A stretch of 41,047 nucleotides of DNA, taken from positions 1 to 41,047 of the forward strand of contig JAABQI010000307.1 in the NCBI GenBank assembly GCA_011391545.1. The letters are read 5' to 3'. A model generated the notes under the pieces. The model was not told the origin of the DNA, searched no databases, and saw nothing but the letters and a program-made list of their open reading frames with translations. Shown here piece by piece: positions 1 to 41,047 of the stretch. The position numbers and the translations under genes were made by a program. The stretch comes from Rhodoferax sp. GTDB lineage: Bacteria; Pseudomonadota; Gammaproteobacteria; Burkholderiales; Burkholderiaceae_C. Numbering within the stretch: the stretch's first letter is position 1; every line of letters starts with the position of its first letter.

Positions 1-1
1 C

Positions 2-244
2 AAACGTGGTGGCCGTATCTGGATTCGGGTGTTCCCTGACAAGCCTATTTCCCAAAAGCCCGCAGAAGTGCGGATGGGTAACGGTAAAGGTAACCCCGAG
101 TACTACGTGGCTGAAATCCAGCCCGGCAAGATCGTGTTTGAAATCGTGGGTGTCACCGAAGAATTGGCCCGTGAAGCGTTCCGTTTGGCAGCCGCCAAAT
201 TGCCGCTGCGCACCACCTTCGTGTCACGCATGATTGGTCAGTAA
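2..244 (+). CDS. rplP: 50S ribosomal protein L16, C-terminal part (left edge cut)
   Basis: The last 80 residues of ribosomal protein L16 are present; the start lies left of the window. L16 sits in the large subunit near the peptidyl-transferase centre and the A-site tRNA. The visible part carries the L16 features [27 protein letters not shown] and [13 protein letters not shown], and it ends in the usual place. It is followed 15 bases later by rpmC with a good ribosome binding site (caggag), the standard S10-operon order rplP-rpmC-rpsQ. Nothing looks damaged. The identification is very secure. Confidence 0.97.
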
Positions 245-259
245 TCAGGAGAAAATGAT

Positions 260-466
260 ATGAAAACGACTGAATTACGCCAAAAAGACGTCGCCGGTTT
301 GCAGGCAGAAGTCAAAGCGCTGCAAAAGGCACACTTTGGCTTGCGCATGCAAAAAGCGACCCAACAACTCAACAATACAGCCACGCTGCGTTCAGCACGC
401 CGTGACATCGCTCGCGCCAAGACCATTCTGGTCGAAAAGCAAGCCGCTGTTCCATCCGCCAAATAA
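260..466 (+). CDS. rpmC: 50S ribosomal protein L29
   Basis: Small helical large-subunit protein of 68 aa, the normal size for L29, which lies at the polypeptide exit tunnel and contributes to the docking site for trigger factor and SRP. The N-terminal [10 protein letters not shown] and the coiled-coil style repeat of Leu, Lys and Glu are typical. The C-terminal [10 protein letters not shown] matches the conserved RRxIARxxT block of the family. It lies between rplP and rpsQ in the conserved S10-operon order, 10 bases before the rpsQ start. Confidence 0.96.
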
Positions 467-476
467 GGAGCGAAAT

Positions 477-746
477 ATGACGGAAGCTAAAACATCCCTC
501 AAGCGCACCTTGATTGGCAAGGTGGTCAGTGACAAGCGTGCCAAGACGGTCACGGTGCTGATTGAGCGCCGCGTCAAGCACGAGTTGTACGGCAAGATTG
601 TTGGCAAGTCCAGCAAATACCACGCCCATGACGAAAAGGGCGAGTACAAAATGGGTGACATGATCGAAATATCGGAAAGCCGTCCCATTTCCAAGACCAA
701 GAACTGGGTGGCGACGCGTCTTGTGCAAAAGGCCTCGCTGGTCTAA
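477..746 (+). CDS. rpsQ: 30S ribosomal protein S17
   Basis: S17 is a primary binder of the 5' domain of 16S rRNA with an OB-fold. The predicted protein is 89 aa from ATG 477, which is preceded by aaggag. The frame is open further upstream, but that stretch overlaps rpmC and is not family-like. Recognisable blocks are [31 protein letters not shown] and [13 protein letters not shown]. It is the last gene of this operon: a strong terminator follows 31 bases after the stop. In many bacteria rplN of the spc operon would follow directly, but here the next gene is an unrelated peroxiredoxin. Confidence 0.97.
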
Positions 747-777
747 GTCTTTGCATGGGCTGCGTGTCAGCACTTTA

Positions 778-807
778 AAAAACGGCTCACAATTGTGAGC
801 CGTTTTT
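778..807 (+). terminator. Rho-independent terminator of the S10 operon
   Basis: A perfect 13-bp stem (aaaaacggctcac paired with gtgagccgttttt) closes a 4-base loop (aatt) and runs into a T-rich tail. The A tract on the left makes it a possible bidirectional terminator. It lies between rpsQ and the peroxiredoxin gene, 31 bases after the rpsQ stop. Confidence 0.9.
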
Positions 808-841
808 ATTTATTCAAATGTTTTCAAATCAGGAGTTAAAC

Positions 842-1348
842 ATGATTCAAGTAGGTGACCAGTTACCAGCCGCGACGCTGATGGAATTCCATGAAACCGA
901 AGGCGGTGGCTGCAGTCTCGGCCCTAATCCCGTTGACGTGGTCGCTGCCAGTGCCGGCAAGACCATTGCGTTGTTTGCTTTGCCTGGTGCCTTTACGCCC
1001 ACGTGCTCTGCCAAGCATGTGCCGGGTTACATTGCCAACTATGACGCATTCAAAGCCGCCGGAGTGGATGAGATCTGGTGTGTCAGCGTCAACGACGCCT
1101 TTGTCATGGGTGCCTGGGCACGTGACCAGAAGACCGGCGACAAGGTCCGCATGCTGGCCGATGGCGATGCTGTTTTTGCCAAGGCGACCGGCCTGACGCT
1201 CGACCTGACCGGCAAGGGCTTGGGCTTGCGCAGCAACCGCTACTCGATGTTGGTGAAAAACGGCAAAGTGGTGACTCTCAACATTGAAGGTCCCGGCAAA
1301 TTCGAAGTCAGCGACGCTGACACGTTGTTGGCACAAGCCAAGGCCTGA
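842..1348 (+). CDS. Peroxiredoxin, Prx5-like (AhpC/TSA-type redoxin family)
   Basis: A 168-aa thiol peroxidase that reduces hydrogen peroxide and organic hydroperoxides in the cytosol, probably with glutathione/glutaredoxin as reductant, as known for this subfamily. The peroxidatic cysteine is Cys55 in PGAFTPTCSAKHVPGY, the Prx5 signature. The conserved block VNDAFVMGAWA follows. The start at ATG 842 has a well placed AGGAG; an in-frame ATG at 818 lies right behind the S10 terminator and has no good ribosome binding site. The gene is monocistronic, with a terminator on each side. No N-terminal or C-terminal glutaredoxin fusion is present. Confidence 0.92.
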   Translation: MIQVGDQLPAATLMEFHETEGGGCSLGPNPVDVVAASAGKTIALFALPGAFTPTCSAKHVPGYIANYDAFKAAGVDEIWCVSVNDAFVMGAWARDQKTGDKVRMLADGDAVFAKATGLTLDLTGKGLGLRSNRYSMLVKNGKVVTLNIEGPGKFEVSDADTLLAQAKA

Positions 1349-1363
1349 TCCTTTTCAAGTCAG

Positions 1364-1392
1364 CAGGGGACGTCTTTTCAGATGCTCCCCTG
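1364..1392. terminator. Inverted repeat between convergent genes, possible terminator
   Basis: CAGGGGA at 1364-1370 pairs exactly with TCCCCTG at 1386-1392 around a 15-base loop. It sits just after the peroxiredoxin stop and immediately beside the stop of the convergent acetyltransferase, where a shared terminator would be expected. There is no proper T tract after either arm, so the call is tentative. Confidence 0.4.
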
Positions 1393-1393
1393 A

Positions 1394-1882
1394 TCAAAGT
1401 CGCGCCATTAAATAGTGTGCGCCTTCAATGGGGTTGAAGTAATAGGGCGCGACTTCCACAAACCCCAACTCCTGGTACATGGCGCGTGCCGTTTCCATTT
1501 CACTCAGGGTGTCCAGCAGCACATAGTTGTAGCCGGCTTGTTGGGCAGCCTGTATCACCGCCTCGGCCAGACGACGGCCCAAACCCTTGCCACGCAAGGC
1601 CGGGCGCACATACAGGCGCTTCATCTCGCAGGCGTTGGGGTAATCTGCGGTGTCCAGCGGGCGCAGCGCGCAGCAGCCGACCATGTCATGGGCTGAGCGG
1701 GCCATGAACAGGGCGCCGCGAGGTGGCGCGTAGTCACCTGGCAGTCCGGCCAGTTCTGCCTCAAAGTTCTGGAAACACAAGTCGATGTCCAGACTGTTTG
1801 CATACTCCTGGAAGAGCGCGCGCACTTGCTTGACATCATCCGTGCCTTCAAGCGCTTGAATTTGAATGAGTTCGGTGGTCAT
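1394..1882 (-). CDS. GNAT-family N-acetyltransferase
   Basis: A 162-aa protein of the Gcn5-related acetyltransferase family, using acetyl-CoA to acetylate an unknown small molecule or protein. The acetyl-CoA pyrophosphate-binding motif A is clear as RPALRGKGLGRRLAEAV (R/Q-x-x-G-x-G/A form), preceded by the MKRLYV strand and followed by a NYVLLDTL strand and an ARAMYQELGFVEV motif B region. The PYYFNPIEGAHYL ending is common in bacterial stand-alone GNATs. The substrate cannot be told from sequence. It is convergent with the peroxiredoxin, and the cytochrome b561 gene lies 26 bases upstream on the same strand, so the two could be co-transcribed. Confidence 0.85.
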   Translation of the reverse strand: MTTELIQIQALEGTDDVKQVRALFQEYANSLDIDLCFQNFEAELAGLPGDYAPPRGALFMARSAHDMVGCCALRPLDTADYPNACEMKRLYVRPALRGKGLGRRLAEAVIQAAQQAGYNYVLLDTLSEMETARAMYQELGFVEVAPYYFNPIEGAHYLMARL

Positions 1883-1908
1883 GGTGGGCTAGCGCTTGAG
1901 TCGTTCAT

Positions 1909-2571
1909 TCAGCCGCCCAGTCCGATGACTGCGCCGCCCACCATGCCAGCGCAAACCAGAAAAATCAAGGCAGCACGGCTGCGCTCAGACCAACTGTCGC
2001 GGGCATTGGGTGCGGCAAAGGCAAGCGTCTTGTCGCCCGTGATCATGGGTTTGACCAGATTTTCTTTTCTGCCAAAAAAATAATAGGCGATGGCAGACAG
2101 ATGCAAAGCCACCAAGCCCAGCAAGATGAATTTGCCGATCGCCTTGTGGTAAAAAGTCGCATCGCTAACCCAGGCCGACGACACAAATTGGGTCAGGGGG
2201 CCGGCATTGGCGATTTCATCATCGCTCATCAAGCCTGTGGCGACTTGCAGGGCGAGGAACACCAGCATCGCCACCACCGACAGGGCGCCCAACGGGTTAT
2301 GACCGACTTCGTGGTGTGGCAGGCCTTGTCCGCGCAGGTAACGCCATACCGCCTTGGGGCCGACCAAAAATGTGGCAAAGCGCGACCAGTGGCCGCCCAG
2401 CAGACCCCAAACCAGGCGAAACAGCAGCAGGCTCAAAACGCTGTAGCCAAACCGGAAATGCCAGACCATGGCGCCACCGCCCATTTGACTGGTGACGATC
2501 AGGCCGATAAAACAAGCGGCCAGCGCCCAGTGAAACAGGCGCGTCGGCGCATCCCAGACACGAACAAGCAC
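1909..2571 (-). CDS. Cytochrome b561-type di-haem membrane protein
   Basis: A 220-aa integral membrane electron carrier of the prokaryotic cytochrome b561 / Ni-Fe hydrogenase b-subunit-like family. It begins VRVWDAPTRLFHWALAACF, the classic first helix with a haem-ligand His in the RxFHW motif. Further histidines fall in the second helix region (GLPHHEVGHNPLGAL) and the last helix (GLVALHLSAIAYYF). About four membrane helices are visible. The start chosen is GTG 2571, which has a near-perfect AAGGAGGT eight bases upstream; the frame is open to an ATG at 2637 but that extension is not family-like. It is divergent from cytochrome c' 97 bases away, a common pairing in which b561 passes electrons to the periplasmic c-type haem protein. 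Confidence 0.88.
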   Translation of the reverse strand: MLVRVWDAPTRLFHWALAACFIGLIVTSQMGGGAMVWHFRFGYSVLSLLLFRLVWGLLGGHWSRFATFLVGPKAVWRYLRGQGLPHHEVGHNPLGALSVVAMLVFLALQVATGLMSDDEIANAGPLTQFVSSAWVSDATFYHKAIGKFILLGLVALHLSAIAYYFFGRKENLVKPMITGDKTLAFAAPNARDSWSERSRAALIFLVCAGMVGGAVIGLGG

Positions 2572-2667
2572 AGCAAATACCTCCTTGAAAGACGCGGGGG
2601 AAAGGTTAAAAGAATTCTCATACACTTCACAGCCCATCTGTTTTAGTTTAACGACGAAAGGACTTCC

Positions 2668-3120
2668 ATGAAAAAACTCACCGCTTGTCTTCTGGCGGGT
2701 GCAGCATTGGCCATGGCTGTGCCAGCCTCAGCCCAATTCGCCAAAGCTGAAGATGCCATCAAGTACCGGAAAAATGCCCTGTTTGTGATGCAGCAGAATT
2801 TTGGCCGTGTTGCTGGCATGGCGGGCGGGAAAATTCCGTTTGATGCCGGCGTTGCCGCAGAGAGCGCCGCCGTTGCGGAATACATGGCCAAACTGCCTTG
2901 GGCAGGTTTCGGTCCGGGAACCGACAAGGGCGAGACCAAGGCAAAACCTGAAATCTGGACTGACAAGGCCAAGTTCGACGACTACGCCAAAAAAATGCAG
3001 GATGAAATGAGCAAACTGACAATCGCTGCCAAATCCGGCAATCTGGACAACATCAAGGTGGCCGTGAATGCCACCGGCGGTGCGTGCAAGTCTTGCCACG
3101 ACGACTTCCGCGCCAAATAA
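2668..3120 (+). CDS. cycP: Cytochrome c' (periplasmic, C-terminal haem)
   Basis: A 150-aa class II c-type cytochrome. Residues 1-22 form a Sec signal peptide ending ASA. The mature part is the expected four-helix bundle, with the single haem site CKSCH at residues 140-144, almost at the C-terminus as in all cytochromes c'. These proteins bind NO and may protect against nitrosative stress or carry electrons; the exact role is not proven by sequence. A ribosome binding site (gaaagga) precedes the ATG. The divergent b561 gene is the probable redox partner. Confidence 0.93.
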   Translation: MKKLTACLLAGAALAMAVPASAQFAKAEDAIKYRKNALFVMQQNFGRVAGMAGGKIPFDAGVAAESAAVAEYMAKLPWAGFGPGTDKGETKAKPEIWTDKAKFDDYAKKMQDEMSKLTIAAKSGNLDNIKVAVNATGGACKSCHDDFRAK

Positions 3121-3136
3121 TCCGGGCTGCAAACTA

Positions 3137-3165
3137 GGGCATGCCGGTCACTCAGTGGCATGCCC
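3137..3165. terminator. Inverted repeat after the cytochrome c' gene
   Basis: GGGCATGCC at 3137-3145 pairs perfectly with GGCATGCCC at 3157-3165, giving a 9-bp stem and an 11-base loop, 17 bases after the stop codon. There is no T tract, so it could stabilise the 3' end or act as a weak terminator. Confidence 0.45.
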
Positions 3166-3220
3166 TCGCCATGACCGGCGACAAGATGTCGTTATTCCAT
3201 GAACTGCCTAGGACATGCAT

Positions 3221-3928
3221 ATGAATCGGCGCCGATTTGGTTCTTTTTCAGTGTCACTCCTGGCGTCGTCATGGCTGGGGTTCAGTGCAAGCGCAAGCGC
3301 GCTGTCGGTCAATGACCTGACCAATGCCCAGGCCACGCAGGGGCTCAAACTGGCGCTGGAAAAAGGCGCCATTGCGGCTGTCGGGCTGCTGGGGCTGCCC
3401 AACGGTTTCCTGGGCAACGACAAGGTTCGTATTCCCTTGCCGGGCTTTCTGCAAGACACCGCCAGGCTGTTGCGCAGTTTTGGGCAGGGCGCCCGCCTGG
3501 ACGAGTTGATCGTCGCCATGAACCACGCGGCGGAAACCGCCGTGCCGATGGCGCGCGACATGCTGCTGGGTGCTGTCAAAGCCATGAACGTGCAGGATGC
3601 CAAGAAAATCCTGACTGGTGGCGACACGTCGGTGACACAGTTTTTTGCCGAAAAAACGCGCCAACCGCTGGGTCGTAAATTTTTGCCGGTGGTCACCCAA
3701 GTCACCTCGCGGGTCAATCTGGCAGACCAATACAACCGGATCGCAGGCAAAGCCGCCGGCATGGGGCTGCTCAAGGGAGACCAGGTCTCGATAGAGCAGT
3801 ACGTCACCGTCAAAACACTGGAGGGCCTGTACTTCATGATTGGCGAAGAAGAGAAGAAGATCCGGCAAAACCCGGTGGGCACCGGCAGCGCTCTGCTGCA
3901 AAAAGTATTTGGTGCCCTGCGGCCTTGA
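3221..3928 (+). CDS. DUF4197 domain protein, exported
   Basis: A 235-aa protein matching the DUF4197 family of uncharacterised, mainly proteobacterial exported proteins. The N-terminus is a signal peptide starting MNRRRFGSF with cleavage expected after SASASA; the RRRF pattern could make it a Tat substrate. The body is helix-rich with the family-like stretches GLKLALEKGAIAAVGLLG, FLGNDKVRIPLP, VQDAKKILTGGDTSVTQFF and TLEGLYFMIGEEEKKIRQNP. ATG 3221 is preferred over 3215 because AGGA stands at a proper distance from it. The function is unknown. The MFS gene starts 16 bases downstream and is probably co-transcribed. Confidence 0.85.
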   Translation: MNRRRFGSFSVSLLASSWLGFSASASALSVNDLTNAQATQGLKLALEKGAIAAVGLLGLPNGFLGNDKVRIPLPGFLQDTARLLRSFGQGARLDELIVAMNHAAETAVPMARDMLLGAVKAMNVQDAKKILTGGDTSVTQFFAEKTRQPLGRKFLPVVTQVTSRVNLADQYNRIAGKAAGMGLLKGDQVSIEQYVTVKTLEGLYFMIGEEEKKIRQNPVGTGSALLQKVFGALRP

Positions 3929-3944
3929 TGGGAATCCTCCCGCT

Positions 3945-5186
3945 GTGCTGACCCTGTTGCCGCGGCGCAACGCGATTTTGGTGTTTGTTACCTTCGCCTT
4001 TGCCTATTTCCTCTCGTCCCTGATTCGCGCCATCACGGCCACGCTGTCTCCTACGCTCACGCAGGAATTCGCACTCAATGCGCAGGACCTGGGTCTGCTT
4101 GCCGGTGGTTATTTTTTGGGTTTTGCCGCGACGCAATTACCCCTGGGCGCCTGGCTCGACCAGCATGGCCCAAAAAAAGTCATTTTGTATTTCCTGCTGG
4201 TTGCCGTGCTGGGTTGCATGGCCTTTGCCATGGCCGAGAGTTTTACCGGATTGCTGCTGGCCCGCGTGCTCACGGGTGTCGGCGTCAGCGCCTGCCTGAT
4301 GGCCCCGCTCACTGGCTATCGGCGCTGGTTCGCGGCGAGTTCGCAAATGCGCGCCAACTCCTGGATGCTGATGACGGGGTCCTTCGGCATGGTCGCCTCT
4401 ACCTTGCCCGTGCAGTGGTTGCTGCCGCTGGTCGGTTGGCGCGCGCTGTTTTGGGCGCTGGCGGCACTGGTGGCGTTGGCCATGCTGCTGATCGCCTGGC
4501 ACACGCCGCAGTGGCAGACCCTTGCCATTTCCGGGACGAATCCGCCAGTTGCCAAAGCCAACTACGGTGCGGTCTGGCGCCACCCTTACTTCAGAAAAAT
4601 GGCCCCCATGGCCTTTTTCATCTACGGTGGATTGATCGCCATGCAAACGCTGTGGGTCACACCCTGGATGATTCGCGTGGCAGGATTCACCCCGCTGCAA
4701 GCGGCCACGGGCTTGTTCTGGCTCAACATGGCCATGCTGGGCGCCTTCTTTGCCTGGGGCATGCTGTTCCCCTGGCTGGCGCGCCGCGGCCACAGCGCCG
4801 ACCGCCTGATTGCCTTGGGCATGCCGCTGAGCTTTTGCCTGCTGGCCTTGATCGTTGTCCTGGGATCGTCCATCGGCGTTTGGGCCGGCTTGGCCTGGGC
4901 CCTGTATTGCATGAGTTGCACCTTCATTGCCTTGGCGCAACCGGCCGTTGCCATGGCTTTCCCACCCAATTTGGCCGGTCGCGCGCTGTCGTCGTATAAC
5001 TTGCTGCTCTTTGCCGGCGTGTTTGCCGTGCAGTGGGGCATCGGCCTGGCCATCGATGGCTTTCGGGCGCTGGGATGGACCGAGGTGTCAGCTTTTCAGA
5101 TGGCGATGGCGATTTATTTGCTTTGCACCATAGCGTCCTACGCATACTTCCTGATGACAAAAAGCCATAATCAGCAACCGTGTTGA
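3945..5186 (+). CDS. MFS transporter
   Basis: A 413-aa major facilitator superfamily permease with about twelve hydrophobic helices. The motif A region between helices 2 and 3 is visible as GAWLDQHGPKKVI, and the first helix starts NAILVFVTFAFAYFLSSL. The family resembles the sugar or organic-acid type, but the substrate cannot be assigned. No ATG lies at the expected N-terminus. GTG 3945 is the most sensible start, 16 bases after the DUF4197 stop, although no good ribosome binding site is seen. The frame is open back to 3840, but that part overlaps DUF4197 coding sequence. It precedes the PTS genes by about 50 bases on the same strand. Confidence 0.85.
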   Translation: MLTLLPRRNAILVFVTFAFAYFLSSLIRAITATLSPTLTQEFALNAQDLGLLAGGYFLGFAATQLPLGAWLDQHGPKKVILYFLLVAVLGCMAFAMAESFTGLLLARVLTGVGVSACLMAPLTGYRRWFAASSQMRANSWMLMTGSFGMVASTLPVQWLLPLVGWRALFWALAALVALAMLLIAWHTPQWQTLAISGTNPPVAKANYGAVWRHPYFRKMAPMAFFIYGGLIAMQTLWVTPWMIRVAGFTPLQAATGLFWLNMAMLGAFFAWGMLFPWLARRGHSADRLIALGMPLSFCLLALIVVLGSSIGVWAGLAWALYCMSCTFIALAQPAVAMAFPPNLAGRALSSYNLLLFAGVFAVQWGIGLAIDGFRALGWTEVSAFQMAMAIYLLCTIASYAYFLMTKSHNQQPC

Positions 5187-5238
5187 ATCACCAGAGCCAA
5201 CACCATGCCCCTTCAAAGTTGCAGCACCCGTGAAAGAC

Positions 5239-5685
5239 ATGAATAACGGAATTTTTATCATTGCGCATGCACCCCTGGCCACGGCCTTGCGCCAGTGTGT
5301 GCTCCACGTTTTTCCGGATGCGGCAGCCTCGCTGGCGGTGCTCGATGTCCAGCCCAATACCCCGGTCGATGAATCCCTGGACAGCGCCCGTTTGACCATG
5401 GCGCTGCTCAATACCGGGCGCACGCTGATCCTGACCGACATGTTCGGCGCCACGCCCTGCAACGTGGCACAAAAACTGGTGGACGGCGTGAATTCAAGAC
5501 TGGTCGCCGGCGTAAACCTGCCCATGCTGCTGCGCGCCATCACCTACCGCAACGAGCCCATGGACGCCCTGGTGGCGCGCGTGCTTTCCGGTGGCACCCA
5601 GGGCGTGATGCAAGTGGCTGTCACGGCGCCGCAAAATCAGCAACGAAAACCAAATGATCAAAACCACGACCACCATCAGCAATAA
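5239..5685 (+). CDS. PTS EIIA component, mannose type
   Basis: A 148-aa EIIA-Man family protein, the phospho-acceptor that takes phosphate from HPr. The active-site histidine is His10 in FIIAHAPLATAL, right after the first strand. LILTDMFGATPCNVA matches the conserved TDxxGGTP block. I start at ATG 5239; a GTG at 5230 is in frame but has no ribosome binding site. No EIIB, EIIC or EIID genes follow, so a regulatory role as in other betaproteobacteria is likelier than mannose transport. Its 3' end overlaps the HPr gene by 32 bases, implying translational coupling. The C-terminal tail is His/Asn/Gln-rich, and that stretch doubles as the HPr start region. Confidence 0.9.
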   Translation: MNNGIFIIAHAPLATALRQCVLHVFPDAAASLAVLDVQPNTPVDESLDSARLTMALLNTGRTLILTDMFGATPCNVAQKLVDGVNSRLVAGVNLPMLLRAITYRNEPMDALVARVLSGGTQGVMQVAVTAPQNQQRKPNDQNHDHHQQ

Positions 5686-5923
5686 ATTGGGGCTTCATGC
5701 CCGCGCTTCTGCCAAACTGACCAAGCTGGCCGGCAGTTTTCCGTGCGAGGTCTGGATGTCGCGCGGCGATCGTCGCGTCAATGCCAAGAGCATCATGGGG
5801 GTGATGATGCTGGCTGCCGGTATGGGCTCACAGATCGAAATTGAAACCAGTGGCGAGCAGGAGCAGCAGGCGATGGAGGCGTTGTTGTATTTGGTGGCAG
5901 ACAAGTTTGGAGAAGGTGAATGA
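5654..5923 (+). CDS. ptsH: Phosphocarrier protein HPr
   Basis: An 89-aa HPr. The phosphorylated histidine is His15 in NKLGLHARASAKL, and the regulatory-site serine is Ser46 in VNAKSIMGVMML, the sequence context recognised by HPr kinase/phosphorylase in organisms that have it. HPr takes phosphate from enzyme I at His15 and hands it to EIIA. Its ATG lies inside the EIIA gene and its stop overlaps ptsI by 4 bases (ATGA), so the three genes form a tightly coupled unit. Confidence 0.96.
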   Translation: MIKTTTTISNKLGLHARASAKLTKLAGSFPCEVWMSRGDRRVNAKSIMGVMMLAAGMGSQIEIETSGEQEQQAMEALLYLVADKFGEGE

Positions 5924-7698
5924 CTTTTGCCATCCATGGTCTGGCAGTGGCCCGGGGCATCGCCATCGGGCGGGCGGTACTGGTGGCTTCCAGCCGGCTG
6001 GACGTGGCGCATTACTTTGTCGAACCCGCGCAGGTTGCCGCTGAGATCAACCGGGTGCGTGATGGCCGCGACGCGGTGGTGGAAGAAATTCACCGCCTGC
6101 AGGCCAGCATCGCCCATATGGGGCCCAAAGACACGCCCCACGAGTTGTCGGCGCTGCTCGATGTGCACCTGATGCTGCTGCAGGACGAGGAGCTGTCGTC
6201 CGGCGTTCGCCACTGGATCAAGGACCGGCTTTACAACGCGGAGTGGGCGCTGACCACCCAACTTGAAGTCGTGGCGCGCCAGTTTGACGAGATGGAAGAC
6301 GACTATTTGCGCGAACGCAAAGCCGACCTCGAGCAGATCACCGAAAAAATCCTGCGTGCCATGCGCGGCGTCTCATCGCCGTTGGTCCAGCCGCTGGGGC
6401 GCCAGGGACGCAAGACGTCGCAACAGGACTTGTTGCTCGACGACACGGTGGATGTGCCTCTGATCCTGGTGGCGCATGACCTTTCGCCTTCGGACATGCT
6501 GCAATTCAAGCAGAGTGTTTTTGCCGGTTTCATCACCGATGTGGGCGGCAAGACCTCCCACACCGCCATTGTGGCGCGCAGCCTGGACATTCCGGCGGTG
6601 GTGGGCGCGCGCCTGAGCAGTCACCTGATCCAGCAGGACGACTGGGTGGTGATCGATGGTGATGCGGGCGTGGTGGTGGTGGACCCCTCGCCGATCATTT
6701 TGGCTGAATACGGTTTCAAGCAGCGCCAGGGCGAGCTCCAGCGGGGACGCCTGGGGCGGTTGCTGCACACGCCGGCGGTGACGCTGGACGGGCAAAAAAT
6801 CGAACTGTTGGCCAACATCGAAATGCCCGACGATGCCACCGCCGCGCTGAAAGCGGGTGCCGTCGGTGTCGGCCTGTTCCGCAGTGAGTTCTTGTTCATG
6901 GGCCGCCATGGCAAACTGCCCAACGAAGAGGAGCAGTATCTGGCTTACCGGCGGGCGGTGCAAGGCATGCAGGGCCTGCCGGTCACGATCCGCACGGTCG
7001 ATGTGGGCGCTGACAAGCCGCTCGACGACACCATGCGCGACGACGCCCATCTGAACCCTGCGCTGGGATTGCGCGCCATTCGCTGGAGTCTGGCCGACCC
7101 GGCCATGTTTCTGACTCAGTTGCGCGCCGTGTTGCGCGCGGCGGCCCACGGCCAGGTCAACGTGATGATACCGATGCTGGCGCACGCGCGTGAGATCCGC
7201 CAGACCATGGCGCTGATCGACCACGCCCGCGTGCAGTTGGACAACCGTGGCGTGGCCTACGGTCCGGTCAGGATCGGCGCCATGATCGAAATCCCGGCTG
7301 CCGCGCTGACGCTCAAGGTGTTTCTCAAGTACTTCGACTTTCTGTCGATCGGCACCAACGATTTGATTCAGTACACGCTGGCCATCGACCGCGCCGACGA
7401 GTCGGTGGCGCACCTTTACGACCCGATGCACCCTGCCGTGTTGCGCCTGGTGTCCAACACCATTGCGGAGGGGCGGGCACAAGGCAAGCCGGTCAGTTTG
7501 TGTGGCGAAATGGCGGGCGATGTGAGCATGACCAAATTGCTGCTGGGGATGGGCCTGCGCAGTTTTTCCATGCATCCGGCGCAAATTTTGGTGGTCAAGC
7601 AGGAGCTGTTGCGCTCCGATACCAGCAAGCTGGCGCCCTGGGCGGCGCAATTGATAGACGATGACGAGCCCTTTATTCAGCCGCAGAAAACGGTTTGA
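5920..7698 (+). CDS. ptsI: PTS enzyme I (phosphoenolpyruvate-protein phosphotransferase)
   Basis: A 592-aa enzyme I that autophosphorylates from phosphoenolpyruvate and feeds HPr. The active-site histidine is His214 in GGKTSHTAIVARS. The C-terminal PEP-binding barrel has GLFRSEFLFM, FDFLSIGTNDLIQYT and SLCGEMAGD with the catalytic cysteine Cys528. The N-terminal domain is slightly longer than in E. coli (His214 against His189). The gene overlaps ptsH by 4 bases and ends 7 bases from the convergent lrgB, with no obvious terminator between them. Confidence 0.96.
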   Translation: MTFAIHGLAVARGIAIGRAVLVASSRLDVAHYFVEPAQVAAEINRVRDGRDAVVEEIHRLQASIAHMGPKDTPHELSALLDVHLMLLQDEELSSGVRHWIKDRLYNAEWALTTQLEVVARQFDEMEDDYLRERKADLEQITEKILRAMRGVSSPLVQPLGRQGRKTSQQDLLLDDTVDVPLILVAHDLSPSDMLQFKQSVFAGFITDVGGKTSHTAIVARSLDIPAVVGARLSSHLIQQDDWVVIDGDAGVVVVDPSPIILAEYGFKQRQGELQRGRLGRLLHTPAVTLDGQKIELLANIEMPDDATAALKAGAVGVGLFRSEFLFMGRHGKLPNEEEQYLAYRRAVQGMQGLPVTIRTVDVGADKPLDDTMRDDAHLNPALGLRAIRWSLADPAMFLTQLRAVLRAAAHGQVNVMIPMLAHAREIRQTMALIDHARVQLDNRGVAYGPVRIGAMIEIPAAALTLKVFLKYFDFLSIGTNDLIQYTLAIDRADESVAHLYDPMHPAVLRLVSNTIAEGRAQGKPVSLCGEMAGDVSMTKLLLGMGLRSFSMHPAQILVVKQELLRSDTSKLAPWAAQLIDDDEPFIQPQKTV

Positions 7699-7705
7699 TG
7701 AAAAG

Positions 7706-8431
7706 CTAAAACAGGCGGAAAAGTAGCGGGATCAACAAGGAGGCAAGCACCACCTGCAGTCCCAGGGCCAGCCCGGCAAACGCACCCGCATCGCTGTTGA
7801 CCTGCAAAGCCCGTGCCGCGCCAATACCGTGCGCCGCCGTCCCCAAAGAAAAACCTCGCGCCATCCAGCCGTCGGCATCGGTTGGAATTTTCAACAGGCC
7901 AAACAAGGCCTTGCCGCTGAGTGCGCCGACCATGCCGGTGACCACCGCAAACACCGCAGCCAGCGCTGGAATGCCGCCAATCTTGTCAGCAATGCCCATC
8001 GCCACAGGTGCGGTGACTGATTTGGGCGCGAGCGACAGCACCACGTCCTGCGGCAAGCCGACCAGCCAGCCCAGCAGCAGCGCCGACCCGCTGGCTGCCA
8101 CGCCCCCCACCGCAGCCGCCGCCAGCAAGGCGCGCCAGTGTTCGCGCAGGGCCGCGAGCCGTTCCCACAGCGGCCAGGCCAGCGCCACCACGGCAGGGCC
8201 GAGCAAAAAGTGGATGAATTGCGCGCCCGAAAAATAAGTGGGGTAATCCACGCCGGTCAGCATAAGCAGGCTGGCCAGCGCGATAACCGACCACAGCACC
8301 GGATTGGCCCAAGCCGGCTGATCCAGCCGGGCGTAGGCCGCCTGCGCCAGCACATAGACCACCAGCGTGGCGCTCAGGCCAAACAGTGGCGTGGCGGAAA
8401 GGTAAACCCAGAGCTCGACAAACTTAGGCAT
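7706..8431 (-). CDS. lrgB: LrgB-family membrane protein
   Basis: A 241-aa polytopic membrane protein of the LrgB/CidB family. The hallmark KSVTAPVAMGIADKIGG appears in the middle, followed by VFAVVTGMVGALSG and AHGIGAARAL. In Firmicutes, LrgAB/CidAB were first tied to autolysis and later to pyruvate uptake. In plants the fused LrgA-LrgB homologue PLGG1 moves glycolate and glycerate across the plastid envelope. Here it overlaps lrgA by 8 bases and lies in a unit behind glcD, so a glycolate/glycerate substrate is a reasonable inference (see findings). The family assignment is secure; the substrate is not. Confidence 0.9.
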   Translation of the reverse strand: MPKFVELWVYLSATPLFGLSATLVVYVLAQAAYARLDQPAWANPVLWSVIALASLLMLTGVDYPTYFSGAQFIHFLLGPAVVALAWPLWERLAALREHWRALLAAAAVGGVAASGSALLLGWLVGLPQDVVLSLAPKSVTAPVAMGIADKIGGIPALAAVFAVVTGMVGALSGKALFGLLKIPTDADGWMARGFSLGTAAHGIGAARALQVNSDAGAFAGLALGLQVVLASLLIPLLFRLF

Positions 8432-8771
8432 CGTGTGATCCCCTGAAAGCCCTCAGGACCAGTACCGTGACGACGAGCCCAATCCAGGTCGAGAGCACGA
8501 TGACGGCCAGCATGCGCACGCCGTATTGGCCGAGCAGTCCCAGGTGCGTCATCACCCCCACACCGACCGGCACAAACAGCAGGGACAGGTGTGAGAGCAA
8601 AAAGTTGGCGCAGGCGGCCACCGGCGCACGAACAACGGGCAGGCGCAGTGCCAGCAGCAGCAGCAACATGCCGATCACCGGCCCCGGAAAGGGCAGGTTC
8701 AGTCCGCGCGACAGCAGTTCGCCCAAAGACTGCATGGCCAGCAGCCAAGCCAGTCCGCGCAGGCCGTTCAT
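8424..8771 (-). CDS. lrgA: LrgA/CidA-family membrane protein
   Basis: A 115-aa hydrophobic protein with four predicted helices. The motif LPFPGPVIGMLLLLLAL matches the LrgA/CidA signature, followed by LSHLSLLFVPVGVGVM, the FVPAGVG-like block. It is the small partner of LrgB: the two genes overlap by 8 bases and the proteins likely form one transporter. The start is only 12 bases downstream of the glcD stop, so glcD-lrgA-lrgB reads as one transcript. No murein hydrolase regulator (lytSR) is seen next to it, unlike the classical Staphylococcus locus. Confidence 0.9.
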   Translation of the reverse strand: MNGLRGLAWLLAMQSLGELLSRGLNLPFPGPVIGMLLLLLALRLPVVRAPVAACANFLLSHLSLLFVPVGVGVMTHLGLLGQYGVRMLAVIVLSTWIGLVVTVLVLRAFRGSHDA

Positions 8772-8783
8772 GCGGCGTCCAAT

Positions 8784-10286
8784 TCAGAACCGGGGCAAGT
8801 CGGGGTGCTTGATCTGGCCGCCACGCACCAGCATCTTGCCGTATTCGGCGCAGCGGTTCAGCGTCGGGATGACCTTCCCCGGATTGAGCAGGCCCTGCGG
8901 GTCAAAGGCGCGTTTCACGCCAAACATCTGCTCATTTTCCGCGGCAGAAAACTGCACACACATGCTGTTGAGCTTTTCCACCCCGACGCCATGCTCGCCG
9001 GTCACGGTGCCACCCATGGCCACACTGGTCTCCAGGATCTCGGCGCCAAATAGCTCGCAGCGGTGCAGTTGGTCAGCGTCGTTGGCATCAAACAAAATCA
9101 GCGGGTGCAGGTTGCCGTCGCCGGCATGAAAGACATTGGCACAGCGCAACTGGTATTTCTTCTCCATCTCGGCAATGGCCAGCAGGATGTCGGCCACGCG
9201 CTTGCGCGGAATCGTGCTGTCCATGCACATGTAGTCGGGGCTGATGCGGCCGCTGGCGGGGAACGCATTCTTGCGCCCGCTCCAGAACTTCAGGCGCTCC
9301 TGTTCGTTCTGGCTCACCGCAATCTTGGTGGCGCCGGCGGCCAGCAGCACCGTGCTCATGCGGCCAATTTCTTCCTCCACCTCCTCGGGCGTGCCGTCAC
9401 TCTCGCACAGCAATATGGCTTCGGCGGTCAGGTCGTAGCCGGCGTGCACGTAGTCTTCCACCGCCGCCGTCATGGGCTTGTCCATCATCTCCAGGCCGGC
9501 CGGAATGATCCCGGCCGCAATCACCGCGGCGACGGCATCGCCGGCTTTGCGGATGTCGTCAAAGCTGGCCATGATGCAGCGCGCCAGCATCGGTTTGGGG
9601 ATGAGTTTGACGGTGACCTCCAGCACCACCGCCAGCATGCCTTCCGAGCCAATCACCACACTCATCAGGTCGTAGCCGGGCGCGTCGAGTGCGTCCGAGC
9701 CGAATTCGACCGGTTCACCGTCCATGGTGTAGCCCTTGAGCTTGACGATGTTGTGCAGGGTGAGGCCATATTTGAGGCAGTGCACGCCGCCGGAGTTTTC
9801 GGCCACATTGCCGCCAATGGTGCAGGCAATCTGGCTGGACGGGTCGGGCGCGTAGTACAGGCCCAAGGGCGCGGCCGCCTCGCTGATGGCAAGGTTACGC
9901 ACACCGCACTGCACCAGCGCCGTGCGCGACACCGGGTCAAGTTTCAGGATCTTGTTGAATTTGGCCATCGACAGGGTGACCCCCACCGCGTTGGGCATGG
10001 CCCCGCCCGACAGACCGGTGCCGGCACCGCGCGCCACCACCGGCACGCCCAGGGTATGGCAGGTTTTGAGGACCGCGGCCACCTGAGCTTGTGTTTCAGG
10101 CAGAGCCACCACCAGCGGGCGCTGGCGGTAGGCGGTCAAACCATCGCACTCATAGGGCGTCGTGTCTTCGTTGTTCCAGAGCAGGGCGTGGGCCGGCAAG
10201 CATTCCAGAAGCCCTTTGACGACCAGCGCCTGACGCTCTGATCTTCGCAATGCGTCCAGACTATCCTGAGAGAGAGGTGCGTTCAT
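8784..10286 (-). CDS. glcD: Glycolate oxidase FAD subunit GlcD (FAD-linked oxidase)
   Basis: A 500-aa flavoprotein of the GlcD / D-2-hydroxyacid dehydrogenase family, near the 499 aa of E. coli GlcD. The N-terminal PCMH-type FAD domain has PLVVALPETQAQVAAVL, PVVARGAGTGLSGGAMP, IGGNVAENSGGVHCLKYG and YDLMSVVIGSEGMLAVV. The C-terminal FAD oxidase domain has NVFHAGDGNLHPLI and TVTGEHGVGVEK. It oxidises glycolate to glyoxylate. GlcE and GlcF, the usual partner subunits, are not in this window. D-lactate dehydrogenase is the main alternative, but the neighbouring glyoxylate genes favour glycolate. The start has no strong ribosome binding site. It is separated by 146 bases and a probable terminator from the glxR gene upstream. 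Confidence 0.9.
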   Translation of the reverse strand: MNAPLSQDSLDALRRSERQALVVKGLLECLPAHALLWNNEDTTPYECDGLTAYRQRPLVVALPETQAQVAAVLKTCHTLGVPVVARGAGTGLSGGAMPNAVGVTLSMAKFNKILKLDPVSRTALVQCGVRNLAISEAAAPLGLYYAPDPSSQIACTIGGNVAENSGGVHCLKYGLTLHNIVKLKGYTMDGEPVEFGSDALDAPGYDLMSVVIGSEGMLAVVLEVTVKLIPKPMLARCIMASFDDIRKAGDAVAAVIAAGIIPAGLEMMDKPMTAAVEDYVHAGYDLTAEAILLCESDGTPEEVEEEIGRMSTVLLAAGATKIAVSQNEQERLKFWSGRKNAFPASGRISPDYMCMDSTIPRKRVADILLAIAEMEKKYQLRCANVFHAGDGNLHPLILFDANDADQLHRCELFGAEILETSVAMGGTVTGEHGVGVEKLNSMCVQFSAAENEQMFGVKRAFDPQGLLNPGKVIPTLNRCAEYGKMLVRGGQIKHPDLPRF

Positions 10287-10372
10287 GGGTTGGGTCCGGT
10301 GACGTAAAACATGCTCCGGACTTTAAGCGAAATTAACAAGGCATGGTGCGAAGAAACTTAACGCATCTGTTG

Positions 10373-10397
10373 AAAAAATCTGCCTACCGGTGCCGGT
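10373..10397 (-). terminator. Probable terminator after glxR (minus strand)
   Basis: Read on the minus strand, ACCGG-CA-CCGGT (plus coordinates 10386-10397) is a short GC-rich hairpin, followed within eight bases by six T residues (plus-strand A run 10373-10378). It lies about 35 bases after the glxR stop and before glcD, so it probably divides gcl-hyi-glxR from glcD-lrgAB. The stem is short. Confidence 0.5.
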
Positions 10398-10432
10398 CGG
10401 GCTTCTCCGCAACTGCCTTGCAGGCGAAGGGT

Positions 10433-11332
10433 TCAGGGCTGGCCGATTTCGAAATTGGCCATGCTCTCCAGCGCCCGCACCATGGCCGAGTGGTCCCAGC
10501 CCTTGCCGCCGTGGGCGGCGCAGCTGTTGAACAGCTCCTGCGCCATGGCCGTGTTGGGCAGCGACACGCCCAAAGCGCGGGCACTGGACAGCGCCAGATT
10601 CAGGTCTTTCTGGTGCAGTTCGATGCGAAAGCCGGGATCAAACGTGCGCTTGATCATGCGCTCGCCGTGCACTTCCAGAATCTTGCTCGACGCAAAGCCA
10701 CCCATCAGCGCCTGGCGCACACGCGCGGGGTCGGCGCCGGCCTTGGCTGCAAACAGCAGCGCCTCACCCACCGCCTCGATGTTCAGGGCCACGATGATCT
10801 GGTTGGCCACTTTGGCGGTCTGGCCATCACCATTTGCCCCGACCAGGGTGATGTTCTTGCCCATCAGTTCAAACAGCGGCTTGATCTTCTCAAAAGTGTC
10901 CTCGGGGCCGCCCACCATGATCGACAGCGTGGCATTCTTGGCGCCCACCTGGCCGCCCGACACCGGTGCGTCGAGGTAATCGCAGCCCAGGGCGTTGATT
11001 TTTTGGGCAAACACTTTGGTGGCAATCGGCGAGATCGAGCTCATGTCGACCACGGTCTTGCCCGGTGTGAGGCCCGCCGCGATGCCATCGGTGCCAAACA
11101 GCACGCTTTCCACGTCGGGCGTGTCGGGCACCATGGTGAAGATGATGTCGGCGCGCTCGGCCACCTGACGCGCCGAGCTGCACGGCGTTGCACCGCTCTG
11201 GCTGATGGCTTCCGGCATCGGGCCGCGCTTGAAAACGAACAGCTTGTGACCGGCCGCGATGAGGTGGCCGGCCATGGGCGTGCCCATGATGCCCAGGCCG
11301 ATGAAGCCAATATTGAGTGAGGGGGTTGTCAT
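10433..11332 (-). CDS. glxR: 2-hydroxy-3-oxopropionate (tartronate semialdehyde) reductase
   Basis: A 299-aa beta-hydroxyacid dehydrogenase that reduces tartronate semialdehyde to D-glycerate with NAD(P)H. The N-terminal Rossmann motif is IGFIGLGIMGTPMAGHL; the substrate-binding block DAPVSGGQVGA and the catalytic-lysine region GQTAKVANQIIVALN follow. The length matches E. coli GlxR/GarR. The start is ATG 11332, whose product begins MTTPSLNIGFIG; an upstream in-frame start gives an unlikely extension. It lies 29 bases downstream of hyi and, with gcl, forms the glycerate pathway operon. Confidence 0.94.
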   Translation of the reverse strand: MTTPSLNIGFIGLGIMGTPMAGHLIAAGHKLFVFKRGPMPEAISQSGATPCSSARQVAERADIIFTMVPDTPDVESVLFGTDGIAAGLTPGKTVVDMSSISPIATKVFAQKINALGCDYLDAPVSGGQVGAKNATLSIMVGGPEDTFEKIKPLFELMGKNITLVGANGDGQTAKVANQIIVALNIEAVGEALLFAAKAGADPARVRQALMGGFASSKILEVHGERMIKRTFDPGFRIELHQKDLNLALSSARALGVSLPNTAMAQELFNSCAAHGGKGWDHSAMVRALESMANFEIGQP

Positions 11333-11361
11333 GTGGTGCTTTCTTTGGATTTGCAATCAGT

Positions 11362-12141
11362 TTAGGCGCAGAGTTGCTGGCGCCAGCCCAGGCCGGCCTC
11401 GGTGGTGGTTGCGGGTTTGTACTCGCAGCCAATCCAGCCACTGTAGCCAATGCGATCCAGGTGGGCGAACAGAAACGGGAAATTGATCTCTCCCGTGGAG
11501 GGCTCATGGCGGCCCGGGTTGTCGGCCAGTTGAATGTGGCCTATGCGCGCCAGGTGTTGTTGCATGGTGGCCGCCAGTTCGCCCTCCATGCGCTGGGCGT
11601 GGTAGATGTCGTACTGGACAAAGGCGTTGTCGGCGCCCACCTCGTCCAGAATCGCCAGCGCCTGCGCCGTGGTGTTCAGGTAGAAGCCGGGTATGTCAAA
11701 GTGATTGATGGGCTCAATCAGCAGCCGCAAACCAGCGCCTTTCAGCTCGGCTGCCGCGTATTTAAGGTTGTTGACAAAGGTGGTGTGAAGCACGTCGTCG
11801 CTCACACCTGCCGGCGCCTTGCCGGCCAGGCAGTTGACCTGGTTCACCCCCAGCGTGGTGGCGTAGGCAATGGCCTTGGCCACCCCGGCGTGGAACTCCT
11901 CAATGCGGTCGGGGTGGCAGGCAATGCCGCGCTCACCGGCGTCCCAGTCGCCGGCGGGCAGGTTGTGCAGCACCAGCTTGAGGCCATGGGCGTCCAGGCG
12001 CTGCTTGATGTCCTGGGCCGGCCAGGCATAGGGAAACAGAAACTCCACCGCTTTAAAGTCGGCGCGTGCGGCCGCCTCAAAACGGTCCAGAAAAGGCAGC
12101 TCGGTAAAAAGCATGCTCAGGTTGGCGGCAAATTTGGGCAT
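11362..12141 (-). CDS. hyi: Hydroxypyruvate isomerase
   Basis: A 259-aa TIM-barrel isomerase of the xylose-isomerase-like family, interconverting hydroxypyruvate and tartronate semialdehyde. It starts MPKFAANLSMLFTELPF and contains CLAGKAPAGV, RLLIEPINHFDIPGFYL, QYDIYHAQRMEGEL and GEINFPFLFAHLD, all characteristic of Hyi, including the metal-binding Glu and Asp/His residues. The length equals that of E. coli Hyi (258 aa). It starts 28 bases downstream of gcl and ends 29 bases before glxR. An upstream in-frame ATG (12255) would overlap gcl and is rejected. Confidence 0.95.
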   Translation of the reverse strand: MPKFAANLSMLFTELPFLDRFEAAARADFKAVEFLFPYAWPAQDIKQRLDAHGLKLVLHNLPAGDWDAGERGIACHPDRIEEFHAGVAKAIAYATTLGVNQVNCLAGKAPAGVSDDVLHTTFVNNLKYAAAELKGAGLRLLIEPINHFDIPGFYLNTTAQALAILDEVGADNAFVQYDIYHAQRMEGELAATMQQHLARIGHIQLADNPGRHEPSTGEINFPFLFAHLDRIGYSGWIGCEYKPATTTEAGLGWRQQLCA

Positions 12142-12169
12142 GGTGTTGTCCTTGTAATGCAGACGCAAT

Positions 12170-13960
12170 TTATTCCAGCAAGCCGGCCATCTCCAGGCCC
12201 TGGCGACCTTCAGGGTGGCGGCAGTCGATGTCTTCGAACTCGTTGATCTTGTCAATCTCGGTGCCCATGGCGATGTTGGTCACCCGCTCCAGAATCACCT
12301 CGACCACCACCGGTACGCGGAACTCCTGTGCCATGGTCTGGGCTTGCTGAAGGGCCGCCTGGATTTTTTCCGGGTCGGTGACACGCAGCGACTTGCAGCC
12401 CAGCCCCTGCACCACCGCCTGGTGGTCGACACCGTAGCTCTTGAGGGCCGGGTCCTCCACGTTCTGGTTCTCAAACGCCAGTTGCACGCAGTAGTCCATC
12501 TCGAAGCCGCGCTGGCTCTGGCGGATCAGGCCCAGATAGCTGTTGTTCACCAGCACATGCACATAGGGCAGGCGAAACTGTGCGCCCACAGCCAGCTCTT
12601 CAATCAGGAACTGAAAGTCGTAGTCGCCCGACAAGCCCACCACGGTGCGGGTCGGGTCGGCGGCCACCACGCCTAAAGCGGCGGGGATGGTCCAGCCCAG
12701 CGGGCCGGCCTGGCCGCAGTTGATCCACTGGCGCGGGCCGTACACATGCAAAAACTGCGCGCCGGCAATCTGGCTCAGGCCAATGGTGGTCACGTAAATC
12801 GTGTCGCGCGGCAGCGCCTGGTTCATTTCCTCGTACACGCGCAGCGGCTTGATCGGCGTTTCGGTGAAATGGGTCTTGCGGTGCATCAACGCCTTGCGCT
12901 CGGTGCATCGGCTCACCCAGTCGCTGAAGTCCTTCAACTGGCTGGCGGCCTTGCGCTCGCGCGCCACCTGCACCAACAACTCCAGCGCAATTTTGGCGTC
13001 GCTCACAATGCCAAGCTCCGGGTTGAACACGCGGCCAATTTGCGTGGGCTCGATGTCAACGTGCACAAAAGTGCGGCCCTTGCAATACACCTCGGGGCTG
13101 CCGGTGTGGCGATTCGCCCAGCGGTTGCCGATGCCAATCACAAAGTCGCTCGCCAGCATGGTGGCGTTGCCGTAGCGGTGGCTGGTTTGCAGGCCGACCA
13201 TGCCCGCCATCAGCGGGTGGTCATCGGGAATGGTGCCCCAGCCCATCAGGGTGGGGATCACCGGCACGCCCACCAACTCGGCAAATTCCACCAGCAAGTC
13301 AGACGCGTCGGCGTTGATGATGCCGCCACCGGCCACGATCAGGGGCTTGCTCGAAGCCATCAGCATGTCGATCGCTTTCTCGATCTGCTTGCGCGTGGCG
13401 GCCGGTTTGTACACGGGCAGCGGCTCGTAGGTGTCGATGTCAAATTCGATCTCGCCCATTTGCACATCAAACGGCAGGTCGATCAACACCGGGCCCGGGC
13501 GGCCAGAGCGCATCAGGTGAAACGCCTGCTGGAAGGCGCGTGGTACCAGCGCCGGCTCACGCACCGTGACGCTCCATTTGGTCACCGGCTTGCTGATACT
13601 CTCGATGTCCACCGCCTGAAAGTCTTCCTTGTACATCCGGGCACGCGGTGCCTGGCCGGTGATGCACAAAATGGGAATGCTGTCGGCAATGGCTGAATAC
13701 AGCCCGGTGATCATGTCGGTGCCGGCCGGGCCGCTGGTGCCAATGCAGACCCCGATATTGCCAGCGGCGGCGCGGGTGTAGCCCTCGGCCATGTGCGATG
13801 CACCCTCCACGTGGCGCGCCAGGATGTGGGTGATGGACTGGCGCTCGCGCAGCGCCGAGTACAAGGGGTTGATGGCGGCGCCGGGCACACCAAAGGCGGT
13901 TGAAATGCCTTCCTTTTCCATCACCAGTACCGCGGCCATTGCTGCTTTCATCTTTGCCAT
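12170..13960 (-). CDS. gcl: Glyoxylate carboligase (tartronate-semialdehyde synthase)
   Basis: A 596-aa thiamine-diphosphate enzyme that joins two glyoxylates to tartronate semialdehyde and CO2. It is strikingly close to E. coli Gcl (593 aa): it begins [18 protein letters not shown] and carries [19 protein letters not shown] with Val51, the residue that in Gcl replaces the catalytic glutamate of other ThDP enzymes. The ThDP-binding GDYDF region is at the C-terminal domain. The start ATG 13960 has a GGAG at good distance; the frame is open far upstream, through the regulator region, but that is not coding. It is first in the operon gcl-hyi-glxR and divergent from a LysR gene 138 bases away. 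Confidence 0.97.
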
Positions 13961-14044
13961 TTTTATCTCCTGTTGGGGTTGTTGATGGTTTGAAGTATTT
14001 GCCAGCGCAGGTCTTTCTGGAAGACGGCCAGCCAGCATTACGCT

Positions 14045-14061
14045 TATTCCTGGTTGGAATA
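14045..14061. promoter_or_regulatory. Candidate LysR-type operator (T-N11-A palindrome)
   Basis: TATTCC-tggtt-GGAATA is a perfect 6-bp inverted repeat with a 5-base centre and contains a T-N11-A core. It lies in the 138-base gap between the divergent gcl and LysR genes, 37 bases before the LysR ATG and about 85 bases before the gcl ATG. Position and shape suit autoregulation plus control of gcl. It was found by eye only; no footprint exists. Confidence 0.5.
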
Positions 14062-14098
14062 TTGCCAGTGGCAGCCATCCATGTTCTACTCTTGGGCC

Positions 14099-15022
14099 AT
14101 GGACCGACTTGAGGCCATTCGGCTGTTTATTCGCGTGGTGGACCTTGGCTCTTTCAGCAAGGCGGCGGCCGAGCTGCGTATTGGCCAGCCAGCGGCGACC
14201 AAGCGCGTGGCGCAACTGGAGAAGCAGCTGGGCGCACGCCTGCTGCACCGCTCCACCCACGGCGTCACCCCCACCGAAATCGGTTTTTTGTACTACGAGA
14301 AATGCAGGCTGATCGCGCACCATGTCGATGAGGCCGAATCCGTGGCTGGCCTGCTGCAGTCCCAGGTGCAGGGTGTATTGCGCGTCAGCACCTCGGTGGC
14401 CTTTGGGCGCCGTGTGCTGGTGCCCTTGCTGATGCGTTTCATGCGCGAGCACCCGCAACTGCAGATTGAGCTGAACTTTGATGACCGCTATGTGAATCTG
14501 GTGGAGCAGGGCATGGACGTGGCCATTCGCATGGGCCGGCTCGAGGACTCGACGCTGGGTGCGCGTTACCTGGGGCTCAATCCGTGGGTGCTGGTGGCGT
14601 CAAGCGGCTATCTGGCGGCGCGTGGCACGCCACGGACGCCCGTCGAGTTGGCGGCGCATGACGCGCTGATCTACAGCACGGTGCAAGGGGACGCGCGCTG
14701 GAGCTTCACCAGCCCGGAGGGCAACATGCTGTCGATCCCGGTCAAGGGCCCGCTGCGTTCCAACAGCTTGTCGGCCTTGCTGGCCGCTGCCCGCGATGGT
14801 TTGGGGGTGGCGGCCTTGCCACGCTATGTTGCCGAGGAATCGCTCAAGACCTCGGCCGTGACCGCGCTGTTGGTGGACTGGAGCCTGCCAGTTCAGGAAA
14901 TTCACGCGGTCTACAGTTCCCCCCGGCTTATTCCCGCCAAGGTGAGCACTTTCATTGCCTGGCTGCAGGGCGCCTTTGGCGAGGACTGGTGGACCGGACC
15001 GGTCAAACCATCGTCTGCTTGA
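14099..15022 (+). CDS. LysR-family regulator, likely controlling the glyoxylate operon
   Basis: A 307-aa LysR-type regulator. The N-terminal winged helix-turn-helix starts [19 protein letters not shown] and continues [22 protein letters not shown]. The rest is a periplasmic-binding-protein-like effector domain with [16 protein letters not shown]-type features (here [10 protein letters not shown]). The start at ATG 14099 fits the family; an in-frame start at 14054 would cover the operator. Its divergent arrangement with gcl suggests it responds to a pathway metabolite such as glyoxylate or glycolate; that is inference. Its last 20 bases overlap the convergent second LysR gene. Confidence 0.92.
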
Positions 15023-15890
15023 GCCAGTCGGCGAAGGCCACGCACTCCCAGCGTTCCATCATGCCGGTGCGCCAGCACAGGTAGTGGGCGTGCGGACTGG
15101 GCACATTGCTGGTAAAGACCTCGCTGGTCCCCAGGCGAACCAGCGAGCCGTTTTCCAGCCAGGGCAAGGCCAGCTTGAGGCGAATCAGCGCAATACCCAT
15201 ACCGGCCGCCGCGCCATCACACATCAGGCCGACATCGTTGAACTGCGAACCATCGAGCGGCTCGGGCCAGTCCAGCCCGCGCGCGGCGAACCAGGTGCGC
15301 CACGGCTCCAGCGGGCTGCGCAACAGCTCCTCCCCCTCCAGGTCTTGCGCCACTTCAAACGGCCCGTGCTCGCGCACAAAGGCGGGGGAGGCCAGCGGTG
15401 TGACCTCGTCCTTGAGCAGACAGACATGCTCGACATCGGCGTAGCGTCCGGTGCCAAAACGGATCATCAGGTCGGCGTCTTCGGCCACCACGTCGAGCAG
15501 CGGAATCGAGATTTGCAGGGTGAGGTCGATCTCGGGGTAGGCCTCGGTGAACTGGCGCAGGCGCGGAATCAAAATGGAGCGCGCAAAGGTCGGCGTGACG
15601 GCCAGGCGCAGCTTGCGCTTGCCCGGCATGGCCGCCGAGCTCGGGAACTTTTGCAGCATGGACAGGCCGTCGCGCACATGCGCCAGGTATTCCACACCCT
15701 CGATGGTGAGCGAAAAGTCGGCCCGGCCAAACAACTTGGTGCCTATGATTTGCTCCAGCTGCTTGACGCGGTGGCTCACCGCGCTGGGCGTGACGCAGAG
15801 TTCTTCTGCAGTTTGCGTGACGCTGCGCAGACGCGCCAGCGCCTCAAAAGTCAGCAGGCATTGGATCGGGGGGATGCGGGCGATGGACAT
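15003..15890 (-). CDS. LysR-family regulator, GcvA-like
   Basis: A 295-aa LysR-type regulator of the GcvA-like subgroup. The DNA-binding domain reads IQCLLTFEALARLRSVTQTA then ELCVTPSAVSHRVKQLEQ, with the LFGR end of the wing. The effector domain contains ADLMIRFGTGRYADVEHVCL, the typical GcvA-like form. Its target is unknown. It is divergent from psd 53 bases away and convergent with the first LysR gene, overlapping it by 20 bases at the 3' ends. It could regulate psd or its own transcription, but no clear palindrome was found in the short gap. Confidence 0.9.
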   Translation of the reverse strand: MSIARIPPIQCLLTFEALARLRSVTQTAEELCVTPSAVSHRVKQLEQIIGTKLFGRADFSLTIEGVEYLAHVRDGLSMLQKFPSSAAMPGKRKLRLAVTPTFARSILIPRLRQFTEAYPEIDLTLQISIPLLDVVAEDADLMIRFGTGRYADVEHVCLLKDEVTPLASPAFVREHGPFEVAQDLEGEELLRSPLEPWRTWFAARGLDWPEPLDGSQFNDVGLMCDGAAAGMGIALIRLKLALPWLENGSLVRLGTSEVFTSNVPSPHAHYLCWRTGMMERWECVAFADWLKQTMV

Positions 15891-15928
15891 GACATGATTG
15901 TGGCAGTCGGTGGTCTGAATGCACTGCG

Positions 15929-15934
15929 TAGAAT
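15929..15934 (+). promoter_or_regulatory. Possible -10 element (TAGAAT) for psd
   Basis: TAGAAT ends 9 bases before the psd ATG. No recognisable -35 box stands 16-18 bases upstream. If it is used, transcription would begin almost at the start codon and the message would be leaderless. The lack of any ribosome binding site before psd fits this. Confidence 0.3.
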
Positions 15935-15943
15935 CCCTGCCTT

Positions 15944-16789
15944 ATGACCGACCGCACCGCCGTACTTTCCCAATACCTGATCCCCAAGCAGACCATCACT
16001 TTGCTGGCCGGGCGGATCGCGCGGGCCCGGGCTGGCGGGCTCACCACCCGCCTGATTGCCTGGTTTGTGCAGCGCTACCGCGTCAACATGCAAGAGGCGG
16101 CCAACCCGGAGCTGGCCAGCTACACCAGCTTCAACGACTTTTTCACCCGTGCCCTTAAAGACGGGGTGCGTCCTTTGGCGCAGGCAGACCTGATTTGCCC
16201 GGTCGACGGCGCCATCAGCCAGTTTGGCCGCATCGAAGGCCAGCAGATATTCCAGGCCAAGGGGCACCACTACAGCAGCACCGCGCTGGTGGGTGGAGAT
16301 GCCGCCTTGGCTGCGCAGTTTGACAACGGCCACTTTGCCACGCTGTACCTGAGCCCGCGCGACTACCACCGCATCCACATGCCCTGCGCCGGGCGCCTGA
16401 CTCGCATGATTTATGTGCCGGGGGACCTGTTTTCGGTCAACCCTGCCACCGCGCGCGGCGTGCCGGGGCTGTTCGCGCGCAACGAGCGCGTGGTCTGTGT
16501 TTTTGACGGCGAGCATGGGCCGTTTGTGCTGGTGCTGGTGGGCGCCACCATTGTGGGCAGCATGGCCACCACCTGGCACGGTGCGGTCAATGCACCGCGT
16601 CCGGGGCGTTTGAGTGAATGGCGCTACGACGATCAGCAGATTGAATTCAAACAAGGCGATGAGATGGGCCGTTTTTTGCTGGGCTCCACCGTGGTGATGC
16701 TGTTCCCGCAGGGGCCGCTCAACTTCAACCCGGCCTGGCAACCCGGTGGCGCCGTCCGGCTGGGCGAGGCCATGGCGCAGGGTTCTTGA
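15944..16789 (+). CDS. psd: Phosphatidylserine decarboxylase proenzyme
   Basis: A 281-aa membrane-associated enzyme making phosphatidylethanolamine from phosphatidylserine. The self-cleavage site that creates the pyruvoyl cofactor is LGST, at Gly247-Ser248 in GRFLLGSTVVMLF. Other conserved blocks are YTSFNDFFTRALK, CPVDGAISQFG, YLSPRDYHRIHMPCAG and GDLFSVNP. The length fits the short bacterial (E. coli-type) Psd. No ribosome binding site precedes ATG 15944; see the -10-like element next to it. The downstream gene begins 47 bases later. Confidence 0.95.
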   Translation: MTDRTAVLSQYLIPKQTITLLAGRIARARAGGLTTRLIAWFVQRYRVNMQEAANPELASYTSFNDFFTRALKDGVRPLAQADLICPVDGAISQFGRIEGQQIFQAKGHHYSSTALVGGDAALAAQFDNGHFATLYLSPRDYHRIHMPCAGRLTRMIYVPGDLFSVNPATARGVPGLFARNERVVCVFDGEHGPFVLVLVGATIVGSMATTWHGAVNAPRPGRLSEWRYDDQQIEFKQGDEMGRFLLGSTVVMLFPQGPLNFNPAWQPGGAVRLGEAMAQGS

Positions 16790-16836
16790 CCTAAAACCCG
16801 TTGCATCAGGATCACTCCTCTTTGGACAAGGCCAGC

Positions 16837-17820
16837 ATGCAACATCAAAAATTCATGGGAAATTCTGTGACATGCCCTTCCTTTTTGCTGAACACCTTCA
16901 TCCCGACAAAGGCGGCCGTGACCATCGCACTCGCTGTTTGCGGGCTCGTGGCGGGCGCAACGTCGTCCCATGCCCAAAGCATCGAGCCCCGGTCTTACTC
17001 CAATGTGCCGGTGGGGGTGAACTTTCTGGTCGGCGGCTATGCCCGCACTCAGGGCGGCCTTGCGTTCGACTCCTCGCTCCCCCTCACGGAGCCTGATCTT
17101 GCAACTTCCACGGCGGTCACTGGTTACGTGAGGTCGCTGGATTTGTGGGGGAGGTCTGGCAAGTTCGATGTGATCGTGCCCTACACCTGGTTGTCAGGCT
17201 CGGCGCTCTACCAGGGCAGTCCTGTCGAGCGCGAGGTCAACGGATTCGGCGACGCCTCGTTTCGGTTGTCGATGAATTTTTACGGTGCGCCAGCGCTGTC
17301 GCTGCCCGCGTTCAGGGCGTACCGGCAGGATCTGATCGTTGGCGGGAGTCTTCAGGTCTCGGCGCCAACCGGTCAGTACGACCCTGCCAAACTGGTCAAC
17401 ATCGGCAGCAACCGATGGTCCATCAAGCCGGAGATCGGGGCGTCGAAGGCGCTGGGCCCATGGACGATTGAAGGCGCGGCGGCCGTGACGCTGTTCACGG
17501 CCAACGACGATTTCTTCAATGGCAACCGACGCTCCCAGGATCCCGTTTATGCGTTGCGGGCGCACGCCATCTACAACTTCAAGGGCGGAATCTGGGGTTC
17601 TGCGGATGCCACCTATTTCGCTGGCGGGCGCACCACGCTGAATGGCGCGCAGGGCGTCGACCTGCAGCAGAACTGGCGCCTGGGTGGGACGCTGGCTTTT
17701 CCGGTCGATCTCCAGAACTCGGTCAAGCTCTACGCCAGCACAGGGGTGTCTGCCCGCACGGGCAACAGTTATGACCTGCTCGGACTCGCCTGGCAGTATC
17801 GGTGGGGCGGCGGCCTTTGA
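16837..17820 (+). CDS. Outer-membrane beta-barrel protein, MetA-pathway phenol-degradation family type
   Basis: A 327-aa predicted exported barrel protein. Residues about 1-46 look like an unusually long signal region with a hydrophobic stretch (AAVTIALAVCGLVAGATSS) and cleavage near SHAQS. The rest is rich in alternating polar/hydrophobic strands with many Gly, Tyr and Trp, including FRAYRQDLIVGGSLQVSAPTGQYDP and NIGSNRWSIKPEIGASK, which match the family annotated as transporter / Phenol_MetA_deg (PF13557). Its job is unknown; no phenol degradation genes are nearby. ATG 16837 has AAGG five bases upstream; a TTG at 16801 is in frame but weaker. It is convergent with purU and touches it. Confidence 0.75.
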   Translation: MQHQKFMGNSVTCPSFLLNTFIPTKAAVTIALAVCGLVAGATSSHAQSIEPRSYSNVPVGVNFLVGGYARTQGGLAFDSSLPLTEPDLATSTAVTGYVRSLDLWGRSGKFDVIVPYTWLSGSALYQGSPVEREVNGFGDASFRLSMNFYGAPALSLPAFRAYRQDLIVGGSLQVSAPTGQYDPAKLVNIGSNRWSIKPEIGASKALGPWTIEGAAAVTLFTANDDFFNGNRRSQDPVYALRAHAIYNFKGGIWGSADATYFAGGRTTLNGAQGVDLQQNWRLGGTLAFPVDLQNSVKLYASTGVSARTGNSYDLLGLAWQYRWGGGL

Positions 17821-17821
17821 A

Positions 17822-18670
17822 CTACTTGAAGATCACGGTCTTGTGGCCGTTGATCAGCACCCGGTGCTCGCTGTGCCATTTGACGGCGCGGGCCAGCACC
17901 TGGCTCTCGGTGTCGCGGCCCAGCGCCGTCAGGTCTTCGACCGTTTTGCTGTGGTCCACACGCGCCACGTCCTGCTCGATGATCGGGCCCTCGTCGAGGG
18001 CTGCAGTGACATAGTGGGCGGTGGCGCCGATCAGTTTCACCCCCCGGTCATGCGCCTGGTAATAGGGCTTGGCGCCCTTGAAGCTGGGCAAAAACGAGTG
18101 GTGAATGTTGATGGCGCGGCCACTGAGCTTGCGGCATAAATCGTCAGACAGGATTTGCATGTAGCGCGCCAGCACCACCAGCTCGGCGCCTTCCGCGTCG
18201 ATGATCTCGATCTGTTTGGCCTCCACCTGGGCCTTGGTGGCGGCAGTCACCGGCAGGTGATGAAACGGCACGTTGTAGCTGGCCGCGAGCTGGTAAAACT
18301 CGCGGTGGTTGGAGATGATGGCGCAAATGTCGAGCGGCAGCAGGCCGCTTTTCCAGCGAAACAGCAGGTCGTTGAGGCAATGGCCTTCCTTGCTGACCAG
18401 GATCACCGTGCGCATCTTCTGCGCCTGGGCGTGCAATTGCCATTGCATCTGGAACGGTGTGGCAAAGTCGGCCAGCTGGGTTTTCAGCGCGTCAAAGCTG
18501 TGCTCGCCACAGGCAAATTGCACGCGCATGAAAAACAGGCCGGTGCCGGTATCGTTGAACTGCGCGGCTTCTTCGATGTTGCCGCTGCGTTCCAGCAAAA
18601 AACCGGACACGGCGTGCACCAGACCCAGGCGGTCGGGGCAGGACAGGGTGAGGGTATAAACAGGATGCAT
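17822..18670 (-). CDS. purU: Formyltetrahydrofolate deformylase
   Basis: A 282-aa enzyme that hydrolyses 10-formyl-THF to formate and THF, balancing the one-carbon pool and supplying formate for purine synthesis. An N-terminal ACT domain (YTLTLSCPDRLGLVHAVSGF) is followed by a formyltransferase-like domain with AIISNHREF, ARYMQILSDDLC, NIHHSFLPSFKGAKPY and ATAHYVTAALDEGPIIEQD. The catalytic Asn/His/Asp of the hydrolase fold are within these blocks. The start is uncertain: ATG 18670 matches the family length, while in-frame ATGs at 18700 and 18703 would add 10 or 11 residues. It is divergent from the MazG-PIN fusion gene. Confidence 0.95.
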   Translation of the reverse strand: MHPVYTLTLSCPDRLGLVHAVSGFLLERSGNIEEAAQFNDTGTGLFFMRVQFACGEHSFDALKTQLADFATPFQMQWQLHAQAQKMRTVILVSKEGHCLNDLLFRWKSGLLPLDICAIISNHREFYQLAASYNVPFHHLPVTAATKAQVEAKQIEIIDAEGAELVVLARYMQILSDDLCRKLSGRAINIHHSFLPSFKGAKPYYQAHDRGVKLIGATAHYVTAALDEGPIIEQDVARVDHSKTVEDLTALGRDTESQVLARAVKWHSEHRVLINGHKTVIFK

Positions 18671-18721
18671 AGGGGCGGTATTGTCGCAGCCTTGTTTCAT
18701 CATTCTCTGGGGGATACGCAC

Positions 18722-20083
18722 ATGGACATCCAGGCTCTGCAGCAAAATTTGCGGGAATTTGCCGCCGCCCGCAACTGGCAGCCATTCCATACACCCAAGA
18801 ATCTGAGCATGGCGCTGATGGTGGAGGCCGCCGAGCTGGCTGAGATTTTCCAGTGGATGACGACTGAAGCCTCTCAGGCGGCCCATCTTGATCCGGCAAC
18901 CAAGGAAAGAATCGCGGATGAGGTGGCAGACGTGCTGCTCTACCTGCTGCAAGTGGCGGACCACTGCGCCATTGATTTGCCAAGCGCAGCGGCCAACAAG
19001 CTGGCCAAGAACGCCATCAAGCATCCCCCGGCACCTTCCAGGGCTGCGCATGCCCGAGCACCCGAGCCGGCCCGCACGGAGGCGGCCGCCGCAGCTCAGA
19101 TCGGCGCCACAGCCCCGGCAGGCACGGTGCAGCCGGCCCAGCAGACCCACGTGCTCGTGGACTGGGAAAACGTGCAGCCGAAAGACCGGGACATTCAGGC
19201 CCTGGTGCCGTCCGCCACCGATGTCTGGCTGTTTCACGGCCCCAACCAGAAAAATGTGGCGGTCAACCAGGCGCTGTTTGGTCAGCGGGCCACGCTGGTG
19301 CCGATTGCCAGGGCAGGGAAAAACGCGCTGGATTTTCATTTGTCGTTCTACATGGGTTACATCGCAGCGCGCAACCCGCATTCCAATTTTGTCGTGATCT
19401 CCAACGACAAGGGTTATGCGCCGATGTTGGAGCACGCCAGCATTTTGGGTTTTACGGCGCAGCAACTTGGGTTTGTCGGCGCATCGGGACAGGTCAGGAA
19501 GGCGGCAGCGGCCAAGACGAAAAAAACAGCGCCGGCGGCCCAAAGCGTTGCAACGCCAGTCCCGGCAAAAATAGCGTCTGCAAAGAAGCAGGTGGCATCG
19601 ACCCCTTTGAGGCAAACCGCGCCAGCTCGCAAAACCGCATCCGTCCTGCAAGGTGTGACCGTCAAAAAGGCGGCAGTCGCCAAACCAGCAGTCACCAGGA
19701 CGGTTGCTGTCAATCCCGGCAAAGGCCCGTCTGCCAGGGCGCCAAAAGCTGCAGCGGTTGCCGGTGACAAAAAGCCAGTCGCACGAACCGTCCAGCCGGC
19801 GGCGGCGCCTCAGTCCAGTGTGCCGCCCAAGAGAGTCAAACCCCAGGCATCGAAAAACCCAAAGCCTTCAGCCGAGTTGGACGCGGCAGTGCGCCATGTG
19901 CATGCGAGTCTGCAAAAGACAGCGAACAAGCCAGCGCGCAAGGCACGCCTGCTGGCGGCCATCACCTCCCTGCTCAATGAAACTTCCAGTGATGCCGTCC
20001 TCGTCACCGAGGTGCTGGCCAGGCTGGTGAGCAATGGCTTCGTGGTGGTGGACGATCAAGGCGGCGTGCACTTCAGTCCCTGA
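18722..20083 (+). CDS. MazG-like nucleotide pyrophosphohydrolase fused to a PIN-like nuclease domain
   Basis: One uninterrupted 453-aa frame. Residues 1-101 are a compact MazG-like/RS21-C6-type NTP pyrophosphohydrolase: [12 protein letters not shown] gives the metal ligands Glu35, Glu38 and Glu41, and [11 protein letters not shown] gives Glu67 and Asp70. Stand-alone members normally stop soon after the [10 protein letters not shown] block, seen here at 93-102. Instead an Ala/Pro linker (103-142) leads to a PIN/NYN-like domain (143-251): VLVDWENVQ with Asp147, [12 protein letters not shown] with Asp204, and [14 protein letters not shown] with Asp229, the acidic triad expected for a nuclease. 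Residues 260-385 are Lys/Ala/Pro-rich, and 386-453 form a separate small C-terminal domain. The ribosome binding site is GGGGGA. It is divergent from purU. The function is unknown; nucleotide cleaning combined with RNA cutting is a guess from the domains. Confidence 0.88.
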
Positions 20084-20160
20084 GCGGGCGACAGCAAAGT
20101 ACGGGCAGCGCGAGCATGATTGGCATCTGTCAAAAGTGGCCAGGCGCTGCTTGCCGCGTG

Positions 20161-20166
20161 GATAAT
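20161..20166 (+). promoter_or_regulatory. Possible -10 element (GATAAT) for dapF
   Basis: GATAAT ends 6 bases before the dapF ATG, with no convincing -35 box and no ribosome binding site in between. If used, it would give a leaderless message. This is the second such arrangement in the window, after psd. Confidence 0.3.
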
Positions 20167-20172
20167 TGGCCC

Positions 20173-21063
20173 ATGCGAATCCCCTTTACCAAAATGCAAG
20201 GTGCCGGCAACGACTTTGTGGTGCTCGACGAGACCCGAAACCGCTTCGGTCTGGGCACCGCGCAGTATCGGTTTCTGGCCGACCGCCACTTCGGCGTCGG
20301 TGCCGACCAGATTCTGACGGTGCGCCCGTCACCGGTGCCGGGCATTGACTTCGAGTACCTGATCCACAACGCCGACGGCGCCGAGGTGGAGCAGTGCGGC
20401 AATGGCGCGCGTTGTTTTGCGCGATTTGTGCGCGATGCCGGCCTAACCCAAAAAGACGCGATCCGGGTGCAGACCAGGGGCGGGGTGATCGAGCCGGTGC
20501 TCAAGTCCGATGGCCGCGTCACCGTCAACATGGGCACGCCGGTGTTCGAACTGGCGCGCATTCCCTTCATACCGGGTCTGGTGCCGTCCGAGTCTCATGG
20601 AGGCTGGCAGCAATGGCCGCTGCTGCTGGCCACGCCGGGACACGACACGGTGGTGCGGGTGGCTGTGGTGTCGATGGGCAACCCGCACGCGGTGCAACTG
20701 GTGGACGATGCCGATGCCGCGCCGGTCTTGCAGCAGGGCCCCTTGATCGAAAGCCACCCGTTTTTCCCGAACCGGGTCAATGCCGGCTTCATGCAGGTGC
20801 TAAACCGCCGCCAGATCCTGCTGCGGGTGTATGAGCGCGGCGCCGGCGAGACGCTGGCCTGCGGCTCGGGCGCCTGCGCCGCCGTGGTGGCGGGCATCCG
20901 GCTTGGTCTGCTCGACGCTGACATCGACGTCTATGTGCAGACTCACGGCGGCGAGCTCGCCATTGCCTGGGCCGGCGACGGTGCGCCGGTCATGATGACC
21001 GGCCCGGCCACCACCGTGTTTCAAGGTGAAATTGAAATCCCCGACGACCTTCCCAACGCGTAA
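20173..21063 (+). CDS. dapF: Diaminopimelate epimerase
   Basis: A 296-aa cofactor-free epimerase converting LL- to meso-diaminopimelate for lysine and peptidoglycan. It starts [19 protein letters not shown]. The two catalytic cysteines are Cys75 in [13 protein letters not shown] and Cys230 in LACGSGACA. The length is a little above E. coli DapF (274 aa) because of a loop around residues 137-160. ATG 20173 is preferred; an upstream in-frame ATG (20116) adds a non-family stretch. It heads the conserved order dapF-DUF484-xerC and links to the DAP-adding MurE further right. Confidence 0.96.
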
Positions 21064-21068
21064 CTACC

Positions 21069-21770
21069 ATGCCAAATTCACATCTGCCCAGCGCCATCGC
21101 CAACCCGATCACCGAGGACGACATTGCCGATTACCTGGCCAATACGCCTGACTTCTTTGAGCGCCATGCCGACATGCTGGCCGCCGTGCAGCTGACCAGC
21201 CCGCACAGCCAGCGCGCGGTGAGCCTGCAGGAGCGCCAGGCCAACATGTTGCGTGAAAAAATCAAGCTGCTGGAGCTGCGCATCATGGACATGATTCGCA
21301 ACGTCAATGACAACACGGCGCTGTCCGACAAGCTGTTGCAGTGGGCGCGCACGCTGTTTCTGAACACCAACCCGGTCAACTTGCCCGAGCTGATGGTGGC
21401 CGAACTGGCCGACCAGTTTGCCGTGCCGCAGGTGGGCATCAAGGTGTGGGGCGTGGACGCGGCCTATGCCGATGCGGCGTTTGCCAAAGGGGTGAGCGAA
21501 GATGCCAAGCTGTTCGCCAGTTCCCTGACCGAGCCCTATTGCGGCGTCAACACGGGGCTGGAGGCCGTCAACTGGCTGCCTGACCCCAAGGCGGCGGCCT
21601 CACTGGCCATCCTGCCATTGCGCGCAGGCCCCATCGGCAGCACCGCGCCGGCCTTTGGCCTGCTGGTGCTGGCTTCGCCCGACGCCCAGCGCTTCAACAG
21701 CACCATGGGCACCGACTTTCTGGCGCGCATTGCCGAACTGGCCAGCGCCGCGCTCTCGCCGCTGCGCTAA
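21069..21770 (+). CDS. DUF484 family protein
   Basis: A 233-aa cytosolic protein of the DUF484 family. The N-terminal ITEDDIADYLANTPDFFERH and the following SLQERQANMLREKIKLLE coiled-coil region are the family signature; the C-terminal half is GAF-like in character with LAILPLRAGPIGSTAPAFGL. The biochemical role is unknown. It starts 5 bases after the dapF stop and precedes xerC, the same order as in Pseudomonas and other proteobacteria, which suggests a link to chromosome dimer resolution or cell wall supply. Confidence 0.92.
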   Translation: MPNSHLPSAIANPITEDDIADYLANTPDFFERHADMLAAVQLTSPHSQRAVSLQERQANMLREKIKLLELRIMDMIRNVNDNTALSDKLLQWARTLFLNTNPVNLPELMVAELADQFAVPQVGIKVWGVDAAYADAAFAKGVSEDAKLFASSLTEPYCGVNTGLEAVNWLPDPKAAASLAILPLRAGPIGSTAPAFGLLVLASPDAQRFNSTMGTDFLARIAELASAALSPLR

Positions 21771-21791
21771 ACCTCACCCATTGGCGATCCT

Positions 21792-21840
21792 GTCATTTTC
21801 AGTGATTGCGAGCGAAGCGTGGCAATCCATGACCCTTCCG
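21792..21840 (+). repeat. Partial copy of a palindromic repeat at the xerC start
   Basis: The stretch ATTGCGAGCG-a-AGCG-t-GGCAATCC followed by ATGAC closely copies the left arm of the palindromic element inside murF (36504-36582), differing at only two positions in the core. The right arm is missing. It covers the proposed GTG start of xerC and supplies its first residues. Confidence 0.75.
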
Positions 21841-22829
21841 ACGATCAGGTGGTGAGCAAGCCCAGGGATGCGCTGGTGCAGCGTTACCTCGACCACGTGC
21901 GCTTCGAAAAACGCCTGGCCCAGCGCACTGTGCTGCTTTACACCCTGGACCTGGAAAAGCTGGCCGTTCAGGCGGCGCAGGCTGGCGTCAGTCTGACGGC
22001 GGTTGAGCCCGGCCACATCCGGCGCTGGGTGGCGCAAATGCACAGTGGCGGGCGCAGCGGCCGTGGCATTGCGCTGATTTTGTCGGGCTGGCGCGGGTTT
22101 TATATCTGGCTTGGGCGCGAAGGGCTGGTGGCTTGCAATCCGGTGCTTGACGTGCGCGCGCCCAAAGCCGCAAAACCCCTGCCCAAAGCCCTGAGCGTGG
22201 ATGACGCCGTGCAACTGGCGAGCTTTGAGGGGGTCGGCAACGACCCCTGGCTGGAGGCGCGCGACGCGGCCATGGTGGAACTGCTGTACGGCGGTGGTCT
22301 GCGCGTGGGCGAGTTGACCGGGCTCGATGTTCAGGCCAGCGCCGCGGCGCGCGGCTGGGTCGATTTGCCGGCGGGCGAAGCCCATGTGCTGGGCAAGGGC
22401 AGCAAGCGGCGCATTGTGCCGGTGGGCGCCAAGGCGGTGCAGGCGCTGCAGACCTGGCTGTTGGTGCGTGCGCAGGCCAGGCCCGCATCCACGGCAGTCT
22501 TGGCGGGCGGCACCGCGCAGGTGGCCTTGTTCATTGGTCGCAACGGCACGCGGCTCACCTCGCAGTCGATCTGGCAGCGCGTGAGGCGGCGCAGCTTGCA
22601 GGCCGGGCTGGCGGCCCCCGTGCATCCGCACATGCTGCGCCACTCGTTTGCCAGCCATGTTCTGCAGTCCAGCAGCGACCTGCGCGGCGTGCAGGAGCTG
22701 CTGGGCCACGCCAACATCAGCACCACCCAGATCTACACCCGGCTCGACTTCCAGCACCTGGCCAAAGCCTATGATGCGGCCCATCCCCGCGCGCACCTTA
22801 AAACCGGTGGTTCAAGTGGTTCAAAATAG
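21819..22829 (+). CDS. xerC: Tyrosine recombinase XerC
   Basis: A 336-aa site-specific recombinase that, with XerD, resolves chromosome dimers at dif. The N-terminal core-binding domain starts near DALVQRYLDHVRFEKRLAQRT. The catalytic domain has Arg162 in YGGGLRVGELTGL, the Lys strand VLGKGSKRRIVPV, HMLRHSFASHVL, ELLGHANISTTQ and the nucleophile Tyr306 in TQIYTRLDF. The start is uncertain: GTG 21819 lies inside a repeat element, and GTG 21849 or 21852 would give about 325 aa. It follows DUF484 by 48 bases. Confidence 0.94.
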   Translation: MAIHDPSDDQVVSKPRDALVQRYLDHVRFEKRLAQRTVLLYTLDLEKLAVQAAQAGVSLTAVEPGHIRRWVAQMHSGGRSGRGIALILSGWRGFYIWLGREGLVACNPVLDVRAPKAAKPLPKALSVDDAVQLASFEGVGNDPWLEARDAAMVELLYGGGLRVGELTGLDVQASAAARGWVDLPAGEAHVLGKGSKRRIVPVGAKAVQALQTWLLVRAQARPASTAVLAGGTAQVALFIGRNGTRLTSQSIWQRVRRRSLQAGLAAPVHPHMLRHSFASHVLQSSSDLRGVQELLGHANISTTQIYTRLDFQHLAKAYDAAHPRAHLKTGGSSGSK

Positions 22830-22863
22830 CGGTCAGCACGAATTTTTTCTCAATAGGTGACTT

Positions 22864-23175
22864 ATGCAAAAGCAAATCATTGTGACGTTGGACAAAGGCG
22901 TTGAATTTTCATTTCATGTGCCCGAAGGTACGCCGCTGACGCATGATGCAGCGCGGGCCTGGCTGGACCAGCAGTTCACCACGCTCGACTGTGAGCCTTT
23001 GCGCGCCAGTGGCAAGGTGCTGACGGCCGACAAGGTTCTGGTGGTGACCCAGGCCGCCGGGCCTGCCCTGCTGGGCGACGCCAAGTGGTCGGCCGACTAT
23101 GTGGCGGCTGTCAGCGCGGCGCTCGGCAAGCCGATGATCCGCGTCGATGTGCCGGCCATGGCGATCACCTATTGA
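22864..23175 (+). CDS. Conserved-looking hypothetical protein, 103 aa
   Basis: I do not recognise this family. The protein is small, acidic and soluble, with no signal peptide or membrane segment. It begins MQKQIIVTLDKGVEFSFHV and ends ALGKPMIRVDVPAMAITY. The ribosome binding site AGGTGA is well placed before ATG 22864, and codon use is like the neighbours, so it is very likely a real gene. Its stop codon overlaps the TTG start of the methyltransferase gene (TTGA), implying translational coupling. Confidence 0.75.
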   Translation: MQKQIIVTLDKGVEFSFHVPEGTPLTHDAARAWLDQQFTTLDCEPLRASGKVLTADKVLVVTQAAGPALLGDAKWSADYVAAVSAALGKPMIRVDVPAMAITY

Positions 23176-24353
23176 AAACCGTTCGTCTTCGCGCGGGCAA
23201 AGAGCGCTCGCTCTTGCGCCGGCATCCCTGGATATTTGAGTCGGCCATCGCCAAGGGCGGTGGCGATCCGGGTGAAACCGTGCGGGTCGAGGGCGATCAG
23301 GGCCAGTTTTTGGGCTGGGCGGCGTTCAGTCCAGCCTCCAAAATTCGCGCCCGGGTCTGGAGTTTTGATGAAGCGCAGCGCATCGATGCGGCTTTTTTTG
23401 CGTCGGCCTGTGCCAGCGCCGTCAAGGCCAGAGCCCGCTTTGACATCCACAGCAATGCCATGCGGCTGGTGCACGGCGAGTCCGACGGTCTGCCAGGCCT
23501 GATCGTGGACCGCTATGGCGACACGCTGGTGGCGCAGTTCGCCTCAAGCGGCGTGGAGCGCTGGAAAGAGCCAATAGCCGACGCGCTGCTGGCCGCCACC
23601 GGCTTGAGCAAGCTGTACGAGCGCAGTGACGCCAGCAGCCGCGCGCTGGAAGGCCTGCCCGAGGCCACGGGGTGGCTGCGCGGCCTGGGCGAGGTGGAAT
23701 TGACGCTTCAGGAGCACGACTGGCAACTGGCGGTCAACATTGCCGAGGGCCATAAAACCGGCTTTTACCTGGATCAGCGCGACAGCCGCAAGCGTTTTGC
23801 CGACTACGCGCGTCGCCTCAAGTTCGCGCGCGTGCTCAACTGCTATTGCTACACCGGCGGCTTCACGGTGGCGGCGCTCACTGGCGGCGCGGCCCATGTG
23901 ACGTCCATTGACTCGTCCGGCCCGGCGCTGGAAAAAGCCGCCGCCAATGTGGCGCTCAACGGTTTTGATGCCAATTGCGCCACCTTCATGGATGCCGACG
24001 TCAACGCCTCTTTGCGCCAATTTATCGACCAGGGCCGCAGCTTTGATGCCATCGTGCTCGACCCGCCCAAGTTTGCGCCCACCGTGGCGCACGCCGAGCG
24101 TGCCGCGCGCGCTTACAAGGACATCAACCGGCTCGCGTTCAAGCTGTTGGAGCCCGGCGGCGTGCTGTTCACCTACAGTTGCTCGGGCGGCATCAGCGCC
24201 GATCTGTTTCACAAGATCGTGGCCTCGGCCGGCTGCGACGCCGGTGTCGATGGCTATATCCACGAGCGCATGGGCGGCGCGCCGGACCACCCGATGACGG
24301 TCAATTTTCCCGAAGGCGAATACCTTAAGGGATTGGTGGTGATGCGTAAGTGA
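23172..24353 (+). CDS. rlmI: Class I SAM-dependent rRNA methyltransferase, RlmI-like
   Basis: A 393-aa methyltransferase matching RlmI (396 aa in E. coli), which makes m5C1962 of 23S rRNA. An N-terminal PUA domain (LRAGKERSLLRRHPWIFESA) is followed by a central EEHD-like domain with GLIVDRYGDTLVAQFASSG and a Rossmann methyltransferase domain with VLNCYCYTGGFTVAAL, the SAM site, and IVLDPPKFAPT. The catalytic-cysteine region is TYSCSGGI. The start is a TTG at 23172 overlapping the upstream stop. A longer frame from 23085 overlaps the 103-aa gene and is not used. Confidence 0.9.
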   Translation: MKTVRLRAGKERSLLRRHPWIFESAIAKGGGDPGETVRVEGDQGQFLGWAAFSPASKIRARVWSFDEAQRIDAAFFASACASAVKARARFDIHSNAMRLVHGESDGLPGLIVDRYGDTLVAQFASSGVERWKEPIADALLAATGLSKLYERSDASSRALEGLPEATGWLRGLGEVELTLQEHDWQLAVNIAEGHKTGFYLDQRDSRKRFADYARRLKFARVLNCYCYTGGFTVAALTGGAAHVTSIDSSGPALEKAAANVALNGFDANCATFMDADVNASLRQFIDQGRSFDAIVLDPPKFAPTVAHAERAARAYKDINRLAFKLLEPGGVLFTYSCSGGISADLFHKIVASAGCDAGVDGYIHERMGGAPDHPMTVNFPEGEYLKGLVVMRK

Positions 24354-24401
24354 GTTTCAGCACGGGGTCGTTACACTCGCACCCTTTCGACATGCCCTGA
24401 T

Positions 24402-25451
24402 ATGAGCCTTATTCCCGCCACCATCCTCACCGGTTTTCTCGGTTCCGGCAAAACCACGCTGCTCAAGCGCGTGCTGTCGGAAGCCCATGGCCAGAAGATC
24501 GCCATCATCGAAAACGAGTTTGGCGAAGAAAACATCGACAACGACATTCTGGTGACCGACTCCAAGGAGCAGATCATCCAGATGAGCAACGGCTGCATCT
24601 GCTGCACCATCCGTGAAGACCTGCGCGAGGCGCTGCAACTGCTGGCCGCCAAGAAGCGACAGGGCCTGCTCGACTTCGACCGCGTGGTGATCGAGACCAC
24701 CGGTGTGGCCGACCCCGGTCCGGTGGCGCAGACCTTTTTTATGGACGACGAGATTGCCGAGAGTTACCTGCTCGATTCCATTTTGACGCTGGTGGACGCC
24801 AAGCACGCCAACCAGCAGTTGGATGACCGCCAGGAAGCGCGCCGACAGGTGGGTTTTGCCGACCAGATCTTCATCAGCAAGACCGATCTGGTGTCTGATG
24901 AAGAAACAGCCGACCTGATGCACCGGCTCAAGCATATGAATCCGCGCGCGCCGCAGAAAGCGGTGCATTTTGGCGAGGTGGCCTTGAGCGACGTCTTTGA
25001 TCTGCGCGGCTTCAACCTCAACAGCAAGCTCGACATCGACCCGGACTTCCTCAAGGAAGAGGAGCATGCAGCTCATGACCATGCGCACGACCACGAGCAT
25101 GGCGAGCATTGCGACCACCCCTCGCACCAGCATGGTCACCACCACGCCCACGATGATGACGTGAAGAGTTTCGTTTTCCGTTCCGACCGGGCTTTCGACC
25201 CGGCCAAACTGGAGGATTTTCTGGGCGCCATCGTCAATATCTACGGCCCGCGCATGCTGCGCTACAAAGGCGTGCTCTACATGCAGGGCACCGATCGCAA
25301 GGTGATTTTCCAAGGTGTGCACCAGCTGATGGGCAGCGACCTGGGGCCCGCCTGGGCGCCGGGTGAGAAACCCTGCAGCAAGATGGTTTTCATCGGCATC
25401 GACCTGCCCAAAGATATATTCTTGCAGGGCATGGAGCAAAGCCTGGTGTGA
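24402..25451 (+). CDS. CobW/ZNG1-family GTPase, probable zinc chaperone
   Basis: A 349-aa GTPase of the COG0523 group. Walker A is GFLGSGKTTLL (Gly14-Lys17), the metal-binding CxCC motif is GCICCTI with Cys65, Cys67 and Cys68, and ENEFGE is the conserved switch-like element. Residues about 222-250 form a His-rich loop (HDHAHDHEHGEHCDH and on), a usual sign of zinc handling. The C-terminal CobW_C domain follows. ZNG1/ZigA-type members hand zinc to client enzymes under limitation. The adjacent dksA is of the zinc-independent type, which supports a zinc role. I saw no clear Zur-like palindrome upstream. Confidence 0.92.
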   Translation: MSLIPATILTGFLGSGKTTLLKRVLSEAHGQKIAIIENEFGEENIDNDILVTDSKEQIIQMSNGCICCTIREDLREALQLLAAKKRQGLLDFDRVVIETTGVADPGPVAQTFFMDDEIAESYLLDSILTLVDAKHANQQLDDRQEARRQVGFADQIFISKTDLVSDEETADLMHRLKHMNPRAPQKAVHFGEVALSDVFDLRGFNLNSKLDIDPDFLKEEEHAAHDHAHDHEHGEHCDHPSHQHGHHHAHDDDVKSFVFRSDRAFDPAKLEDFLGAIVNIYGPRMLRYKGVLYMQGTDRKVIFQGVHQLMGSDLGPAWAPGEKPCSKMVFIGIDLPKDIFLQGMEQSLV

Positions 25452-25662
25452 GTTGATTGTTTAACCCCGGTCCGGAGGCCTGATGTTTGTCTCGATTTTG
25501 CAACTGATGGGCTTTGCCCCGGCTAAGCCTGTACACTCGCCCGCCGACGCAAAGCCCTTGCTTGAGGTCGCCCGCAAGACACATCAGACAAGTTCCGTTG
25601 ACAAGGTGGAGGCCTTGGCCCCCGCCCAAACTGTTCGGGATAAACCCGCGAGGAGATCTTCC

Positions 25663-26703
25663 GTGAAAGCACAAGCTGCCAAACCAAAAACGACTGCCAA
25701 GACAGCCGCTGCTCCCGTCAAGCCCCTCAAAGCGGCTGTGGCGGTCAAGCCAGTCCAGCCTGTGAAACCTGCCCATGTCGGCAAGGCGACCCAGCCCGCC
25801 AACGCGGTCAGGGCAGTCAAGGCAAGCCAACCGGTGAAAGCTGCCAAGGAAGTGCCTCACGTCAAAGCGCTGCCTGCCAAGACCAAAACCGCCGAAGCTG
25901 TGGCTGACAAGCCGGCACCCGTCAAAAAGGTCAAAGCCGGCGCCGAGCCTGTGAGCAAGCCTGTTCCATCCTCTCCCAAGAAAAAGCCCCAAGAAGTGAC
26001 TATCAAAGCCCCCGTATCCCCCAAGACTGCAGCCCCCGCAGCCGCCAAACCTGCGGCCAAGGCGGCGGTTCCTGCGACCCAGATGACATCCTCCGGTGTG
26101 CCGGTGCGCACCGGGCGGCCCTCTTCGCGACTGGCCCAACTGACGGTGCCTTCCATGGCGCAGACGGTGGCCTCCACGGCGGCCAAGTCCAGCTTCACGC
26201 AAATGACCAATGTGACGCCCATCGTTTCGCCGCTGGCCTCGTCGGTCAAAAAGGACAAGAAGCTGGCCAACAACTGGAAAACCAAGCCGGTTGACGAATT
26301 GACCGATGCCGAGGTGCTGGCCATGCCCGATGAAGCCTACATGAATGAGACGCAGCTGGCGTTCTTCAGGCTGAAATTGGTCAATTTGAAAAATGACATG
26401 CTCAGCAACGCGGGCGAAACCACCGAACATTTGCGCGAAGACACGGTGGTGGTGCCCGATCCGGCCGACCGCGCCACCATTGAGGAAGAACACGCCCTCG
26501 AGTTGCGCACCCGTGACCGCGAGCGCAAACTGCTGAAAAAAATCGAGCAGTCGATCACGCGCATTGATGCCGGCGACTACGGCTATTGCGACGAGACGGG
26601 CGAGGCCATTGGCGTGGGCCGCCTGCTGGCCCGGCCGACCGCCACGCTGTCGCTCGAAGCGCAACAGCGCCGGGAGCTCAAACAAAAAATGTTTGGCGAC
26701 TGA
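25663..26703 (+). CDS. dksA: DksA/TraR-family protein with long Lys/Ala/Pro N-terminal tail
   Basis: A 346-aa protein whose last ~150 residues are DksA, the RNA-polymerase secondary-channel factor that works with ppGpp. The coiled-coil tip keeps DPADRA (Asp266, Asp269), matching the key aspartates of E. coli DksA. The zinc site is degenerate: CDET (Cys309, Thr312) replaces CxxC, and the second pair is SLEA. This is the zinc-independent (DksA2-like) pattern. About 190 residues in front are Lys/Ala/Pro-rich and histone-H1-like. GTG 25663 has AGGAG at ideal spacing. ATG 25483, preceded by GGAGG at four bases, is in frame and would add 60 residues; it cannot be excluded. The CobW gene is directly upstream. 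Confidence 0.85.
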   Translation: MKAQAAKPKTTAKTAAAPVKPLKAAVAVKPVQPVKPAHVGKATQPANAVRAVKASQPVKAAKEVPHVKALPAKTKTAEAVADKPAPVKKVKAGAEPVSKPVPSSPKKKPQEVTIKAPVSPKTAAPAAAKPAAKAAVPATQMTSSGVPVRTGRPSSRLAQLTVPSMAQTVASTAAKSSFTQMTNVTPIVSPLASSVKKDKKLANNWKTKPVDELTDAEVLAMPDEAYMNETQLAFFRLKLVNLKNDMLSNAGETTEHLREDTVVVPDPADRATIEEEHALELRTRDRERKLLKKIEQSITRIDAGDYGYCDETGEAIGVGRLLARPTATLSLEAQQRRELKQKMFGD

Positions 26704-26739
26704 CAAGGCCTGACGCCACCTGGCGCCGGTTCGAAGCGT

Positions 26740-28470
26740 ATGGCAACACCATCCATCAGATCAGGACTACTTACCAAGGTTGCCAAGTTTGTCCGTCATC
26801 CCAATGTCGATTGGCGTGACCTGGACAACATCGGGCGCGAGCCTGGTGCCGCGCCTGAACCGACGCTGGCGCACAACCGGCAAACGCTCAAGGACATGAT
26901 CGAGCGCAAGCGTCATGAAGATGACATCCGCAAGCATGAGTTTGACCAGCTGCGCCGCTTGCGCCGCGAGATCCCGGTAGCCGCGCCTGCGGCCAGCGAG
27001 GAGGCTCCCCTGATTGGCAGCACCAACGCAGGCTCTGATCTGGATGATCGGGCCTTGACGATTCGGAAAATTGACGAAATCGAAGCCCAAATGTCCCAGC
27101 AATGGTGGAAGGTGCAAAACCTGCCACGTCGGGATGCCACATCGCCACCCGTGCACCACGCGCCGGTCGATCTCCTGACGGAAGGCGCCGAGAGCTTTTT
27201 TGCATCGACCCAGCTCAAGACCAGTCTGATCGACTTTGATGACATCCCGACCTCGCTCGGGCAGGAGACTTCGGCGCAGTCCAGCGTGATGGAGGGGGAG
27301 CCAAGCTCCATTGCCGATTGGCAGCGCCAGCCGATCGACAGCAAGGGCTTTGATTCTTCCAGATTGTTTGGCGCCGAGATGGCGGACAACCTGGCCGACC
27401 CCGACCTGGAAGATGCTGCGGTGCGTTTTGCCAACGGGGACGAAGCGGGGGCCGAAGCTGTGTTGCTGAGCGCTTTGCGTTCCCAACCGGCGTTGAGCGC
27501 GGTCGCCCAGGCCCGGGCTGAAGCCCTGTTTGACCTCTACCGAAGTTTGGAGCAGCAAGCCAAATTTGAACGTGAAGCGCTGAATTACGCGCGGCAGTTT
27601 GGCTGTTCGGCGCCGGTCTGGCGGCAGGTCACTGGCGCACTGAGCAGTGCGCCGGGTGTTGCAAGCCAAACCGTTGCCTGGCGTTGCCCGGCGCAACTTG
27701 AGCCGATGGCGCTGGCGCAACTGCCCAGCCTTTTGCCGCGCGGCAATAACCTGTCACTTGATTGGTCAGGCCTGGAACAGATCACCGAGCCGGCGGCCCA
27801 GGATTTGGCAACTTTGCTGGCCGTCTGGAGTGACCAACAGGGTGCCCTTTATTTCGAAGGCGAACGGGTGCTTGACCATGTGTTGCGTGCCGCCACGCCC
27901 CGGGGATTGCGTCAAACGGCACTCTTCTGGTGGACCGCACGCATGGACCTGCTGCGCATTTTGCAGAGCCAGGATGATTTCGAAATGGCTGCGTTCGACT
28001 ATTGCATCACCTACGAAACAGCCTCCAGCCCGTGGCGTCCGGCAAGTTGTGAACTGCTTCAGCAGCCCCCGGTTGCTGAACCCGAAGAAAACCAGTGGCT
28101 GACCGACTTATGGCCGGAAATGACAGGACCGCAGGCGGCGGCCATGCCATCCTCAATCGCCGTGCCAGGCGTTGACGCGCCAACCGCTGGCCCTGCGCAC
28201 ATGGCATTGGCGGGTGAGCTGCTGGATGATGCCGTCCAGGGTTTGCCCCCTTTGGACGCGGCCAGCCAGCAGTCCCGAATGCTGACGATTGACTGCGACC
28301 AACTGGTCCGGGTCGATTTTTCTGCTGCCGGCAGCATTCTGAATTGGGTGGCCCAGGGCCAGGCGCACGGCTGCCAGATTGAATTCAGGGATGTCCCGCC
28401 TCTGGTGGCCTCATTTTTCAATCTGATTGGCATCAATCAGCATGCGCGCGTGATCACGCGGACGCACTAG
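26740..28470 (+). CDS. Hypothetical protein with STAS-like segments, upstream of hslVU
   Basis: A 576-aa soluble protein. Residues 1-90 are charged and helical ([24 protein letters not shown]). A middle part (about 150-300) is acidic, with helical-repeat-like [20 protein letters not shown] and [23 protein letters not shown]. Two stretches look STAS-like: residues ~310-400 ([19 protein letters not shown]) and ~513-576 ([16 protein letters not shown], then a helix and [13 protein letters not shown]). The function is unknown; an anti-sigma-antagonist-like or scaffold role is conceivable. It ends 16 bases before hslV. No strong ribosome binding site is visible before ATG 26740. Confidence 0.75.
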
Positions 28471-28486
28471 TACGACAGGACAATTC

Positions 28487-29032
28487 ATGGAGCAATTTCA
28501 CGGCACCACCATCATCAGCGTGCGCCGGCAAACGCCCGAGGGCATGCAGGTCGCCATTGGCGGTGACGGCCAGGTGACGCTGGGCAACATCGTGGTCAAG
28601 GGCACCGCGCGCAAGGTGCGCAAGCTCTACCATGGCAAGGTGCTGGCCGGATTTGCCGGCGCCACCGCCGATGCCTTCACGCTGTTCGAGCGCTTCGAGG
28701 CAAAGCTCGAAAAACACCAGGGCCACCTGGTGCGCGCCGCCATCGAGCTCACCAAGGACTGGCGTACCGACCGCGTGCTGCGCCGCCTCGAAGCCATGCT
28801 GGCGGTGGCCGACCTGGAGGCCTCGCTCATCATCACCGGCAACGGCGACGTGCTGGAACCTGAAAACGGTATTGTGGCCATCGGCTCGGGCGGCGCCTAC
28901 GCGCAGGCCGCGGCCATCGCCCTGCTAAACCACACCGACCTGTCGGCGACCGACATGGTCAAAAAATCGCTGGAAATTGCCGGTGAGATTTGCATCTATA
29001 CCAACATGAATCACACCATCGAGTCGCTCTAA
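28487..29032 (+). CDS. hslV: ATP-dependent protease subunit HslV
   Basis: The 181-aa proteolytic subunit of the HslUV (ClpYQ) complex. The proteasome-like catalytic threonine is expected at Thr7 after removal of MEQFHG; the following TTIISVRRQ and GGDGQVTLG blocks are typical, and a short propeptide of this kind is known in betaproteobacteria. [29 protein letters not shown] and [13 protein letters not shown] are conserved. It lies 2 bases before hslU. Confidence 0.97.
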
Positions 29033-29034
29033 CC

Positions 29035-30366
29035 ATGTCCTCTCTCACCCCCCAGGAAATCGTCGCTGAGCTCGACAAACACATCGTCGGCCAGCGGCAG
29101 GCCAAGCGCGCGGTGGCCATTGCCTTGCGCAACCGCTGGCGCCGCCAGCAGGTGGGCCTTGACCTGCGCGCTGAAATCACACCCAAGAATATCCTGATGA
29201 TCGGCCCCACGGGCGTCGGTAAGACCGAAATTGCACGCCGCCTGGCGCGCCTGGCCGATGCCCCGTTCATCAAGGTCGAGGCCACCAAGTTCACCGAAGT
29301 CGGTTACGTGGGCAAGGACGTCGATGCCATCATCCGCGACCTGGCCGACATTGCGGTCAAGCAAACGCGCCAGGCCGAGACCAAAAAGGTGCGCGAGCGC
29401 GCCCAGGACGCCGCCGAAGACCGCGTGCTCGACATCCTGATTCCGATGCCCAAACAGGAGTTCGGCGTGGTGCAGGACGTTGATCCCGAGAGCACCGCGC
29501 GCCAGACCTTTCGCAAGAAGCTGCGCGAGGGTCAGCTCGATGAGCGCGACATCGAGCTCGATGTGGCCCAGGCTGCGCCACAGCTCGAGATCATGGGCCC
29601 GGCCGGCATGGAAGAAATGACCGAGCAGTTGCGCGGCATGTTTGGTCAGATGAATCAGAATAAAACGCAAAAGCGCAAGCTCAAGATTGCCGAGGCGCTC
29701 AAGCTGCTGGTCGAAGAAGAAGCCGCCAAGCTGGTCAATGAGGACGAGATCAAGACCCAGGCGCTGCAGATGCTGGAGCAAAACGGCATTGTCTTTATCG
29801 ACGAGATCGACAAGGTCACCTCGCGCTCTGAGGGCAGCGGGGCCGAGGTCTCGCGCCAGGGCGTGCAGCGCGACCTGCTGCCGCTGGTGGAAGGCACCAC
29901 CGTGTCGACCAAATACGGCATGGTCAAAACCGACCATATTTTGTTCATTGCCTCGGGCGCGTTTCACTTGAGCAAGCCCAGTGACCTGATCCCCGAATTG
30001 CAGGGGCGCTTTCCGATCCGGGTCGAATTGCAGTCGCTCTCGGTCGCAGACTTTGTGGCCATCCTGACGCAAACCACGGCCTCGCTGGTCAAGCAATACC
30101 AGGCACTGCTGGCCACCGAGCAAGTGACGGTTGAATTTTCCGAAGCCGGCATCCAACGGCTGGCGCAGATTGCCTTTGACGTCAATGAACGCACTGAAAA
30201 CATTGGCGCGCGCCGCCTCTCCACGGTGATGGAGCGCCTGCTCGACGAGGTCAGCTTCGATGCGACCAATTTGTCAGGGCAGACGGTCCGAATCGATGCG
30301 GCTTACGTCGATGCGCGCCTGGGTGAACTCAGCCAGAACGAGGATTTGAGCCGGTATATTCTGTAA
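29035..30366 (+). CDS. hslU: HslU ATPase, ATP-dependent protease ATP-binding subunit
   Basis: The 443-aa AAA+ unfoldase partner of HslV, the same size as E. coli HslU. It starts [20 protein letters not shown]; Walker A is [16 protein letters not shown], Walker B is [11 protein letters not shown], and the pore-type loop region [12 protein letters not shown] is present. The C-terminal LSRYIL, which inserts into HslV, is intact. An in-frame start upstream (28990) lies within hslV and is rejected. A 410-base gap follows. Confidence 0.98.
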
Positions 30367-30381
30367 ACCTGAGACCTTGCG

Positions 30382-30503
30382 GGACAGACCAAGATTTGCG
30401 CAGCAAATTTGCTCTGTCCTCAACTGATTAGGATTCAGACCACTCGCGAAGCGACGTGCTCTGACCCCAACACTTCGTCGGATGTCAGGCTGTCTGTTCT
30501 GAC
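30382..30503. repeat. Cluster of three palindromes after hslU
   Basis: First hairpin: GGACAGA (30382-30388) pairs with TCTGTCC (30413-30419) and encloses a second stem, ATTTGC-gca-GCAAAT. Second: CAGA-c-CAC-TCGC-gaa-GCGA-c-GTG-c-TCTG at 30436-30463, with two C/C mismatches. Third: GTCAG at 30484-30488 and CTGAC at 30499-30503. None is followed by a T tract. The layout resembles REP/REPIN-type intergenic repeats; family membership is inference. Confidence 0.6.
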
Positions 30504-30666
30504 GTCAACTGCCCAAGTTTTGCGCTGTCCCAACACGCCGGGGTCTAACGCATCACATTCACTTAGCCTGCTAAGTGCTTCATTTAGAACGATTTTCACC
30601 TGAATTTAGGTTTTAAATTGCTTCTAAGTCTTTGATTTCATTGTTAAAAATTTGTTGTAAACAGGT

Positions 30667-30694
30667 TTGCAGGTCTTGTTTTTGCTGATACAGT
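30667..30694 (+). promoter_or_regulatory. Probable dcw-cluster promoter upstream of mraZ
   Basis: TTGCAG (30667-30672), a 16-base spacer ending in the extended -10 TG, then TACAGT (30689-30694). It would start transcription near 30701, about 75 bases before the mraZ start. Its -10 overlaps the first MraZ box, as expected for autorepression. Confidence 0.6.
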
Positions 30695-30725
30695 GCAAAA
30701 AAGTGCAATTTAGTGGTGAATTGTG
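30693..30725 (+). promoter_or_regulatory. MraZ operator: four GTG boxes at exact 10-bp intervals
   Basis: GTG triplets start at 30693, 30703, 30713 and 30723, each preceded by an A/T-rich segment (for example aaaaaaGTG, ttaGTG, aattGTG). MraZ is known to bind direct repeats at about 10-bp spacing upstream of its own gene (TGGGN in E. coli, AAAGTG-like in Mollicutes). The position over the -10 box suggests repression of the whole cluster. Confidence 0.7.
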
Positions 30726-30776
30726 CTTTTTCTCCACCGCATTCCAGTTCATTCTGAAAATCAAAGGTCAGCAATC

Positions 30777-31205
30777 GTGTTTCAAGGGGCTTCCTCATTA
30801 AGTCTGGACGCAAAGGGTCGGCTCTCTGTGCCAACCCGGCATCGCGACGTCTTGAGCGCCACCGCGGCTGGCCAGCTCACCATCACCAAACATCCGCACG
30901 GCTGCCTGATGATTTTCCCGCGCCCCGAATGGGAAAAGTTCCGCGAGCGCATTGGCGCCTTGCCGATGTCGGCGCAGTGGTGGAAGCGCATTTTTCTGGG
31001 CAATGCCATGGACGTCGAGATCGACGCCACCGGGCGCGTGCTGATTTCCCCTGAGCTGCGCGCGGCTGCCGGCATCAGCAAGGAGTCGGTGTTGCTGGGC
31101 ATGGGCAACTTTTTTGAGTTGTGGGACAAGGCCACCTACGATGCCCAGGAAGCCAAAGCCATGCAGGGCGACATGCCGGATGTCTTCAAGGACTTCTCTT
31201 TCTGA
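30777..31205 (+). CDS. mraZ: Transcriptional regulator MraZ
   Basis: A 142-aa AbrB-like regulator, first gene of the dcw cluster. Two SpoVT/AbrB-type repeats are visible: [23 protein letters not shown] and the second half with [21 protein letters not shown]. The start is GTG 30777 with AAAGG upstream; the longer frame from 30723 runs into the operator. It binds repeats upstream of itself and controls the cluster. rsmH starts 9 bases after its stop. Confidence 0.95.
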
Positions 31206-31214
31206 AGGCCGGCG

Positions 31215-32162
31215 GTGGAGACTCCATGGACACATACCACCGTATTGTTGAGCGAGGCAGTTGATGCTTTGCTTGGCGGTGCCGACGCGGCTGGTGAGGC
31301 CCCGGTGTATGTCGATGCCACCTTTGGCCGCGGTGGTCACAGCCGCCTGATTTTGTCGCGGCTGCCAACCGGCGCCCGCCTGATCGCGTTCGACAAGGAC
31401 ACCGATGCGCTGGCAGAAGCGGCCAGCATCGTCGACCCGCGTTTTTCCATTCGCCATCAGGGTTTCAGCCATCTGGGCGAATTGCCCGCCGCCAGCGTGG
31501 CGGGTGTGCTGCTTGATCTGGGCATCAGTTCGCCACAGGTGGACAACCCGGCGCGCGGTTTCAGTTTCAGGTCTGAAGGGCCGCTCGATATGCGCATGGA
31601 CACCACGCGGGGCAGCAGCGTGGCCGAGTGGCTGGCAGAGGCGGATGTTGACAAAATTACGGAGGTCATACGTGACTATGGCGAAGAACGGTTTGCTGGC
31701 CCCATTGCAAAGGCGATTGTTGCGCGCCGACAGGCTCGGGGCCCCATTTCAACCACCACTGAACTGGCCCAGCTCGTGGCTGACGCGGTCAAAACCCGCG
31801 AGCCGGGCAAGGACCCTGCAACGCGCACATTTCAGGCTTTTCGGATTTTCATCAATGCCGAGCTTGAAGAGCTGCAACAGGCGCTAGCCGCTGCGCTCAA
31901 GGTGCTGCAACCCGGCGGGCGTCTGGTGGTGATCAGTTTTCATTCCCTGGAAGACCGCATCGTCAAGCAGTTCCTGGCCAAACATTCGCGTGAGGTGTTC
32001 GACCGCCGGGCGCCGTTTGCGCCGCCGCAGGTGATGCAGTTCAGGGTGCTGGCGCGCGTCAAGCCCGGCGCCCCCGAGGTGGCCGCCAACCCGCGTTCGC
32101 GCAGCGCCATCATGCGGGTGGCCGAGCGCATCGGTGCTGCCACGCTGGAGCCGCGCCCATGA
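31215..32162 (+). CDS. rsmH: 16S rRNA m4C1402 methyltransferase RsmH
   Basis: A 315-aa SAM-dependent enzyme, also called MraW, methylating N4 of C1402 in 16S rRNA. It begins [19 protein letters not shown] from GTG 31215. The SAM motif is [15 protein letters not shown], followed by [20 protein letters not shown] and the [19 protein letters not shown] block ([10 protein letters not shown]). [17 protein letters not shown] is diagnostic. It overlaps ftsL by 4 bases. Confidence 0.97.
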
Positions 32163-32479
32163 TGCGGCTCAATCTGGTGCTGCTGCTGGGCCTGCTGCTC
32201 AGCGCGCTGTACCTGGTGAATGTGCAGTACCAGTCGCGCCGCGTCTATTCGGAGCTCGACCGCGCGCAGTCGCAGGCGCACCGGCTGGCGGCGGAAAATG
32301 AAGCGCTGCAGGTTGAAAAGCGGGCCCAGGCCACCTCGGCACGCGTCGAATCACTCGCCAGGTCGAAGTTGCAGATGCGCGCCGCCACGCCGGCGGTCAC
32401 GACCTATGTGACCTATGACAACGGTGCCGCTGCGCCAGCGGCCAGTGCCACAAGTGCTGCCAGCGGAGGCCAGCCGTGA
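32159..32479 (+). CDS. ftsL: Cell division protein FtsL
   Basis: A 106-aa bitopic membrane protein of the divisome, partner of FtsB and FtsQ. One membrane helix ([18 protein letters not shown]) sits at residues 4-21, followed by a periplasmic coiled coil ([20 protein letters not shown]). It is assigned by size, topology and place between rsmH and ftsI; the sequence itself is poorly conserved. The start overlaps rsmH and the end overlaps ftsI (GTGA). Confidence 0.92.
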
Positions 32480-34209
32480 GCCGCGGCATCACCTACACCT
32501 CAAGCCCCCTGCTGGCCAGCCCGACGCCGGTGTGGCGCAGCAAGTTCATTGTGGCCGCCATCGCAGTGGCTTTTTCCGGCCTGATCGGGCGGGCGGTCTA
32601 TATCCAGGTGATCGAGAACGAATTTTTCCAGAAGCAGGGTGAAGTGCGCTTTGCCCGCACCCTGGCGCTGCCGGCCAGCCGCGGCCGCATTCTGGACCGC
32701 AACGGCGTGGTGCTGGCGTCGAGCATTCCGGTGCCCAGCATCTGGGCCATCCCGGAAGACGTGCCGCGCTCGCCCGAAGCACTGAAAAAGCTGGCCAGGC
32801 TGCTCGACATGCCGCTGTCAGTCCTCAATAAAAAGCTCGAGGACGAAGACAAAACCTTTGTCTGGCTCAAACGGCAAGTGGATGAGTCGGTGGGCAAGGA
32901 GATCGCGGCGCTGGGCCTCAAGGGCATCTACCAGCGCAAGGAGTACAAGCGCCAATACCCCGAGGGCGAGGCGGCGGCGCACGTGGTGGGCTTCACCAAC
33001 GTCGAGGACCAGGGCCAGGAGGGCATGGAACTCGCCTTCAACAAGGAGTTGGGCGGGCGCAACGGCTCGCGGCGCGTCATCAAGGACCGCATGGGCCGGG
33101 TGGTGGAGGACGTGGGCGAGCAAATCGCGCCGGTCGACGGCCGCGACCTGCAACTCAGCATCGACAGCAAGGTGCAGTTTTTCGCCTACCAGACGCTCAA
33201 GGAAGCGGTGCTGCTGCACAAGGCTCAGGCGGGCAGTGTGGTGGTGCTGGACGTGCACACGGGCGAGATGCTGGCGCTGGCCAATTACCCCAGCTTTGTG
33301 CCCGACAAACGCCGCAACCTGAGCGGCGCGCAACTGCGCAACCGGGCCCTGACGGACACCTTCGAGCCAGGTTCCACGATGAAACCCTTCATCATTGCCG
33401 CGGCACTGGAGCAGGGCATGGTGAACCCGGCAACGCCAATTCAGACCGCCCCCGGGCGCATGAGAATCGGCAACGCCACTATCACCGACTCGCACGTTTA
33501 CGGTGTCTTGAGCGTGAACGAGGTGATCCAGAAGTCGAGCAACGTCGGCACCGTCAAGATCGCCATGCAAATGTCGCCCCGGAAAATGTGGGAGATGTAC
33601 CAGCAGGTGGGTTTCGGTCAAAAGCCTGTGCTGCCGTTTCCGGGGGCCGTGAGCGGCCGCCTGCGTCCCTACAAGAGCTGGCGTCCGATCGAGCAGGCCA
33701 CCATGAGTTATGGCTACGGCCTGTCGGTGAGCCTGTTCCAGTTGGCCCACGCTTACACCATCTTTGGCCGGGACGGTGATCTGGTGCCCGTCACCATGTT
33801 CAAAATGAACGAGCCCGCTGCGGGCGTGCCGGTGATTGACGTTCGCCATGCCAAGGCGGTGCGCCACATGCTGCATATGGTCACAAGCCCGGGTGGCACG
33901 GCGCAGAAGGCGCAGGCCATGGGTTATTCAGTGGGCGGCAAGACGGGCACCGCGCACAAGGTCGAGGGCAAGGGTTATGCCGCCAAGAAATACCGCGGCG
34001 TCTTTGCCGGACTGGCCCCGATCGACGCGCCGCGCATTGCCGTGGCGGTGATGATCGACGAGCCCAGCAACGGCAAGTATTTTGGCGGCGATACGGCCGC
34101 CCCGGTGTTCAGCCAGACCGTGCAGCAAACCCTCAGGGTGCTTGGGGTCGAACCCGACGTGTCGGTGGTGCCGCAAGTCATCACCGATGCGGTGGAGGAG
34201 AGTTTCTGA
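32476..34209 (+). CDS. ftsI: Peptidoglycan transpeptidase FtsI (PBP3)
   Basis: The 577-aa septal penicillin-binding protein that cross-links new peptidoglycan with FtsW. A single N-terminal membrane helix (FIVAAIAVAFSGLIGRAVY) precedes the pedestal domain (RGRILDRNGVVLAS). The transpeptidase motifs are S300-T-M-K303, S354-S-N356 and K489-T-G-T. GTG 32476 has GGAGG six bases upstream. It overlaps ftsL by 4 bases and murE by 1 base. Confidence 0.97.
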   Translation: MSRGITYTSSPLLASPTPVWRSKFIVAAIAVAFSGLIGRAVYIQVIENEFFQKQGEVRFARTLALPASRGRILDRNGVVLASSIPVPSIWAIPEDVPRSPEALKKLARLLDMPLSVLNKKLEDEDKTFVWLKRQVDESVGKEIAALGLKGIYQRKEYKRQYPEGEAAAHVVGFTNVEDQGQEGMELAFNKELGGRNGSRRVIKDRMGRVVEDVGEQIAPVDGRDLQLSIDSKVQFFAYQTLKEAVLLHKAQAGSVVVLDVHTGEMLALANYPSFVPDKRRNLSGAQLRNRALTDTFEPGSTMKPFIIAAALEQGMVNPATPIQTAPGRMRIGNATITDSHVYGVLSVNEVIQKSSNVGTVKIAMQMSPRKMWEMYQQVGFGQKPVLPFPGAVSGRLRPYKSWRPIEQATMSYGYGLSVSLFQLAHAYTIFGRDGDLVPVTMFKMNEPAAGVPVIDVRHAKAVRHMLHMVTSPGGTAQKAQAMGYSVGGKTGTAHKVEGKGYAAKKYRGVFAGLAPIDAPRIAVAVMIDEPSNGKYFGGDTAAPVFSQTVQQTLRVLGVEPDVSVVPQVITDAVEESF

Positions 34210-35735
34210 TGCTGCAGCGCCTCGGCTCACCGCAAGAAGCCGCCGCCTGGCTGCGCGCGCGCGTCACCGGCACGCTGCGCACCGACAGCCGCCAGCTGCA
34301 GCCCGGCGATGGCTTGCTGGCCTGGCCTGGCGCCGCGGCCGATGCCCGCGCCCATGTGGCCAGCGCCCTGGCGGCGGGCGCGCAGGCCTGCCTGGTGGAA
34401 CATGACGGCGTGCATGCCTTCGGGTTGACTGATACCCGGATTGCCACTTACGCCGGTTTGAAAGCCGCCAGCGGTCTGGTGGCCGACGCCTGGTTTGGCG
34501 CACCGAGCCAAAGCCTGGCGGTGCTGGCCGTCACCGGCACCAACGGCAAGACCTCAACCGCCTGGTGGCTGGCGCAGGCGCTGTCAAATCTGAATCCGGA
34601 ATTGGCTAAAGGCCTGCCCTGCGGTGTGATCGGCACCCTGGGTGTCGGGGTGCCGCCGAACTTGGTGAGCACCGGCCTGACCACGCCCGACCCGGTGGCG
34701 CTGCAGGCGGCGCTGGCCGACTTTGTCAAACAGGGCCTGCGCGCCTGCGCCATCGAGGCGTCATCGATCGGCATCGAGGAGCAGCGCCTGGCTGGCACCC
34801 GCATCCATACCGCGGTGCTGACCAACGTGACCCAGGACCATCTCGACTACCACGGCGACATGGACCGCTATTGGCAGGCCAAGGCCAGCCTGTTTGCCTG
34901 GCCGGCGCTGCGCGCGGCGGTGATCAATGTCGATGACCCCTATGGCGCCGAACTGGCCGCGCAGTTGGCTGGTGGCGCGCTTGATGTCTGGACGCTGTCG
35001 ATCACCCCGGGTCTTGCCAATCGGGCCCGCTTGCAGGCGCAGGCCATCCGGTATGAGACCCAGGGCGTGGCCTTTACCGTCGTCGAAGGGCCGCAACAAC
35101 TGCGCCTGACCACACAACTCATTGGAGCTTTCAATGTGAGCAATGTGCTGGGCGTGATCGCCACCCTGCGCACGCTGGGCATTTCCCTGGCGGCCGCGGT
35201 GCAGGCCTGCGCGCATTTGTCACCGGTGCCGGGCCGCATGGAATGCGTCAGCGCGCCGGGCCGTCCGCTGGTGGCCGTCGATTACGCCCACACGCCCGAT
35301 GCGCTGGCCAAGGCGCTCGATGCCCTGCGGCCGCTGACACAGGCGCGGGGCGGCAAGCTGTGGTGTGTGTTTGGCTGCGGCGGCAGCCGCGACAGCGCCA
35401 AGCGCCCGCTGATGGGCGCGGTCGCGGGGGCGCAGGCCGACCGCGTGGTGGTCACCAGCGACAACCCGCGCGCCGAGTCCATGGACGCCATCATCAGCCA
35501 GATTCTGCTCGGTCTGACCGGCTTCTCTCATGTCCAGGTGGAGCCCGACCGGGCCCGCGCGATTGCGCAAACCTTGGCGCAAGCCGCTGCGGCTGACGTG
35601 GTGCTGCTGGCCGGCAAGGGCCATGAGGACTATCAGGAAATCGCTGGCAAGCGCCTGCCTTTCTCGGACCTGGACCAAGTGAAAAAAGCCTTTGCGCCAT
35701 TCGCCGTCCCTCAAACGCAAAGGAAACCCGCATGA
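34209..35735 (+). CDS. murE: UDP-MurNAc-tripeptide ligase MurE (meso-DAP adding)
   Basis: A 508-aa Mur ligase adding the third stem residue. The ATP-binding motif is VTGTNGKTSTAWW; the C-terminal domain carries DYAHTPDALAKAL and SDNPRAESMD, whose DNPR motif marks meso-diaminopimelate rather than lysine addition, in accord with dapF in this window. LLAGKGHEDYQEI is typical of the end. The start codon overlaps the ftsI stop (TGATG) and the end overlaps murF by 4 bases. Confidence 0.96.
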   Translation: MLQRLGSPQEAAAWLRARVTGTLRTDSRQLQPGDGLLAWPGAAADARAHVASALAAGAQACLVEHDGVHAFGLTDTRIATYAGLKAASGLVADAWFGAPSQSLAVLAVTGTNGKTSTAWWLAQALSNLNPELAKGLPCGVIGTLGVGVPPNLVSTGLTTPDPVALQAALADFVKQGLRACAIEASSIGIEEQRLAGTRIHTAVLTNVTQDHLDYHGDMDRYWQAKASLFAWPALRAAVINVDDPYGAELAAQLAGGALDVWTLSITPGLANRARLQAQAIRYETQGVAFTVVEGPQQLRLTTQLIGAFNVSNVLGVIATLRTLGISLAAAVQACAHLSPVPGRMECVSAPGRPLVAVDYAHTPDALAKALDALRPLTQARGGKLWCVFGCGGSRDSAKRPLMGAVAGAQADRVVVTSDNPRAESMDAIISQILLGLTGFSHVQVEPDRARAIAQTLAQAAAADVVLLAGKGHEDYQEIAGKRLPFSDLDQVKKAFAPFAVPQTQRKPA

Positions 35736-37249
35736 GCGCCATGATGAACCTGCAACAGCTTGCAGATTGGCTCGATCAGGCGCGGTCGGTGGCTGGCGCG
35801 CTGGCACCTGGTGACGTGCTGATTCAACGGGTGCACACCGACACGCGCACGCTGGCGCCGGGCGACCTGTTCGTCGCGCTGCGCGGTGAACGCTTTGACG
35901 GCAACGACTTTCTGGCCGAAGCCCGTGCCAAGGGCGCGGTGGCGGCCATTTGCCAGGGCGACGGCGCGGCTGAGCAACTGCGCCAGGCCGGCTTGCCCGG
36001 TCTGGTGGTGGTCGACGCCAAACAGGCATTGGCGCAACTGGCCACGCGCTGGCGCGCGCAGTTCACGCTGCCGCTCATTGCCGTCACCGGCTCCAACGGC
36101 AAGACCACGGTGACTCAGATGATCGCCAGCATCCTGCGCGCCTGGCAGCCGCAGGCCTGTCTCGCCACGCAAGGCAATTTGAACAACGACATCGGCGTGC
36201 CGCTGACCGTGCTGGGCTTGCGCGCCCACCATCGAATTGCCGTGGTCGAGCTTGGCATGAACCATCCCGGTGAAATTGCCGCTTTGGCGGCCATCGCCCA
36301 GCCCACCGTGGCGCTGGTGAACAACGCCCAGCGCGAGCACCTGGAATTCATGGCCACGGTGGACGCGGTGGCGCAGGAAAACGGCGCGGTGATCGACGCG
36401 CTTGCGGCCGATGGCGTGGCCGTGTTTCCGGCCGATGACGCCTACAGTGCGCTGTGGGCTGCCAAAACAGGCGCGCGTGCCCGCCTGTGTTTTGGTCAGC
36501 CGGCTGTCATTGCGAGCGCAGCGCGGCAATCCATGACTTCCGAAGGTATGGATCGCCACGGCCTACGGCCTCGCGATGACGGTGCATTGTCAACGGCAGT
36601 GCACACCACGCAGGCGATCTGGTCGGGCGCGGCCTGGCAGGTCGGCGCCATGACGCCGCAAGGCGAGTTGCACTACGCACTGCACATCGCCGGCGCGCAC
36701 AACGTCAAGAATTCGCTGGCGGCAGTGGCTTGCGCGCTGGCCGCCGGTGTGTCGCTGGCCGCCATTGAGGCCGGGTTGGCGGCCTTCGAGCCAGTCAAGG
36801 GCCGCTCGCGTGCGCTGTTGGTGCGCCACGGCGGGCGGGCCATCACGCTGGTCGATGACACTTACAACGCCAACCCCGACTCGGTGCGCGCCGCCATCGA
36901 CGTGCTGGCCGCGCTGCCCGCGCCGCGCCTGCTGGTGCTGGGCGACATGGGCGAGGTCGGCAACCAGGGGCCGCAGTTTCATGCCGAGGCATTGCAATGG
37001 GCGATGGCGCAGCAGATCGAAAAAATCATCGTCACCGGCAGCGCCTGTGCGCAAGCCGCGGCACCCCTTGCCGCGGTTGAGGTGCATGCGCAGATGAATG
37101 AGGTCCAGGCGGCTGTGCTGGCGGCGCTGCCCTCGGTGGCCAGCGTGCTGGTGAAAGGCTCGCGCTTCATGAAGATGGAGCGCGTGGTCGAAGCCATTGT
37201 GCAGGCCTCGCAATCCGACAAGGCAGAGAAGGAGGCCGCCCCATGCTGA
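35732..37249 (+). CDS. murF: UDP-MurNAc-tripeptide D-Ala-D-Ala ligase MurF, with in-frame repeat insertion
   Basis: A 505-aa ligase adding D-Ala-D-Ala. Conserved blocks are [54 protein letters not shown] and [16 protein letters not shown]. At residues 258-284 a palindromic DNA repeat (36504-36582) is read in frame, giving [20 protein letters not shown] and on, between the FGQP strand and the [10 protein letters not shown] strand. This falls in a variable loop of the C-terminal part of the middle domain, so activity may be kept. It overlaps mraY by 7 bases. Confidence 0.95.
36504..36582. repeat. Palindromic repeat element inside murF
   Basis: The left arm starts GTCATTGCGAG at 36506; the right arm ends CTCGCGATGAC at 36580, its near-exact reverse complement. 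Inner arms GGCAATCCAT and ATGGATCGCC also pair. From 36506 to 36580 it is 75 bases, exactly 25 codons, with no stop. A half copy lies at the xerC start (21792-21840). Confidence 0.85.
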
Positions 37250-38421
37250 TCTGGCTGAGTCAATGGCTGCAAACGCTGTCGCCCGAGATGGGCTTTCTGC
37301 GTGTCTTCCAGTACCAGACCTTCCGCGCCGTGATGGCCGCGCTCACTGCGCTGCTGATGGGCCTGGCCGCCGGCCCCTGGGTGATCCGGCGGCTGGCCGA
37401 ACTCAAGATCGGCCAGCCAATACGCGGCTACGGCATGGACACGCACCATGTCAAAAGCGGCACCCCGACCATGGGCGGCGTGCTGATTCTGCTGTGCATC
37501 GCGATCTCGACGCTGCTCTGGTTCGACTGGAGCAACCGCTTTGTCTGGATCGTGCTGCTGGTCACGCTGGGCTTTGGCGCCGTCGGCTGGTCGGACGACT
37601 GGCGCAAGGTGGTCAACAAGGACCCCGAGGGCATGCCCTCGCGCGAGAAATACCTGTGGCAGTCGCTGATCGGGCTGCTGGCCGCGCTGTACCTGGTGTT
37701 CTCCATTTCCGAGAACACCAACTACCGCGTGCTGGAGTTGTTCTTTACCTGGGTCCAGTCCGGGTTCGATTTGAGCCTGCCGCCCAAGGCTGGTCTCATG
37801 GTGCCGTTTTTCAAGGAAATCAGCTACCCGCTGGGCGTGCTGGGCTTTGTCATCCTGAGCTATCTGGTGATCGTGGGGTCGAGCAACGCGGTGAACCTGA
37901 CCGACGGCCTGGACGGCCTGGCCATCATGCCGGTGGTGCTGGTGGGCTCATGCCTGGGCATCTTCGCCTACGTCACCGGCAACGTGGTGTTTGCCCGCTA
38001 CCTGTTTTTGCCACACATTGCCGGTGCCGGCGAGTTGATGATCTTTTGTGCCGCCATGGCCGGTGCCGGCCTCGCATTTTTGTGGTTCAACACGCACCCG
38101 GCGCAGGTCTTCATGGGCGATGTGGGCGCGCTGGCGCTCGGTGCGGCGTTGGGCACCATCGCCGTCATCGTGCGCCAGGAGATTGTGCTGGCCATCATGG
38201 GCGGCATCTTTGTCGCCGAAGCCCTGTCGGTGATGATGCAGGTGCTGTATTTCAAATACACCAAGAAGCGTTTCGGCGAAGGCCGGCGCATCCTGAAGAT
38301 GGCGCCGCTGCACCACCATTTCGAGAAAAGCGGCTGGAAAGAAACCCAGGTGGTGGTGCGCTTCTGGATCATCACCATGCTGTTGTGCCTGGTGGGTTTA
38401 AGCACCCTGAAGCTGCGCTGA
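37243..38421 (+). CDS. mraY: Phospho-MurNAc-pentapeptide translocase MraY
   Basis: A 392-aa integral membrane enzyme that makes lipid I on undecaprenyl phosphate. About ten helices are present. Signature sites are [44 protein letters not shown] and the catalytic/structural [12 protein letters not shown]. The ribosome binding site GGAGG lies in the end of murF. Some 30 residues longer than E. coli MraY, the extra being mostly in the loops around residues 150-190, as is common in betaproteobacteria. murD begins 3 bases after the stop. Confidence 0.97.
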
Positions 38422-38424
38422 TTC

Positions 38425-40098
38425 ATGAATAACCTGCAGTCCCAACATGTGCTGATCCTGGGCCTGGGTGGGTCCGGCCTGGCGATGGCGCGCTGGTGCG
38501 CACGGGGTGGCGCACAGGTCACGGTGGCCGACACGCGCAGCGCCCCGCCCCAGTTGGCCACGCTGCAGCGCGATGTGCCTGCCGCGCGTTTTGTGAAGGG
38601 GCCGCTGGACGCCGGTTTGCTCCAGGGCGGCATCTCGGCGGTGTTCAAGAGCCCGGGCCTGAGTCCGGCGGACGTTGCCCCGCTGGCAGCGGCAGCCCAG
38701 GCGATGGCCATCCCCGTTGCCGGCGAACTCAGCCTGTTTTCGCAGGCGCTCGCCGATCTCAAGTCCAGCCGCGACTACGCACCCAAAGTGCTGGCCATCA
38801 CCGGCACCAACGGCAAGACCACGGTGACCTCGCTCACCGGGCAGCTGGTCGAGCGGGCCGGCAAAACCGTGGCGGTGGCCGGCAACATCGGCCCGACGCT
38901 GCTCGACACATTGATGGAGAAGCTGGACGTCGAGGCGTTGCCTGAAGTCTGGGTGCTGGAACTGTCGAGCTTCCAGCTGGAGGGCGTCTGCAACTTCGTG
39001 CCCACCGCCGGTGCCGTGCTCAACATCAGCCAGGACCATCTGGACTGGCATGGCTCCATGGATGCCTATGTGCAGGCCAAAGCGGCTGTTTTCGGCGAGC
39101 ACGGCCTGATGATCTTGAACCGCGATGACGAGGCGGTCATGGCAATGTTGAGCGCCGACAGGCCGCCCTTAGGCGCGAAGGCCCCCTTGGGGCTGACGGC
39201 CGCGGCTCCTGACCTGCCTGCGCAGGTCGGGACGGACGGAAGAGCCGTTGCCTCTGGTATCGGCACGTCCAGCGCAGCACATGCAATGGCAAGCGTGGGG
39301 GCAACAAAGCCAGCACCTGTCAGGGTCAAATTGCAGAAGCCCCGGCAGCGCGATTGCGTCACCTTTGGTGGCGACGTGCCGCAGCGCCCCGGCGATTTCG
39401 GCATCGAAACCGTCAATGGCATGGCCTGGCTGGTGCGCGCGCTGGAGGCCGATGAAACCATCAAGCCGCGCAAGGGCGAAGCGGTCGAGGTGCACATCCA
39501 GCGCCTGATGCCCGCCGACGCGCTGCGCATTCGCGGTCGCCACAACGCCATCAATGCCCTCTCCAGCCTGGCGCTGGCCTGTGCCGCCGGTTGCGCGCTG
39601 GGCCCCATGCTCTATGGCCTGCGCGACTACCGCGGCGAGCCGCACCGGGTGCAGCCCGTCGGCATCATTGACGGCGTCGAATTTTTTGACGACAGCAAAG
39701 GCACCAACGTCGGTGCCACCGTGGCGGCGTTGCAGGGGCTGGGTGCCGAGCGCCGCGTGGTGGTGATTCTGGGCGGCGAGGGCAAGGGCCAGGACTTTTC
39801 CCCGCTGGCTGAACCGGTGCGCCGCTTTTGCCGCGCCGTGGTGCTGATCGGGCGCGATGCGCCGCTGCTGCGTGCGGCGCTGGCGGGAACAGGCGTGCCG
39901 TTGCTCGCCGCGGATTCGATGGCTGATGCGGTGGCCCAGGCCAGCGCGCAAGCCCAGGCCGGTGACGCGGTGCTGATGTCGCCAGCCTGCGCCAGTTTTG
40001 ACATGTTCGACAACTACGAACACCGCGCCCGCCAGTTTGTGCAGGCCGTGGAAACCCTGGCGGTGGATGCCGGTGTCATGCTGGAGGGCGGCCTGTGA
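38425..40098 (+). CDS. murD: UDP-MurNAc-L-Ala D-Glu ligase MurD, with inserted low-complexity segment
   Basis: A 557-aa ligase, clearly longer than the ~440 aa of E. coli MurD. The N-terminal UMP-binding part has [18 protein letters not shown] binding is [16 protein letters not shown]; then [33 protein letters not shown] and the C-terminal [15 protein letters not shown] and [17 protein letters not shown]-like end (here [17 protein letters not shown]). Residues about 251-303 are Ala/Gly/Pro-rich and unlike MurD; the DNA there contains strong hairpins and may derive from repeat insertion. A second added stretch lies around residues 317-350. No clear ribosome binding site precedes it. Confidence 0.95.
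39175..39250. repeat. Palindromic sequence inside murD
   Basis: TCCTGACCTGC (39207-39217) pairs with GCAGGTCGGGA (39222-39232), an 11-bp stem with one G/T pair and a 4-base loop. Around it CGGCTC (39203) can pair with GAGCCG (39242). Just left, GCCCC-ctt-GGGGC forms another short stem. The encoded residues fall in a part of MurD not expected in the family. Confidence 0.55.
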
Positions 40099-41047
40099 GC
40101 GCGGTCGCTGCCCGTTTCCAGGGCCTGATGGGCTGGCTTGAGCGGCTGGGCATTTCCCGGGCACCCGTGGGTGTTGTCTTGCCGGTGCGCTTGGGTGGCT
40201 CGCGCCTGTCTTCCACCGGCACCACGCCGTCGCGCGCCCAGGGCTTCGATGAGCCGCTGGTGTGGGTCACGGTGGCGTTGCTGCTGTGGGGGCTGGTGAT
40301 GGTGTATTCGGCCTCGATCGCCATGCCCGAAAACCCGCGTTTTGCACGCTACACCCACACCTACTTTCTGGTGCGCCACGCGATGTGGCTGGTGATTGCG
40401 CTGGCGGTCTCGCTGATGGCTTACCAGGTGCCGCTGGCGCGTTGGGAAAAGGCTGCCCGGCCGCTGTTTTTGATCTCGCTGTTGCTGCTGGCGCTGGTGC
40501 TGATCCCGAATGTGGGCAAGGTCGTTTATGGCGCGCGCCGCTGGATCAGCGTCGGGCCGCTGAGCTTTCAGCCCTCGGAACTGGCCAAGTTCACCGTGCT
40601 GCTGTATGCGGCCGACTACATGGTGCGCAAGATGGACGTCAAGGAGCGCTTCTTCCGCGCCGTGCTGCCGATGGGCGCCGCGGTGGCGGTGGTCGGCGTG
40701 CTGCTGCTGGCCGAGCCGGACATGGGCGCTTTCATGGTGATTGCCGTGATCGCCATGGGCATACTGTTTTTGGGCGGCGTCAACGCCCGCATGTTCTTCC
40801 TGATCGCCACCATCCTGGTGGTGGCATTTGGCTTGATGATCGCCGCCAGCGAGTGGCGCCGCGAGCGCATTTTTGCCTACCTGGACCCGTGGAGCGAGCA
40901 AAACGCGCTGGCCAAGGGCTACCAGCTCACGCATGCGCTGATCGCCATTGGCCGCGGCGAAATTTTTGGCGTGGGGTTGGGCGGCAGCGTGGAAAAACTC
41001 AACTGGCTGCCCGAGGCGCACACCGACTTCCTGCTGGCGGTGATCGG
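40095..41047 (+). CDS. ftsW: Septal peptidoglycan glycosyltransferase FtsW, N-terminal part (right edge cut)
   Basis: The first 317 residues of a SEDS-family lipid II polymerase acting with FtsI. It starts at GTG 40095, overlapping the murD stop by 4 bases (GTGA). After a ~50-residue cytosolic N-terminus come membrane helices with [12 protein letters not shown], then [50 protein letters not shown] and [13 protein letters not shown], all SEDS hallmarks. The gene continues beyond the window, where murG would be expected. Confidence 0.96.

Follow-up and report, generated by a model that had tools for sequence, protein, structure and literature searches.

The closest described systems are a nucleotide hydrolase and several PIN-like nucleases. 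DCTPP1 (RS21-C6), an enzyme of the MazG type, has a pocket that includes H38, W47, W73 and Y102, and its His38 contacts the cytosine (PMC4491611, in the text available). Nucleases of the NYN type carry an acidic triad, and the spacings published for it in the accessible part of PMC11346440 are 25 residues in a B. fragilis NYN protein (118/143), 26 in MARF1 (426/452) and 23 in VPA0982 (92/115). In bacterial LK-nucleases (PMC2848206, in the text available) and in MARF1, a PIN/NYN domain precedes a winged-helix(-like) domain, and DS-3 of DefensePredictor is a single-protein PIN RNase for which defence was shown (PMC13092281, in the text available). A preliminary description of the present locus, made from its letters, knew of no system that combines MazG with a PIN domain. 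Our search of the PMC literature, whose scope most subscription papers lie outside, likewise found no description of a MazG-PIN7/NYN architecture.

The window, the whole 41,047-nucleotide stretch of a Rhodoferax contig that was analysed, contains one frame that runs uninterrupted from the ATG at 18722 to the TGA at 20081-20083 and encodes 453 aa. The single open frame of the preliminary description was thus borne out at 18722-20083, and the residues that it named (E35, E38, E41, E67, D70, D147, D204 and D229) stand at those positions in the translation. Its architecture of MazG plus a PIN/NYN-like domain, with metal ligands and an acidic triad, was also right and is conserved, as judged by Pfam, a phmmer search of the PDB and alignments. 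NCBIfam gave no match for the fused protein. The gene is laid out as follows:

18722..20083, forward strand: whole fused gene, 453 aa plus stop (reading frame, Pfam).
18709..18714, forward strand: Shine-Dalgarno-like GGGGGA 5' of the ATG, read from the sequence.
18722..19030, forward strand: DCTPP1-like MazG domain (all-alpha NTP pyrophosphohydrolase), residues 1-103; Pfam MazG-like, DCTPP1/RS21-C6 at 9e-21, and E35, E38 and D70 invariant in 17 rows.
19031..19138, forward strand: Ala/Pro linker, residues 104-139, from the alignment; GC 0.787.
19139..19507, forward strand: PIN7/NYN-like nuclease domain with D147, D204 and D229, residues 140-262; Pfam PIN7 1.9e-27, NYN 1.3e-5, and D147, E149, N201, D204 and D229 invariant in 26 PIN7 rows.
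19508..19870, forward strand: Lys/Ala/Pro-rich, histone-H1-like arm, residues 263-383; 18 K and 6 R, 1 D and 0 E in 121 aa, with Pfam HC2 in 10/48 relatives.
19871..20080, forward strand: small C-terminal winged-helix-like domain, residues 384-453; recurs C-terminally in PIN7 proteins, with weak winged-helix matches.

By profile and ligands, the head is a DCTPP1-like MazG domain. Pfam PF12643 (MazG-like) matched residues 33-102 with 33.5 bits (cut-off 27, E 5.1e-8), and the PF03819 match of the fused protein (18.9 bits) stayed below the cut-off of 22. A phmmer search of the PDB returned DCTPP1/RS21-C6 as the solved structure closest by sequence to the N-terminal part. The MazG metal ligands ExxE...ExxD are kept as E35, E38, E67 and D70. 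Across 17 aligned fused proteins, E35, E38, D70, D147, E149, N150, K200, N201, D204, N228 and D229 were invariant. E41 and E67 were nearly so; locus L003 is without E41 and L007 without E67, and MazG activity may therefore be weakened in some members. In an ungapped phmmer alignment, the eight DCTPP1 pocket residues named in the available text of PMC4491611 map to L10, W19, E35, E38, W45, E67, D70 and Y74. Seven of them are conserved, and in the base pocket W19, W45 and Y74 are retained; the exception is the cytosine-contacting His38, which is Leu10 here.

The nuclease domain matched PIN7 (PF18475) at residues 145-240 with 96.4 bits (cut-off 34) and NYN (PF01936) at residues 143-262 with 26.2 bits (cut-off 24.2). 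The preliminary description had allowed that the acidic triad might be lost in alignments to PIN domains. We found the opposite, in that the triad is invariant, together with E149 and N201, in 26 PIN7 domains, fused and alone. The spacing of 25 between residues 204 and 229 matches the NYN spacings in the accessible part of PMC11346440. The only PDB structure returned by a PIN profile was MARF1, at the sub-threshold E values of 0.27 and 0.31, and D204 and D229 line up with MARF1 in the alignment at E 0.27. OST-HTH was absent from the six Pfam matches of the fused protein at E up to 1. From these residues, the two catalytic centres look intact.

The Lys-rich arm of the preliminary description is real, with 24 K/R, one D and no E over its 121 residues. 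Among the 25 of 52 Pfam families listed for the relatives, the arm matched the histone-H1-like family HC2 in 10/48 of them, and NCBIfam hist_H1_lk_Burk matched in 7/48. The small C-terminal domain proposed earlier is likewise real. In an iterative search, the last 70 residues were found again as the C-terminal end of PIN7 proteins, whether or not these have MazG (50 domain matches, a few of them weak), with E values that lean to inclusion because the search was seeded by the window's own domain. Some fused PIN7 proteins (L074, L075) have this domain in two copies. A PDB search with it gave weak winged-helix matches only, the best (E 0.026) being of the histone H5/Z-alpha type. The arm and the C-terminal domain together suggest nucleic-acid binding. 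These same matches are what would favour a PIN7 domain that acts on DNA or only binds nucleic acid, in a protein that is a chromatin-like or regulatory factor and not an RNase. However, low-complexity arms readily give histone matches, and the aspartate triad does not vary among 26 diverse PIN7 rows; we regard this alternative as very unlikely.

Homologues sharing both domains, which the preliminary description had proposed to seek, were found in several related genera. When genome contigs were scanned with patterns taken from the full length of the fused protein, 66 loci matched. MazG and PIN share one frame in 18 of them, MazG stands alone in 47, and one is a PIN-side fragment. Among 200 genomes of the family (own included), 84 matched and 15, own included, had a single MazG+PIN7 frame, so that the fusion is present in at least 14 of the 199 others; in one further genome (G118) the PIN match ran to the contig end. 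Six of these 14 fusions were the same matches as in the first set (L068/L017, L069/L009, L073/L016, L076/L006, L078/L005 and L079/L015), and 26 distinct fused relatives were left after the six sequences common to both sets had been removed. The fusion is present in named isolates, among them Variovorax ginsengisoli, Thiomonas delicata, Rubrivivax gelatinosus and Aquabacterium humicola. In 349 genomes of the phylum, no fusion was seen beyond the window's own family at the sensitivity of that search. No fused relative was seen in phages (10 records, all matching the MazG part) or in plasmids, where none of the 20 records listed out of 57 covered 80% of the query.

The tail also occurs without MazG. 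Stand-alone PIN7-arm-C-terminal-domain proteins are present in the family and beyond, and over-cut-off matches to PIN7 without MazG, in open frames of 102-383 aa, were found in further families of the Burkholderiales and in other parts of the phylum. Stand-alone PIN7 genes are also carried on plasmids, and both of the two plasmids that were opened were typed as conjugative. On these two MOBH plasmids (L156 and L157), the PIN7 gene lies amid mostly hypothetical genes of similar order and size. On a MazG tree, which has only 103 columns and many weak forks, the fused rows are not one clade (AU p 1.9e-6), indicating that, across the family, the tail was repeatedly joined or repeatedly lost. The fused PINs lie close together on the PIN tree, with a few stand-alone ones among them. 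One version of the PIN tree contains the window twice and one mis-cut row (L137); the other is cleaner and does not fix the place of the window's PIN among the fused relatives.

These observations bear on whether the fusion has any consequence. The tail might act on its own, the MazG being a tolerated N-terminal tag or an oligomerisation core with no coupling between the two. A tail that is complete as a stand-alone protein elsewhere, PIN7 alone on plasmids, a MazG that is complete alone in other genomes of the genus and a join that resembles an in-frame insertion are all as expected from such an incidental fusion. Yet this pair is met again in several lineages, the over-cut-off PIN7 matches outside the family (frames of 102-383 aa) showed no large N-terminal partner of another kind, and the metal ligands are kept in nearly all of the 17 fused rows. 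We consider it rather unlikely that the fusion is incidental. For MazG, dN/dS ranged from 0 to 0.35 in five pairs of fused relatives, several with few changes and one saturated; the corresponding ranges were 0.06-0.41 for PIN and 0.21-0.38 for the arm. The C-terminal domain, for which dN/dS was computable in four of the five pairs, had values of 0.14 to 0.20 in three and 0.78 in one.

To place the window's own copy, we compared it with the genus. Including its own genome, 42 of 89 genomes matched; 47 of the 88 others matched no part, and an intact fusion was seen in none of these 88. In 29 of the 41 other matching genomes the loci themselves were inspected, and the rest were judged by match extents and frame lengths alone. 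In one genome (G237), the match was weak (29%) and contained five stops. A close stand-alone MazG is present in 20 of the 88 (L097-L116), with dapF adjoining or near in 19 of the 20. The MazG-dapF arrangement was found at 29 other loci (20 distinct sequences, titled contigs included), with purU upstream of MazG in 12 of them; in the remainder, that place is taken by different genes or by the end of the locus. The comparison marks two further features:

19028..20155, forward strand: DNA present here and absent between MazG and dapF in other genomes of the genus; both ends approximate.
20161..20166, forward strand: GATAAT, -10-like, just 5' of the dapF ATG (20173); kept in the window and in the relatives' loci printed, with a putative promoter function.

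The preliminary description had considered that close relatives might show two separate genes with a stop near codon 103, as a sequencing indel or a local fusion would produce. Such a stop is indeed present in other genomes of the genus, but tblastn found no PIN gene or remnant beside it, and the same architecture is present in other genera. For these two reasons, we conclude that MazG-PIN7 is a genuine recurrent fusion and that the window's copy is lineage-specific and not a sequencing error. The tblastn searches for PIN remnants behind stand-alone MazG covered L019-L065 and L081-L125 and found none, and in four gap sequences (L110, L112, L028 and L055) nothing was better than E 0.3. In a rooted tree of dapF, DUF484, purU and MazG with 10 outgroup rows, the window nests with L108, L024 and L107 (100/98) inside the stand-alone loci. 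A single clade of the stand-alone MazG loci, equivalent to a single loss, was rejected (p 6e-58); had the fusion been ancestral at this site, it would have to have been lost independently several times (about seven, counted by eye on the tree). Compared in six bins with 8 stand-alone and 9 fused genes, the window's MazG was on the whole nearer to that of its genus up to about codon 93, with ranges that overlap in two bins and a last ten codons that do not decide. The Ala/Pro linker of the window protein is longer than that of the 16 other fused rows in the alignment. At the MazG end, the junction resembles an in-frame insertion. Given the nesting among stand-alone loci, the lack of a PIN remnant in the loci searched, the MazG nearer to the genus and the longer linker, the most likely course in the window lineage is that a resident MazG gene acquired the tail at its end.

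We had considered GATAAT as a relic of the old MazG stop. It is kept in other genomes of the genus whatever their MazG end, and it is therefore more likely promoter-like, which is no proof of direction. In several of these genomes, the MazG stop overlaps the GATAAT before dapF. The dapF start is probably at 20173 and not at the upstream ATG 20116 of the frame list, and dapF may be transcribed with almost no leader. By eye, the MazG-dapF gap holds a Phd-like antitoxin and a VapC/FitB-like PIN toxin at L110:1815-2617 and at about 690-1515 of L112; with such pairs in two genomes of the genus, the gap looks like a recurrent insertion spot. At L028:2421-2913 and L055:4312-4613, the gap contains repeat-like DNA with GC-rich motifs common to both.

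An assembly chimera would also yield a fusion seen in one genome of the genus. The source genome is fragmented (318 contigs, 79% complete), no near-identical second assembly was met in the contig, family and genus scans, and the genus has no second intact fusion among the genomes searched. Against this, the frame is kept through the junction, the flanks of the relatives are found on both sides, GC does not change sharply (0.585 in the PIN part vs 0.589 in MazG), and isolates of other genera have the same architecture. A chimera is thus hardly credible.

The gene neighbourhoods differ between the window and the other fused loci. The window's copy is surrounded by the housekeeping genes psd, purU, dapF and DUF484 and lies outside any defence island, which counts against the reading that we favour below. 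No adjacent VapBC-type antitoxin was found, the neighbours being purU and dapF. Within about 4 kb of the fused loci, we found no conserved operon partner by a clustering that also merged reverse-strand frames, and large genes beside two of the loci gave no PDB match. None of the families of PADLOC-DB 2.0.0 matches the fused protein. PADLOC genes (matches at E up to 1e-10) were within about 4 kb of 6/14 fused loci, compared with probably 1/14 random stretches. They comprise Qat, AbiE, an LmuA-type metallo-beta-lactamase (MBL) twice, PDC-S06 and PDC-M60. In particular, QatC-QatD is near L007. AbiEii is near L067, where AbiEi is deduced from a one-member tally. L010 has the LmuA-type MBL fold, and the near-identical gene of L009 is deduced from a two-member MBL tally. 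L013 has PDC-S06, and L014 has PDC-M60A, with PDC-M60B/C deduced from one-member tallies. L013 and L014, from two Rubrivivax species, have near-identical fused genes and different PADLOC candidates (PDC-S06 and PDC-M60) within about 2 kb downstream, a region that resembles a defence-island hot spot.

The one-sided Fisher p was 0.04, and 0.12 with L009/L010 and L013/L014 collapsed. The test set was 14 fused loci with flanks and 71 of their 72 proteins, one long L067 neighbour being left out, with 25 of 48 families listed. Genes were taken as the longest non-overlapping frames of at least 150 aa, which at this GC include some false frames in test and control alike. The control was 14 random stretches from seven fused-gene genomes, one of which (G032, with the match of L017) the test set also contains; its 76 proteins matched 35 families. 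The listing covers 25 of these control families, 21 of them PD-T4-6 and the others mad6, MkoA, PglW and a kinase model, all with one member each. We take PD-T4-6 and these others to be kinases. On that assumption the control matches would amount to one protein kinase gene, and the ten families outside the listing could add loci. In this small sample, the defence neighbours lean weakly to an accessory, perhaps defensive, role. Of the two functions suggested in the preliminary description, a stress or anti-phage effector and a house-cleaning factor that couples nucleotide removal to RNA turnover, they thus slightly favour the former.

A housekeeping role would fit the window's surroundings. MazG would then clean damaged or surplus (d)NTPs and the PIN7 tail would turn over RNA or damaged nucleic acid, with no part in defence. 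The DCTPP1-like pocket is largely kept, the window's copy lies among housekeeping genes, and of the 20 genomes of the genus with a close MazG, 19 retain it paired with dapF. The fusion itself, in contrast, is present in only 15 of 200 family genomes (own included) and was seen intact in none of the 88 others of the genus, 47 of which match no part. This is too patchy for a core function, and the fused loci elsewhere lack conserved neighbours. We therefore regard pure housekeeping as unlikely, albeit with some real weight.

The reading that we favour, with a confidence somewhat short of even, is a two-activity accessory effector with a stress or anti-phage role, in which a MazG core degrades (d)NTPs and a tail binds and cuts RNA. 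The DCTPP1-like domain would probably form the usual tetrameric core and hydrolyse (d)NTPs, perhaps of the dCTP type or modified nucleotides, to monophosphates. Each subunit would bear a PIN7-arm-winged-helix tail, whose Lys-rich arm and winged helix would hold nucleic acid while the PIN7 domain, with its NYN-type aspartate triad, would cut the putative RNA targets. Nucleotide state and RNA cleavage would thereby be coupled in one protein. The tail would be a module that also exists on its own and was linked to MazG on more than one occasion or else lost repeatedly; in the window lineage it was most likely added, in frame, to the end of a stand-alone MazG gene already resident there. The patchy distribution and the defence-gene neighbours at several other fused loci suggest the stress or anti-phage role. 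A bolder version, which we think quite unlikely and offer as speculation, is an immunity system encoded by one gene, with an RNase that is gated by nucleotides. (d)NTPs that are modified or altered by a phage would, when the MazG tetramer binds or consumes them, release the PIN7 nuclease, which the H1-like arm and the winged helix would otherwise keep on nucleic acid. Depletion of nucleotides and cleavage of RNA would then be triggered together. The tail would spread as a module able to be spliced onto MazG genes that are already resident.

With a nucleotide hydrolase and a predicted RNA-cutting module in one polypeptide, a coupling of the nucleotide pool to RNA cleavage can be tested directly. 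Both halves are known kinds of enzyme, the join recurs across genera, and the empty site is visible in other genomes of the genus. If the defence role is true, a single gene would encode the effector, one for which the PADLOC release searched has no match.

Finally, we compared the protein with the known systems. It resembles DCTPP1/RS21-C6 in the phmmer match (9e-21), the ExxE and ExxD ligands and seven of the eight pocket residues named in the available text, and differs in having Leu10 for His38 and a 350-residue nuclease tail that DCTPP1 is without. The stand-alone PIN7 (PF18475) proteins of the Betaproteobacteria have the same PIN7 domain, often a K/A/P-rich linker, and the same C-terminal domain, in a comparison that covered PIN7 genes other than those on plasmids; they have no MazG, and most are about 200-320 aa. 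Proteins with NYN (LK-nuclease/DUF88) and OST-HTH/LOTUS, such as bacterial LK-nucleases and MARF1, share the order of a PIN/NYN and then a winged-helix(-like) domain and have a matching triad. The window protein differs in its MazG N-terminus, and since its best Pfam family is PIN7 and not NYN and it has no OST-HTH, we do not file its tail with the LK-nuclease/OST-HTH proteins. DS-3, compared by its description in the available text of PMC13092281, is like the window protein a single-protein PIN RNase without a cognate antitoxin, whereas it has a split PIN domain and no MazG, and its defence activity was shown where ours is proposed.
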